Below, piece by piece: positions 1 to 46,009 of a DNA stretch of 46,009 bases. Location: positions 1-46,009 of IMG/VR virus record IMGVR_UViG_3300025647_000058, one strand, 5' to 3'. Each line of letters starts with the position of its first letter. The stretch's first letter is position 1. The notes beneath the pieces were generated by a model that was not told the origin of the DNA, did no database searches, and saw nothing but the letters and a program-made list of their open reading frames with translations. This DNA comes from a virus. The translations under genes and the position numbers were made by a program.

Positions 1-520
1 TGTATGTTGGTGCCCTAAATATCTCGGCGGTAACCCCTAGTCCACTATAACCAATTACGCGACCCTTCAATGATAATGGTAGCGCGCCCGTTATAAATAT
101 CGTGTTATTAGATGCAAGACCTGCCACATCTTCGAATAAGGCTGACGCCTCATGCTGAGTGCCAAGCTTTGAGTTAGCCTCTGTATAGGTCTGCGATATA
201 ATACCCGCAAGGCCATTAAAATAGCCAGCATCCAAGTTTAGTGATGTGCCTTTTTCGATGCTAACAGATACCTCTGCATCATCATTAATTGCATAAGCGT
301 AGATTGATTCTAAAGCCGCTAGCCCGTCAAACTCAAAACCCTGTCTTCGCTCTGTTTCGTACCTAGTTGGCGTTTGTGGATTGAATGATGTTGGAGCTGT
401 TTCAGCGATAACGTAAACAACCTGCGTGTCGCCTTGAGTCTGATTAACCCAACCGTCCGCGCCAATAGTGACTATATTTGTCCACACTCCCTGCGGTAAG
501 TTTATTCTTATTGATGACAT
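1..520 (-). CDS. Virion fibre/decoration-like protein, N-terminal part (cut by window edge)
   Basis: This open frame starts at the ATG at 520, with GAGGTAAT upstream as ribosome binding site, and runs 173 codons off the left edge. It joins in frame with the segment at 46009-45723, giving 268 residues in all. It begins MSSIRINLPQGVW and is rich in Gly, Ser, Thr and Ala, with no membrane segment, as expected of a beta-rich virion surface protein. It lies between the terminase genes and the endolysin/portal block on the circle. I do not recognise a specific family. A head-decoration or capsid-fibre role is an inference from composition, position and the C-terminal beta-type ending; an enzyme seems unlikely. 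Confidence 0.7.
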   Translation of the reverse strand, partial: MSSIRINLPQGVWTNIVTIGADGWVNQTQGDTQVVYVIAETAPTSFNPQTPTRYETERRQGFEFDGLAALESIYAYAINDDAEVSVSIEKGTSLNLDAGYFNGLAGIISQTYTEANSKLGTQHEASALFEDVAGLASNNTIFITGALPLSLKGRVIGYSGLGVTAEIFRAPTY

Positions 521-551
521 AATATTACCTCTTTAATGTATCGATTAGGCT

Positions 552-580
552 ATTATCGTTGTTTAAATATCAATCATCAA
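552..580 (-). promoter_or_regulatory. Putative promoter of the virion protein gene
   Basis: On the minus strand TTGATG (580-575) is followed 17 bases later by GATAAT (557-552), about 30 bases upstream of the ATG at 520. The -35 is a fair and the -10 a fair sigma70 match. This is sequence inspection only. A separate inverted repeat, GGCTATT/AATAGCC, lies at 619-641 without a T tract. Confidence 0.4.
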
Positions 581-709
581 CAACAGTTTTTATATAGTAG
601 TTTAACGTAAGCGTGACAGGCTATTTAAAATCAGAATAGCCAATTAATTAAACAGTATGTAAACTAGTAGAGCCAATTCGGTATTTATTACACTTACGGA
701 GTTACCATT

Positions 710-796
710 ATGCCTGACGACGGACAACCAACCAAGCCTGTTAAACAGCAGCAACGAGTTCCAGCTAAGAAACAAACAGACAAAGAAGCGTCATAA
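710..796 (+). CDS. Small Lys/Gln-rich hypothetical protein (28 aa)
   Basis: ATG at 710 follows the strong Shine-Dalgarno stretch ACGGAG (696-701). The TAA at 794-796 overlaps the next ATG in the arrangement TAATG, which indicates translational coupling to the membrane protein downstream. The product is short, highly charged and low in complexity (MPDDGQPTKPV start, rich in Lys and Gln). No function is recognisable. It is the first gene of a three-gene rightward mini-operon that ends with a holin-like gene. Confidence 0.55.
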   Translation: MPDDGQPTKPVKQQQRVPAKKQTDKEAS

Positions 797-1284
797 TGTA
801 CTTGATTGCTTGCTCTGCCTTGTTTGCATTAGCTTCGATACATAAACCTATCAGGCGCGAATGTTTAATCATTGCCATTATCTATCTATTGACCGGAGCA
901 TCAGCTTTTCTCTTGTCTGTAGATGGTGATGCAAGATACTGGCTGCGAGCGGCAATCACAACATTAGGTGCCGTGGCGCTTTGTCGTCGCCGTACTTTGT
1001 TCGGTTTCTATCAAGCGTCAATATATGCAATGACATTGGCAGTCTATGCCGCACTTGCTTATGATGTCGCTCAATACAATTTATGGGCCCAAGCTGGATA
1101 TACTGGCTTAGGGCCTATTTTTTTAGTCTGGGGCGAAAGATACGGGAGTTTGATTTATGGATTGGTTACTTGCCAGTTTGCAGCATTTTTACCAATCATA
1201 TGGACTTTTGTTCGCCCTTATATTTCAATTTTTAATAATAGTGCTTCAAATATATTTTGGGGTAAAGGGAGTTTCAAACGATGA
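796..1284 (+). CDS. Multi-pass membrane protein next to holin
   Basis: A 162-residue protein with about four hydrophobic segments (roughly residues 1-15, 24-42, 49-65 and 72-90, with a further segment near 112-140). It overlaps the preceding small ORF by one base and the following holin-like gene by ATGA (1281-1284), so all three are probably co-translated. Its position just before a holin-like gene suggests a role in lysis or membrane modification, such as an anti-holin or superinfection-exclusion protein. No family was recognised. The membrane topology is visible in the sequence; the function is inference. Confidence 0.6.
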   Translation: MYLIACSALFALASIHKPIRRECLIIAIIYLLTGASAFLLSVDGDARYWLRAAITTLGAVALCRRRTLFGFYQASIYAMTLAVYAALAYDVAQYNLWAQAGYTGLGPIFLVWGERYGSLIYGLVTCQFAAFLPIIWTFVRPYISIFNNSASNIFWGKGSFKR

Positions 1285-1529
1285 GATCGCTAAACGATGT
1301 TGGAAATGTGGGGCTTTACAGCGGCGGGACGATGGGAGCGGCGACAGCGACAGCTAGCATTACTGATGTTATCACGCAAAATTCAGTATTGATTGGTATA
1401 ACGCTGACTGCAGTATCGATTGTTATTGGTATCGTGTTTAAAGCCATTGGCACGTATCACGACATTAAACATAAGCGGATACTTGAGCAGCAAGACGCGG
1501 AGTACAAAAAGTATTTAATGAGTAAATAG
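1281..1529 (+). CDS. Holin-like protein (82 aa)
   Basis: The protein has a short N-terminal region, one clear hydrophobic span (about residues 35-57, VLIGITLTAVSIVIGIVFKAIG), then a strongly charged tail with several Lys and Glu residues ending LMSK. Small size, one membrane span and a charged C-terminus are typical of phage holins that time inner-membrane permeabilisation. An internal Met (residue 18, MGAATATAS) could be an alternative start and would give two products, as in dual-start holins. It is the last gene of the 710-1529 cassette and is followed by a hairpin at 1532-1561. A second holin candidate lies at 45076. Confidence 0.6.
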   Translation: MRSLNDVGNVGLYSGGTMGAATATASITDVITQNSVLIGITLTAVSIVIGIVFKAIGTYHDIKHKRILEQQDAEYKKYLMSK

Positions 1530-1531
1530 GT

Positions 1532-1561
1532 AATGGCCGCTAATGTGGTATAGCGGCTATT
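1532..1561 (+). terminator. Hairpin after the holin cassette, possible terminator
   Basis: GCCGCTA (1536-1542) pairs with TAGCGGC (1551-1557) around an 8-base loop, and the stem can extend to 1532-1561 with one G-T pair. The downstream sequence is only moderately T-rich, so termination strength is uncertain. It sits directly behind the holin stop codon. Confidence 0.5.
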
Positions 1562-1573
1562 GGTTTATACCTG

Positions 1574-1586
1574 TAATTATATCACT
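1574..1586 (-). promoter_or_regulatory. Late-type extended -10 element (AGTGATATAAT)
   Basis: The minus strand reads AGTGATATAATTA, which is TGA-TATAAT, an extended -10. The same AGTGATAT core precedes the portal, sheath and (as TGTGATATAA) tape-measure genes. Here it points left into the antisense of the holin cassette. The next leftward gene starts at 520, so it could be a distant late promoter or a protein-binding site only. Confidence 0.35.
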
Positions 1587-1618
1587 ATTTAGATTTGCCC
1601 GCCGCCATCCAAGGCTAA

Positions 1619-1852
1619 CTAAAGCCCCGCAACTTCAAACGAACCGATTTTATTATCCTGGCAAAGCGTAGCAATTGCGCCAAGGGTTTTAAATACTCGA
1701 ACGCCATTTCTAGCGCTTGGCAATGCTTCGCCATCACGCGAGATAGTCCAGCCTGCAATGCTCTTGTCACCAGCTAAAACAGGCTCAGCAATAGGCTTGC
1801 TATTTGATGCTAGAAATGCACTGCGCGATTCGGTGTAATCTTGTCTTGTCAT
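1619..1852 (-). CDS. Small hypothetical protein downstream of terminase (77 aa)
   Basis: I choose the ATG at 1852 (MTRQDYTESR) over the in-frame TTG at 1864. The protein has a C-terminal stretch with GVRVFKTLGAIATLC followed by IGSFEVAGL, a pattern I associate with small phage and plasmid proteins of unknown function, but I cannot name the family. It is leftward and separate from terL by about 75 bases, and it has its own candidate promoter at 1885-1912. It may be a small DNA-binding accessory protein, but there is no clear helix-turn-helix. Confidence 0.55.
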   Translation of the reverse strand: MTRQDYTESRSAFLASNSKPIAEPVLAGDKSIAGWTISRDGEALPSARNGVRVFKTLGAIATLCQDNKIGSFEVAGL

Positions 1853-1884
1853 TATCTTATCCAATTAGTTAAATTTCTACTGTA

Positions 1885-1912
1885 ACAATAACACATTACC
1901 ACGCGATTGCAA
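1885..1912 (-). promoter_or_regulatory. Putative CGCG-type promoter for the 1852 gene
   Basis: Minus strand: TTGCAA (1912-1907), 16-base spacer containing TCGCGTGGTAATG, then TATTGT (1890-1885). The CGCG core in the spacer matches other promoters of this genome (15151, 28291, 38319). The region beside it, 1911-1930, is also palindromic (ATAGCGCTAT). Confidence 0.45.
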
Positions 1913-1938
1913 TAGCGCTATAGCAATGTGTTAAAACA

Positions 1939-3429
1939 CTACGACCAATCAACATCCATAAAGTTAAGCGACTCTTGAGCTCGTGGTGCGCGTAGCATAA
2001 TGATTGCGTCATTGATGTTTGGCGATTCCTGCCCTGTGCGCTTCTTCATATTCTCTTTACTTTCAACTTTCTTTTTACTGTTAGACTCAGACTTAACCCA
2101 TAATGCCGTGGACATTTCACGCATTATCTTTTTCCACATGGCATCATCTTCAATATCCAGGCTAAGCATTTCATTAAAATCAATGCCACGCTCGCCAAGC
2201 TCAATAAAGCGGTATGTATTGTAAAGTTGCTGCGCTACGACACCATGCGCGTGAGCCTTTTGATTGCAGTAAATTTCATAAGGGGTTTTCTCGGTTCCCT
2301 TAATCTTTTTGCTTTCATCCCAATCTTCTGGTTTTTCGATTGAGTCACCGGCATTGAATGGCGTGACATTAATCTCAAACTCTTCAAAGTTAACGCCATC
2401 TTCATCAGTGCTGATACCTTCGATATTATCTTTAGCAAACACGCTAACACCATCACCAAAGCCGCCACACTCATCATAGGTGAACTCATCAGCTTCATGC
2501 TTTCGAGCCATAGATAATGCGCGGTTAGTTGCTACGCGCAAATCTGGTGATAATGGCCACTCATCTATTTCAGTAACGCAATTACCATTTGAGTATGCAA
2601 CGGCATGGCTGTCTTTGCCTTGCCCTGCGGGATCGTATGCTACAACTTTTGGCCCTACTATTTCCCAATCTGCATGACGACTCGCAAAGCGTGCAGCTTC
2701 AAGCCATGCTTCATCAATAATGATGTCTCCTTCTGCACCCGTTGGAATGCCTAGCCATTTTTTGTCATACCGTCGCTTTGGTAATGTCCTTAAATCGCTT
2801 AAACGCAAACGCTCAAGGTGAGCAGGGAAGTATTTATTATCAGTGTAGTTCGTTTTTGTTATTAGCGTTCGTTCTGGCGTGTTGACCATCCATTGCTGCC
2901 AGGTTGCATCCAGTTTTGAATCAGGGTTGAAAATAACAATGACAATCATCTTACCCGACCTTGGGCGAATAGATGGCAAAAGCTTATCCCAACAAACTTC
3001 GCTAACACCCTCAGCTTCTTCAATAATAACAATATCAACAGCAGCGATTGATTTAATATTGTTGATATTGTTTTTAAGACCCTTAAACATGAATTTAGAA
3101 CCGTTAACAGCCGTGATCTGCTTCTCGGTTATCTTAAAAAAGTGGTCTAACCCCTCGTCAGTGATGCACTGTTCAATTTCGGCTTTGGTACTCTCAGCGA
3201 TAGATCCAAGGTATTCTCGCGTAACCAATACGCGCACTTTTCGGATCGACGCCTCAAGAACAACTGACTTGATTTTATCAACTGTCTTTCCACCACCTCG
3301 GCCACCTACGTCGACAAAGTAGTCATAAAGTGAGCTGAAAAATGACCGCTCGGCCATTATCACATTGGTGTCTAAGTTGTACGCTTTGGCAAATACCTTT
3401 TGCGGCCTAAAGTCTAACTCTTTACTCAT
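1939..3429 (-). CDS. terL: Terminase large subunit
   Basis: A 496-residue packaging motor ATPase and nuclease. Walker A is GGRGGGKT at residues 42-49. Walker B is the hydrophobic run ending in E137-E138 (DIVIIEE). The C-terminal RNase H-like nuclease starts with the first catalytic Asp, D266, in VVAYDPAGQGKDSHA, and an acidic second motif (YDECGGFGDG) follows near residue 318. Length and motif order fit the Terminase_3 or PBSX-type large terminases. It overlaps terS by eight bases, so the two are translated together. It cuts concatemers and drives DNA into the portal-bearing prohead. Packaging type (headful or cohesive) cannot be decided from the motif alone, but the circular permutation seen here fits headful packaging. 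Confidence 0.93.
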   Translation of the reverse strand: MSKELDFRPQKVFAKAYNLDTNVIMAERSFFSSLYDYFVDVGGRGGGKTVDKIKSVVLEASIRKVRVLVTREYLGSIAESTKAEIEQCITDEGLDHFFKITEKQITAVNGSKFMFKGLKNNINNIKSIAAVDIVIIEEAEGVSEVCWDKLLPSIRPRSGKMIVIVIFNPDSKLDATWQQWMVNTPERTLITKTNYTDNKYFPAHLERLRLSDLRTLPKRRYDKKWLGIPTGAEGDIIIDEAWLEAARFASRHADWEIVGPKVVAYDPAGQGKDSHAVAYSNGNCVTEIDEWPLSPDLRVATNRALSMARKHEADEFTYDECGGFGDGVSVFAKDNIEGISTDEDGVNFEEFEINVTPFNAGDSIEKPEDWDESKKIKGTEKTPYEIYCNQKAHAHGVVAQQLYNTYRFIELGERGIDFNEMLSLDIEDDAMWKKIMREMSTALWVKSESNSKKKVESKENMKKRTGQESPNINDAIIMLRAPRAQESLNFMDVDWS

Positions 3430-3832
3430 CAGCAGCGGCTCGGATAACGCCCCATGGGGTTAACTCTTCTTTTGATGATATCTCAATTTTTATAATATCA
3501 AGCCCGACTAGCTTAGCCTTACTCATAACGCTTGAGACAGCCGCAGAGCATTGAGGTGTCTCAAGGTTCATTGCAGTCTCTTTAATCTCGTTAAGCTCTT
3601 TCAGTAAGCTGTCAATGGTAATTCCGTGGCGTGCGCCAGATTCTTCTTGTAATTCCTTGTACCTTGCCAAAACCTTATCATCTTTTGACATGGTGCTAGC
3701 CTTGCTGTTTACCGTCTCTATTTTCCACCGCTTAGACGCAGGGAATGCTATTAAGTATGCTTGAGTTTTATTATCTAGCTCATGCCACTTCTGCGCGAAT
3801 AGCTCATGCTTTACTTTCTCTAGTGCTGCCAT
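3422..3832 (-). CDS. terS: Terminase small subunit
   Basis: A 136-residue protein immediately upstream of and overlapping terL. The N-terminal part (AQKWHELDNKTQAYLIAFPASKRW) resembles the helix-turn-helix region of Terminase_2-family small subunits, which bind the pac site. The middle (about residues 65-105) is a charged helical oligomerisation region, and the C-terminus may contact the large subunit. The last eight bases overlap the terL start. A promoter-like pair lies at 3869-3896. The assignment rests on motif resemblance plus location, both good. Confidence 0.85.
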   Translation of the reverse strand: MAALEKVKHELFAQKWHELDNKTQAYLIAFPASKRWKIETVNSKASTMSKDDKVLARYKELQEESGARHGITIDSLLKELNEIKETAMNLETPQCSAAVSSVMSKAKLVGLDIIKIEISSKEELTPWGVIRAAADE

Positions 3833-3868
3833 ATCATCGCCTCATGTATTGTCGTGTAACATAAACTC

Positions 3869-3896
3869 AGTATAACGAAATTGCTGATATTAAAAA
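3869..3896 (-). promoter_or_regulatory. Putative promoter of terminase genes
   Basis: Minus strand TTTTTA (3896-3891), 16-base spacer, TATACT (3874-3869), 37 bases before the terS start. The -10 is strong and the -35 weak. It lies just past the terminator of the recombination operon, which fits independent late transcription of terS and terL. Confidence 0.45.
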
Positions 3897-3913
3897 AGCG
3901 CCACGATAGACGC

Positions 3914-3938
3914 GAAAAAAGCGCCACTGTGGGCGCTT
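3914..3938 (-). terminator. Rho-independent terminator of the recombination operon
   Basis: Read on the minus strand, a 7-bp GC-rich stem (AAGCGCC paired with GGCGCTT, 3938-3919) with a 6-base loop is followed by a run of six T (3920-3915). It sits 19 bases after the annealase stop codon, so it separates the recombination operon from the terminase genes. Confidence 0.85.
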
Positions 3939-3956
3939 GGTGTTTACTTGTTTGGG

Positions 3957-4880
3957 TTATTCCCCAAATTCATCATCTTCACCGAACCCGATGTCATCAT
4001 CGTCATCAGATGCAACTCCGTCATCGCTAGAAAGTAATTCACCTTCAATTGCTTCCTCTTCGCTCGATTCGGTTTCCGTGACGTCCTCACCTGTGTCTTG
4101 GTCATAGGTTGGTTCGTCCTTTTTGGCTGAGGCTAAATTAATGCGGTCTTTGTGCTTAATGTTCAATGCAATGATTTCAGCCTTTGAGCCATCCCATGTG
4201 CCATTGGCTTGCATTTCTTCACGGATTTTACCGCAAGTATGCTTAAGCTCGTCCAACGTGTAGCAGTCTGACATGGTGGTATCAATATCAGTAAGATTGA
4301 CACTAGCTCGTGGAGTGATGTCACGCTCCTGTGCTGGTGAGTTGCTTCCGCCATTGCTGCGAATGCGACCGGCTTCATCGTCGTCTATGACTTCGCTGAT
4401 ACCAAAGGCAATACGTGCAGCCTGAATATAGGCTTTGTGACGTAACATGCGATTTGGCCAACGTTTCCATACTGATGATTTAGGGTCAGAACATTCAGCC
4501 ATGTATTCTGTAGCACATGCAGGACGTGAACGACCTTTGATATACATGCGACAAGTAATAGATGTGATTTCGCCTTTGTCGTTTAGGTGGTCATCAAACT
4601 CAACGCCATCAAATGTTTCTTGACGGTTTACCATTCGATACCAGCCATCAATCATCACTATGACTTGCAGCTTGCCACCACTGATAAACGCCGCGCATTC
4701 TTTGACAAGTGGGTTTAACTCGTACTTAGAGCAAACACCTGTGAATACTGCTATCTCAGCATTTGAAGCGGTTGCGCCATGCTGATTTTTGCTTGATATA
4801 ATCATACCTGAAATAACGTTTTTAATATCTTCTTCGCTTGCGCCAGTGTTGGCTGCTACGATTGATAATGCTGTTGTCAT
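3957..4880 (-). CDS. bet: Bet/RecT-type single-strand annealing recombinase
   Basis: A 307-residue protein resembling lambda Red beta (phage recombination protein Bet). The conserved core covers about residues 40-175, with the stretch ELNPLVKECAAF, the VMIDGWYRMVNR segment, and the RMLRHKAYIQAARIAFGISEV segment typical of this family. The C-terminal third is acidic and low-complexity, ending in repeated Asp/Glu, a likely partner-interaction tail. It anneals complementary single strands produced by the exonuclease encoded upstream (5754-4963). It has its own promoter-like sequence in the 82-base gap and ends at a strong terminator. In this phage it probably supports recombination-dependent replication and concatemer formation. 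Confidence 0.9.
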   Translation of the reverse strand: MTTALSIVAANTGASEEDIKNVISGMIISSKNQHGATASNAEIAVFTGVCSKYELNPLVKECAAFISGGKLQVIVMIDGWYRMVNRQETFDGVEFDDHLNDKGEITSITCRMYIKGRSRPACATEYMAECSDPKSSVWKRWPNRMLRHKAYIQAARIAFGISEVIDDDEAGRIRSNGGSNSPAQERDITPRASVNLTDIDTTMSDCYTLDELKHTCGKIREEMQANGTWDGSKAEIIALNIKHKDRINLASAKKDEPTYDQDTGEDVTETESSEEEAIEGELLSSDDGVASDDDDDIGFGEDDEFGE

Positions 4881-4922
4881 TTTAATATTCCTGTTGTCTG
4901 TTGCTATAATTAACGCTACAAC

Positions 4923-4949
4923 GATATAGCGTTAACGCGTTTAAGTCAA
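4923..4949 (-). promoter_or_regulatory. Putative CGCG-type promoter of bet
   Basis: Minus strand TTGACT (4949-4944) is followed by TAAACGCGTTAACGC and TATATC (4928-4923, spacing 15). A shifted -10, TATCGT, would give spacing 17. The CGCGTTA core recurs in other promoters of the genome. It allows bet to be expressed apart from the upstream genes. Confidence 0.45.
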
Positions 4950-4962
4950 GGTGTTTGTGTTA

Positions 4963-5754
4963 TTACCACTTCTTCGGCAATGCTAATACTTCAACATCCA
5001 TACCCACGCCAAATTCTTCGAACTCTTTTATTTTCTCAATGTCGAATTCGCACTGTAGCCAGCCTTCCTCTAAATCTTCCTGAGAAAGTTCAAACACCCT
5101 AACTTCATGCTTGCCGAATGTTTTTTGTTTAGACACCACAACAAAAATAAATCGAGGCATAAACCCCGTAAGTTCAAAGTAAGCTTTACGATACCAGGCT
5201 GCTTGGCAATGGTAGCGGTAATCACGAACCGAATATTTAAACTTGCTCATATCTCCAGTAGTTTTTAAATCAACGATACAATGAAATCCAAGCGCTTCAT
5301 GGTCTGGCTTTCGGTCAAATCTAGCCTTACACTTTATGCCGTCAACTTCAAAAAATACTGATAGCTCGCTTTCGCCGCTTGATGTTAACAGTTTTTTTGC
5401 CACTGGATGCGCCATTACTGAATCACGCATATCGGTAACTAGTGTGTAATCGGCGTCAGAAATAACTTCCTTACCAACCATATTTTGCTCAAATAGTTCT
5501 GCGCCTTCCTTGCCTGCCTTAGTGCGCTTATCGAATGACGGCATTTTAACGTAATCACCGACAAATGATTCTGGCTCCAATACTGCCGAATGCGTAGCAG
5601 TGCCAATATCGCCTGTGCTGCTTGGTGATGATGGCGCGTTTCTTGACCATTCAATGAGTGCTGCCGACTTGTTGATCATTGATAGGTCAGAATTTGACCA
5701 CGCTTTTACCTGTCTGTATTCTGCGTTAGTTAGTGCTGTTGTTTGATGTGCCAT
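4963..5754 (-). CDS. RecE-like PD-(D/E)XK exonuclease
   Basis: A 263-residue nuclease resembling the C-terminal exonuclease domain of RecE (exodeoxyribonuclease VIII family, PF12684-like). Visible signatures are the N-terminal SNSDLSMINKS and GTATHSAVLEPESF motif (residues 51-64, with H55), the metal-binding D147 in CKARFDRKP, D162 and K164 in IVDLKTT, and the QAAWY motif (184-188). It would resect double-stranded ends 5' to 3' and load the Bet-type annealase encoded just downstream. The pair is a classic synaptase-exonuclease system. The start ATG overlaps no neighbour and is the first in the frame. Confidence 0.88.
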   Translation of the reverse strand: MAHQTTALTNAEYRQVKAWSNSDLSMINKSAALIEWSRNAPSSPSSTGDIGTATHSAVLEPESFVGDYVKMPSFDKRTKAGKEGAELFEQNMVGKEVISDADYTLVTDMRDSVMAHPVAKKLLTSSGESELSVFFEVDGIKCKARFDRKPDHEALGFHCIVDLKTTGDMSKFKYSVRDYRYHCQAAWYRKAYFELTGFMPRFIFVVVSKQKTFGKHEVRVFELSQEDLEEGWLQCEFDIEKIKEFEEFGVGMDVEVLALPKKW

Positions 5755-5787
5755 AAAATTACGGGCGCCATAATAACGCCCTCCTGG

Positions 5788-6909
5788 TTAGTAAATTATT
5801 TTAATATTACGCACTTCATTGCGACCAATAGCGCGAATGACGGTCTTAGCATCTTCCTCGCTGACACCTGCTGCTATCAAATCGACTAGCGCTGCGCGAT
5901 TAATGGTGATGCGATGTTCTTTGTTGGCTTCGCGGTCTGCTGCCAACTTTGCTTGCTCAGCTTCTTGCTCAGCAATGCGCTTGGCTTCATTTTCTGCAGC
6001 CAACTTAACCGCTGCTGCTTGGCGTTCTTCGGCTGCGATAGCATCTTGCTTACGTTGTTCGGCTGCTGCGGCTGCGTCATCGATACGGCGTTGCTCGGCT
6101 AGTTCAGCGTCACGAATGGCTTTTTGTTCTGCGGCCTTAGAATCTTCTTCGCGTTGACGCGATTCTGCCGCTCGACGGTCCACCGCTTCACGGTCACGCT
6201 GCGCTTTTGCTTCTGATTCTGCACGTGCGTTAGCTGCGGCTTCATCTGCAATTTTACGGTCACGCTCGGCCTGTTCTGCTGCGGCTTGCTTTCGGCGTAA
6301 TTCTTCAAGCTCTAAAGCTTGCGCTTCTGCCAACTTAATTCGCTCAAGCGTCACGGTTAGCGTTGTTACAGCCGCTTCGTGTGACACCTTGAATTTTTTC
6401 AAAAGCTCCGTCCAAATATCATCAAGCACAAACTCGTTAACATCGACCAGTAACGCCGACAAGTCGGTCGAGGCGGGATTGCTCGCACACCATGCTGGAA
6501 TGCCATCTAACCATGCTAGCTTTTCGTCCTGCCATGCTTGCGCCTCTGCTAACGGTGCAAGTAGTTCATCACGCAATTTATCAAAGCGCTCTTTTGATTC
6601 GCGCGCATTTTTCTCAAGCTCTTTAGGCTGGGTTTTGAGAATACGCAAATAATCGCGCATAGGGGTATCGAGTGCTGTTTTACTTTTAGAGATTTTAGCT
6701 GCCAGTGACTTAATCCGCTTGCGCCCATCTTCGGTTTCAACGTCTGGCACTTCGGCTTTCACTTCTTTGTCTACGCTCTCAAACATCCGTAGAAGCGATT
6801 CTTCACTAAATGCATCAGGTAGTGAGGGCAAGTTAATTTTAACGTCGTCCTGATTCGCTGAGTTCGTTTCCGTGCTTAATTCTGTACCTGCTTTGCTTGC
6901 TGTTGTCAT
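5788..6909 (-). CDS. Long Ala/Glu-rich coiled-coil protein of the recombination operon
   Basis: A 373-residue protein. The first 170 residues are a helical, charged domain. Residues about 175-335 form a continuous Ala/Glu/Gln/Arg-rich coiled coil of the kind often mislabelled TolA. A conserved-looking C-terminal domain (about 335-373, REANKEHRITINRAALVDLIAAGVSEEDAKTVI) follows. Proteins of this architecture commonly accompany phage RecT/Bet and RecE-type genes, but their role is unknown. It lies 33 bases upstream of the exonuclease in the same operon. It has no signal peptide, so a real TolA role is unlikely; a DNA-end scaffold is conceivable but unproven. Confidence 0.75.
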   Translation of the reverse strand: MTTASKAGTELSTETNSANQDDVKINLPSLPDAFSEESLLRMFESVDKEVKAEVPDVETEDGRKRIKSLAAKISKSKTALDTPMRDYLRILKTQPKELEKNARESKERFDKLRDELLAPLAEAQAWQDEKLAWLDGIPAWCASNPASTDLSALLVDVNEFVLDDIWTELLKKFKVSHEAAVTTLTVTLERIKLAEAQALELEELRRKQAAAEQAERDRKIADEAAANARAESEAKAQRDREAVDRRAAESRQREEDSKAAEQKAIRDAELAEQRRIDDAAAAAEQRKQDAIAAEERQAAAVKLAAENEAKRIAEQEAEQAKLAADREANKEHRITINRAALVDLIAAGVSEEDAKTVIRAIGRNEVRNIKIIY

Positions 6910-6928
6910 TTCTGCTGCTTCCTATTGG

Positions 6929-7375
6929 TTATGCGTTGATTGAGAAATCTATATTTTCAATTTCTTTTAATGTTTTAAGGTATTGACCGCCTGCAACTGT
7001 GACCCTTACCTGCTTTTTAAGTCGCTGAACGTAACCAAGAAGTAAAAGTTTATTTTCAACTTCCCTTAACGCGCTTAATCCTCTGTTACTCATACTCCCT
7101 GATAGCTGCTTAAAGTACCCCCTTTTGGCTAGGACTGGTAAAACTGCTGAGCGATAAGCAAACCCTAGCTCATCACCTTTTATTTTTGCCGTCGATAAAT
7201 AGCATTTTTCACACAATGAAATTAAATCTTTTTCAACTGCATCGTGATCATAAGTTTTTAGAAAACCTTTTAACTTCGCCACAAACTCATTGGCGGTCGA
7301 AGGAAGTCTTATTTCGCCAGACTCAACCATGCTGATAAATTCTTGCTGCTTTTCGTTAAGTTCAATTTTTTGCAT
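6929..7375 (-). CDS. Hypothetical protein, recombination operon (148 aa)
   Basis: A mostly helical protein that starts MQKIELNEKQQEFISMVESG. The C-terminal part (SNRGLSALREVENKLLLLGYVQRLKKQVRVTVAGGQYLKTL, in shorter pieces across residues 95-138) looks like a winged-helix: a helix, a second helix with a Leu-rich core, then a two-strand wing. That suggests DNA binding, but no family is recognised. It lies 19 bases before the coiled-coil gene in the leftward operon. The spacing and orientation support co-expression with recombination genes. Confidence 0.65.
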   Translation of the reverse strand: MQKIELNEKQQEFISMVESGEIRLPSTANEFVAKLKGFLKTYDHDAVEKDLISLCEKCYLSTAKIKGDELGFAYRSAVLPVLAKRGYFKQLSGSMSNRGLSALREVENKLLLLGYVQRLKKQVRVTVAGGQYLKTLKEIENIDFSINA

Positions 7376-7387
7376 TTTATCGACCGC

Positions 7388-7633
7388 CTATAAAATTCTT
7401 AAAACCCATAAGTCCCCATTATCAGAAACCTTAGTTTTAAAAGTGTAAGACATCATATTTGCCGCCTGGAATATATTCATTCTTGCTGAAACAGGATCTT
7501 TATGTCCTACATCAATCTTTACCGACTCCAAAACAGCAAGGCCTTCAACCTGATGATGAATAAATTTTCTGTAATTTTTAATTGATGAAACGGTCTTCTT
7601 ACTACTAGGCATTGCATCGAATGGGTTTGACAT
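7388..7633 (-). CDS. Hypothetical protein, first gene of recombination operon (81 aa)
   Basis: This is the first leftward gene after the 528-base non-coding region. It is small and basic in its first half (MSNPFDAMPSSKKTVSSIKN), with no recognisable motif or membrane segment. The stop is 12 bases from the next gene start. The upstream TTGCAA-17-TATATT promoter at 7676-7704 probably drives this whole operon. Function unknown. Confidence 0.6.
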   Translation of the reverse strand: MSNPFDAMPSSKKTVSSIKNYRKFIHHQVEGLAVLESVKIDVGHKDPVSARMNIFQAANMMSYTFKTKVSDNGDLWVLRIL

Positions 7634-7675
7634 GATTAACCTCGTTAATGATATTAAATAGTTATTACCTGATTT

Positions 7676-7704
7676 AATATATTATATCATATCGATTATT
7701 GCAA
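7676..7704 (-). promoter_or_regulatory. Promoter of the recombination operon
   Basis: Minus strand TTGCAA (7704-7699), exactly 17 bases, then TATATT (7681-7676). It lies 43 bases upstream of the 7633 start codon in a very AT-rich stretch. It is a good sigma70 match and the only one close to the operon start. Confidence 0.6.
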
Positions 7705-7740
7705 CATATATTTTATAAATAAAATTATAGTCAAGTATCA

Positions 7741-7890
7741 ACCCTATTTCCCAAAATAGGAAGGACTTCCCACGCCATAGGAAATGAAGTTTAGCAGGTG
7801 AGTAGGTGCATGAGTAGGTGTAAGTGTATGTAATATAGTAAAAAAAAATATATCACTATATACCTATACACTCACTTACACCCCATTTCC
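7741..7890. repeat. Repeat- and palindrome-rich non-coding segment, candidate replication origin
   Basis: This is the core of a 528-base gene-free stretch (7634-8161) between the recombination operon and the primase terminator. It holds three short direct repeats AGYAGGTG (7793-7800, 7801-7808, 7813-7820). It also holds an inverted repeat with arms GGTGTAAGTG (7817-7826) and CACTTACACC (7873-7882), enclosing a very AT-rich centre with a run of A. A small hairpin CCTATTT/AAATAGG lies at 7743-7760. An AGTGATAT core lies near 7850. Iteron-like repeats beside AT-rich DNA and primase genes suggest an origin. The rest of the stretch (7891-8100) shows no clear gene. Confidence 0.4.
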
Positions 7891-8100
7891 TCTATTTCTC
7901 ACGATACCCCAGCCAAGCTTTCGACTTCCTCTTTTACCTCTAGCTACGGGGTAATACTTTTATATACCATGACCTACCTAATGGGAATCTGGGAAATACG
8001 GCAAAGTGTTGTTTTATATGACTTTTGCATAGGAAGCGGCCAGCAATGCGGGAATTTCTTCTTATGGAATTGAATTTTCAGGCACCAAAATAAGCGCAAA

Positions 8101-8132
8101 CAAAAAAGCCTTTCTTTTTATAGAAAGGCTTT
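8101..8132 (-). terminator. Rho-independent terminator after primase-helicase
   Basis: Minus strand: AAAGCCTTTCT (8115-8105 side) pairs with AGAAAGGCTTT (8132-8122) in an 11-bp stem with a 6-base loop, followed by a run of T (8107-8102). It lies 30 bases after the primase stop codon. Confidence 0.9.
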
Positions 8133-8161
8133 GCAATTAATAGTTGTTAGTGGTATGCGGA

Positions 8162-10897
8162 TTACTTCAAGCGGATACGCTGCCCATCAATCTCAACTTT
8201 ACCCTCGCCACGCAATGACATGATAGAGTTTTCAAAAGCGTCTTGGTTATGCTTAAGCAGGTCTTTGGCGATCTCCTGATAATACGTCTGGCGTTTAAGG
8301 AACTCTTTGAGCTTGGACTTATAGCGCCATCCGTCGTCCTTATCGCCTTTGTTAACCTTTAATCGTTTGGTGATAGCCTCTTTGATACCCTCAATTTTTG
8401 ACTCGATGGTGTCACCGTCTTTGGCTTCGTTAATGCGCAAGTTACTTTCTAAATGCTTAATAGAGTTTAAGGCCACCAGCAACGCATATTTAACGTGTTC
8501 AACATCAACCGTCACATTGCCATCAACCTCATTATAAAGTGCCAGAGAACTTGATACGCTCATCACACGCTCAGATAAACGCGCATACAAAGCGCCAAGT
8601 CTAGGATGGTTCAAGTATTCTTGCTGATCGTAATGCACCGCAATATCAAACATCATTCGGCTGGCTTCTGGTGTTGCTAACGTTTTAGTATCTTTCCCAG
8701 TAAAGCTGGATTCAATATGGCCGTTGCGCACATCGTTAGACGATTGCACAATCATACCGATACCAGCCTTAAGCTTTTCATACAGCATTTTATCATCGTG
8801 AGATTCGTACCCGTTTTGTTCCCACTTACCAAAATCATTCAAGCTATCGTTTTGGACACGCTCAACACCGCAGTCAAAAATTAACGCACGACCAAGGAAG
8901 CCAGATTCAATGCTGTCCTCGTCGATAATACCTGCAAGTTTTTGTGGGGTAGACAGTGCAGCAAGGTTAAGGGCTGGATCTTTAACGCCATGTTCGATGG
9001 CATAGGCTACGCGGTCGACCTCTTTTGACTTTTCTTTTAGCTGCAATATTTCATGGTCGATATGTTTTATTTTCTCTTTTTCATGATCAGTGTTAAAGCC
9101 AAGTCTAATATCCTCTTTGGCCATTATAATTTTTTCATAACGCGCCTTCTTTGAGCTTAACGTGGCTTCAAATTCATCAGCGTGAAGCTTCGATAAAATA
9201 TAAAGCGATGAGGTGGCTATCTCCATCAGTGTTGCCGGTATCTTAGATGTGTTCTTATCCTTACCACCTAACGAATCACCTAGCAGCGTATGTGCTTCAT
9301 CTTTGATGTAGAAGCATCGACCATCATCATAAGCTGCAGCGCGGATAATATCTTTATCGGAACGGATATCACCATAAACGTGGATCCCAGACTCACCAAG
9401 TAAGTTTTTTGATACTGACTGCGCGCGGTCCTTGCCTGACGCTGAAACACCCAAAGTGATGGTGATCAAGCTTAGCTTGCTGTTTCTAAAACCTCTTAAT
9501 CCGCTACCTGCCATTGCCATGCACTGAATCGCCATAGCTGCGAATGCGCCACCCTCAAGCTTACGGTGAGCGCCTGACTTCATGTAGCGAACAATATCAC
9601 CAGCTAATCCTGGCGGGTTATCAACGTCAACGTCATCAAGATTGATATTTGCAGGCAGCGCATTTATACCGGTTAACTTTTTAGGTGCAGAAGATGGTTT
9701 AGCACCACCCATCCAAGATCCAAATGCTGGCATTGGTTGTTGTTGTACTGGTGTTGGTTTTGGCTTAGGTTCCGACACTGGCTTAGTTTGTGCTACAGCT
9801 TTAGTTTCTGGTACCGCACTAACCGACTTTGGCTTAATACCAATCGCTAAGCGCATAGTCGCTTTACATGCATCATCGCCATGCTTTTGGCGGTAGTCGT
9901 CCCAATCACCAAGCTCAGGCGGTAACGCTACAACCGCAGCAAATGGATCAGCCGCTTTATTGGCATAGTATTCACCCGGCCTGCGATTATGCGCTGGATC
10001 TATTTCATCGTGATCACCAAAAACAACAATGTTAGATTCGGGATGATCAATTTTAACCTGCCTAACTGCTTCCTCAAGATTGCCGGTATTAAATGACACA
10101 TAGGTCTTGAACTTAGTCAATTTGTTGACAGTAACGCCAGTTGCATAACCCTCAACGACTGCGATACTTTTTGTGGTACCGTCAATAATATGGTGAACGC
10201 CTTGCATATCTCCACCGAATAATGGCCGCTTAACACCGTCCTCAGTAATTTTTTGCACGTTGACTAGCTCACCCGCTTTATAAACTGGCACCAACAAAAG
10301 TCCACCAGCAGGAATAACGCCATCTTTGCTGTAAATCGGCTGACCATTAACAAGGCCGTCCATAAACAAGCCTTTGTCATCTAAATATTTATGCGCCTTA
10401 CTAACAGCCGATGCCATTAATAACACAGCACCTTTTTTGGCTTGCTCGATATTGGCTGCGCGAACCGCGTCATGATCAACAATATGCACACGCTTAGGCG
10501 CGATAGTTTTTAGCTCGTCATCACCAATCAACTCTTTGGCCGTTTCCATAACCGTTTTATTGATAAAGCGAGACAGCAGAAGTAATCCACCACCGCTTTG
10601 CGGTTCACACTGAGAACAAAACCACGTACCACGGCCATTTTTATCATCAAAGCGGAAACGGTCTTTACCACCACAAACTGGACAAGGCCCATGCTTACGA
10701 CCGCTAGGCAGTTGACAACCATAATTACCTAGCACTGTTGACCACTGACCATGGAACTGATCAAGCGCTTTATCAACTGGACTAGGCTCATTGCTATTGT
10801 TTTTATATTGACGCTCACCACTATGGCACCCGCAACCAGGGTCGCTTAGTGATGTTCTTGTAGTGTGGCCACAAGATAATATTAAAGGGAATTTCAT
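8162..10897 (-). CDS. Primase-helicase: zinc ribbon, TOPRIM and P-loop ATPase domains
   Basis: A 911-residue replication protein. The N-terminus has a primase zinc ribbon with C72, C75, C94 and C97 around FRFDDKNGRGTWFC. A TOPRIM nucleotidyl-transfer fold follows, with catalytic E249 (AVVEGYATG) and D295/D297 (GDHD). After a Pro/Gln/Lys-rich linker (about 360-400) comes a DUF3987-like helicase/ATPase domain with P-loop GVSASGKD (482-489). The C-terminal 120 residues are charged and helical. This layout equals phage primase-helicases that make RNA primers and unwind the fork. It is preceded by a small HTH gene and ends at a strong terminator. No polymerase gene accompanies it, so host polymerase is probably used. 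Confidence 0.88.
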   Translation of the reverse strand: MKFPLILSCGHTTRTSLSDPGCGCHSGERQYKNNSNEPSPVDKALDQFHGQWSTVLGNYGCQLPSGRKHGPCPVCGGKDRFRFDDKNGRGTWFCSQCEPQSGGGLLLLSRFINKTVMETAKELIGDDELKTIAPKRVHIVDHDAVRAANIEQAKKGAVLLMASAVSKAHKYLDDKGLFMDGLVNGQPIYSKDGVIPAGGLLLVPVYKAGELVNVQKITEDGVKRPLFGGDMQGVHHIIDGTTKSIAVVEGYATGVTVNKLTKFKTYVSFNTGNLEEAVRQVKIDHPESNIVVFGDHDEIDPAHNRRPGEYYANKAADPFAAVVALPPELGDWDDYRQKHGDDACKATMRLAIGIKPKSVSAVPETKAVAQTKPVSEPKPKPTPVQQQPMPAFGSWMGGAKPSSAPKKLTGINALPANINLDDVDVDNPPGLAGDIVRYMKSGAHRKLEGGAFAAMAIQCMAMAGSGLRGFRNSKLSLITITLGVSASGKDRAQSVSKNLLGESGIHVYGDIRSDKDIIRAAAYDDGRCFYIKDEAHTLLGDSLGGKDKNTSKIPATLMEIATSSLYILSKLHADEFEATLSSKKARYEKIIMAKEDIRLGFNTDHEKEKIKHIDHEILQLKEKSKEVDRVAYAIEHGVKDPALNLAALSTPQKLAGIIDEDSIESGFLGRALIFDCGVERVQNDSLNDFGKWEQNGYESHDDKMLYEKLKAGIGMIVQSSNDVRNGHIESSFTGKDTKTLATPEASRMMFDIAVHYDQQEYLNHPRLGALYARLSERVMSVSSSLALYNEVDGNVTVDVEHVKYALLVALNSIKHLESNLRINEAKDGDTIESKIEGIKEAITKRLKVNKGDKDDGWRYKSKLKEFLKRQTYYQEIAKDLLKHNQDAFENSIMSLRGEGKVEIDGQRIRLK

Positions 10898-10947
10898 TTG
10901 CTCACCTGTTGTTGTTATAAGTGCTGACTAAGACGAATATTTTGCCC

Positions 10948-11145
10948 CTAGAATGAACCTTTAATATCGTCTAGCGCTTTATTTATTCTATCTTCCTCGA
11001 AGCGGTCAAAACTGGTTTCGCCTTTATACTTAAGCGGGTTAATAACAGACTTAAGGCGAAAGTAACTAACCTCTGCTTTATCTGAAATGCTTTTTATTTT
11101 TACGCCAGATTTAACGGCATCTTTAATGCGTGCTTTAGTGTTCAT
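10948..11145 (-). CDS. Small helix-turn-helix DNA-binding protein (65 aa)
   Basis: A basic protein with a likely HTH at residues 14-40 (VKIKSISDKAEVSYFRLKSV), of the size of phage Cro-like or bacterial Fis-like regulators. It is the first leftward gene from the divergent promoter region and sits 50 bases upstream of the primase-helicase, so it probably shares a transcript with it. Inverted-repeat sites at 11193-11203 and 11223-11233 in the divergent region are natural candidate operators for it. Regulator function is inferred from HTH shape and position. Confidence 0.6.
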   Translation of the reverse strand: MNTKARIKDAVKSGVKIKSISDKAEVSYFRLKSVINPLKYKGETSFDRFEEDRINKALDDIKGSF

Positions 11146-11173
11146 TATTTAAGTCCCTTGATTGAATAATTGA

Positions 11174-11202
11174 ATATTACTTAAAAAAAAGGTTGATGTA
11201 AA
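11174..11202 (-). promoter_or_regulatory. Leftward promoter of HTH and primase genes
   Basis: Minus strand TTTACA (11202-11197), 17-base spacer, TAATAT (11179-11174). Its -35 hexamer overlaps the -35 of the rightward promoter at 11193-11221, so the two promoters are back to back and should compete for polymerase or be co-regulated. Confidence 0.6.
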
Positions 11203-11221
11203 CAAAAAAGTAGTATTTAAT
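11193..11221 (+). promoter_or_regulatory. Rightward promoter of the replication block
   Basis: TTGATG (11193-11198), 17-base spacer, TTTAAT (11216-11221), 57 bases before the ATG at 11278. It should drive the 41-aa gene, the SSB-like gene and perhaps more up to the terminator at 12072. Confidence 0.5.
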
Positions 11222-11233
11222 AGTTCACATCAA
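11193..11233. promoter_or_regulatory. Paired inverted operator-like sites in divergent region
   Basis: TTGATGTAAAC (11193-11203) and GTTCACATCAA (11223-11233) are inverted copies with ten of eleven bases matching. One covers both -35 elements and the other the rightward start-site area. This is the expected geometry for a repressor or switch protein. Confidence 0.5.
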
Positions 11234-11277
11234 GCGGCAACAGCCAAATTAAACTAGCAATCACGGAGTAATAAAAA

Positions 11278-11403
11278 ATGCCTTCAACTAAAGTTAAATC
11301 AAAAGTAGCTAAGCGTATGGATAGACCTCATAAACAAGAACAAATGCAACGCGGTCACGACAAGCTAAGAAAGTTTTTTGGTCGTATCGGTCTAGTTATC
11401 TAA
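11278..11403 (+). CDS. Small basic protein (41 aa), hypothetical
   Basis: ATG at 11278 follows ACGGAG with 10-base spacing. The product is strongly basic (many Lys and Arg, starting MPSTKVKSKVAKRMDRPHKQ) with no membrane span and a hydrophobic C-terminal tip. It could be a nucleic-acid-binding or host-takeover protein, but nothing identifies it. First gene of the rightward replication block, 55 bases ahead of the SSB-like gene. Confidence 0.55.
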   Translation: MPSTKVKSKVAKRMDRPHKQEQMQRGHDKLRKFFGRIGLVI

Positions 11404-11458
11404 ACCAGTTAGTTAATCATCAAAGCCCACTCGGGCACAATAAACAACGGAGCTACAA

Positions 11459-12049
11459 ATGAGCGGATTATATTTACAGCAACAAAACCCAGAAGATCTA
11501 AATTACGACGGCTTTTATGACGGGCAAAATAAAACAATTCCTAATGATGCCGAACTAACGTGCGCCGTAACTGGTGGCTTTGTCGGTATCGAAGAAGGTA
11601 AAAGCTTGCGGGTGTGCATGGTCAATGTAGTAGTTACATCGGCGGGTGAGTTTTTCGGTCAAAAGTACAAATACAACGCCAAGATTTATGATATGGATGC
11701 TGGTAAGCGTGATCTAGCTATGCGCAATTTAGGCGTGTTAGATGCACAAGCAGGCTTTCCAATGACCAACGGACAAGTTGAGCTATCCACTGACAGTATT
11801 GAACAATATTGGGTAGGGCAGTCAGAAGCCCGTGTCAAGTTTGGTTTGTTTATGACAGACCCAGAAGGCGAGCCAGACGGTGTGGCGCGTGAAATCAACT
11901 TCATTCGCGGCTTCGGTTACTTGCGTGAAAAAATGGTTCAAGCTGGTGGACAGGTAAAGAATGTGCCAGATAATGCGCCAACCCAACAAGACCGTGACGA
12001 ACAGCGTGCTGAATATGAAGAATCGCCTGACGCAGATATCGATTTTTAA
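11459..12049 (+). CDS. Single-stranded DNA-binding-like protein
   Basis: A 196-residue protein with a good ribosome binding site (ACGGAG). The N-terminal 130 residues are predicted beta-rich, with alternating hydrophobic and polar positions and aromatic residues that suit an OB fold. The C-terminal tail is disordered, Gln/Glu/Asp-rich and ends DADIDF. An acidic tip finishing in Phe is the signature by which SSB proteins bind partner enzymes. It lies between the divergent promoters and the helicase, among replication and recombination genes, where phage SSBs are usual. The fold assignment is inference; the acidic Phe tail is directly visible. Confidence 0.65.
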   Translation: MSGLYLQQQNPEDLNYDGFYDGQNKTIPNDAELTCAVTGGFVGIEEGKSLRVCMVNVVVTSAGEFFGQKYKYNAKIYDMDAGKRDLAMRNLGVLDAQAGFPMTNGQVELSTDSIEQYWVGQSEARVKFGLFMTDPEGEPDGVAREINFIRGFGYLREKMVQAGGQVKNVPDNAPTQQDRDEQRAEYEESPDADIDF

Positions 12050-12071
12050 TTAGCAACCAGCATAACCGACT

Positions 12072-12095
12072 AGCCGCCCATGATGGCGGCTTTTT
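12072..12095 (+). terminator. Rho-independent terminator after the SSB-like gene
   Basis: AGCCGCC (12072-12078) pairs with GGCGGCT (12085-12091) around CATGAT, followed by five T (12091-12095). It sits 23 bases after the stop codon and isolates the SSB transcript from the homing endonuclease gene. Confidence 0.88.
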
Positions 12096-12122
12096 ATTAC
12101 CACTTTATTTTTCATGGTTTTG

Positions 12123-12131
12123 TGCTACAAT
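12123..12131 (+). promoter_or_regulatory. Putative extended -10 promoter of the homing endonuclease
   Basis: TGCTACAAT is an extended -10 (TG-n-TACAAT) 31 bases before the ATG at 12162. No good -35 is present. It follows directly after the terminator, so a fresh start of transcription is needed here. Confidence 0.35.
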
Positions 12132-12161
12132 ACTATAAAAAGTAATCAAGGGCATTTCACT

Positions 12162-12971
12162 ATGAATTACCAAAAGTTGCATGATTCAATTATCAGTACT
12201 GCAAAAAAAAGAGGGCTAATTAAAGGACAATACAAGGAGTCTCACCACATCTTACCTAAATCAATGGGAGGTAATAATGGTAAATCCAATCTTGTTGACC
12301 TAACTGCTCGAGAGCATTTTATTATTCACTGGCTTCTAAAGAAGATTCACAACAACAAGTCTATGACTTACGCATTCTTCTCAATGACAAAGATGGGAAA
12401 TGAAAGCCAAAAGAGATATACCAGCCATAGCTTTAAATATGCAAGAGAAGCCATGAGCATTTTAATGTCAGAAAGGACTGGGGAAAAAAATCCTTTATAT
12501 GGATTGACTGGAGAAAAAAGCCCTAACTTCGGGTCTAAAAGAAGCGAGTCAGCAAGGGGTAACATATCAAAATCAATGACTGGAAATATGATTGGCTCTA
12601 GAAATCACAAATCAAAACCAGTGAAAAACCTAACTACCGGTGAAGTGTTCGAATCTATTAGGCAAGCTCAAATTAAAACTACTGGAAATGTTTCGTATGC
12701 AGTTAGGAATGGCGGGACTGCAGGGGGTGACATGTATTCATTTGTTGATTGCTATGGGAATAACATAGATCAAACGTCAAAACTAAAAGGATACATGAAA
12801 AGTGACAAGCACGTTTTCTCTGTTTCAATTTTAAATAAAACAACTGGCAAAAAATTCAACACCATTAAAGAGGCTGGATCATCAGTAGGAAAAACGGGAG
12901 CGGCAATAAGCTGGGCAATTAAAAACAACAAAACAATATGCGGATTTGAATTCGTAAGGACTGATAAATGA
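12162..12971 (+). CDS. Free-standing HNH homing endonuclease with NUMOD modules
   Basis: A 269-residue protein starting at MNYQKLHDSI; the upstream in-frame start at 12114 lacks a ribosome binding site. The HNH core is ESHHILPKSMGG with a second His further on (about residues 27-62, AREHFIIHW). NUMOD3-type repeats (GEKNPLYGLTGEKSPNFG) follow near residues 107-125. C-terminal NUMOD1/intron-encoded-nuclease-like DNA-binding repeats end at FEFVRTDK. Such genes are selfish elements that cut allelic DNA and copy themselves between phages. It lies between the SSB-like gene and the helicase and overlaps the helicase ATG by ATGA, so the insertion is compact. Its codon and AT content look somewhat richer in A than its neighbours. 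Confidence 0.88.
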   Translation: MNYQKLHDSIISTAKKRGLIKGQYKESHHILPKSMGGNNGKSNLVDLTAREHFIIHWLLKKIHNNKSMTYAFFSMTKMGNESQKRYTSHSFKYAREAMSILMSERTGEKNPLYGLTGEKSPNFGSKRSESARGNISKSMTGNMIGSRNHKSKPVKNLTTGEVFESIRQAQIKTTGNVSYAVRNGGTAGGDMYSFVDCYGNNIDQTSKLKGYMKSDKHVFSVSILNKTTGKKFNTIKEAGSSVGKTGAAISWAIKNNKTICGFEFVRTDK

Positions 12972-14947
12972 AAATGAAACCTAGACCTTATCAGCAAGAG
13001 GCAATTGATTCGGTTATCAAGCACGTCAAAAAAAGACTGTCTCCTTGTCTTATAGAATGTGCCACAGGAAGTGGGAAAAGCCTTATAGTTGCAGAGCTTG
13101 CAGAATTCTTTTCTGGCGTAGCTCCTAGTAAAAGAGTTCTTTGCATAGCCCCTAGCCGAGAGCTTGTTGAACAAAATTTTTCTAGGTACACAGTTGATTA
13201 TGGAAATCAAGCCTCTATCTATTGCGCAAGCGCTGGTAAAAAGTGTTTGCGCTCTCAGGTGATATTTGCAAGCCCTCAGTCAGCATTAGGCACTATTGAT
13301 AAAATCGCTCACATGGGCGTTAGTGCTATCATTATCGATGAAGCGCATGGCATGACCAACACCATGAAAAAATTGATTGATTCAGTCCTTAGCTACACTA
13401 TCAAAGATAAGCTAGTTAACGACAAGTGCAGAATAATAGGCATGACGGCTACACCTTACCGCATGGGTACAGGCTACATTTATGCCATCGACGCAACAGG
13501 TGAGGAAGAAATTCACCTAGATGAAGATCGCGCAATTGAACCGTTTTACTCAAAATTACTTTACCGCATCACAGCGGGTGAGCTCGTCAATGAAAGCTTT
13601 TTATCACAAGTTAAAATCGGTGATAGCTCGGACAGCTACGACACCAGCACATTAGAGACTGATAAGTTTGGCCGCTTTTCTGCCAAGTCAGTTGAGAAAA
13701 CATTTTCTGGTAATACCAAAACAGAGCGCATCATTCAGCGTGTCATTGATAATTCAGTTAACAAAATGGGTGTGATGATATTTGCTGCCACCATTAGCCA
13801 TGCTGAGGAAATAGCAAGCTACTTACCTGCTGGTGAAGTAGAAGTGATCACCGGCAAGCTTAAGAAAAAAGAGCGTGATGATAAAATTGAACGGTTTAAG
13901 GTTCAAGGCTATAAATATATTGTTAATGTTGACATTTTGACCACAGGTTTTGATGCGCCACACGTTGATTACGTGGTGATCATGCGAGCTACTGAATCGG
14001 CCAGTTTGTTTCAACAAATCATTGGTCGCGGTTTGCGTTTACATGATGATAAAGAATATTGCTTAATCTCCGACTTTGCCGAAAACATCGAGCGACACAA
14101 ATTGCAGTCTGACATTTTTACCCCAGAAATAAACGCCAGGGTAAAATCGGGTGAGTCGCCAGAAATCAGCGTAACCTGTCCAGCGTGCAATTGCGTATCG
14201 GATAAGAAGCGCCGTAGTGATGATGCTTATGCAGGATTAGCGCATGATGTTTTTGGTAACTTCATTATTAGTGGCACCGAAAAGGCTACCGCTTGGGATG
14301 ATGACGGCCACGCCTGCCAGTGGGAAGGTATACCGCTCACCATGCAGGTTTTAGACCCAACAACCAAAGATGAGTTTGGAGAATGTGCATTTAAAGAAAT
14401 ACCGGTTCCCGCGCATTATTCTCGTAGATGCAGCAATCCAGAAGCGTACATCATGAGCGGAAAGCCAATTCAATGCTCACATCGTTACAGTATGAAGATT
14501 TGCCCTGACTGTTACGCTGAAAATGATATAGCCGCGCGTCATTGTGTTGGCTGTAAAGGTCGATTAGTTGATCCAAATGAAAAGCTAGTCGAAAAGGCTG
14601 GACAAGCTGGAATTATTGCAACGGGTGAAACAAAGCTCGTGCAATGCTTTAATGCTCATTACGAATCATACACTGGCGGAACTGGCACAAAGTCTATCAA
14701 AGCCACTTACGCGACAGAGATTGGTGCTGTGATAGCATGGCACACTAAAAAACAGCATTGGATATTTAACCGTTTAGCTAGAGCCAATAGCTGCGACATA
14801 GAGGCCATCGACGCTAATTATTCGCAGTGTGGCTTTTGGTCGGTAGCGCCAAATGAGCTTAAGGTTAAAAAATCTTTGGGTCAAAATGGCTATGCAAAGT
14901 TTGAGGTTAAAGAGGTGTTGTTTATTGCAGAGCAGGTAGGTGAGTAG
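12968..14947 (+). CDS. SF2 DEAH-box helicase with C-terminal zinc motifs
   Basis: A 659-residue superfamily 2 helicase. Q/motif region RPYQQEAI is at residues 6-13, motif I ATGSGKS at 32-38, motif II DEAH at 124-127, and motif III TATPYRMG soon after. Motif VI is QIIGRGLRLHDDKEYCLISDFA near residues 350-371. The C-terminal third carries paired CxxC clusters (CPACNC, and CPDCYAEN with CVGCKG), probably zinc ribbons for DNA binding. Related to SSL2/RadD-type helicases often found in phage replication modules. It overlaps the endonuclease stop by four bases. It probably remodels forks or recombination intermediates together with the RuvC-like resolvase. Confidence 0.9.
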   Translation: MKMKPRPYQQEAIDSVIKHVKKRLSPCLIECATGSGKSLIVAELAEFFSGVAPSKRVLCIAPSRELVEQNFSRYTVDYGNQASIYCASAGKKCLRSQVIFASPQSALGTIDKIAHMGVSAIIIDEAHGMTNTMKKLIDSVLSYTIKDKLVNDKCRIIGMTATPYRMGTGYIYAIDATGEEEIHLDEDRAIEPFYSKLLYRITAGELVNESFLSQVKIGDSSDSYDTSTLETDKFGRFSAKSVEKTFSGNTKTERIIQRVIDNSVNKMGVMIFAATISHAEEIASYLPAGEVEVITGKLKKKERDDKIERFKVQGYKYIVNVDILTTGFDAPHVDYVVIMRATESASLFQQIIGRGLRLHDDKEYCLISDFAENIERHKLQSDIFTPEINARVKSGESPEISVTCPACNCVSDKKRRSDDAYAGLAHDVFGNFIISGTEKATAWDDDGHACQWEGIPLTMQVLDPTTKDEFGECAFKEIPVPAHYSRRCSNPEAYIMSGKPIQCSHRYSMKICPDCYAENDIAARHCVGCKGRLVDPNEKLVEKAGQAGIIATGETKLVQCFNAHYESYTGGTGTKSIKATYATEIGAVIAWHTKKQHWIFNRLARANSCDIEAIDANYSQCGFWSVAPNELKVKKSLGQNGYAKFEVKEVLFIAEQVGE

Positions 14948-15144
14948 TGAAAAATAAAAAAGTTAAACAAATGATTTGCAGCATATATAAATCAAAAATG
15001 GAAAAGTCACACTTTGGTATTTATGATTTTGCATATGTAAATGGTGAGCTTGGTTTTTGGGTTAATAGAGTGGGGCCAATAACCATGGTTAAAAAAAATG
15101 GCGCTATATATGCTGATGCTGCATTTCATAATAGGAGTGAGTAA
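14947..15144 (+). CDS. Hypothetical small protein (65 aa)
   Basis: Starts at GTG 14947, with AGGTGAG a few bases upstream, and overlaps the helicase stop by one base. The protein is basic at its N-terminus (MKNKKVKQMICSIYKSK) and then beta-like with aromatics (FGIYDFAYVNGELGFWVNR). No family recognised. Translational coupling to the helicase is likely from the TAGTG overlap. Confidence 0.5.
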   Translation: MKNKKVKQMICSIYKSKMEKSHFGIYDFAYVNGELGFWVNRVGPITMVKKNGAIYADAAFHNRSE

Positions 15145-15150
15145 ATATCA

Positions 15151-15179
15151 TTGACACGCAATCGCGTTATTGATATATT
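15151..15179 (+). promoter_or_regulatory. Strong CGCG-type early promoter
   Basis: TTGACA (15151-15156), 17-base spacer containing AATCGCGTTATTGA, TATATT (15174-15179). It is near-consensus and 37 bases before the ATG at 15216. Its sequence is almost the same as the promoter at 28291, apart from three or four bases in the spacer. Confidence 0.8.
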
Positions 15180-15215
15180 GTAGTTATTGAAACAAGACGC
15201 ATACAAGGAAATATC

Positions 15216-15332
15216 ATGGATACTGAAACTGTTACTGTTATATCATTTTTTAGCGGATATATTCTAGGCTGCTGCACAGTATGGGCAGCTATGTATTTAT
15301 CTTTTAGCAATGCAAATAAGAATCTAAAATGA
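15216..15332 (+). CDS. Small single-span membrane protein (38 aa)
   Basis: ATG at 15216 preceded by AAGGAAA. The product has one hydrophobic span (about residues 6-30, with two adjacent Cys at 19-20) and a polar C-terminal tail ending NLK. The stop overlaps the resolvase ATG (ATGA, 15329-15332). First gene behind a strong promoter, so it should be well expressed. Function unknown; possibly a host-membrane effector. Confidence 0.55.
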   Translation: MDTETVTVISFFSGYILGCCTVWAAMYLSFSNANKNLK

Positions 15333-15808
15333 GCTTAAATAAAACTCCAGTAATAATCGGCATTGACCCCGATAGCGGTAAACATGGTGTTGCTATCTAT
15401 GTCGGCGAAAAACTTGAAGCGTTACATAATTGGCAAGCATTAGACTTATTTTTTTACCTATTTGAAAATCTTGATGATGCTCGACATTTTGAGATCCACA
15501 TTGAGAACGTATGCGCAATTAATGCGACATTCTCAAAAGCATTCGTTAAAAATGCTCGGTCACAAACAACAATATCAAGATCAATAGGCATGTGCCAGCA
15601 AGCACAGGTTGAGATTGAGCGCATAGCTGAACACTTCAAAGTTAAGGTGTTCAAGCATCCAATCAACAAAAGCTGGAAGGATAGTAAAGTTGGCAACAAA
15701 ATATTAAAGCAGCTTGGCTGGAGTGGGTCAAGCAATGAAGATACCCGTAGTGCTGCTTACTTTGGGTATGTCGGAGTTAAGCAATGGCATTCTATAAACC
15801 GAAAATAA
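15329..15808 (+). CDS. RuvC-like Holliday-junction resolvase
   Basis: A 159-residue RNase H-fold nuclease. The first catalytic Asp is D13 in IIGIDPDSGKHGVA, the second acidic residue is E59 (EIHIENV), and the C-terminal acidic motif is NEDTRSAAYFGY (D138). Size and motif spacing match phage RuvC-like resolvases. It would resolve four-way junctions from recombination-dependent replication and debranch concatemers before packaging. Co-translated with the small membrane gene upstream and overlapping the next gene by 25 bases. Confidence 0.87.
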   Translation: MSLNKTPVIIGIDPDSGKHGVAIYVGEKLEALHNWQALDLFFYLFENLDDARHFEIHIENVCAINATFSKAFVKNARSQTTISRSIGMCQQAQVEIERIAEHFKVKVFKHPINKSWKDSKVGNKILKQLGWSGSSNEDTRSAAYFGYVGVKQWHSINRK

Positions 15809-16041
15809 GCGTTTTACCCCACGCTCGCTATGTCGCTGATGTTGAATGGTTACATAGCCAGCTTGGATATCTTAACGAAGAAGAGCGCGAAACTGTTTGT
15901 AAGGCTTACAGTAACGTTTTTCGTCAAGCCGAAAACAATGAGCCGCTTGAGCATAAAAAAACGAATGCAGGTCGATTCGCAGCCAATACAAGGTTGCGAA
16001 TATTCATCAAGAAGCGGTTTGCGGTATTTAATAAGGAATAG
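15784..16041 (+). CDS. Conserved hypothetical protein (85 aa), DUF7696-like
   Basis: ATG at 15784 with GGAG upstream; it overlaps the resolvase end in another frame. The central pattern (EERETVCKAYSNVFRQAENN, then FAANTRLRIF) is one I associate with a small family common beside phage replication genes, but its function is not known. Basic and helical, without cysteines beyond one. The family name is a weak recollection. Confidence 0.6.
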   Translation: MAFYKPKISVLPHARYVADVEWLHSQLGYLNEEERETVCKAYSNVFRQAENNEPLEHKKTNAGRFAANTRLRIFIKKRFAVFNKE

Positions 16042-16043
16042 AA

Positions 16044-16304
16044 ATGAAATACCTATTTGCAGGACACATGGACAACGCAGAGTTTGACCAACTTATATCA
16101 ATGTCAGGCTTGCGCAGTGAGGGCATGATAACGTCGTTAAAGCTGCACCTTGTTAATGGGTGGGATGAAAGGCTAGCCATTTCAAGCAATGGAGTCACAC
16201 AGTCAAACTTTAGCCGAGACTTAAAAAAGCTAGAAAACCTTTTCGCCAGTATTGTTAAATACAATGAAATCATTGGCGTTACTCGAATCAGTAAAGTGAT
16301 ATAA
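16044..16304 (+). CDS. PapB-like transcriptional regulator (86 aa)
   Basis: Begins two bases after the previous stop, with AAGGA as ribosome binding site. The pattern FDQLISMSGLRSEGMITSL, then a helix, then GVTQSNFSRDLKKLENL (residues about 50-67) matches the layout of PapB/FocB-type adhesin regulators, DNA-binding proteins of about 100 residues. Such proteins bind AT-rich repeats and act as activator or repressor. An 18-bp palindrome overlaps its stop codon (16295-16312), a possible autoregulatory site. Homology is judged by eye; the HTH region is plausible, the exact family moderate. Confidence 0.6.
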   Translation: MKYLFAGHMDNAEFDQLISMSGLRSEGMITSLKLHLVNGWDERLAISSNGVTQSNFSRDLKKLENLFASIVKYNEIIGVTRISKVI

Positions 16305-16312
16305 ATATCACT
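16295..16312. promoter_or_regulatory. 18-bp palindrome with AGTGATAT arms
   Basis: AGTGATAT (16295-16302), spacer AA, ATATCACT (16305-16312). The arms equal the AGTGATAT core of the candidate late promoters at 28245, 31743 and 41538. It could bind a dimeric regulator or provide extended -10 elements on both strands; the rightward one would serve the methyltransferase. Confidence 0.5.
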
Positions 16313-16332
16313 AAATAATAGGAAGCGGCAAC

Positions 16333-16404
16333 ATGAATAAACTAACATATAGAAACCAAACAGCCACGCGCAACTGGTTCAAATTTTTGAGCATGGGTGG
16401 ATAA
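16333..16404 (+). CDS. Very small basic ORF (23 aa)
   Basis: ATG at 16333, behind AGGAAGCGGCAAC, is well placed for translation, and the stop ends one base before the methyltransferase ATG at 16406. The product (MNKLTYRNQTATRNWFKFLS start) is too short to assign. It may be a leader peptide coupling ribosomes to the methyltransferase gene. Confidence 0.4.
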   Translation: MNKLTYRNQTATRNWFKFLSMGG

Positions 16405-16405
16405 T

Positions 16406-16987
16406 ATGAAAATCGACATATTCAACACTGATAAAAAGTATAACCTCGTACTTGCTGATCCGCCATGGCAGTGTAACGACGTAAAAACAGGTGGCTCAAT
16501 GAAGTCCGGAGCTGGCGCAAAATATCGCACAACATCAACGTATGACCTTTGCTGTATGCCAGTTCGCTATCTGCTCGAAGATGATTGTATTTTGTTTATG
16601 TGGTATTTAAACGCCATGCCAGAAGATGCGATCCAGCTTGGTAAGGCTTGGGGGTTTAAAAAGTTTCTTTCGATGAATGGCCTTGTATGGCACAAGCTTA
16701 CCAAAAACGGGCTAACCCACTTTGGTATGGGGCACGGGACACGAGCAAGCACTGAATCAGTGATGATCATGTATAACGGGTCATTGAGTCGCTTGATAAA
16801 AAACAAATCAATTCGCAATATCTTTGAGGCTAAAATGCCAGTTGATGACAATAACAAATATATTCACAGTGCAAAGCCTGATGAAGCTTTCGAAATAATC
16901 GACAAGCTTTGCGGAAACGCGCCACGCCTTGAGATGTTCTCAAGACGTGAGCGTGAGTGTTGGGATTGCTTTGGGGATGGGGTTTAG
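16406..16987 (+). CDS. MT-A70 family adenine N6-methyltransferase
   Basis: A 193-residue enzyme with the DPPW catalytic motif at residues 18-21 (VLADPPWQC). Other visible features are the YRTTSTYDLCCMPVR region that usually follows it, FMWYLNAMPEDAIQLGKAWGF and the C-terminal PRLEMFSRRERECWDCFG, all family-typical. It transfers methyl groups from S-adenosylmethionine to adenine in DNA, probably protecting phage DNA against host restriction. I choose ATG 16406 over the in-frame GTG at 16397 because GGGTGG lies 5-6 bases upstream of it. Last gene of the replication block. Confidence 0.9.
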   Translation: MKIDIFNTDKKYNLVLADPPWQCNDVKTGGSMKSGAGAKYRTTSTYDLCCMPVRYLLEDDCILFMWYLNAMPEDAIQLGKAWGFKKFLSMNGLVWHKLTKNGLTHFGMGHGTRASTESVMIMYNGSLSRLIKNKSIRNIFEAKMPVDDNNKYIHSAKPDEAFEIIDKLCGNAPRLEMFSRRERECWDCFGDGV

Positions 16988-16994
16988 GATATGG

Positions 16995-17020
16995 AAAAGA
17001 CGGCTCGTTGAGAACCGTCT
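16995..17020 (-). terminator. Terminator between tailspike operon and methyltransferase
   Basis: AGACGG (16998-17003) pairs with CCGTCT (17015-17020), with partial pairing inside. On the minus strand the stem is followed by TTTT (16998-16995). It sits just past the last leftward gene at 17033 and can also hinder rightward read-through. Confidence 0.6.
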
Positions 17021-17032
17021 GTGTGTTGGTGG

Positions 17033-17182
17033 TTAAGGCTTCCTAAGCCACGGTGGGATAGCTTTTTCTGCTACCATAGACTCATGCATGGCTTTAAATG
17101 ATGCTAGGGCGCCCTCTAGTGCATTGCACTTTAACTCTAACTCTTTGTTTTCTTTCTTGAGTTTTTCAATTTCGCTCTGCAT
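17033..17182 (-). CDS. Short coiled-coil protein after tailspike (49 aa)
   Basis: Start ATG at 17182 overlaps the tailspike stop (TAATG), so translation is coupled. The first 30 residues form a heptad-like helix (MQSEIEKLKKENKELELKC), followed by a short tail ending PPWLRKP. It could be a tailspike chaperone or a small structural peptide. No family recognised. It is the end of the leftward tail operon. Confidence 0.6.
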   Translation of the reverse strand: MQSEIEKLKKENKELELKCNALEGALASFKAMHESMVAEKAIPPWLRKP

Positions 17183-19551
17183 TATGATACCTCTGCATAC
17201 CAAGTTAATATTGTTGTTGTTGGGGCATACCTTTTAAATACAAGGTTACTTCCAAGCATTTCTATTCTAAAGTTCTTACCGCTACCAACTAAACCTATAT
17301 TAGTGCTTTCAGCTATTGCAGTTATAGTTGGAGTTGCTTCTCCGCTAACCAAGAATAAAGCCACCTCACCAGTGTCAAGCTTAATCCTTAGCGTACAAGC
17401 CCTGACTGGAGTAAATATTGAGGATGTACTTGTAGCCGCTGGCATCGCTCTTTGTAGACCGTCTGGGCTAAGTATAAACTTATTTAGAAACGCTGACCAC
17501 TTGAACGGCTCGTCAGCCACCACGTTAGCAAAGTAGCGAGAGTTACTTACTGTTGCTGATGCGTGGCTGCTGTACAGTGTTGTTATCTGGGTAGAGTCGT
17601 TGCCTTGTATAACGCTGTTAAGCAACTGAATACCCTCATGCCTAAACACTATATCGACTCCATTAGCTGTGTTGTTTCTAAGTCTAAGATTAGCTAGTGG
17701 TGTAGCGTCTTCTTTGTTGAATCTATATGCAAACTGGAAGTTCTCAACGTAGTTGTCAGTAACATCGGCATTGTCGCTCATAATGTTAAGGCCAGCACCT
17801 AGACCAGTTCCTCGCCCTATAAGTATATTACCTATGACCTTTGTCTTTCTAGCGTATTTTATGTTAATACCGTTTGTTCCAGCCGATGCCCCGTAATTGT
17901 TAGACAAGATAACTTTAGCGTCGGTATTTGGTGCAACGTCATCACCAGCGATACTCGCACCATCAATTTGATAGTTGATCTGATTAGATCCTGCAATATT
18001 ACATATTGCGATATTACCATCTATAACCGTACCTGTATTGTCTCTCGCTCCTATGCATATGTTATATGCTTGATCTACAACGTTGCCACTAATTAGCGTG
18101 TAAAACATGCGATAACCTGACTCAATACCCCAATCTCCAGCATTTTTTACGATGTTGCCAACAATTTCATTTCTATAGCATGTTAAATTCTTTTTCGTTG
18201 TAGCTGAGGAAGCACTTAAAAATATACCGTTAGCAAACTCACCGTCATCAGTTCCGTCTATGTAGTTGTAATTTATTTTATTTTCGTCTGTCCTAACCAT
18301 GCCACTAGACGCGGCCTGTAATGCATTTCTATAGAAGTTACTGAAGTAGTTGTATTTAACTTCCCATCTTGAGCACCCGTCAAGAACAGACCCACCACTA
18401 GCTCCATTGATAAACTGACAGAATGCAATCTTACCGCTGTCAACGTTAACCGACCTAACTAAAGTGTTAGAGGTTGGATGACTTGCATTGTTTGCTCTAT
18501 TACCGTCAAAGCAAATACCTTCAAATTCTATGTCAGGGACGTTTACTTCCGCTATATAAGCCTTAACTCCCTCGTCTAACTTTAGCTTCGCACCTCTTCC
18601 GATTAGATGTACTCTGCGATGAAAGTCTAAGATGTTAACCCCAAAAGTAACAGTCCCATCTGCCGATGTGTAAAGTAGGTACTCTTTGTCATAACCACCT
18701 AGGTCAACAAATGTGTCTAATGGGAGTAAGTTAATAGCGTCAATTATGGCATCTTGTGTTCTGGTAGCTCCCGTGGAGTCTGCCCCTATCGCGCGTGCGG
18801 TAACGGTATTATTTACAGGAATAACCTCATAGTGGAATGCACCTGCCGTTGATTGGATGGTTACGTAGTCCCCAAGTACCGATGGGCTATTCCCCGCTTT
18901 AACTAAAAATCGTGATTCCCTTTCGATAATATATACAGTCTTACCAACCATACTACTCACACCGTCAAAACTGGCAGCGACAGACGCAGAGTTAAAACCT
19001 AGTGAGTCTGAGAGCTGCTGTAAATTGTAACCATTATCGGTAACTATTGAGTTTGCAGGCTTACTGAAAGCTTTCAAAGCATCCAAACGTTGCGACGCGA
19101 TAGCTGTGTCAGGTAGACCGTTTGGTGTGATACCTGCATCTGCATACAAGGCCGCAGTAAAAGCCATCCAATCATCAAAGTGAACGCTCCACTTAATACC
19201 AGCACCAGGCTCTTCTGTATTAGTAGCATCATTAGAAACCCAATTTTTACCAGCATGATTTACTATCATGCCAACAGGATATGAAAAAGGTGTTCCTGTT
19301 CCAGCGTCTTCAATCCAAGTCGGGCAAAGATGTTCCTGCCACTGCTTTAAGTTTTTAGTAATGCTGTGATGCAGACCATTGTACTTATCGCGCTCTATGC
19401 GTTTTTTATTGACGCTACCTTGTGGTAATTCATAATCAGGCCCAAAACCAGTGTCAAATCCTACTGCGCCGCCTACGCTTGCATCTGGCACTTCCAATCT
19501 ATCGCCACTTTCAGCAAATGGTGTTTTGAAATATCTGTTTTCATTAGCCAT
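17182..19551 (-). CDS. Tailspike 1: shared anchor plus right-handed beta-helix
   Basis: A 789-residue receptor-binding protein. Residues 1 to about 125 are nearly the same module as in the other tailspike (MANENRYFKTPFAESG start, NLKQWQEHL, PVGMIVNHAGKNW), a virion anchor followed by a short carbohydrate-binding-like segment. Residues about 290-680 show repeated short strands with Asn/Gly turns (ISGNVVDQA, IDGNIAICN, LISGN) typical of the parallel beta-helix of capsule-degrading spikes. The last 90 residues look like a separate trimerisation or tip domain (FTPVRACTLRIKLDTGE). It probably binds and cleaves host surface polysaccharide; the exact sugar is unknown. No catalytic pair can be assigned by eye. 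Confidence 0.82.
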   Translation of the reverse strand: MANENRYFKTPFAESGDRLEVPDASVGGAVGFDTGFGPDYELPQGSVNKKRIERDKYNGLHHSITKNLKQWQEHLCPTWIEDAGTGTPFSYPVGMIVNHAGKNWVSNDATNTEEPGAGIKWSVHFDDWMAFTAALYADAGITPNGLPDTAIASQRLDALKAFSKPANSIVTDNGYNLQQLSDSLGFNSASVAASFDGVSSMVGKTVYIIERESRFLVKAGNSPSVLGDYVTIQSTAGAFHYEVIPVNNTVTARAIGADSTGATRTQDAIIDAINLLPLDTFVDLGGYDKEYLLYTSADGTVTFGVNILDFHRRVHLIGRGAKLKLDEGVKAYIAEVNVPDIEFEGICFDGNRANNASHPTSNTLVRSVNVDSGKIAFCQFINGASGGSVLDGCSRWEVKYNYFSNFYRNALQAASSGMVRTDENKINYNYIDGTDDGEFANGIFLSASSATTKKNLTCYRNEIVGNIVKNAGDWGIESGYRMFYTLISGNVVDQAYNICIGARDNTGTVIDGNIAICNIAGSNQINYQIDGASIAGDDVAPNTDAKVILSNNYGASAGTNGINIKYARKTKVIGNILIGRGTGLGAGLNIMSDNADVTDNYVENFQFAYRFNKEDATPLANLRLRNNTANGVDIVFRHEGIQLLNSVIQGNDSTQITTLYSSHASATVSNSRYFANVVADEPFKWSAFLNKFILSPDGLQRAMPAATSTSSIFTPVRACTLRIKLDTGEVALFLVSGEATPTITAIAESTNIGLVGSGKNFRIEMLGSNLVFKRYAPTTTILTWYAEVS

Positions 19552-19655
19552 GAATAATCCTATGCTATTTTTTGTTTAATGATGTCATTAATGGGCTTAG
19601 CCAAAAGATAAGCCCCTTCATTAGTTCTGGTATTAATGCTTAGTATACTATCGAC

Positions 19656-22037
19656 CTACACAAAAGCCACATCGGATAAATCAACCGCATCAAGTGAAAG
19701 CGAGACCGTAAGCGCTGGAATATTAAAACCGTAGCAGTTACCGTCAACCCCGATGTAAAGGCTTGCCAAACCAGAAGGAAGACCGGAAGCAGCAAAACAC
19801 GTCACAGCCTTAACCTTAACTTCCGTTGGTCGCAAATGCTTAGGTAGCTGCATGAACGGGTTACCTTCTGCTGATGTAGCGCCGTCAAAGTGTACTTTAC
19901 CCGCTAACTTGAACACCTTAATAGTCGGGCGTGACGTGATGCCAAAACCGTTACGCATCCAATTAGTCGGAACGCTTTCGAATGGTTGCGACTCGCTATC
20001 GTCTAAACGATGTAATGCACCCAATACAGACTCAGACCAACCCAAACCAAGCATCATAGCAGCGTATGGTGTCGGGTGAATATTATCAACGACCATTGAG
20101 TCAGTTTGTACGCCTGTTACGTTAGCGCTTAACCAACTGGCCGTTAACGCACCTTGATTTTTAATCGACTGCAGGTTAACTAAGCCACCCGCAGCGCCAA
20201 CTGCCCGTATTAATAAAGCTCGATAAGTGTAACCGAGTTGGTTGTTAGCTGTATTTTGTCCGCCAGTTTGCCCGTTTGCGTTAGCCTCAGCAAGCGAATA
20301 AAACTGTGTCGGTATTCCCACGATTGGGATCATTCCTACCGACTTAGCGTAGTTACAAATATTAACAATCGTTTGTGAGAAACTAGCAAAACTGGTTAAC
20401 CCTTGAATATCGTTAACACCGACTTGAACAAGGCAGTAATCATATCCTACGCCGATAGCTTGTAATCGTGCGTACTGTTGCGCCGCCAGCTCACCTGCTT
20501 TCGACAAGTTGTTTAACTCAGCTAACTGTAAACCTTGAGACTGTAAAATACTGCTCATCAGTCTGTATGGTGAATATTGCACATCATTGTCACCAGTTGA
20601 ATCGCCTAGCGCAACGATACGTAACGGTTTGCTACCACCTTTTGAGCTTGTGATAACGCTGCTAAACTGACTCACCGATGTTGTGCCGTCGATCTGACTA
20701 GTACCGAACATAACACCCGTGATGTTTGAGCGAGTGTTATACGTGCCGATAACTAAACCGTTACACAAAACACTGTATTTACGAGATGAGATGATACGCA
20801 CGCTCATCAATGAACTATTGAATAAATCACGTTGCTGATTCATTAGCGCATATTGAACGCCAGTAACTAATGGCGACAAGCCAGCTGTTGAGTCAACGAG
20901 CATCACCGCCTGAGTGCCGCTATTTTGTGAGTAATAAGAATGTCCATTAGCTGTTAGTACGCCAGCAAAGAATATTCCCGCAGTTGGGTTAGATATTAAA
21001 GCAAACGTTTCATCGCCAACACGAGCCGCCTTTACTGCTGCAATATCTTTACCTGTCCCGCTAAACGATATCGAATCGGATACAGACGCGATTGGCGTAA
21101 TAGTATTGCTCGGGTCGGCTAAATCTATGACAACGAAATTATCACCCACTAGCGACCGCGGTTCAGAGTAAACGCCTTGACCTTGCGTGATGTTCGATAA
21201 ATTAGATGAAGCCAATGCGCCCGTATTTGGTTGCGTGTAATTACTAAAGCCAAAGTTTTGTTGTATCTTTAAAATTTGACGATTCGATTTTAGGTTGTTA
21301 TTCGCTAACGGGCTATTAGTTGTGCCACCGCTTGAGATTATGCGAATATACACGCCCTCGTCTGCCACTATTTCAATTGGCGAGGTGACAGGAGTTGGGT
21401 CGTCACCATTAATAAAGTAACCACCAGTGACCGTTTTTGGTAAATACATCTTACCGCCGCCAACCGAGTTCAAATAAGCAACATATGAAGCAAATGGCGT
21501 CAAATTATTAGTCGTGGCTAACGATCCGTCATCATCATCTAAACCGCCAAAATCTAAGATATTAAGCGTGTCTAGTGAGCGGCTTTGCAAGTCTCTTGAC
21601 GTTCCCGTGATAACTTCATTAAATACATTGACTGATAGTTTTGGGAAATTAGCGAGCGCAGTAGCGTATATAGTCCACTTTGAACCTGTGCCTGGTTCTT
21701 CTTGGTTTGCTGCTTCATTAGAATACCAATCTTCACCAGCGTGGTTAACAACCATGCCTTGTGGGTATGAGTATGCCACACCAGATCCGTTATCTTCGAT
21801 CCACGTTGGGTACAAGCCCTCTTGCCACTGCTTGAGGTTATTAGTTACATCAAATAGCATTCCGTTATATTTATCGCGCTCGATACGTTTACGACCTGCT
21901 GCGCCTTGCGGTAGTTCATAGTCAGGGCCGAAGCCTGTATTAAACGCCACAAGCCCACCGATACTAGTGTTTGGCACTTCGGTGCGGGTTCCACTTTCTG
22001 CAAACGGCGTTTTAAAATATTTTGTCTCATTAGCCAT
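19656..22037 (-). CDS. Tailspike 2: shared anchor plus SGNH/GDSL hydrolase
   Basis: A 793-residue spike. Its first 125 residues repeat the anchor of tailspike 1. A beta-rich middle (about 160-470) follows, then an SGNH-hydrolase domain with block I ALGDS (nucleophile S480), block III GVND (G540, N542) and block V D651-N-I-H654. These are the four expected catalytic positions of a serine esterase, probably removing acetyl groups from capsule or O-antigen. The C-terminus (about 680-793) is a beta-rich tip. It lies directly upstream of tailspike 1, with 104 bases between them. Two spikes with different chemistry suggest either a branched host-recognition complex or a widened host range. Confidence 0.88.
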   Translation of the reverse strand: MANETKYFKTPFAESGTRTEVPNTSIGGLVAFNTGFGPDYELPQGAAGRKRIERDKYNGMLFDVTNNLKQWQEGLYPTWIEDNGSGVAYSYPQGMVVNHAGEDWYSNEAANQEEPGTGSKWTIYATALANFPKLSVNVFNEVITGTSRDLQSRSLDTLNILDFGGLDDDDGSLATTNNLTPFASYVAYLNSVGGGKMYLPKTVTGGYFINGDDPTPVTSPIEIVADEGVYIRIISSGGTTNSPLANNNLKSNRQILKIQQNFGFSNYTQPNTGALASSNLSNITQGQGVYSEPRSLVGDNFVVIDLADPSNTITPIASVSDSISFSGTGKDIAAVKAARVGDETFALISNPTAGIFFAGVLTANGHSYYSQNSGTQAVMLVDSTAGLSPLVTGVQYALMNQQRDLFNSSLMSVRIISSRKYSVLCNGLVIGTYNTRSNITGVMFGTSQIDGTTSVSQFSSVITSSKGGSKPLRIVALGDSTGDNDVQYSPYRLMSSILQSQGLQLAELNNLSKAGELAAQQYARLQAIGVGYDYCLVQVGVNDIQGLTSFASFSQTIVNICNYAKSVGMIPIVGIPTQFYSLAEANANGQTGGQNTANNQLGYTYRALLIRAVGAAGGLVNLQSIKNQGALTASWLSANVTGVQTDSMVVDNIHPTPYAAMMLGLGWSESVLGALHRLDDSESQPFESVPTNWMRNGFGITSRPTIKVFKLAGKVHFDGATSAEGNPFMQLPKHLRPTEVKVKAVTCFAASGLPSGLASLYIGVDGNCYGFNIPALTVSLSLDAVDLSDVAFV

Positions 22038-22076
22038 GAGTGATCCTATTTAAATAATTTATGAATATTATACGGC

Positions 22077-22739
22077 TTATATAGAGCCGTCGTAAAAGTT
22101 ACCATCGTCAAAGTTTTCGTCAAACTCTGCAAATCCCCATGTATCAGCTTCAATAAATCTTACGTCAGCAACTTCAATTCCAATTGGGCGCGGTAGTAAG
22201 TCCCTACTTTGTATCTCACTGATAAAATCGTTTATGCTTGGATCGCGCAATAGATATGAATAACTCATATCAAGATTATCAAGCGCTACAATTACATTAT
22301 CGCCAAAGATGTTTTTCATAGCGATATTAGTTTGAATGATAGGCCCACTCATAGCTAGCACTTTGAACGCTTTTAGCTGCAGTAATGTTCGCTTTTGATT
22401 TGTGCTGAACTCATAAGAAAATGCAGTTTCAGTGGCAAAAGAGCCATTATAAAAGTTTTCATCATCAGGGCCAAATCCCCATGCCGGATAATTATCGGGG
22501 GATCTTGCTAAGAATCCATAAATATTTTCATCAAGGATAATAGACCAAACGGCTAAACCAAAGTCGTTAGCAGTGCCAAGGGTAAATACATCTTTCTGCC
22601 AATTATTCCAAAAGTCAGCGTAATTTAGTTGCATCCAATCTTGTTGGTTTTGAACAAGCGTTTCGACAATATCCGCGCCTGACCTTTGCCAATCTAGCGA
22701 TGATAATAAATTTATTTCACAAAAATAGGGATCGCTCAT
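22077..22739 (-). CDS. Baseplate/tail fibre-connecting protein, DUF2612-like
   Basis: A 220-residue protein placed between baseplate J and the tailspikes, where myoviruses keep a P2 gpI-like protein. It has no signal peptide. The central FSTNQKRTLLQLKAFKVLAMSGPIIQTNIAMKNIFGD segment resembles DUF2612-type tail proteins. The start is coupled through ATGA to the 16-aa ORF before it. Three near-repeats of F-x(0-1)-DDGNFYDG or PDDENFYNGSF type (residues about 92-100 and 206-220) may be surface loops. Role: attaching spikes to the wedge; inferred from order and family resemblance. Confidence 0.75.
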   Translation of the reverse strand: MSDPYFCEINLLSSLDWQRSGADIVETLVQNQQDWMQLNYADFWNNWQKDVFTLGTANDFGLAVWSIILDENIYGFLARSPDNYPAWGFGPDDENFYNGSFATETAFSYEFSTNQKRTLLQLKAFKVLAMSGPIIQTNIAMKNIFGDNVIVALDNLDMSYSYLLRDPSINDFISEIQSRDLLPRPIGIEVADVRFIEADTWGFAEFDENFDDGNFYDGSI

Positions 22740-22786
22740 CGAATACCATCCATAGCCAATTCATAAGCTGTTATCAGTTCAATCAT
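22736..22786 (-). CDS. 16-aa ORF coupled at both ends (possible coupling peptide)
   Basis: ATG at 22786 overlaps the baseplate J stop as ATGA. Its own TGA (22738-22736) overlaps the ATG of the next gene, again as ATGA. The peptide starts MIELITAYELAMDG. It has no separate ribosome binding site beyond the coupled context. Either it is a remnant of a lost gene or it keeps ribosomes moving between two baseplate genes. Confidence 0.55.
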   Translation of the reverse strand: MIELITAYELAMDGIR

Positions 22787-23964
22787 ACTAATATCACCTC
22801 GATATCATTTTCAGTGATTGTGGCTTTCTCATTAATATCAATATCGATAGTGTCAGTGCTTAGCGTTCCACCAAGCAATGCTAGCTCGCATTTTTTAACA
22901 AACACATTTGGCAGTTGAGAATTAACGGCGCTAGCCACTTCGAACGGGGATGCATCAAGCCCAAGTGAAAACCCGTCTTCACCCTCTAAAGTGCCAATAG
23001 CATAGGCAATGATAGCGGCTTTAATATCTGCGATAGCGTTTTGAGATGCACTAACACGCGCCTGTATTTTGCATTCGACTGGCTTATCGATGGCGCGATC
23101 AAATTTAACTGTTGGATTTTGTCCACTAATAGGATCAATATAAACATACTCAACAGCACCATTAAAATCAGTACCCCAACGATTATTATAATAAGCCTCC
23201 GCTATCTCAGAAGTCACTCCACCATCAACACATAACCATGATGATTTAGCTATTAATGTGATGCCGTCAATAACTGCAGTGGCATTAGTATAGTTTTCTC
23301 TAAACTGAATGCCGTTAACACCTTCTAGTTTATATACCGCAGAGATAACAGATTCAGCAACAGATCGAGTATTAGCACCAAGCTCTAATCGTCGCTGACG
23401 CTTCGCTGATACATCGCTTTGCTCAAGCTTGCCTAATGTAGCCGCAGCAGCATTGTTAACCGTTTCCCACCCAACAACACCTGATATGATCTTTGTTATC
23501 TCACCAGCGTCAGCAGGTATTGCACCATAATTTAGTGATCTAAATGATGCTGTAACCGTGTTTCCTGCACCGATAACCGTATCGGACACTAAAAACCAAA
23601 GCTGTTTATTAATATCTTCAACGTATGAGCCCGCCAAGATATTAGTGCCAATAATACCGGTTAATGTAAGCTCAACAGTTGACTGCTCTTTTCCGTCACG
23701 TTCTCCACCAACAAGCGCTAGGTGAGCATCAACAAATGAGCCGTTAGCCATGTTAGGGTTTAGCTGATTGGCTAAGGTTGCATTATTGCGAGCCATCTCA
23801 ATTCTGGCTGTTGTAGTCGCATCAATTAACCGACCTTCAAATGATGAAGGATCAACGGTCGCATCCTCGCCCGCAATGAGCCGCCACTCTGCTTCAACTT
23901 CTGTTTTGATGCTTGACGTATTCGGGACAATGACCCCGTTGTCTACAATGTAATTATAACTCAT
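22783..23964 (-). CDS. Baseplate wedge protein, J-like
   Basis: A 393-residue protein with the Baseplate_J family signature: an N-terminal part ending SVAESVISAVYKLEGVNGIQFRENYTN, an Asp/Gly-rich domain (VDGGVTSEIAEAYYNNRWGTDFNG) and a C-terminal arm. Family members join the gp25-like wedge protein to the tail-fibre module and transmit the contraction signal. It overlaps the gp25-like gene by four bases (ATGA-type) and couples to the 16-aa ORF downstream. Length is normal for the family. Confidence 0.88.
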   Translation of the reverse strand: MSYNYIVDNGVIVPNTSSIKTEVEAEWRLIAGEDATVDPSSFEGRLIDATTTARIEMARNNATLANQLNPNMANGSFVDAHLALVGGERDGKEQSTVELTLTGIIGTNILAGSYVEDINKQLWFLVSDTVIGAGNTVTASFRSLNYGAIPADAGEITKIISGVVGWETVNNAAAATLGKLEQSDVSAKRQRRLELGANTRSVAESVISAVYKLEGVNGIQFRENYTNATAVIDGITLIAKSSWLCVDGGVTSEIAEAYYNNRWGTDFNGAVEYVYIDPISGQNPTVKFDRAIDKPVECKIQARVSASQNAIADIKAAIIAYAIGTLEGEDGFSLGLDASPFEVASAVNSQLPNVFVKKCELALLGGTLSTDTIDIDINEKATITENDIEVILV

Positions 23965-24308
23965 ACTTGATCCGCCACGGTCACTGCCCCATAAATCGTA
24001 TTGATAGAGACATTGTAACTTAAAACGCCGCCTTTGAACTCATAATTAAAACTAGCAATACCACTCACACCATCAACATTTAATATCTGTGTTCGAGCTT
24101 GAGCTTCAAAGCGTTGAAAGTTTGGATTTCCACCCATTACGTTATCAAAATATTGAATGCCTTTGTCGGCACTATAATTTAACTCGCCAAGTTGTTGTCG
24201 CATAGCTTGGTCGCAATTTTGCGCAACGACATCAATACCGGTTACCCAGACAAATTTACCGCTTTTAATAATGGGGTTTCGATTGCTATCTATTTTTATT
24301 GCTCGCAT
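23961..24308 (-). CDS. gp25/W-like baseplate wedge protein
   Basis: A 115-residue protein with the small wedge pattern: an N-terminal strand pair (IKIDSNRNPIIKSGKF), the helix NCDQAMRQQLGELNYSADKG, and the C-terminal NFQRFEAQARTQILNVDGVSGI with beta end. It matches the size and order of gp25-like proteins that nucleate sheath contraction. It is located between the spike and baseplate J as usual and overlaps the J-like gene by four bases. Confidence 0.82.
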   Translation of the reverse strand: MRAIKIDSNRNPIIKSGKFVWVTGIDVVAQNCDQAMRQQLGELNYSADKGIQYFDNVMGGNPNFQRFEAQARTQILNVDGVSGIASFNYEFKGGVLSYNVSINTIYGAVTVADQV

Positions 24309-24317
24309 TAATTATCC

Positions 24318-25013
24318 TTAAGCCGTGGCTGTTGGCGCGTCAGTTGGTTGCTCTGTATTGCCGCCGCTATCATTAGATTGATTGTGTGGATGACCATCAA
24401 GGCTAACACCACTCGCTGTAATAACATCACCTGATGGTGTTATCTTGGCGCCGTTTAAATCAAAACCGCCTGGAGCAATGCCAGTTACTTTACTGCCATC
24501 AATAACAATACTGACGTCAGCATTTTTAATTCTTATCTCACCATCATCAAGCGCAATTTTTACCGTGCCGTTGCGAGTTTGAATAACCATGGCCGTGGCA
24601 TCTTCTTCGGCAATAGTTATGTTGGTCATAATGTCAGGAACAAACCTAGCATCACTAAAGCTGTGCATACGGCTAGTAGGCGGCTCTACGTTGCCGTAAG
24701 ATTGCAAGAACAAGCTAATATCTCTATCACTTGCATCTATCCAACCTTTATCACCAACCTTCACTGGGAATGAAACAAACCTATCACCAGCGCCGGCAGT
24801 GAATACTGGCAAGCCTTCGATAACATCGCGCTCATACGAAACACCATCTTGAGCCACTATTTTAATTAATGGCCTAACGTTTACTTTTGTTCGGCTAATA
24901 ACCTTAGTTACGATACAGGGCGTTGATACTTCAATCGCACGCTTTACCGCCGCTAAAATGTCCTTAACCAGATCAACCATTAGATTGTCATTGTCATCAA
25001 TTTCATCACTCAT
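24318..25013 (-). CDS. Membrane-piercing baseplate spike (Gp138/gpV-like)
   Basis: A 231-residue protein. N-terminal helix and OB-like region (PCIVTKVISRTKVNVRPLIK) precede a beta-prism region (TVKIALDDGEIRIKNADVSIVIDG), as in phi92 gp138 and P2 gpV. The C-terminal part holds DGHPHNQ, a His-x-His pattern which in these spikes binds an iron ion at the apex; here it is followed by a flexible Thr/Gln-rich tail, which is unusual at a tip. It is overlapped by the hub gene stop by four bases. Trimerises and pierces the outer membrane on contraction. Confidence 0.82.
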   Translation of the reverse strand: MSDEIDDNDNLMVDLVKDILAAVKRAIEVSTPCIVTKVISRTKVNVRPLIKIVAQDGVSYERDVIEGLPVFTAGAGDRFVSFPVKVGDKGWIDASDRDISLFLQSYGNVEPPTSRMHSFSDARFVPDIMTNITIAEEDATAMVIQTRNGTVKIALDDGEIRIKNADVSIVIDGSKVTGIAPGGFDLNGAKITPSGDVITASGVSLDGHPHNQSNDSGGNTEQPTDAPTATA

Positions 25014-25843
25014 CGTTTTTTGTCAATCCTGTTGCATTCGGCTATGTAATAAAATGGCACATCACGGCTAGTGACGTGGAACGGAAGCACTCGAACGGTA
25101 TAAGACCCATTTAATGACGGGTTTATTTCTGATGTTAAATCTATTTGGCCGCCAATTTTGGTCACGTTATCAAATAGCATTTTCATCTTGGCGCCGTACT
25201 CAGTGCCCTCTGCTGATATCAAACCGCTAGACTTGTCGAGTATGCGTACAGGCAATCCATTGGCAGGAGTTTCGGCCTCTTTAATATACAGCGTTTTATT
25301 ATCGACATAAACATCGGCACCCGTTAACGCTTCAAGCTGGTTAAGCGATGCTTGGGCGGAGCCCGTAAAAGAGTATCGAGCAATTTTCTTATCAGGTATT
25401 TCAAACGATAATTTATAGCCGTTATCCTCTGCTACCCAAGCGGCAATCGATGACATGTCAGTTATCTCTGACGCGCTTCTAGACACGATTTTAGAGCGAT
25501 TATCATAACCTTGAATACAGGTTAGCCTTACGCCTACATTGGGCTTTGGCGTTGACTGAGAGCGGAACACAGTACCAGTATATAAAGTCGTTGTGCCAGT
25601 GCTAACTCGTCCAACTTCAACAATAATCGATATCCTTTTACCACGCTGTAAAAATGGATTTGTTTCTTTCAGTATTTGCTCGCGAGCTGTGCGGCTTATA
25701 TTTAAAATCACCACCTCGCACTGATTCATAATGGTATTGGATTTTTTGATTCCTTTTGCCTCAATATTTAGCCCTTCATACCACGTTATTTTATCGCCAA
25801 CAATAATGGCAACCTTAACGATACGTTGATCTAATTCGCTCAT
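25010..25843 (-). CDS. Baseplate hub protein (gpD-like)
   Basis: A 277-residue protein upstream of the spike, corresponding to the hub that links the tail tube to the spike trimer (T4 gp27/P2 gpD-like fold). The beta-barrel pattern (LNIEAKGIKKSNTIMNQCEVVILNISRTAREQI) is typical of these hubs. There is also an internal domain with SARY-like hydrophobic helices (ARYSFTGSAQASLNQLEALTGADVYVD). It overlaps the spike start by four bases and its own ATG overlaps the plug gene. Assigned by order and pattern. Confidence 0.8.
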   Translation of the reverse strand: MSELDQRIVKVAIIVGDKITWYEGLNIEAKGIKKSNTIMNQCEVVILNISRTAREQILKETNPFLQRGKRISIIVEVGRVSTGTTTLYTGTVFRSQSTPKPNVGVRLTCIQGYDNRSKIVSRSASEITDMSSIAAWVAEDNGYKLSFEIPDKKIARYSFTGSAQASLNQLEALTGADVYVDNKTLYIKEAETPANGLPVRILDKSSGLISAEGTEYGAKMKMLFDNVTKIGGQIDLTSEINPSLNGSYTVRVLPFHVTSRDVPFYYIAECNRIDKKR

Positions 25844-26184
25844 AGGTCGGTTACCGTTCGATAGGCTTCTGACTCGCTCGCCGTCATGTAGTAAAGGAAT
25901 TGAGATAAACCGAAGCGGGTATAATCTGGTATTTCGTCCTCAGATATTTGCAGTAGCAAATTACCGTTAACCTCTTGGCTGCGATATACAAGTAACGGCA
26001 CATCATTAAACATCTTGAAGCCGCTAATAAGCCACACACCGTTATTAGTTAGCCTTTGGCTATTGATATCCAAATCATAAGCCATGGCACCATCAATTGA
26101 ATAAATCTTAATATCGTAGTTGTTGCCGCCAAGCGGGATGCTAAATTGTTGGCTTGGTACTGCGCTGATTTGCACTAGCTGCAT
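25840..26184 (-). CDS. Baseplate plug protein (Pam3 gp18-like)
   Basis: A 114-residue, mostly beta protein (PSQQFSIPLGGNNYDIKIYS, LLLQISEDEIPDYTRFGLSQFLYY). Its pattern and its place between the Dit-like protein and the hub match the plug of cyanophage Pam3 baseplates. It closes the tube before infection in that system. It overlaps both neighbours by one to four bases. The family assignment is by resemblance and position. Confidence 0.75.
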   Translation of the reverse strand: MQLVQISAVPSQQFSIPLGGNNYDIKIYSIDGAMAYDLDINSQRLTNNGVWLISGFKMFNDVPLLVYRSQEVNGNLLLQISEDEIPDYTRFGLSQFLYYMTASESEAYRTVTDL

Positions 26185-26735
26185 TATAAAATACCCCCAG
26201 ACTTGAGAATGTCTAACAGTGTTGTTGTTTTTTCTTGCGGTAACTTAGTGCCACTATCAACTGGATCCGCGTCTGATGCATTGTTAACCTTACTGGCGGG
26301 TAAGTCGCCCGTTTTTACATCAGCAAACTTCTGTTCAACAAAGTTAATGTTAATGGCAATCGTGTTGGCAATGCGAGAACTTTCGCTATACGGGTATGCC
26401 TCGATATACATTGAATCAAACGTGTCTACACGGTTTTGAATGGTGAACTTGGTGTTATTATTGTCAGCCGCTTTTAACTTGGCATAAGCCTCTTTAAAGT
26501 CGTCAGGGCTTAATATTGCCGTAACGTTGACGCGAGTCTGGTTTTTAATCTTGTTGTCAGAAACAACGGTTCCATCCTCAAGCGTATGCTCTGCGAATGT
26601 ATTGCTTGGTGAAGTGGACATTTCCAATATGACAACAGTCTCAAACAACTGGTTGCCATCCGAGTCAAAAAGGGCGGTAACAGGCTCTGATGAGTTATCA
26701 GAATAAAACGCTAAAGCGCTATCTAAAAATGACAT
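26184..26735 (-). CDS. Dit-like distal tail protein
   Basis: A 183-residue protein that starts with SFLDSALAFYSDNSSEPVTALFDSDG and contains the TLEDGTVVSDNKIKNQTRVNVTAILSPDD stretch characteristic of Dit-like N-terminal domains. The C-terminal 45 residues are flexible (Ser/Asp/Lys-rich). It lies between tape measure and baseplate plug, as in Pam3-type phages, where it forms the tail-baseplate junction. Overlaps the tape-measure stop by one base. Confidence 0.8.
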   Translation of the reverse strand: MSFLDSALAFYSDNSSEPVTALFDSDGNQLFETVVILEMSTSPSNTFAEHTLEDGTVVSDNKIKNQTRVNVTAILSPDDFKEAYAKLKAADNNNTKFTIQNRVDTFDSMYIEAYPYSESSRIANTIAININFVEQKFADVKTGDLPASKVNNASDADPVDSGTKLPQEKTTTLLDILKSGGIL

Positions 26736-28207
26736 TATCGTTGCACCCCGTCAGATAGTTGTCCTATGGCCATTTCAACGTTTTGTTTCAAACCGTCGCT
26801 AAACACTTTCGAAGCTTGCTGTGATGACATTCCGCGAGCGTCAATATTCGCCCCGCCAACATTCACATTAACATTGTTTGTACGCTGGTTCATATTATAA
26901 CCGCCTTGGTTAAGCTGCGTGTTTTGGTAGGTGGCAATTTGTGCCATTGCCATATCAGTGGCCGTTGGTGCGTTATCTGGATTAAAACCTTGCTGAACAA
27001 AACCAGACTGAATGGCAATGCCACCAGAAAACACGCTTGATAAATCTAAAAAATCAGTAATGTCTTTTTTAGTATCCGTGAAGAATTTCACAAAGTCTTT
27101 CCACTTTTGCGAAATAGTATCAAATGCGCTTACCACTTTATCCTTGAACTCGTCAAACTCCCCGACAATCTCACCTATCGCTGATTTAGATCCGTTAACC
27201 CATGCTTTGATATCTTCGTATAGTAACGCAACAGCAATACCTGTAAGCGCTATTGCAGCGGCAATTAATACAAATGGAGCGATAGCAACAATAGTCGCAG
27301 CAGCAGCAGACATAATGGCAGGCAAGTAAGCGATAGTGATTGCAGCGCCAACACCAATAAAGAAGCCTTCAACAAGTGTCTGATTTTTCTTAACCCAAAC
27401 TACGATACTTTCTAGGCCGCTAAAAAACTTTGTTAACAGTGGTAAAATAGTGCTGTTTGCGCTCATCCACAATGAATTAAACACGCGCTTTGTATCATCC
27501 CACTGGTCGTTAAATTTTGCTGCACGTTCATAACCTTCTTTAGTCACGCCGCCTAGCGATTTTTGGCGCTCGATTAGCTTGTCGATTTCATAGCGAGATT
27601 GTTGCAGGGTTAATATTGTTCCTTGGTCTAATCCAAGGCGCTTACCAAATGCAAACGATTTGGCGGTACTCATTGTTTTAAAGGCTTCGGCTATTTCAGG
27701 TAGCAAGCTAAATACGTCCTTAACCTTACCGTTTGCACCAGTAGCTTGAATACCAATCATGGCTAGCGTGTTGATCATCTCGCCGCCGCCGGTGATTTCC
27801 ATATCTTGCAGCGAATTTTGAAGTGATTCAACAGTGCCACGAAACGCCTCAGCGCTGCCGCCATTTCTTGATACTGCCGCGCCCCAGGCATCTAACTCAA
27901 CAACATTAAGCCCTAATGTCTGCGAGAATTTACCAAGCGAATCTATTTGGGTAGCGTTATCGATGACACGGCTAGCGATAGCATCAAACGTCACATAGGC
28001 CGCTATCATGCCAAACATGGCCTTAGTTAAGCCACCAATACTGTGTGTATTTTCGTTATATGACTTTGTTGTATCGTCAACACCACCTGCAGCACCTTCG
28101 GCCGCGCCTTCAACATCGTCAAGCGCTTCGGCTAATTTTTCAGTATCATCAGCCGCTTTCTTAGCGTCAGTGTCGAATAGTATTGAGAACGTCGAGAGTA
28201 GGCTCAT
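26735..28207 (-). CDS. Tape measure protein (short)
   Basis: A 490-residue protein with an N-terminal helical coiled region (DTDAKKAADDTEKLAEALDDVEGAAEG), a long helical middle with several hydrophobic stretches (around residues 295-345, FIGVGAAITIAYLPAIM and following), and a C-terminal Asn/Gln-rich segment (NQRTNNVNVNVGGANID). This is the usual make-up of tape measures, which fix tail length and exit into the membrane. At about 1.5 angstrom per residue it predicts a tail of roughly 70 nm. It starts a transcription unit with an extended -10 promoter upstream and does not continue from the tube genes. Confidence 0.88.
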   Translation of the reverse strand: MSLLSTFSILFDTDAKKAADDTEKLAEALDDVEGAAEGAAGGVDDTTKSYNENTHSIGGLTKAMFGMIAAYVTFDAIASRVIDNATQIDSLGKFSQTLGLNVVELDAWGAAVSRNGGSAEAFRGTVESLQNSLQDMEITGGGEMINTLAMIGIQATGANGKVKDVFSLLPEIAEAFKTMSTAKSFAFGKRLGLDQGTILTLQQSRYEIDKLIERQKSLGGVTKEGYERAAKFNDQWDDTKRVFNSLWMSANSTILPLLTKFFSGLESIVVWVKKNQTLVEGFFIGVGAAITIAYLPAIMSAAAATIVAIAPFVLIAAAIALTGIAVALLYEDIKAWVNGSKSAIGEIVGEFDEFKDKVVSAFDTISQKWKDFVKFFTDTKKDITDFLDLSSVFSGGIAIQSGFVQQGFNPDNAPTATDMAMAQIATYQNTQLNQGGYNMNQRTNNVNVNVGGANIDARGMSSQQASKVFSDGLKQNVEMAIGQLSDGVQR

Positions 28208-28244
28208 TGATGACCTGCGTTAGTGTAGATATGATTATTGCATT

Positions 28245-28256
28245 TGATTATATCAC
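28245..28256 (-). promoter_or_regulatory. Late-type promoter of tape measure and baseplate operon
   Basis: Minus strand GTGATATAATCA, giving TGA-TATAAT, a perfect extended -10, 38 bases before the tape-measure start. No good -35, which suits an activated late promoter. Closely like the portal (41538) and sheath (31743) elements. Confidence 0.6.
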
Positions 28257-28290
28257 AAGCACAATTTCTATCTAGTATGGTAAAATATCG

Positions 28291-28319
28291 TTGACACGCT
28301 AACGCGGTAATGATAAATT
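28291..28319 (+). promoter_or_regulatory. Strong CGCG-type promoter of plus-strand cassette 1
   Basis: TTGACA (28291-28296), 17 bases containing TAACGCGGTAATGA, TAAATT (28314-28319). Nearly identical to the promoter at 15151 in the replication block. Drives 28360-28929. Confidence 0.75.
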
Positions 28320-28359
28320 GATTGTATTGAAGCATAGCGAAACACCACGGAGACATAAA

Positions 28360-28599
28360 ATGGATAAATCAACATTCAAAGCGCTTAGAAGTCAGTATAG
28401 ATCAATCCGTGCTGATGGTTATTCAATGCAAGAAAAGATAGCAAGTCTTTCGGCTAAACAGGTAGAGTTTTCAAAATCTGCTGGATTTAACTTTTGGGAT
28501 GTTAAAAAGCCATGCTCAAGAGTTGGGGTTGTTTCTATCAATGTTGCAGCAAAACTTGGATTTCCAAACTGGTGCTTCAATCACCCTAAATTCAACTAA
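28360..28599 (+). CDS. Hypothetical protein, plus-strand cassette 1 (79 aa)
   Basis: The ATG at 28360 has CGGAG at the right distance and is preferred over the upstream in-frame start at 28318, which lies inside the promoter. The protein starts MDKSTFKALRSQYRSIRADG. The C-terminal part (SVGVVSINVAAKLGFPNWCFNHP type pattern) holds two Cys and several aromatic residues. No family recognised. As the first gene behind a strong promoter facing the tail operon, it may be an early takeover protein. Confidence 0.55.
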   Translation: MDKSTFKALRSQYRSIRADGYSMQEKIASLSAKQVEFSKSAGFNFWDVKKPCSRVGVVSINVAAKLGFPNWCFNHPKFN

Positions 28600-28612
28600 T
28601 AGGCGGCAGCCA

Positions 28613-28783
28613 ATGACTAAACAATCATTCAACCCAATGACAGCAAGAAAACTGGCAAAGATAGCAATGCCAACACGTACACGCATGACTGAAAAGGAAA
28701 TGAAGAAAGCTTTAGAGGTTCGTCGACGTCGTGAGGATTTAGAAGCTGAATTAGCGCTTAAGCGTGAATATGAGGGGTTTTAG
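28613..28783 (+). CDS. Hypothetical basic coiled-coil protein (56 aa)
   Basis: ATG at 28613 (MTKQSFNPMTARKLAK). The C-terminal half is a highly charged helix (EKEMKKALEVRRRREDLEAELALKREY in parts). The upstream AGGCGGCAGCC context resembles the ribosome binding site of the gene at 16333. Function unknown. The frame upstream remains open but overlaps the preceding gene, so the shorter start is preferred. Confidence 0.5.
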   Translation: MTKQSFNPMTARKLAKIAMPTRTRMTEKEMKKALEVRRRREDLEAELALKREYEGF

Positions 28784-28785
28784 GT

Positions 28786-28929
28786 ATGAATGAATCTAGA
28801 GAGGGTTATTTAAACAGATTAGATAAAATTAATTTACAAACGATTAAAATTGGAATTATTGCAATTATTATTAGCGCATTATCAATATTGATAAGCATTG
28901 GTGTTATTGGATACAAACTTATTTTATAG
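28786..28929 (+). CDS. Small membrane protein (47 aa)
   Basis: ATG at 28786 directly after the previous stop. One long hydrophobic span (residues about 20-44, rich in Ile) after a polar N-terminus (MNESREGYLNRLDKINLQ). Likely a single-pass inner-membrane protein with cytoplasmic start. Function unknown; similar small membrane genes end other cassettes here. Confidence 0.55.
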   Translation: MNESREGYLNRLDKINLQTIKIGIIAIIISALSILISIGVIGYKLIL

Positions 28930-28931
28930 CC

Positions 28932-28956
28932 AAAAAAAGCCCTTCGCAAGAAGGGC
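28932..28956 (-). terminator. Terminator of the tube-chaperone operon
   Basis: GCCCTTC (28939-28945) and GAAGGGC (28950-28956) form a 7-bp stem with a GCAA tetraloop; the minus strand continues with seven T (28938-28932). It ends the leftward transcript from the chaperones and stands between them and the plus-strand cassette. Confidence 0.88.
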
Positions 28957-29058
28957 AATCACAACAGGATTCACAACAAAAATTAACAACAGGTTTTACA
29001 GGAAGCAAGGTAACTATATTCCTTGCTTTTTTATTTGTCAACTTTTCGTGTTTTCTTT

Positions 29059-29259
29059 CTAACTCTTTGGCTTGCTAGCATCTTTATAAGCCCAGTATGC
29101 GTTAGCATGTTTAACCATCAAAGCTTCATAAATGTTGAGCATATCTTCAACATCATAGTCTTCTCTTAATTCTTTGATCGTCGCGGCTTTTTCTCCGAGA
29201 ATGAATCCGACAATTGGCCCAATATTTTCTTGCCTAACTCGTGGGCCTTCTCCATCCAT
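29059..29259 (-). CDS. Tail assembly chaperone T part, expressed by -1 frameshift
   Basis: This frame overlaps the end of the upstream chaperone gene in the -1 register. It is open before its first ATG and lacks its own ribosome binding site. Its helical C-terminus (AATIKELREDYDVEDMLNIYEALM) is what a GT fusion would add. A slip at 29187-29193 would join residues 1-153 of the upstream frame to the last 42 residues here, a product of about 195 residues. This is the standard layout of gpG/gpGT in lambda and of many myoviruses. The 5' part of the ORF is probably not translated alone. Confidence 0.75.
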   Translation of the reverse strand: MDGEGPRVRQENIGPIVGFILGEKAATIKELREDYDVEDMLNIYEALMVKHANAYWAYKDASKPKS

Positions 29260-29645
29260 TTCTGGGAGCGACTCAAGAGGTTTGCGCTTGAAAAAAGTGC
29301 TGTGTTGTAATCATGTACTTCACGCATTAATTGCAGGGCAATATCAACATCAGGCACGGACATTTTCATTACTGCTATTGAGTCACCAAGATTGGCCACG
29401 CCTTCATCATGCACGTATTCAATATACTTGCCTTGTTCTTTCAGCATGTCTTGCAGCTTTTTAGCAAAGACCGTATCAGTCGAAAGCATCTTTTTACGTG
29501 CTGCTGAGTCGAGCAGCTCAGCGCCAAGGCCGATCATGTATAGGCCCGTATAACCATCATACCGACCAATATTATATACTCGTTCTTCTTTGTCCCCGTT
29601 GACATTACTCGTCAACGTAACTTGTTTGGGTTTCATTAATGTCAT
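29166..29645 (-). CDS. Tail assembly chaperone G-like protein
   Basis: A 159-residue protein between the tail tube and the tape measure, the position of tail assembly chaperones. It contains the stretch LGDSIAVMKMSVPDVDIALQLMREVHDYN and ends in a basic tail (SEKKPRRSKN). The -1 frame overlap with the next ORF and the slip-prone GAAAAAG near its end identify it as the G component. It coats the tape measure during assembly and is not part of the finished virion, as known for the lambda system. Confidence 0.8.
   Translation of the reverse strand: MTLMKPKQVTLTSNVNGDKEERVYNIGRYDGYTGLYMIGLGAELLDSAARKKMLSTDTVFAKKLQDMLKEQGKYIEYVHDEGVANLGDSIAVMKMSVPDVDIALQLMREVHDYNTALFSSANLLSRSQKWMEKAHELGKKILGQLSDSFSEKKPRRSKN
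29187..29193 (-). promoter_or_regulatory. Likely -1 ribosomal slippery heptamer
   Basis: Minus strand reads G-AAA-AAG, codons AAA (29192-29190) and AAG (29189-29187) in the G frame; the T frame continues directly in -1. AAAG is slip-prone in enterobacteria. The heptamer is not the best-known consensus because its first base is G, so efficiency is uncertain. Confidence 0.6.
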
Positions 29646-29747
29646 AGTTTCACCTTAAACTATTAGCACTTTAAAAGTAATCTGGCAGGGGAGGTGCGCC
29701 CTCTTCGGCTCTAGATGCCTAGCCAGTTACCGTTTGCTACTTACTTA

Positions 29748-30218
29748 CTAAAAACCAACTTCGATATTAATAGCCGGGGTACGGAAAATCTTGAACCACT
29801 TAAAGCTATAAACTGGAGTTTTGATTTTACCAGAACTTGCTAATGAAGTCGCTGCAGGACCGCTAGTGATCTTACCTTTCATCGTTGTAGTTTCGCCGTT
29901 AGGCAAAATACGAACCAAGGTAATCACATCGTTAGCACCGCGCTTACCTTTTTCGGCACGATTGGCATTGTAGATGTTTTGCATGATCTCGTGGTCGTCA
30001 GTTGCAGGGATAACCGCAAGTGATGACTCAACAGGATTTTGCACTGTCCATCCTATTGCATCGCCATTAGTACCGATTTCTAGATCCGCGATGTCAGTGT
30101 TTGGCACATCAAACGGATCGGTGTCTTTTGGAAATGCAGAGATTGGCAGGGGTAATCCTGCCGTACCTACTGGCGCATGGATCGTGTAAATCGCGCCATT
30201 GTGTGAAGTATCAGCCAT
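29748..30218 (-). CDS. Tail tube protein
   Basis: A 156-residue protein directly downstream of the sheath gene with a 10-base gap, the normal place for the inner tube. The composition is beta-rich with a long flexible loop (PFDVPNTDIADLEIGTNGDAIG) and a beta-sandwich core, typical of gp19/DUF3277-type tubes. There is a short gap of 102 bases before the chaperone gene, with a GC-rich stretch (29690-29706) which may fold. Polymerises around the tape measure. Confidence 0.82.
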   Translation of the reverse strand: MADTSHNGAIYTIHAPVGTAGLPLPISAFPKDTDPFDVPNTDIADLEIGTNGDAIGWTVQNPVESSLAVIPATDDHEIMQNIYNANRAEKGKRGANDVITLVRILPNGETTTMKGKITSGPAATSLASSGKIKTPVYSFKWFKIFRTPAINIEVGF

Positions 30219-30228
30219 TTTTAACCCC

Positions 30229-31704
30229 TTAGATTAAGCTGTGACGGCCTTCCACTTTATCCACGCTATCACGCTTAGCATAAACAAGGAGGTATTCCAT
30301 CGTATTGGTAGTTGCATTGACGGTCAGGCTAGGCCAGTAACCACGCGATTGCACATCAAGGTAAGCTTTGCCGTTGCCGGTTAGCTGTGTGATGTAATTA
30401 ATTTGTGTGGTCGTCAATGTCTTACCGACAGATATTGAGCCGTTTTCAAGAGCCTTGGAAATTCCAGCATCAATATATGATAAGCCGATAGCTTCACCTG
30501 CTAAATCTGCTGGCACTTGCTGTAGTGCAATGAACATGTTTAAGAACTGACTTTTTAAGTAAGCCTTAAGCCATTGCTCGTTCGCATGAACACCCATAGC
30601 TTTGGGAGCAGTTTCGCCACCTGTTAAACGACCACGCTGCAAGAATGAAACATTAACACCAGACTCTTGAGTTTGGCCATAATAGTTTACTGCAAGCGGA
30701 TCGTTAATGTCTGCCTGTGTACTAGTCGTCACTGATGGCGTCAAGCGGCTATCAGTGTAATACATGAAGTTAGCGCTTGCTGCTGGCTTGTCATAATCCA
30801 GTGATGCCAAAATAGCGGCTGGTAACAACTCAGGGTATTGATTAGCTAATGGTGACAACACCATGCCAGTTGATGCATAACCGCCGATCAACGCTGAAAT
30901 AGCGGCGCGATTTGTTGTGGTCACTTTAACCAGGTTCATAAACTCAACATTGCGACCATCAGCAAAAATAGCTGATTCAAGGATTTGGTCATTAGTAAGC
31001 TCATCAATAAAATTGTATGAACCAAAGTTATTATTTAACGTGGTTGATACTGACAACGTATCGGTAACGGTTTGCAATGCAATACCATTGCTGAATACTG
31101 CGCTTTCACCAAAACCAAGATCGTCAATTAAACCAGCAGTAACGGCTGTGAATGAGATATCACCGTCAGCGCTGCCATTAGTATCAAATACAAACGAAGT
31201 ACGCGAGGCGTCATAAACAACAGTCGCAGCAGCTAAGGCACCAGCTTCTAGTTGAATTTGAGTCTGCAACTCGGTAGCAATATCGGCGTAAGTGGTCGCG
31301 GCTGAAAAATCTAACGCTGCAACGTTAAAGGTTACACCCGCAAGCACAATGTCAAATGCTGCGGCGGTATACGCTTTTAGCGTGTCAAGTGATGGCAGTT
31401 TAGAACCAAATACTTGTGCGCTTGTAGCTGCATCAGCCCATCGTGCAAATTGGATATTCTTCGGTGACGTTGCCACTTTAGAAATAAAACCAAAGTAATA
31501 AGCTGCGCGTTTGTATTCTTCGCTAGTCGAGCCGAAATAATCACGGAGCGAATCAAGCGAGCTTGCGGAAAAGTTAAGCACTGAGCCAGTTGGCACACGC
31601 TCGTTAGTTGTAAATAGTCGCAGTAGTAACTCACGGGTCGGGAAGGCGTCGCCGCCACCAACCGCGCTTGTTATGTCTACGTAGCGATTGCTAGAAATAG
31701 GCAT
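30229..31704 (-). CDS. Tail sheath protein (DUF3383-like)
   Basis: A 491-residue contractile sheath. It begins with the strand ISSNRYVDITSAVGGGDAFPTRELLLRLFTTN, the typical N-terminal arm region of DUF3383-type sheaths. Its domain order is an N-terminal attachment strand, an inserted beta domain (about 110-225) and a C-terminal domain with the strand needed to join neighbouring subunits (about 440-491). The sheath-tube order confirms a contractile tail. It starts a transcription unit behind an extended -10 element. Confidence 0.9.
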   Translation of the reverse strand: MPISSNRYVDITSAVGGGDAFPTRELLLRLFTTNERVPTGSVLNFSASSLDSLRDYFGSTSEEYKRAAYYFGFISKVATSPKNIQFARWADAATSAQVFGSKLPSLDTLKAYTAAAFDIVLAGVTFNVAALDFSAATTYADIATELQTQIQLEAGALAAATVVYDASRTSFVFDTNGSADGDISFTAVTAGLIDDLGFGESAVFSNGIALQTVTDTLSVSTTLNNNFGSYNFIDELTNDQILESAIFADGRNVEFMNLVKVTTTNRAAISALIGGYASTGMVLSPLANQYPELLPAAILASLDYDKPAASANFMYYTDSRLTPSVTTSTQADINDPLAVNYYGQTQESGVNVSFLQRGRLTGGETAPKAMGVHANEQWLKAYLKSQFLNMFIALQQVPADLAGEAIGLSYIDAGISKALENGSISVGKTLTTTQINYITQLTGNGKAYLDVQSRGYWPSLTVNATTNTMEYLLVYAKRDSVDKVEGRHSLI

Positions 31705-31737
31705 TGTTTAAAGTCCTTTGCAAAGGTTTGATTAACC

Positions 31738-31755
31738 AGTGATGAGTATATCACT
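31738..31755 (-). promoter_or_regulatory. Late-type promoter and palindrome before the sheath gene
   Basis: Minus strand GTGATATACTCA contains TGA-TATACT (extended -10, hexamer 31750-31745), 41 bases before the sheath start. It is embedded in a perfect 6-bp inverted repeat AGTGAT/ATCACT (31738-31743 and 31750-31755). This fits a regulated late promoter. Confidence 0.6.
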
Positions 31756-31778
31756 TGAAGTGTATTTATAGAAATAGC

Positions 31779-31806
31779 TTGCGCTATCGCGAAAGTGTGT
31801 TAAGGT
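31779..31806 (+). promoter_or_regulatory. Putative CGCG-type promoter of clamp-like cassette
   Basis: TTGCGC (31779-31784), 16 bases with TATCGCGAAAG, then TAAGGT (31801-31806), 45 bases before the ATG at 31851. It is weaker than the other CGCG promoters but shares the spacer core. It lies back to back with the sheath promoter. Confidence 0.45.
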
Positions 31807-31850
31807 TTGTGAGTGATTAATAACAACTACCACAACAGGAACCAAAACTA

Positions 31851-32402
31851 ATGAAAATTAAAAGTAAGCTATTACGTGCTGCGCAAGTGTGCCAAGCAAA
31901 AGATGATTGGCGTGAATATCTATGTGGTATTCACATTAAAGGTAATCACGTGGAATCAACCGATGGCCACTGCTGTGTACGCATGGCCATGGATAAGCAT
32001 GTTGAAATTGAGCGAATTGTAAACATCCAAGGCAGAGTACCCGCTAAGGCTGTTAGCTCAATATTTGAGATTGGTGAAGTAGAAGCTATAGTTAAGCATT
32101 ACGATCAATTCTGCCAGCTAATCGGCGTTCAAGTTGTCGACGTTATTGAGGGCAAATATCCAGACTTTGATCGTGTTTTTCCTAAAGATGACAAAAAGAC
32201 GGCTATTAATGAAATAGGTATTAACCCTGATTACATCGGACGATTTAGCAAGATGTTTACCATCAGCAAAATGTGTCACGCTAAGGTTGAGTTGTTTGGC
32301 ATTAATAACGCCATTAAAATGATGTCACTCAATGCAATCATTAATGAAGAATACGGCAACCCAGTGTTTGTTGTTATGCCTATTCGCCTTAAAAAAGACT
32401 AA
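31851..32402 (+). CDS. Half-size sliding-clamp (DnaN)-like protein
   Basis: A 183-residue protein that resembles the second and third domains of the bacterial beta clamp without domain 1 (E. coli DnaN is 366 residues). TDGH (37-40) matches the DnaN TDGHRL motif. EGKYPDFDRVFP (100-111) matches DnaN EGxFPDYRRVLP. The ending VVMPIRL (174-180) matches DnaN YVVMPMRL. By this alignment, the hydrophobic pocket that binds clamp-binding peptides (T172, G174, H175, P242, R246, V247, V360, M362 in E. coli) is kept as T37, G39, H40, P104, R108, V109, V174 and M176. A ring of three would have six domains, as in PCNA. Whether it is a processivity clamp, host-clamp partner or decoy is open. Ribosome binding site ACAGGA. 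Confidence 0.8.
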   Translation: MKIKSKLLRAAQVCQAKDDWREYLCGIHIKGNHVESTDGHCCVRMAMDKHVEIERIVNIQGRVPAKAVSSIFEIGEVEAIVKHYDQFCQLIGVQVVDVIEGKYPDFDRVFPKDDKKTAINEIGINPDYIGRFSKMFTISKMCHAKVELFGINNAIKMMSLNAIINEEYGNPVFVVMPIRLKKD

Positions 32403-32433
32403 ACCCAAACAACCGATGTCAGCAAGGAGTAAC

Positions 32434-32625
32434 ATGATGGCTTTATATTTTATTTGCAGTAAATTCAGTGACGCTCATCAGTCTGGAACAATAAAAACAG
32501 ATAACCCCATATCTACTGCAGATCAATACGACAAAGAGATTGATAATTACAAGCGCTATGTAGTCAAGAATTTTAATGCTAGCTATAGCGCGATAATCAT
32601 CCTATCTTTTAGTCGTTTGGATTAA
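32434..32625 (+). CDS. Hypothetical small protein (63 aa)
   Basis: ATG at 32434 follows AAGGAG with good spacing; a second ATG comes right behind it. The protein starts MMALYFICSKFSDAHQSGTI. It follows the clamp-like gene by 31 bases, so co-expression is likely. The stop codon overlaps the convergent neck gene stop as TTAA (32622-32625). No family recognised. Confidence 0.55.
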   Translation: MMALYFICSKFSDAHQSGTIKTDNPISTADQYDKEIDNYKRYVVKNFNASYSAIIILSFSRLD

Positions 32626-33179
32626 ACCCCAACAACCACACTATCAACTACATCAACATAACCTGTAGTCTTGGTTATTGAGCTTGAATAGTTAACCAGT
32701 AAGTCAAAATTAGGTGTTTGTTCGTTTCTGTCTTTATCGTTAATAAAAAAGATAGGGCGAACATCACCGACATTCTGCACAAAAATATCTTTATCGCGTA
32801 AATTCTTGATAGCATCAGGGCTATCTAATAAGTCGTGAATAAGGTCTGCAACATCTTCAGGTGTTTTAGCATTGATATTGGTTTCATCAAACGAGTGGAT
32901 AACACTTACTTGAATTGATTTGCTACGTTGCTGAAAGTCGGTACGAGTAAAATTTTCACCTGGAGTGTACGATCGCCCGTGGCCATCATTGGATTTAGTA
33001 ACCGAATAAAGAAAGATGCGCGTTCTTACTGAATCGTCGCCATCACTACCAGTGTACTGATTAGTAGGCTGTTGATTGCGCCCAACTTCAAAGTCAGTGC
33101 CAGAAACGCCAAAGTTAACTAGCTCAAGCTGGTTTTCAATTTCTTCGATAATGGCGATCATCATTTCATTGTCGGTCAT
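32622..33179 (-). CDS. Tail terminator / neck protein (gp12-like)
   Basis: A 185-residue protein, last gene of the leftward neck operon. Its pattern (MTDNEMMIAIIEEIENQLELVNFGVSG start, VSVIHSFDETNINAKTPEDVADLIHDLL middle) matches the LIC_12616 or neck-terminator type that caps the tail tube and sheath before head joining. Position right after the other neck genes supports it. Convergent overlap with the small plus-strand gene at the stop. Confidence 0.75.
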   Translation of the reverse strand: MTDNEMMIAIIEEIENQLELVNFGVSGTDFEVGRNQQPTNQYTGSDGDDSVRTRIFLYSVTKSNDGHGRSYTPGENFTRTDFQQRSKSIQVSVIHSFDETNINAKTPEDVADLIHDLLDSPDAIKNLRDKDIFVQNVGDVRPIFFINDKDRNEQTPNFDLLVNYSSSITKTTGYVDVVDSVVVGV

Positions 33180-33553
33180 GGTACGTACTTCTCCAATCTA
33201 ACGCACATTACATAATTCCATCCGCCAGATAAAAACCACGCGGTATCTTCTGCAACGCTCCACAAGTAACCATCCCAAATAACTTGGTCAGGATTGGTGT
33301 TGCGCGTCATGGCTTCGATTAGATTGATATCGTAAATCTTGATATAGGCTTTTTTAAAGTCTAGCCCCATAGCTTGATATTGAGTCGCGCGGATTGGCTG
33401 AACACTGCCAAGCATATCAATAGGCTCACTGAACGTGCTTACATAATAACCTGCAGCATTACGCGCACGGCTTAGACATTTACGAAGCTGGTAATCCTGC
33501 TTGCCGATAACGGTTTGCGCGGTGGCTAGCAGGTTTATAGGAAAATTCTTCAT
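33176..33553 (-). CDS. Neck/head-closure protein (collar-like)
   Basis: A 125-residue protein with two aromatic-rich motifs (YYVSTFSEPIDMLGSVQPIRATQYQAMGLDFKKAYIKIYD) that resemble phage collar or head-closure proteins. It overlaps both neighbours by four bases. Between the HK97 gp10-like completion protein and the tail terminator, this is the expected spot for a head-closure protein. Confidence 0.65.
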   Translation of the reverse strand: MKNFPINLLATAQTVIGKQDYQLRKCLSRARNAAGYYVSTFSEPIDMLGSVQPIRATQYQAMGLDFKKAYIKIYDINLIEAMTRNTNPDQVIWDGYLWSVAEDTAWFLSGGWNYVMCVRLEKYVP

Positions 33554-34107
33554 TCTTCTGGATCGCCCACGTTATAGGTTAAAGTAGCTATCATCATACC
33601 GCTATCATTAAGTGGTGTTGTATTGCCGTATGGAGCCCCGAGTTGACCCGTGCCCGTTTCGCCGTTAGCGATAGCCGCAGCAACAGCACCAACTAATGTC
33701 CCGTTAATTTCAACGCCTTCATTTCTAAGCCTGCGCAATGCCAAGGTGACAGGTGATAGCGCTTCGTGTGGCCCCGTGATAGCATTTTTTACATCAGCTT
33801 GCGCCATTAGTCCAAGGCCATTGAATACATCACCCATGGACGCTCGGCCTTCAATCACTGCATTGGCACCACTTTCAACTAGTGTCGCCCACTTCGCTTC
33901 GTTGTCAGCAATAGCAGGACGGAAAAACGGTCTAGGTTGTGCCGTCTTTGTACCGAACTCTTGCCAAAATGCAACCTGTGCAACTGGCAAGTCATCAGTG
34001 TAGTTTGCAGACGACAGCCAGCCTACTTGCAGCTTTTCACCGTTAGCTTGAGCCAAGGCTTCTTGAAGCTGCTTGATGGCTGATAGGTCTACACTGACGC
34101 GGCTCAA
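33550..34107 (-). CDS. Tail completion protein, HK97 gp10-like
   Basis: A 185-residue protein with the typical pattern VAQVAFWQEFGTKTAQPRPFFRPAI (residues about 43-67), equal to the HK97 gp10-like signature (EFGT...ARPF-FRP). Overlaps both neighbours. Completes the tail end and connects it to the head; role known from family, identity from motif and order. Confidence 0.8.
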   Translation of the reverse strand: MSRVSVDLSAIKQLQEALAQANGEKLQVGWLSSANYTDDLPVAQVAFWQEFGTKTAQPRPFFRPAIADNEAKWATLVESGANAVIEGRASMGDVFNGLGLMAQADVKNAITGPHEALSPVTLALRRLRNEGVEINGTLVGAVAAAIANGETGTGQLGAPYGNTTPLNDSGMMIATLTYNVGDPEE

Positions 34108-34536
34108 TTAAAACACCCCGCCAGCTTTTCTAAACGCCTTACGCTCAGGTGAGCCACCAACGTAGAAACCGCCAACAGCATTGCCCGATAACATTGCGAC
34201 CAACTCGCGACCAAATGGTGATGAGTTAAACCAGTAATGCCATTCATCTTCGACAACTGGAGTAGCAAGGGAAACGCTAACATCCCCCTCGCTAGCTGCT
34301 GTGATGACGCCAATATTATTACCGGAATTAACTTGATCTCGAATATAGAGCAAGTGAGCCAGCATTGACTGTAATGCATATTCACGGCAAGCCTCTGCCA
34401 TAGTGCAATCACTATCTTCAATGTAGCACTTGCCTACCGCGTACTGAGCATTTAACAGCGCATCAGTGTATTTAACTTCATCCGCATAAAGCGGAAAGTT
34501 AATACGGAACGCGGCAATATCGAGATCAATAGTCAT
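34108..34536 (-). CDS. Head-tail adaptor (DUF4054-like)
   Basis: A 142-residue protein. The helical pattern (FRINFPLYADEVKYTDALLNAQYAVGKCY, then CREYALQSMLAHLLYIRDQVNSGN) is typical for DUF4054 adaptor proteins, which sit below the portal. A C-terminal aromatic segment (EWHYWFNSSPFGRELVAMLSG) completes the family pattern. It is the expected gene between capsid genes and neck genes. Confidence 0.82.
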   Translation of the reverse strand: MTIDLDIAAFRINFPLYADEVKYTDALLNAQYAVGKCYIEDSDCTMAEACREYALQSMLAHLLYIRDQVNSGNNIGVITAASEGDVSVSLATPVVEDEWHYWFNSSPFGRELVAMLSGNAVGGFYVGGSPERKAFRKAGGVF

Positions 34537-34537
34537 T

Positions 34538-34771
34538 TTAACTAATCCTTGCTGAAATCTTTATGGCGTACATAGGATTTTCAACCATCATTAACTGATT
34601 AAAAACACCAAACATAAACTCACCAATATCTAATAAAAAGTCTGGAATCCAGTTTCTAACACATACAGCATTATTGTGTTCATTGAAATAAATTGGCACC
34701 CCATGCAAATATGCATAATGAGTGTATTCATCTTTTATTCTATATTTAGAAAGGTTGTTTATGATTGGCAT
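34538..34771 (-). CDS. Hypothetical protein (77 aa) in neck operon
   Basis: A small protein with aromatic residues (RIKDEYTHYAYLHGVPIYF) and a hydrophobic helix (WIPDFLLDIGEFMFGVFNQLMMV). No family. It lies between a structural gene and the adaptor, with one base between its stop and the adaptor's start. It may be a minor structural or scaffold-associated protein. Confidence 0.5.
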   Translation of the reverse strand: MPIINNLSKYRIKDEYTHYAYLHGVPIYFNEHNNAVCVRNWIPDFLLDIGEFMFGVFNQLMMVENPMYAIKISARIS

Positions 34772-34776
34772 AATAA

Positions 34777-35184
34777 TTACTCGTCAGCAGGGCCAGTTTT
34801 AGCCGTGGCAGCAGGGGCCTTAGCTTTCATTTGCTTTTCGGTCATTTGCGCAGAGGAATCTGCTTTTAATTCCGTTGGCTCTTCAAACGTAATAAATCCA
34901 CGCTTAACACGTCGCATAAAACCTTGATGCGCTTTAAGTGTTTCAAGCTCTTTGGCGGTTACTTCGGTGACAGCCCAATCAGTGTTACGTTGAGTTTTAT
35001 TTGACGCACTGTAAGCAACGTTGGCGCCACCTTTAACAATGATTGCACTTTCGATAGTATGCGGCGCTTGGGTTTTGGCATTTTCACGCTTTTCGTAAGT
35101 AGGCACCACGAAATCATTAGAAGCTTGAGAATAGATTTTAGATTTTGATTCTGGCTTTGCGGCAGATTCTTGTTTATTGGACAT
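34777..35184 (-). CDS. Hypothetical structural-type protein (135 aa)
   Basis: I choose the ATG at 35184 because AAGGTGC would be too close to the ATG at 35190. The protein starts MSNKQESAAKPESKSKIYSQ, with a flexible basic N-terminus. A beta-rich middle (IIVKGGANVAYSASNKTQRNTDWAVTEVTAKELETLKAH) precedes an acidic, Ala/Lys-rich tail. It is similar in style to small capsid-associated or DUF-type proteins that follow major capsid genes in this phage type. It is the first gene of the neck operon behind the small RNA unit. Confidence 0.55.
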   Translation of the reverse strand: MSNKQESAAKPESKSKIYSQASNDFVVPTYEKRENAKTQAPHTIESAIIVKGGANVAYSASNKTQRNTDWAVTEVTAKELETLKAHQGFMRRVKRGFITFEEPTELKADSSAQMTEKQMKAKAPAATAKTGPADE

Positions 35185-35275
35185 TATCATGCACCTTTAT
35201 TAGTTGGTTGAAAGTAATATATATGGTTATCCATAGACGGTTAGTTTACACCGTATCGTTATCGAATAAAAGGCA

Positions 35276-35302
35276 ATAAAAAACCCGCTGATGGGCGGGT
35301 TA
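35276..35302 (-). terminator. Terminator of the 35391-start transcript
   Basis: AACCCGC (35282-35288) pairs with GCGGGTT (35295-35301) around TGATGG; on the minus strand the stem is followed by six T (35283-35278). It lies about 110 bases after a near-consensus promoter, before the neck operon. Confidence 0.88.
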
Positions 35303-35391
35303 AATTGGTCGCCGCGTCTGCGGTCACTTTTGTTCGACATTCAGCACTTTGCCAGTCAAGATTTTAAATACACCAATCAACAGATCGGTTA
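35277..35391 (-). ncRNA. Candidate phage small RNA (about 115 nt) or attenuated leader
   Basis: A near-consensus promoter (TTGACA-17-TATATT, 35426-35398) and a strong terminator (35302-35276) delimit this unit. The start is about 35391. It has no ORF with a ribosome binding site; a 10-codon frame ATG-ACT-AAC... begins right at the start but lacks a leader. Inside, CCGC-AGAC-GCGG makes a small hairpin (35311-35330 area). It is either a stand-alone regulatory RNA or a leader with terminator that controls read-through into the neck operon at 35184. Confidence 0.55.
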
Positions 35392-35397
35392 GTCATC

Positions 35398-35426
35398 AAT
35401 ATAGCTATATTGGGTTTGCGTGTCAA
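35398..35426 (-). promoter_or_regulatory. Near-consensus promoter before the small RNA
   Basis: Minus strand TTGACA (35426-35421), exactly 17 bases, TATATT (35403-35398). It is one of the best sigma70 matches in the window. It lies between two terminators and does not carry the CGCG core. A palindrome AATATAGCTATATT covers the -10. Confidence 0.8.
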
Positions 35427-35447
35427 CACATTTATTAAACCCAATAA

Positions 35448-35472
35448 AAAAGGCATCATATAGATGCCTTTT
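35448..35472 (-). terminator. Terminator after the major capsid gene
   Basis: AAAAGGCATC (35448-35457) pairs with GATGCCTTTT (35463-35472) in a 10-bp stem with a 5-base loop. Both sides carry T or A runs, so it works on both strands. It ends the portal-to-capsid transcript 18 bases after the capsid stop. Confidence 0.9.
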
Positions 35473-35489
35473 TATATCACAATACAGCT

Positions 35490-36617
35490 TTAGATATCCG
35501 TGTAACGGATAACTGCATAAGCTCGTTTAGTGAATACGCCAGCCAGTGCCGAGGTATAACCCTCAGTTGTGCCGCCTTTTTCATTCTGAACTGAACCCAT
35601 TGCACGCATTTTGGCGGGTACAACTTGAATCATTGATTCACCGCCATCAGTGCCAGAGTTATCAACCGATACCGCTTTAAGGTAGAAAACGTTTTCACCA
35701 GCGTTAGCACCAGTAAATTGAGGAACAGTAACAACCTGAACCATTGGGTAGTTTTCTTTTAACCATTCCATAGCCGTCTTACCGTTGGCAATAGAACCAT
35801 CAGTTTGAGTAAGGAATGAGTTAAACGCTAGTGGGATTTCAAGATCCACACGATTCATAGTTGGGTCAATGTGACCACCAGCTTGAACCTCTAACGCACG
35901 CAAAGCAGTCGCTAAATCGTTGATGATTTCAACGGTAGTCTTGCTCGCCCAAGTAGTGTTACCACCACCACCATTCGCTACGGTCACATAAGCAGGTAAA
36001 TTAGGATCATTCAAGATGCCGTAAGTTTTACCAGTACCAACGTTAAAGCCATTGAACGCGATATCATTACGTAATATTTCAAAACCTTCCGCAAGTGCTA
36101 CGCGCTTTTCTTGACCTGGGCTTGTTCCTGTAGCTGCTGAACGTGCATCAGCTAACGGGTTATTTTGGATACCCATTTCAAATCGAACAACTTGACGGCG
36201 CTCATAGGTTTCATTGAATGAAACTAATGGCACACCACCATGGTCAGAATAAAGCTGAGGGGTAGCGGTATGCTCCATCACCTTCAATACAACTTCTTCT
36301 AAATGCCATTCGCCAGCAGTAACAACAGGCGCGACCATATCGGCTTTACGAACTGTAGTTAATACATTGACAACACCCGGTAAAAACTCTTGAAGGAATT
36401 GAACTGGCGTGCCATTTGACGGAGTTGTAACAGGCTGAGTGATACCAGCATCTAACGCAACGCTGATCGCATTTTTGTTAAATGAGCGTAAAAACTCAGG
36501 GCTAACTGAAATACCTAGTTTCGATAAGCTTTCAGCGCGTGAAGATAGCGCCTTGATATCTGCAGAGTCCATCGCGACAGACTGAGCAGGGTATTTATAT
36601 TTTAAATTAGTAGACAT
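35490..36617 (-). CDS. Major capsid protein (HK97 fold, DUF2184-like)
   Basis: A 375-residue protein located directly after the cement gene and followed by a strong terminator. Segments such as SVALDAGITQPVTTPSNGTPVQFLQEFLPGVVNVLTTVRKAD and FETYERRQVVRFEMGIQNN-like stretches match DUF2184 major capsid proteins used by this myovirus type. The second half has a typical A-domain pattern with RYTDI at the C-terminus. The N-terminal 40 residues are charged and helical and probably form the N-arm. A promoter-less operon position with protease/scaffold and cement upstream supports it. Confidence 0.88.
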   Translation of the reverse strand: MSTNLKYKYPAQSVAMDSADIKALSSRAESLSKLGISVSPEFLRSFNKNAISVALDAGITQPVTTPSNGTPVQFLQEFLPGVVNVLTTVRKADMVAPVVTAGEWHLEEVVLKVMEHTATPQLYSDHGGVPLVSFNETYERRQVVRFEMGIQNNPLADARSAATGTSPGQEKRVALAEGFEILRNDIAFNGFNVGTGKTYGILNDPNLPAYVTVANGGGGNTTWASKTTVEIINDLATALRALEVQAGGHIDPTMNRVDLEIPLAFNSFLTQTDGSIANGKTAMEWLKENYPMVQVVTVPQFTGANAGENVFYLKAVSVDNSGTDGGESMIQVVPAKMRAMGSVQNEKGGTTEGYTSALAGVFTKRAYAVIRYTDI

Positions 36618-36631
36618 GTTCGCTTATCCTC

Positions 36632-37141
36632 TTATGGTGCTGGAGTTGCTACTGCTGAGCCAGCAATATCAAAGTAAATTTCACCAACGCCAGCGCCGGT
36701 CACGTTTTGGCCCTGAACTAAACCACCAGGCAATCGAGAATGACCAACAGGTGCAGTTGCAGCAGGTGCAGCAGTTGCTAACACGCCAGTTGTATTGCTG
36801 TAGTAAACAAAGTCACCAACAGCAGCGGCAGCAGGAAGCGTAACGAACATGTAACCACGCTCAGCAACTTCTACTTGAGTAGCGTTAGGTAAGAATGCTT
36901 GAGCATCAAGATTGGCACGAATACCGGTCTTAGGGCTAGATAGTAAACCAGCAAAATTACCGTTAGCCGCAACACCGACATTGAAGTCTTTACCTGTGAC
37001 AGTTTTAACTGCACGGCCAACAACGTTATTAGCTTCTGCAGCAGAGGCTAAAATAGCGCCGCGAGTCTCTTGGTTGCCAGAGCGCGAAAACTCGCCAGGA
37101 ATACCCGTGGCTAAGAATTTATTTGAAACTGAACTTTGCAT
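36632..37141 (-). CDS. Head decoration / structural cement protein (Gp24-like)
   Basis: A 169-residue, Ala/Gly/Val-rich beta protein (NVVGRAVKTVTGKDFNVGVAANGNFAGLLSSPKTGIR). The order protease, cement, capsid and the repetitive beta pattern match phage cement proteins. These bind the outside of the capsid and stabilise it. Start ATG overlaps no neighbour, two bases before the protease gene stop. Confidence 0.78.
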   Translation of the reverse strand: MQSSVSNKFLATGIPGEFSRSGNQETRGAILASAAEANNVVGRAVKTVTGKDFNVGVAANGNFAGLLSSPKTGIRANLDAQAFLPNATQVEVAERGYMFVTLPAAAAVGDFVYYSNTTGVLATAAPAATAPVGHSRLPGGLVQGQNVTGAGVGEIYFDIAGSAVATPAP

Positions 37142-37143
37142 AA

Positions 37144-37677
37144 TTATAGCCCCGCCTTATCAAGCGTTTCAGATTTGGTAACATCGGCACCATCTTTAGC
37201 GTGACCGTTATCAACCGTGAATGTTGGCGCTTTACTCGCTAACAAGAAGCCTTTAAATGTGGCTAACTCTAAACCAGCATCACAGGCATGACCCATTTTT
37301 TTAAGCGCATATTTAGCAACGCCGTTAGCATCCATGTCGGAATGGTCGAACGCGCCAACAATAGCAGAAGCCTGTTTAGCTAATTCTTGCTTAGCCGTGA
37401 AAGCTTTCATCATTGCATTGCCGTCCATCGCTGCTGACTCAAGCTTGGTTACCTTAGCGGTAAGCGCCTTGATAGCCTTGATAGCCGCATCCATAGCGCC
37501 TGACTTTTCCTTGTCCTTTTCTTCTTCGGCGTCAGCGTCCAAGGCTTTTTCTTCCTCGGTCATATCTTCGGCTTTAGTGGTTTTTTCTTCTTCTTCGTCA
37601 GCGTCTTCGGCTTTCGACTTGTCAGAAAGTTTACTTTCTAGCTCTGCAATTTTAGCCATTGCTTCTTCAAGTGTCAT
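37144..37677 (-). CDS. Possible nested scaffold protein (internal start, 177 aa)
   Basis: Within the protease gene, GGTGAAACT-ATG-ACA lies at codon 190 exactly where the protease domain ends. Translation from this internal ATG would yield a free coiled-coil scaffold of 177 residues, as lambda Nu3 does within gene C. The ribosome binding site is fair and the reading frame identical. This is an inference from sequence. Confidence 0.45.
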   Translation of the reverse strand: MTLEEAMAKIAELESKLSDKSKAEDADEEEEKTTKAEDMTEEEKALDADAEEEKDKEKSGAMDAAIKAIKALTAKVTKLESAAMDGNAMMKAFTAKQELAKQASAIVGAFDHSDMDANGVAKYALKKMGHACDAGLELATFKGFLLASKAPTFTVDNGHAKDGADVTKSETLDKAGL

Positions 37678-38244
37678 AGTTTCACCATTTGGTTTAGGGT
37701 TAAAATCTAATGAATCAAGAGCAAAAACTGCCTTGTCCATTGCTACGCGAACATCCGAACCCATGCGAGCTTGCTCGACACTGGCCAAATGGTTTCCTCG
37801 TATCTGTCGCTGAATGACGTCATATCGTTCACCTGTTGGCGTCATACCGCTTTTAATTTCCCATGCGCAACGAAAGCCGCAGGATAACTCTTTCAGTCCG
37901 GCGCGGATCAACTTCTTTAAATCTTCGCCAAACAGTTTCAATTTAGAATACAGAGTACCGTTGTTAAACTCAACAGTTTCACCCGTAACACCTTGAACGC
38001 CAACAACCTCGGCAGGCGTAAAGCCAGTACCTAGCATGATATGCTCTGGTATCCATGGTGTTAAGCGAAATGATTCGATAGTGTCATGGTTGTTTAACTC
38101 TTCTTCTGGACGCCACACATTATAAACGGTTTCAGGATCTAGTTCAGGGGAAATGCTAGAGCCAAGATACTGAAACACGCCCGACTTTGATATCGGGTTG
38201 TTTGGTATCGTAATGTATCCGTTTTCATCTTCTGTGTATTTCAT
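37144..38244 (-). CDS. Prohead protease-scaffold fusion (DUF2213-like)
   Basis: A 366-residue protein. Residues 1-170 form the protease domain with a His/Ser-type arrangement, LKELSCGFRC and IRGNHLASVE being the conserved motifs of the DUF2213 family. Residues about 190-300 are a long, acidic, Lys/Glu/Asp-rich coiled coil (scaffold-like). An internal ATG at codon 190 with GGTGA upstream could give the scaffold alone (37144-37677). The enzyme cleaves scaffold and capsid N-arms during head maturation. The gene starts behind a TTGCAT-17-TATACT promoter. Confidence 0.85.
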   Translation of the reverse strand: MKYTEDENGYITIPNNPISKSGVFQYLGSSISPELDPETVYNVWRPEEELNNHDTIESFRLTPWIPEHIMLGTGFTPAEVVGVQGVTGETVEFNNGTLYSKLKLFGEDLKKLIRAGLKELSCGFRCAWEIKSGMTPTGERYDVIQRQIRGNHLASVEQARMGSDVRVAMDKAVFALDSLDFNPKPNGETMTLEEAMAKIAELESKLSDKSKAEDADEEEEKTTKAEDMTEEEKALDADAEEEKDKEKSGAMDAAIKAIKALTAKVTKLESAAMDGNAMMKAFTAKQELAKQASAIVGAFDHSDMDANGVAKYALKKMGHACDAGLELATFKGFLLASKAPTFTVDNGHAKDGADVTKSETLDKAGL

Positions 38245-38273
38245 ACAGTCAGCATGGCCTTAATGTTTTAGCT

Positions 38274-38302
38274 AGTATATTGCAGATTGGGTATTGATGC
38301 AA
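38274..38302 (-). promoter_or_regulatory. Promoter of the protease-cement-capsid operon
   Basis: Minus strand TTGCAT (38302-38297), exactly 17 bases, TATACT (38279-38274), 30 bases before the 38244 start. Close to consensus. Confidence 0.65.
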
Positions 38303-38318
38303 AGGTGTGTGATAAAAG

Positions 38319-38347
38319 TTGACATTAAAGCAATAGCGCGTTATTGT
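38319..38347 (+). promoter_or_regulatory. CGCG-type promoter of the methyltransferase cassette
   Basis: TTGACA (38319-38324), 17 bases with ATAGCGCGT, TATTGT (38342-38347), 30 bases before the ATG at 38377. It shares the GCGCGTTATTG core with the promoter at 15151 and lies back to back with the capsid-operon promoter. Confidence 0.65.
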
Positions 38348-38376
38348 TGTTTTGATTTTAATCATGGAGGTTTACA

Positions 38377-38991
38377 GTGAAAGTATTGGTGGCGTGCGAA
38401 GAAAGCCAGGTAGTTTGCAAGGCATTTAGAGATAAAGGTCACGATGCATACTCTTGTGATATCGACCCTTGTAGCGGGGGGTATCCAGAATGGCATATAC
38501 AAAAAGATGTATTAGAGGTTATCTGTGATGGATGGGACTTAATGATAGCTCATCCTCCATGCACTAGGCTAACCAATGCTGGAGCTAGATGGATGAAGGT
38601 TCCGCCAAAAGGTAAAACTCTTACTCAAATGTGGAAAGAATTGTTTGATGGAGCTGATTTCTATAAAGCTTTACGTGACGCACCAATAAAAATGAAATGC
38701 ATAGAAAACCCTATAATGCATTGTCACGCAAGAGAGCTAATAACGCCAGGACATCGGCAGGTTGTGCAACCTTGGTGGTTTGGTGAAAAAACGTTTAAAG
38801 CAACCGGATTCGAGTTAATAGGTTTGCCTGATTTAATAGCTAGCAATAAACTTGTTATTCCACTACCAGGGACTGATGAGCATAAAAAATGGTCATGGGT
38901 GCACAGAATGCCACCAAGTAAAGACAGGGCAAGATTAAGAAGCAAAACCCCAACAGGAATAGCAAAAGCAATGGCTCATCAATGGGGTTAA
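38377..38991 (+). CDS. Cytosine methyltransferase-like protein
   Basis: A 204-residue protein with N-terminal SAM-binding-like motif MKVLVACEESQVVCKAFRDKGHDAYSCDI and the HPPC motif at residues 59-62 (AHPPCTRL), as in small phage proteins annotated as C5 cytosine methyltransferases. A CIENP motif follows near residue 108. It lacks the full length of Dcm-type enzymes (usually over 300), so target recognition must be minimal or it may have another base-modifying activity. It is a rightward cassette of a single gene between leftward head genes, with its own promoter and GGAGG ribosome binding site. Its stop overlaps the head-morphogenesis stop as TTAA. Confidence 0.78.
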   Translation: MKVLVACEESQVVCKAFRDKGHDAYSCDIDPCSGGYPEWHIQKDVLEVICDGWDLMIAHPPCTRLTNAGARWMKVPPKGKTLTQMWKELFDGADFYKALRDAPIKMKCIENPIMHCHARELITPGHRQVVQPWWFGEKTFKATGFELIGLPDLIASNKLVIPLPGTDEHKKWSWVHRMPPSKDRARLRSKTPTGIAKAMAHQWG

Positions 38992-39986
38992 CCCTTCTTA
39001 TCAAAACTAATCACAGGCTCCATATAGCACGAACAAAAAGGTAAGTCGCCCGGCTTACCTTTTACACCTGTTTTTGGATCAATCACGGGAGGATTATCTA
39101 AGCTAAACTTTTGGCCGTTCAATACATTCAAGTGATAATCTCTTGGGTTAACGCTACCCCCTGCGTGACGCCATATGTAATCACCAACACCCAAGTCCTT
39201 CATTCTACCTTCTGTAATAGCAGTGTATGACTTGCGCATTTGGTCTTTAGCCACGTTAAACGCTTTGTTCTTGTGTGACTTATACTTGTCTTGCAAGCTA
39301 TCGTGTATTGTTTGTTGCAGCTGGCTAAAGCTGCTTGACGAGTCAACGATTGATCGCGATACAGCCTCTTTAACTGATGAGGTATACTGCGGCGCGATTG
39401 ACTTAATGAGGCTTGATGCTTGGTCAGCACTAGCAATCATTTTGTCTTTAGTTTTATCACTTAACTGGTTTGTGTCGATAGTTAATCCACCGCTCAGCTT
39501 TTCCATGCTGCGGCCTAGGTCTTTTGCTGATAGCTCAGTGGCTTTTGTCATCATGCGCTTAGTCCAGCTATCCCCAAATGACGCAAAGCGCTTTATCCAC
39601 TTGTCAGCTAATTTATCGGTTAGCGCAACGGCCATAGAGCTAATTGATTCGTCATTTGCAACGCCATCTATAGTAACCAGCCAGTCTCGACTAGTTTTAA
39701 TCCCCACCCCAGACATTTTTTTTCTCATGTACTCAGGTAGCCCATCCATAGAGATAACTTCAGTTTTCTGAACTGCCGCCTTAGCAACAGGCTTAGCGAA
39801 TAACTTCTCAACCTGACTGCTGATATCCAAGTGCATAGCGCGAACCATTTTTACCACTTCATCAGCATATTGCTCAGCCGTGCGCGGATTAAGGCGCACA
39901 GGCTCACCGCGCAAAGTGGCGTCACGACCTTCAACCCACTTTTTACGCTGTCCGCTTAACGTCATCTTACGATGCTTTACCGCCAT
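38988..39986 (-). CDS. Head morphogenesis protein (SPP1 gp7-like)
   Basis: A 332-residue protein directly downstream of and abutting the portal gene. The C-terminal domain has the typical gp7/Mu F pattern (KDQMRKSYTAITEGRMKDLGVGDYIWRHAGG then RDYHLNVLNGQKF and the Cys-Ser-Cys end LPFCSCYMEP). The middle is helical. These minor head proteins bind portals and help eject DNA. The stop is shared with the convergent methyltransferase gene. Confidence 0.87.
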   Translation of the reverse strand: MAVKHRKMTLSGQRKKWVEGRDATLRGEPVRLNPRTAEQYADEVVKMVRAMHLDISSQVEKLFAKPVAKAAVQKTEVISMDGLPEYMRKKMSGVGIKTSRDWLVTIDGVANDESISSMAVALTDKLADKWIKRFASFGDSWTKRMMTKATELSAKDLGRSMEKLSGGLTIDTNQLSDKTKDKMIASADQASSLIKSIAPQYTSSVKEAVSRSIVDSSSSFSQLQQTIHDSLQDKYKSHKNKAFNVAKDQMRKSYTAITEGRMKDLGVGDYIWRHAGGSVNPRDYHLNVLNGQKFSLDNPPVIDPKTGVKGKPGDLPFCSCYMEPVISFDKKG

Positions 39987-41512
39987 TATTGTTCACCAGC
40001 TAGCTTGGCGGCTTCCGCTTCTGCTTGCGCTATTTCTTCATCAGTTGGCGGTATGACTTCCATTATCTCAACTCCAGAGTAACCGCTATTCTTATCTTTC
40101 GATAAGCGCTCACGCTCGTCAACATCACCAATGGCACCAATGCCATATTCATTCATAGCCGTCTGCGACTTAACAAAGTTCACATCAGCCATATCTTTAT
40201 CACTCATAATCTTAAGCGGATTCCAAATAATATCCAGTTCCATTTCTTTGCTGAACTCGGACATCATTAATCGTTCGTAATGCGCGTAAGCGATATCTTC
40301 AAGGTTACCGGACTGCAATGTTTGCAGCATAGCGATGTCGTAATCCTCGTCAGTCTCTCCCGTGCTAAAGCCACCAAAGCCAGTGCCGAATAACTTACTC
40401 ACAGGCCGGCGAGAAATAGCGGCCACCAAGTGATAGTTAGCCCACATAGAATTGTCTAAATCAGCAAGAGAGGTTTCAAGCTGAGTCGAGTCCTCATCTT
40501 TGCCAATAACTTGAGTGCCGTAGTTATCGCGGAACTCAGCAGCAGCATTGAGCGATTGAATAAACTTTTCTTTGTTCGCTTGCGCTTTCGCTAAGTCAGT
40601 CTTACGCACGTTCATACGCTTGGTCATAACGAGCTTCGGGATTTCGTTTGCGGTGCGCTCGCCTGCGTATACGCGTTCATAAACCTTTTGCGCCATACCA
40701 ACACCGCCGTAACGATATGTTGGCTTGAGGTAATCCGAAACGTGATCGCCCGTTAAAATAACAAAGTGGCTTTTGTGATATCGCTTGCCATTTATCAGCC
40801 AGAACGTTGGCTGGTAATAGTTAATCGATGTAGGGTCGGTAATGTCTCCGTCCGCCAGCTCAGGCGTTACCCACATAGGATCCACTTGAGAAATACCCGC
40901 ATACTTTCCACCTTTGAATGAGTCGGCATTGAACGGCTTTTCATAGTCAAAATCTGGGTCTGTATGCTTAAACAACACATGACGAATGCCGAACACATTG
41001 TTAAATGTTTCAGCTTCAATGATGTTTTGGTCCAACTGATAATGCTTATCAAGCTTGGCTATGCTGCGTTTTTCTTTTCGCTCTAATTCTTCGCCATCAC
41101 TATTAACGAGCTCGTAGCCCTTGCGCATAGCATCCTCAACCGCAGAGCTACAAGCTAATTGTACTAGCCAGTTTTGAGCAACGACAGCCATGGCGTAATA
41201 ACCGATAAACGATGATGATGCAACGTAATACGACAGCACTTGCCGATTAACATAATCAAATGAGCCCCGGTAATTTTGGCTTGAGCAAACAGAGTCCATA
41301 GCCACACCAGTTGGCACAGGTGCATTTTTCTGGATCGCATTATCGACAATGTATTTATGACGAAGTTCATCAAGCTTAAGGTCAAACCCGTCCATAGTAA
41401 ACGCATCATGTAACGCCTTTGGTGCATCGTCGCTGATAGTTGGCTCTACCTGTTTTGTTGCTGGTGGCACTTGCTTGCTAAAGACGTTGCGCACTCGATT
41501 AATTATTGACAT
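39986..41512 (-). CDS. Portal protein (DUF1073-like)
   Basis: A 508-residue protein, first of the head operon. Recognisable stretches are SYYVASSSFIGYYAMAVVAQNWLVQLACSSAVEDAMRKGYELV, the KRYHKSHFVILTGDHVSDYLKPTYRYGGVGMAQKVYERV region and SNLEDIAYAHYERLMMSEFSKE, matching the DUF1073 portal family of myoviruses. The C-terminus is Glu/Ala-rich. It forms the twelve-fold ring that threads DNA and docks terminase. Its stop overlaps the head-morphogenesis start by one base. Confidence 0.9.
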   Translation of the reverse strand: MSIINRVRNVFSKQVPPATKQVEPTISDDAPKALHDAFTMDGFDLKLDELRHKYIVDNAIQKNAPVPTGVAMDSVCSSQNYRGSFDYVNRQVLSYYVASSSFIGYYAMAVVAQNWLVQLACSSAVEDAMRKGYELVNSDGEELERKEKRSIAKLDKHYQLDQNIIEAETFNNVFGIRHVLFKHTDPDFDYEKPFNADSFKGGKYAGISQVDPMWVTPELADGDITDPTSINYYQPTFWLINGKRYHKSHFVILTGDHVSDYLKPTYRYGGVGMAQKVYERVYAGERTANEIPKLVMTKRMNVRKTDLAKAQANKEKFIQSLNAAAEFRDNYGTQVIGKDEDSTQLETSLADLDNSMWANYHLVAAISRRPVSKLFGTGFGGFSTGETDEDYDIAMLQTLQSGNLEDIAYAHYERLMMSEFSKEMELDIIWNPLKIMSDKDMADVNFVKSQTAMNEYGIGAIGDVDERERLSKDKNSGYSGVEIMEVIPPTDEEIAQAEAEAAKLAGEQ

Positions 41513-41537
41513 TGATAAACCCTCTAATGATATGGAT

Positions 41538-41549
41538 TGAGTATATCAC
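41538..41549 (-). promoter_or_regulatory. Late-type promoter of the head operon
   Basis: Minus strand GTGATATACTCA holds TGA-TATACT (hexamer 41545-41540), 28 bases before the portal start. The twelve bases are the same as before the sheath gene. No good -35, suggesting an activated late promoter. Confidence 0.6.
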
Positions 41550-41606
41550 TAGGGGGTTTGGTTGGGAAATTACAATGGAATATCAATCCACGGACTTTAT
41601 TCTATG

Positions 41607-41804
41607 CTAAAAACTAAGTCCTATTAGCTCTTCAAATGCATCAACCCCACTCTTAATACTTAGGTTAAATGCAGTTACACAAAATACAATCAATAAAATA
41701 CAAAGTAAAATAACTACAAATACAAACGGATATAGCATTAATCTAAAAATTGTCATAGCTGGATTATTTGAAAAGCCAATCTTTATTTGTTTAATGATAC
41801 TCAT
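41607..41804 (-). CDS. Small membrane protein (65 aa)
   Basis: A 65-residue protein with a basic N-terminus and a long hydrophobic stretch (residues about 22-48, LMLYPFVFVVILLCILLIVFCVTAF), likely one or two spans. It lies between endolysin-side genes and the portal. Function unknown; small membrane proteins in this position may assist lysis or modify the host membrane. Confidence 0.6.
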   Translation of the reverse strand: MSIIKQIKIGFSNNPAMTIFRLMLYPFVFVVILLCILLIVFCVTAFNLSIKSGVDAFEELIGLSF

Positions 41805-41810
41805 TATTTA

Positions 41811-41939
41811 TTAATCCTTATCCTGCAATCCTAAAATGTAATCGATGTCATCTTCGCGCCAAATCTTAGCCAACGGGCGGCCGTCTAACTCTAGCCAGAA
41901 GCATTTTTTATTTTGGCTGTCTTTTACTTTGGTTAGCAT
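41811..41939 (-). CDS. Tiny conserved protein, paralogue of the 44629 gene (42 aa)
   Basis: The ATG at 41939 overlaps the end of the KTSC-domain gene. The protein starts MLTKVKDSQNKKCFWLELDG and is clearly related to the gene at 44629-44772: both share WLEL-x-GRP-x-AK, then RE-x-DIDYI-x-x-LQ. Two copies in one small genome, on opposite strands and at similar genomic surroundings, support a real protein. Function unknown. Confidence 0.7.
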   Translation of the reverse strand: MLTKVKDSQNKKCFWLELDGRPLAKIWREDDIDYILGLQDKD

Positions 41940-42502
41940 ATTCTTCCTAGTGCTTTTCTTGCTTTGTGTATAGCTAGCTTAACGGCTGCTGGCGGCTTAA
42001 TGTAGCCAGACAGCAAGTTATCGACATTAATTAAAGCTTCACGCAGAAATTCAATCTGCATTGTCTGCTCAGCAATGACCTTATCTTTAGCCCCGCATTG
42101 CTGAATAGCAAGCTTCATGTTTTTAAAGTTTTCATCTGCAACGGATTTAAATATTGATTTCTTTTCTTCCATCATCTTGTTAACTTCCGCATTACTGGTA
42201 AACACTGCTGTTCCATTGCTTACCTTTTCATAGGCCGCATCAACCTCAGCGACCAACTCGTCATCGGTATTGATATCATCAGTTACAGCTATAACAACTT
42301 CACTACCAACTTTAACCCCTTTAATCTTTCTAAAGAAATGAGACCCAACCGATACCGCCTCAATTAAGCACGTATACTCATCTTCAAAGACTCCTGCATA
42401 TTTGAACGTCTTGCCGCTTTTAAACTCAACAAACAATTCTTTTGCGTCTTTATCATAGCCAATTGCCGCGATGTTGCTTGATGTTACTGGTGTCATTTTC
42501 AT
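41933..42502 (-). CDS. KTSC-domain protein (189 aa)
   Basis: Residues 5 to about 65 form a KTSC domain (SSNIAAIGYDKDAKELFVEFKSGKTFKYAGV, then FFRKIKG), a small fold widespread in phages, perhaps nucleic-acid related. The rest is helical and charged, with a coiled segment (residues about 110-160). It lies downstream of the endolysin and the 29-aa membrane gene in the same leftward unit. The domain is visible; the role is not known. Confidence 0.75.
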   Translation of the reverse strand: MKMTPVTSSNIAAIGYDKDAKELFVEFKSGKTFKYAGVFEDEYTCLIEAVSVGSHFFRKIKGVKVGSEVVIAVTDDINTDDELVAEVDAAYEKVSNGTAVFTSNAEVNKMMEEKKSIFKSVADENFKNMKLAIQQCGAKDKVIAEQTMQIEFLREALINVDNLLSGYIKPPAAVKLAIHKARKALGRIC

Positions 42503-42515
42503 TATGTTATTCCCG

Positions 42516-42605
42516 TTAAATTAAGTTGATTAAAGCCATAGCCGATAATACGGTCATGACAACGATAAAGCCTATAAACAATTTTGCACCTATTGTGTAT
42601 TTCAT
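42516..42605 (-). CDS. Single-span 29-aa protein behind endolysin
   Basis: ATG at 42605 follows the endolysin stop by two bases. The peptide is one hydrophobic helix (MKYTIGAKLFIGFIVVMTVL start), close to a pinholin-size membrane segment. It might be a small lysis helper or a cryptic remnant. No separate ribosome binding site beyond the coupled context. Confidence 0.45.
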   Translation of the reverse strand: MKYTIGAKLFIGFIVVMTVLSAMALINLI

Positions 42606-42607
42606 GA

Positions 42608-43120
42608 TTAATTATCCTCTGCTGCTAATTCTAGGTTTTTAGCCATGCGATTCATCCAGCCTTTACCGTACTCATCGAATGTTGAAACCTGTGTGAAAAA
42701 CTTGATCCGCTCTGCAATGAAAAGCATAAGCAAATCGTTAATATCCATCTTGTTAACTTCCGCTAACGTCATAGGACCAATAATCCCGTCATCATTAACC
42801 GCTACTGCACGTTGCATCATCTTAGTGGCGTTATGCGCACCGTGATTGATTGCGGCATCAAAGAATTGATACTGCATAGATGAGTGGAATCTATCCATGT
42901 TTAGCGGTCGCCACCAATCATAAAAATAAATCATCTTAGCTTCATCAACCGTTAGCGCTTCAATATTGGTTGTTGGGTAAGTCATTGCAGACAAACCAAA
43001 CTTAGTGCCTTTTAATTCACCCTGACCGACTACGCCGCTAGTCCAGTTACCTCTATCGTGTGGCATCTTCTGAAAGCCACCTTCATGGCCGATGACTCTA
43101 TCGAATACTTTATGGAACAT
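42608..43120 (-). CDS. Endolysin: GH108 muramidase with peptidoglycan-binding domain
   Basis: A 170-residue lysozyme-like enzyme. The catalytic Glu, E13, lies in the family motif HEGG near the N-terminus, as in glycoside hydrolase family 108. The middle (KGTKFGLSAMTYP, FYDWWRPLNMD) is family-typical. The C-terminal part (VNDDGIIGPMTLAEVNKMD) is a PG_binding_3-type domain. It has no signal peptide, so it depends on a holin. It faces away from the plus-strand lysis genes and has its own promoter region. CGGAG ribosome binding site. Confidence 0.9.
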   Translation of the reverse strand: MFHKVFDRVIGHEGGFQKMPHDRGNWTSGVVGQGELKGTKFGLSAMTYPTTNIEALTVDEAKMIYFYDWWRPLNMDRFHSSMQYQFFDAAINHGAHNATKMMQRAVAVNDDGIIGPMTLAEVNKMDINDLLMLFIAERIKFFTQVSTFDEYGKGWMNRMAKNLELAAEDN

Positions 43121-43174
43121 TTTCTATCTCCGTTGTTAACCTGCAATTACTATAACACGATTCCGCAATAATGC

Positions 43175-43203
43175 TTTACTTATTTTAGTTTATGACATAT
43201 TAT
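43175..43203 (+). promoter_or_regulatory. Promoter of the plus-strand 43235-45677 operon
   Basis: TTTACT (43175-43180), 17 bases, TATTAT (43198-43203), 32 bases before the ATG at 43235. On the other strand an extended -10 TGTTATAGT near 43150 would serve the endolysin. Confidence 0.6.
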
Positions 43204-43234
43204 TTGTGCATCACATCAAACAGGATAATCAACC

Positions 43235-43345
43235 ATGCTTAAATTCATCAACAACACCCACAAGCTAATCAACAAAAACTGCGAGCTAATCGCGATAGCA
43301 ATCGTGCTTGCAGCATATGCTTCGCACCTGGTTAGCACATTATGA
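43235..43345 (+). CDS. Small membrane protein (36 aa)
   Basis: ATG at 43235 after ACAGGATAATC. Polar N-terminus (MLKFINNTHKLINKNC) and one hydrophobic span to the end (ELIAIAIVLAAYASHLVSTL, about 20 residues). Stop overlaps the next ATG (ATGA at 43342). Function unknown. First gene of a cluster of small membrane genes. Confidence 0.5.
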   Translation: MLKFINNTHKLINKNCELIAIAIVLAAYASHLVSTL

Positions 43346-43494
43346 ACCTAGTTACCTGCATAATGATGGCGATAGCGGTTTATGCCGTGTCGACATCAGC
43401 AGTTATTGTCACAGCGCGAAGCTTTGGCAATGCATTTATAAAAATAACAGCAATCAACGCTGCTTTTGCTATAGCAGCATTAATTATTTACTAA
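43342..43494 (+). CDS. Small two-span membrane protein (50 aa)
   Basis: ATG at 43342 coupled to the previous stop. Two hydrophobic spans (about residues 1-25 and 31-50) separated by a short SFGNAF turn. Hairpin topology of this size suits a small holin or anti-holin. Function unknown. Confidence 0.5.
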   Translation: MNLVTCIMMAIAVYAVSTSAVIVTARSFGNAFIKITAINAAFAIAALIIY

Positions 43495-43503
43495 GGAAGT
43501 AAT

Positions 43504-44187
43504 ATGACAAACTCAACAGATATGATGGCACCAACAGGTACTACGCACGCAATCAAGTCAGAATACAGAAAGTCTCCTCTGTGGCCTCGTATTAAAGCGC
43601 TCGGTAATAAGTGCTTTTACTATAACGGCACTCAATGGGTGGACTCTCTTGCCGAAAACTATCTAGAATATTATCTAAAGTTTTACGACGCTGTTACGCA
43701 CGAAGAGATCCCAACCGAAACGCCAGAAGAGGCTGAGGCATTTAATAAAATTAAGCCTTATGAATTTGATGAGCATGTTAGTGGAAAGCTCACTAGAATT
43801 ATAAGTAATGGCCATGAGCCCAAAATAGTTTCTTACACGAATGATAAACCAGTATTCACACAAGCAATGGCTGAGCCGTCAATTGGATTTAAGCTTAAGT
43901 TTAATCATGACATTGATGGCAAGTTTAGCAGGCTTCACGATGAAAAGTATGGATGGGAAGATGGTGATGATTTAGAGGTTATTCACATAACCGTAAATCA
44001 TGATGAAGAGGTGTGCTATATCGTGCTTAATTGTCAGCCAGACGTTTTAAATACAGCGGCAATTACTGACTTATCATTTTTTGACACTCGCACACCAAAG
44101 CAAAAGGCGGTTGATGATGTCTTGGCTGAATGGCCTGTCGCTGATGCAATAACCCTTGGTGTGGCTTATGACGTATGGAACAAATAG
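43504..44187 (+). CDS. Hypothetical protein (227 aa)
   Basis: ATG at 43504 with AAGGAAG as a strong ribosome binding site. Soluble, acidic protein with aromatic-rich regions (NKCFYYNGTQWVDSLAENYLEYYLKFYD; KLKFNHDIDGKFSRLHDEKYGWEDGDD). It has no membrane segment and no signal peptide. I do not recognise the family. The long soluble gene sits among small membrane genes in a rightward operon leading to lysis genes, so a non-structural host-interaction role is possible. It overlaps the next gene by 13 bases. Confidence 0.6.
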   Translation: MTNSTDMMAPTGTTHAIKSEYRKSPLWPRIKALGNKCFYYNGTQWVDSLAENYLEYYLKFYDAVTHEEIPTETPEEAEAFNKIKPYEFDEHVSGKLTRIISNGHEPKIVSYTNDKPVFTQAMAEPSIGFKLKFNHDIDGKFSRLHDEKYGWEDGDDLEVIHITVNHDEEVCYIVLNCQPDVLNTAAITDLSFFDTRTPKQKAVDDVLAEWPVADAITLGVAYDVWNK

Positions 44188-44399
44188 ACCTTCCGCCATC
44201 TCACTGCGAACTTAAACAAGTCGCAGCAGTTGAGATAATGACAGCAGTTAACCTCGCTGATTTGAGTAAAATCAAATCAGCGAATAAAGATAAGAAAATA
44301 CTTAGACTAGCGCTATCAAATTACGTTAATGAGCAATTGAGTGTTGGTGAGTTTTCAATAATGATTTATAAGGAATGCAACGATGAACGAACACCTTGA
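44175..44399 (+). CDS. Hypothetical protein (74 aa)
   Basis: ATG at 44175 inside the previous gene. No strong ribosome binding site, so translational coupling is likely. Helical protein (KQVAAVEIMTAVNLADLSKI, KILRLALSNYVNEQLS). It overlaps the next ORF by 17 bases. Function unknown. Confidence 0.5.
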   Translation: MEQIDLPPSHCELKQVAAVEIMTAVNLADLSKIKSANKDKKILRLALSNYVNEQLSVGEFSIMIYKECNDERTP

Positions 44400-44628
44400 T
44401 AATTCGTGGAAAGAGTTTGAGCGCACAGGCGAGATATGTAATTCAGCAGAGCAATTGTTAAGCCTAACGAATGAGCTAACCGAACAAAACAAGATGCTGC
44501 TACTTGATGTTGCAACACTAAAGAAAGCCATGGGCTCTGCTGTTGTTGCAATTGAAAATGAATCAGATATGGATAAAGCAAGTTCATTGCTAACTAGAGC
44601 GCTAGCGAATACTGAGGACTTTAAATAA
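44383..44628 (+). CDS. Hypothetical coiled-coil protein (81 aa)
   Basis: ATG at 44383 preceded by AAGGA. Leu- and Glu-rich helix pattern (SAEQLLSLTNELTEQNKMLLLDVATLKKA) suggests a coiled coil. The stop abuts the next ATG (TAA-ATG). Function unknown. Confidence 0.55.
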   Translation: MNEHLDNSWKEFERTGEICNSAEQLLSLTNELTEQNKMLLLDVATLKKAMGSAVVAIENESDMDKASSLLTRALANTEDFK

Positions 44629-44772
44629 ATGCTAACTAAATCAAAAAGCAGCTGTAAAACTGGCTGGTGGCTAGAATTGAACGGTCGACCAATGGCAAAG
44701 TTTGGGCGTGAGGAAGATATTGATTATATTATTGAGTTGCAGAATAAGGCGGTAAAAAATGAGAGCATATGA
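44629..44772 (+). CDS. Tiny conserved protein, paralogue of the 41811 gene (47 aa)
   Basis: Starts MLTKSKSSCKTGWWLELNG directly behind the previous stop. It shares WLEL-x-GRP-x-AK and RE-x-DIDYI-x-x-LQ with the leftward gene at 41939-41811. The pattern of changes (conservative ones such as Leu/Met, Asp/Asn) argues for selection on protein. It overlaps the next gene by 14 bases. Function unknown. Confidence 0.7.
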   Translation: MLTKSKSSCKTGWWLELNGRPMAKFGREEDIDYIIELQNKAVKNESI

Positions 44773-44953
44773 ACTAGACGCTTTAACTAAGGATTTTAGG
44801 ATTGAGACAGGACACGGAATATGCCACCCGGAAACATGTCAATGCTGGGAGTTTAGAGTTTACGACCTTAAAGGTAAAAACGTCTTGAACTCTGACTCAT
44901 CAAAAGAAGTTATGTTATTTTGCAAAATAGCGACAAAGGTAAAAAATGAATAA
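44759..44953 (+). CDS. Cys-containing conserved phage protein (64 aa)
   Basis: A small protein with the motif GHGICHPETCQCWEFRVYD (residues about 19-37), a pattern of Cys and His spacing that recurs in small phage proteins of unknown function and could bind a metal. It begins inside the end of the previous gene and overlaps the next small ORF. Function unknown. Confidence 0.6.
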   Translation: MRAYELDALTKDFRIETGHGICHPETCQCWEFRVYDLKGKNVLNSDSSKEVMLFCKIATKVKNE

Positions 44954-45026
44954 AGCAATCGAGTTTCTATCAGGCTTCTTTTGCGGCATTGTGACGGTTT
45001 ACTTGCTTTGGCTTATGCTCGCCTAG
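44946..45026 (+). CDS. Single-span 26-aa membrane peptide
   Basis: ATG at 44946 overlaps the previous stop region. The peptide is one hydrophobic span (about residues 7-26) after MNKAIEF. It ends 12 bases before the stem that hides the holin-candidate ribosome binding site. Ribosomes finishing here could reach the stem and open it, so this ORF may regulate the next one. Confidence 0.5.
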   Translation: MNKAIEFLSGFFCGIVTVYLLWLMLA

Positions 45027-45037
45027 GTTTTGGATTA

Positions 45038-45073
45038 TAATCACCTTACTTAAATCAAATAGTGAGGTGATTA
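45038..45073 (+). promoter_or_regulatory. 13-bp stem sequestering a ribosome binding site
   Basis: TAATCACCTTACT (45038-45050) pairs with AGTGAGGTGATTA (45061-45073), 13 pairs including one G-U, loop of 10. The right arm contains the whole GAGGTGA Shine-Dalgarno of the ATG at 45076. Only two bases lie between stem and ATG. It must open before translation. Confidence 0.8.
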
Positions 45074-45075
45074 CA

Positions 45076-45273
45076 ATGATAAACAAATGGACTAGTCGCA
45101 AGTTTTGGACGGTTAACTTCTGGCAGGCAGTATCCACTGTCGCTCTGGTTTTTGATAAGGTAGACGGATCAACATATGCAATGCTGACCGCCGGCCTTAT
45201 TGGTATTTATGCTGCGGGTAACTTTGCTGATAAGAAAGTCGCCCAAGGGGATGATAATGCTAAGTCAACTTAA
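45076..45273 (+). CDS. Holin candidate, translation controlled by stem-loop (65 aa)
   Basis: I choose ATG 45076, with GAGGTGA at 45064-45070; the GTG at 45067 would lie inside that site. The protein has a charged N-terminus (MINKWTSRKFWTVNFW), a hydrophobic segment (about residues 14-26, QAVSTVALVF) and a second one (about 33-51, YAMLTAGLIGIYAAGNF), then a hydrophilic tail. This fits a small two-span holin of the kind placed before Rz/Rz1. It overlaps the spanin start by 17 bases. Holin identity is inferred from size, topology and neighbours. Confidence 0.65.
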   Translation: MINKWTSRKFWTVNFWQAVSTVALVFDKVDGSTYAMLTAGLIGIYAAGNFADKKVAQGDDNAKST

Positions 45274-45529
45274 GCTGTATGCATTAGGTGCGCTAGCTAT
45301 CTTCGTGAGCATCTTTGGCGCTATGTTTGCTTATCGTGGCAAAAAGATTGACTCGCTTCAAGAAGATGTTAAAACCGAAAAGGCCAACATTAAAACGGTC
45401 GAGGCGGTTATTGAAAAGCAGCAAAAGGTTAACGCCATTCAGGAGCAATACCATGAGATTGACACGAATATTATTAAGTCTAGCGCTACTAGTAAGCGTG
45501 ACAGGCTGTCAAAGTTCAACAGAGATTAG
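45257..45529 (+). CDS. Rz: i-spanin (Rz-like)
   Basis: ATG at 45257, six bases after AAGGGG; the ATG at 45251 is too close to it. The N-terminal hydrophobic anchor (LKLYALGALAIFVSIFGAMFAY) is followed by a long charged coiled coil (residues about 27-75, SLQEDVKTEKANIKTVEAVIEKQQKV), the standard inner-membrane spanin. It overlaps the holin candidate and contains the start of the o-spanin gene in another frame. Together they fuse inner and outer membranes at lysis. Confidence 0.82.
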   Translation: MLSQLKLYALGALAIFVSIFGAMFAYRGKKIDSLQEDVKTEKANIKTVEAVIEKQQKVNAIQEQYHEIDTNIIKSSATSKRDRLSKFNRD

Positions 45530-45677
45530 GTATATCGAAGTTCCAGTTTGTACTGGCTTGGAGCCGATTAATCCCAGTGCTGACGACATATTAACCGATG
45601 GCACTATCGACCAAATACTATCGCTAAACTGCAAGATACTAACCTGTAAAGGCATTAAGCATCCAGCGTGTGAATAA
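45453..45677 (+). CDS. Rz1: o-spanin lipoprotein (Rz1-like)
   Basis: ATG at 45453 with AGGAG seven bases upstream, lying within the Rz gene in a different frame (overlap 45453-45529). The product has a basic start and hydrophobic signal (MRLTRILLSLALLVSVTGC) with a lipobox ending at C19, so the mature protein is lipid-anchored in the outer membrane. The mature part (55 residues) has several Cys and Pro residues. This out-of-frame overlap is classic for Rz/Rz1 pairs. Confidence 0.85.
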   Translation: MRLTRILLSLALLVSVTGCQSSTEIRYIEVPVCTGLEPINPSADDILTDGTIDQILSLNCKILTCKGIKHPACE

Positions 45678-45680
45678 AAC

Positions 45681-45709
45681 AAAGCCCTCAAATAAGAGGG
45701 CTTTTTATT
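45681..45709. terminator. Bidirectional terminator after Rz1
   Basis: AAAGCCCTC (45681-45689) and GAGGGCTTT (45696-45704) form a 9-bp stem with an AAATAA loop; T run follows rightward (45702-45706) and an A-rich flank gives T's leftward. It separates the lysis operon from the leftward virion gene ending at 45723. Confidence 0.88.
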
Positions 45710-45722
45710 ACACTAATAATGG

Positions 45723-46009
45723 CTACAACCTTGGCAAGTCTAACTCCCCCTCATACCAAGACAGCAATGACGTTATATCCTGCGGCTGAGTATCAAGTGA
45801 GGTCAATCTAAGTAGGTAAGTTGTATTTCTTCGAAGTAATCGCTCACGACCAAGAACTTTACCGGGATCTCCTTTGCCTTGATTTGATGTATTGCCAATA
45901 AGATAGTCAGGCGCAAAAACAAGCGTTCCAGGAGCTGTAACTGTTGCGCCAGTAATGATCTGAGATAGCCCTGTGACAGGATTTATATCTGAGGCGTTTT
46001 GATACGCTG
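45723..46009 (-). CDS. Virion fibre/decoration-like protein, C-terminal part
   Basis: Continues the gene at 520-1 across the circle: codon 174 is formed by base 1 and bases 46009-46008, and 95 codons including TAG (45725-45723) follow. The end is beta-type, with LLRRNTTYLLRLTS and SLLSWYEGELDLPRL, a finish I associate with phage virion surface proteins that end in a compact beta domain. Taken with the N-terminal part the protein has 268 residues. Neighbour to the lysis genes by a shared terminator. Confidence 0.7.
   Translation of the reverse strand, partial: AYQNASDINPVTGLSQIITGATVTAPGTLVFAPDYLIGNTSNQGKGDPGKVLGRERLLRRNTTYLLRLTSLDTQPQDITSLLSWYEGELDLPRL

Follow-up and report, generated by a model that had tools for sequence, protein, structure and literature searches.

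Known sliding clamps follow a six-domain rule, and in a clamp subunit domains 2 and 3 together contribute four long helices. In Escherichia coli DnaN, the published pocket for client peptides comprises R152, L155, T172, G174, H175, R176, L177, P242, R246, V247, N320, Y323, V344, V360, M362, P363, M364 and R365 (PMC11139829). Substitution of I272/L273 renders E. coli beta monomeric (PMC3022782, PMC4041429), and position 305 has been used as an interface label (PMC4041429). Of 22 positions tested, only two, D150 and R152, did not sustain viable cells when substituted (PMC5042465). Phages also act on this system, as exemplified by Gp168 of phage Twort, whose binding site is the DNA channel in the clamp of its host (PMC11139829).

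A clamp-derived gene in a relative of Shewanella phage 1/41

The window, that is, the whole 46,009-base virus record analyzed here, is kin to Shewanella sp. phage 1/41, which comes from sea ice of the Baltic, with 86.6% DNA identity across 85% of a 7.5-kb stretch. Its minus strand carries a late gene block of the contractile-tail type. Genes for DNA metabolism encode a RecT-like protein (3957–4880), an exonuclease VIII-like exonuclease (4963–5754, minus strand), a primase (8162–10897), a single-stranded DNA-binding protein (SSB; 11459–12049) and a helicase (12968–14947), and a candidate Holliday junction resolvase is present at 15329–15808. The exonuclease is only 53% identical at the amino acid level to that of phage 1/41, an otherwise close genome. 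By eye, the gene between SSB and helicase (12114–12971, plus strand) has the look of an HNH-type homing endonuclease, with an HHILPKSMGG motif.

The gene under study, here termed mini-clamp, is a real open reading frame at 31851–32402 on the plus strand, with an ATG start and 183 open codons, encoding a protein of 183 aa (20.8 kDa, pI 8.2). A likely ribosome-binding site on the same strand, AGGAA at 31837–31841, is kept in phage 1/41. The gene stands alone on the plus strand, with the tail sheath gene on one side and the next minus-strand gene on the other. The divergent intergenic region that separates it from the tail sheath gene (31705–31836) is a probable promoter site, within which no match to a consensus promoter was found. 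The phage 1/41 counterpart occupies the same genome position and is annotated as ‘DNA polymerase III beta subunit’. In the window, a 63-aa open reading frame (32434–32625, plus strand) with an AAGGAG-like ribosome-binding site and no PHROG match comes directly after the mini-clamp gene; in phage 1/41, the next minus-strand gene follows immediately, without this insert.

This counterpart, S141_43, is the nearest relative of the mini-clamp, with 57% protein identity as compared to 94% for both flanking genes. Synonymous divergence between the two (dS = 2.9) is near saturation, versus 0.43–0.67 in three of the neighboring genes measured, and the upstream intergenic DNA is mostly near-identical; gene and upstream region together (31705–32402) were compared with L002:17500–18181 of phage 1/41. 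Because synonymous sites are so close to saturation, allele exchange is a simpler explanation for the low identity than arms-race selection, and we rejected fast evolution in an arms race as its cause. The gene was probably exchanged as a cassette.

The NCBIfam dnaN profile matched the mini-clamp with an E value of 4.8e-10 over model positions 136–263, at a score (38.9 bits) below the profile cut-off of 137.65 bits, and phmmer searches also returned solved beta clamps. Profile–profile comparison of the mini-clamp family (64 relatives) with 35 proteobacterial DnaN sequences gave an E value of 2.8e-27. PHROG_3007 matched over the full length (1.8e-47, profile positions 3–188 of 190). AlphaFold2 modeling with the 64 relatives yielded a confident clamp fold (pLDDT 93.6, pTM 0.89), for which all 50 entries listed by a structural aligner were bacterial clamps (Z 12.5–14.5 on the DALI scale). 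A second model, built for a relative with about 30% identity (L074), behaved alike (pLDDT 94.2, Z 13.1–14.5). In both single-chain predictions, approximately 165 residues aligned to E. coli beta 124/128–366 at about 3 Å. The mini-clamp clearly descends from bacterial DnaN, and the clamp ancestry read in the original prediction was borne out.

Domain architecture and the client pocket

Profile alignment mapped the mini-clamp to E. coli residues 128–256, followed by a jump to 313 and continuation to 366. The protein consists only of domain 2 and the C-terminal half of domain 3, some one and a half domains in all, with approximately 165 of the 239 residues of DnaN domains 2 and 3 present. Residues 1–59 (31851–32027; all segments on the plus strand) match the N-terminal half of domain 2, including its first helix, and carry the loop II residues D19 and R21 and the pocket residues L24, T37, G39 and H40. 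The C-terminal half of domain 2, lacking its helix, and the EGKYPDFDRVFP linker (residues 60–117, 32028–32201) contribute P104, R108 and V109 to the pocket. At the junction of residues 117 and 118 (32199–32204), E. coli DnaN 257–312 is absent. The remainder (residues 118–183, 32202–32399) was assigned by profile alignment and AlphaFold2 to the C-terminal half of domain 3; it adds N125, Y128, V174, M176, P177 and R179 to the pocket. These half-domain boundaries are approximate, and the mapping of the weakly similar residues 60–98 onto domain 2 is less certain.

The original prediction held that the protein is too short for domain 1. Domain 1 is indeed absent, but it is not the only part missing: E. 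coli residues 257–312, which make up the N-terminal half of domain 3, are gone as well, as is the second helix of domain 2 (198–207), in place of which the model shows a loop. Both models contain two long helices only. When single relatives were compared with a DnaN domain 2–3 model, they repeatedly gave two hits, one ending near position 254 and the other starting near 317; because the relatives share this split, the half-domain is absent family-wide and not just from the window copy. The gap, also seen in the relatives, removes the dimer-interface segment with I272/L273, and position 305 falls within it. Both known inter-subunit surfaces of DnaN, in domain 1 and in the N-terminal half of domain 3, are therefore missing and, judging from this loss in the sequence, the mini-clamp probably cannot close a canonical ring.

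What is retained, domain 2 with the linker plus the C-terminal half of domain 3, comprises the segments that come together at the pocket. The motifs TDGH (37–40), PDFDRVFP (104–111) and VVMPIRL (174–180) lie where they had been read in the original prediction, and the eight pocket counterparts named there aligned as proposed, with T37, G39, H40, P104, R108, V109, V174 and M176 corresponding to E. coli T172, G174, H175, P242, R246, V247, V360 and M362 in the profile alignment. Identity to E. coli was 14 of 18 at pocket positions versus 25 of 147 at other mapped positions (Fisher p = 3e-7), in agreement with the claim that the peptide-binding pocket is kept; C41, C42, N152 and I178 are the pocket positions that differ in the window protein. 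Across the family, DnaN residues are retained more strongly in the pocket than at equally conserved non-pocket positions (mean overlap 0.74 versus 0.43, p = 2e-4), and R21 and P104 are invariant in all 64 sequences. Subsite I is the best-kept part, and the positions of R176, L177, V344 and M364 drift. With these residues kept, the pocket may still bind clamp clients.

Residues of domain 2 that touch or line the DNA in E. coli beta were compared as well. The equivalents of Q149, R197, R205 and K235 are gone, the latter three being basic pore residues; that of K198 (K66) is partly kept. The equivalents of Y153/Y154 in the DNA-touching loop are kept in most family members, with E22 at Y153 in the window. 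The loop II residues D19 and R21, corresponding to E. coli D150 and R152, are nearly invariant and the most constant in the family. Because R152 also belongs to the pocket (PMC11139829), the conservation of R21 is no proof of DNA contact. The family is basic, with a median pI of 8.2 versus 5.1 for DnaN domains 2 and 3, and has K17 and K134 as family-specific conserved basic residues. Together with the Y153/Y154 equivalents, these conserved basic residues give a hint that the mini-clamp might contact DNA. At three loop II positions that are otherwise conserved (31908–31925), the window copy has residues of its own, namely W20, E22 in place of Y and C25 in place of N.

Distribution, annotation and polymerase content

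Phage records with a relative numbered 243 at E values up to 0.01 and 251 at E values up to 1, a count of about 250 that includes near-duplicates. The phages infect Enterobacteriaceae, Vibrio, Acinetobacter, Shewanella and other hosts, and the gene is conserved among phages of very different type and lifestyle. Carriers include Escherichia phage TanjaMuster_Bas81, and a relative is represented among laboratory phages of E. coli K-12. Bacterial genomes carrying a relative have their own full dnaN too. Relatives were labeled ‘DNA polymerase III beta subunit’ in many cases, and otherwise ‘DNA polymerase’, ‘hypothetical protein’ or ‘RusA-like Holliday junction resolvase’; the missing half-domain is unmentioned in the annotations seen. 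The resolvase label, which originates with PHROG_3007, has been carried over into many RefSeq phage entries (for example, NC_025458.1). The literature searched yielded no work on a phage mini-clamp like this one, an absence that is weak evidence.

Among the records inspected, several relatives have the gene near replication genes encoding primase, SSB, helicase or PolA. In the window, phage 1/41, Proteus phage RS10pmA and Escherichia phage Shashou, it is an isolated gene within a block of structural genes and runs on the other strand. The arrangement most suggestive of a tie to a phage polymerase is that of Acinetobacter phage 4316 (L014:1891–4549), where the mini-clamp directly follows the PolA gene.

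Profile searches detected PolA in five of 41 mini-clamp records, leaving 36 without a family A match, and in none of the 41 did they detect Pol III alpha (family C) or a clamp-loader AAA gene (PF13177). Family B polymerases over the cut-off were likewise absent from all 41; controls were positive for PolA, Pol III alpha, PF00136 and the loader, and the second family-B model had no positive control. For the window, these profile searches agreed with the earlier reading that no phage polymerase is present, as no member of families A, B or C was found, and host Pol III would be, as anticipated, a plausible client. None of the PolA proteins found in mini-clamp records, including that of Acinetobacter phage 4316, carries an obvious terminal clamp-binding motif, and clamp-binding motifs among the other proteins of the window showed no excess over shuffled sequence. 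We therefore rejected a phage polymerase as the client, given the lack of families A, B and C in the window and the small number of motif-less PolA proteins elsewhere.

Functional interpretation and comparison with known clamps

We give a probability of roughly 0.5 to the interpretation that the mini-clamp is a client-capturing pocket module that acts outside the canonical ring and competes with the host clamp to the benefit of the phage. The phage would have trimmed DnaN to the two pieces that jointly build the pocket for clamp-binding peptides, and loss of domain 1 and of the inter-subunit half of domain 3 would let the protein work outside the canonical ring, without encircling DNA. Its pocket could then seize motif-bearing host proteins such as Pol III alpha, clamp-loader delta, MutS/MutL, Hda and translesion polymerases, for which it would compete with the host clamp. 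The purpose may be that of a decoy, slowing or redirecting host replication and repair, or of an adaptor, drawing Pol III to phage forks. A broader version, in which the family represents widespread natural clamp-derived pocket modules with the ring removed, directed at the clamp loader, the polymerase or the repair proteins of the host, is more tentative.

Work on E. coli offers an analogy. Plasmid cloning of a monomeric clamp (I272/L273) with a working cleft failed, from which the authors inferred a dominant-negative effect (PMC3022782), and the affinity of clamp-loader delta for beta is about 50 times higher with the monomer than with the dimer (PMC11139829). Because the monomeric clamp was read as dominant-negative and delta prefers the monomer, a competitor role would be plausible for the mini-clamp. 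The decoy option raised in the original prediction survives and, by this analogy, would gain strength, but a phage that depends on Pol III would itself suffer from a decoy for this polymerase. Since the phage studied here, in which no polymerase of its own was found, must need Pol III, redirection, timing or removal of selected clients is likelier than a simple poison. Further points count against the pocket-module interpretation. The replication-gene neighborhoods would also suit a part in replication, the family is basic, with K17, K134 and the Y153/Y154 equivalents conserved, and four pocket positions differ.

Some of the same observations would be expected of a genuine, if unconventional, processivity clamp, several copies of which join into a ring or an open crescent by contacts that DnaN does not employ, are loaded by the clamp loader of the host and tether host Pol III or, where present, phage PolA to phage DNA. 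The gene adjoins PolA in Acinetobacter phage 4316 and lies near primase, helicase or SSB elsewhere, the positions essential in E. coli (D150/R152, PMC5042465) are the most constant in the family as D19/R21, and the basic residues K17, K134 and, partly, K66 (K198) are conserved. We nevertheless regard this interpretation, the main rival, as possible but doubtful, as the surfaces of domain 1 and of the N-terminal half of domain 3 are both gone, along with the equivalents of R197, R205, K235 and Q149, the phage PolA proteins lack a terminal clamp-binding motif, and monomeric beta is unable to tether Pol III (PMC11139829). Conservation of R152, as a pocket residue (PMC11139829), need not mean DNA contact. 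A narrow host target, other than replication, appears unlikely. During infection, capture of MutS/MutL would shut off mismatch repair, that of Hda would leave DnaA in its active state, and that of a Y-family polymerase would restrict translesion synthesis. Known clients all use this one pocket, in which LF-type motifs occupy only subsite I (PMC11139829), and with subsite I best kept and other positions drifting, client choice may be skewed. No feature detected here separates one client from another, however, and the gene is conserved across phages of very different type and lifestyle.

The PCNA-like trimer of two-domain units suggested in the original prediction did not hold up. The overall match, which reaches from one end of DnaN domains 2 and 3 to the other, speaks for a homotrimer of complete domains, but a protein of about one and a half domains that lacks the inter-subunit half of domain 3, a deficit found family-wide, contradicts it and makes it very improbable. 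The resolvase identity has, in our assessment, hardly any probability left. Although the best PHROG match carries the RusA-like label, sequence-profile and fold searches return sliding clamps, no Pfam family matched the window protein at E values up to 10, only the DnaN central domain was matched in the relatives tested, and the window encodes its separate Holliday junction resolvase candidate. The absence of RusA among the fold matches listed, which include sliding clamps, is in itself no proof. We consider the PHROG_3007 label wrong.

Mini-clamps are not unusual among phages, with about 250 records of which many are already labeled as beta subunit, and the names under which these phages carry them suggest either an ordinary clamp or a resolvase. 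If the mini-clamp is a ring-less pocket module, client binding by the clamp would be separable from DNA tethering, the dominant-negative monomeric clamp would have an equivalent in nature, and the clamp pocket, which is an antibacterial target, could be addressed by a genetically encoded tool. Should one and a half domains instead suffice to build a ring, the six-domain rule would be broken.

Among described systems, E. coli DnaN is homologous to the mini-clamp in sequence and fold throughout domain 2 and in the C-terminal half of domain 3, and the two have the pocket and the loop II residues D150/R152 in common; the mini-clamp differs from it in lacking domain 1, residues 257–312, the second domain 2 helix and the basic pore residues and has half its length. 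It is a full-length-matching member of PHROG_3007, the phage ‘DNA polymerase III beta subunit’ family. PCNA and gp45 of phage T4, both trimeric, are distantly related in fold and likewise have short clamp subunits, but with two complete domains each (chains of 230–256 residues among the matches) rather than about one and a half. The UV-induced short DnaN of E. coli, beta-star, is, like the mini-clamp, a natural N-terminally shortened clamp, but one in which domains 2 and 3 are complete. The I272A/L273A monomer of E. coli beta has a working pocket without a ring, as we propose for the mini-clamp, but is an engineered protein with all three domains, whereas the mini-clamp is natural. Gp168 of phage Twort acts, as the mini-clamp is proposed to do, as a phage protein on the host clamp system but, unlike the mini-clamp, is not derived from a clamp.
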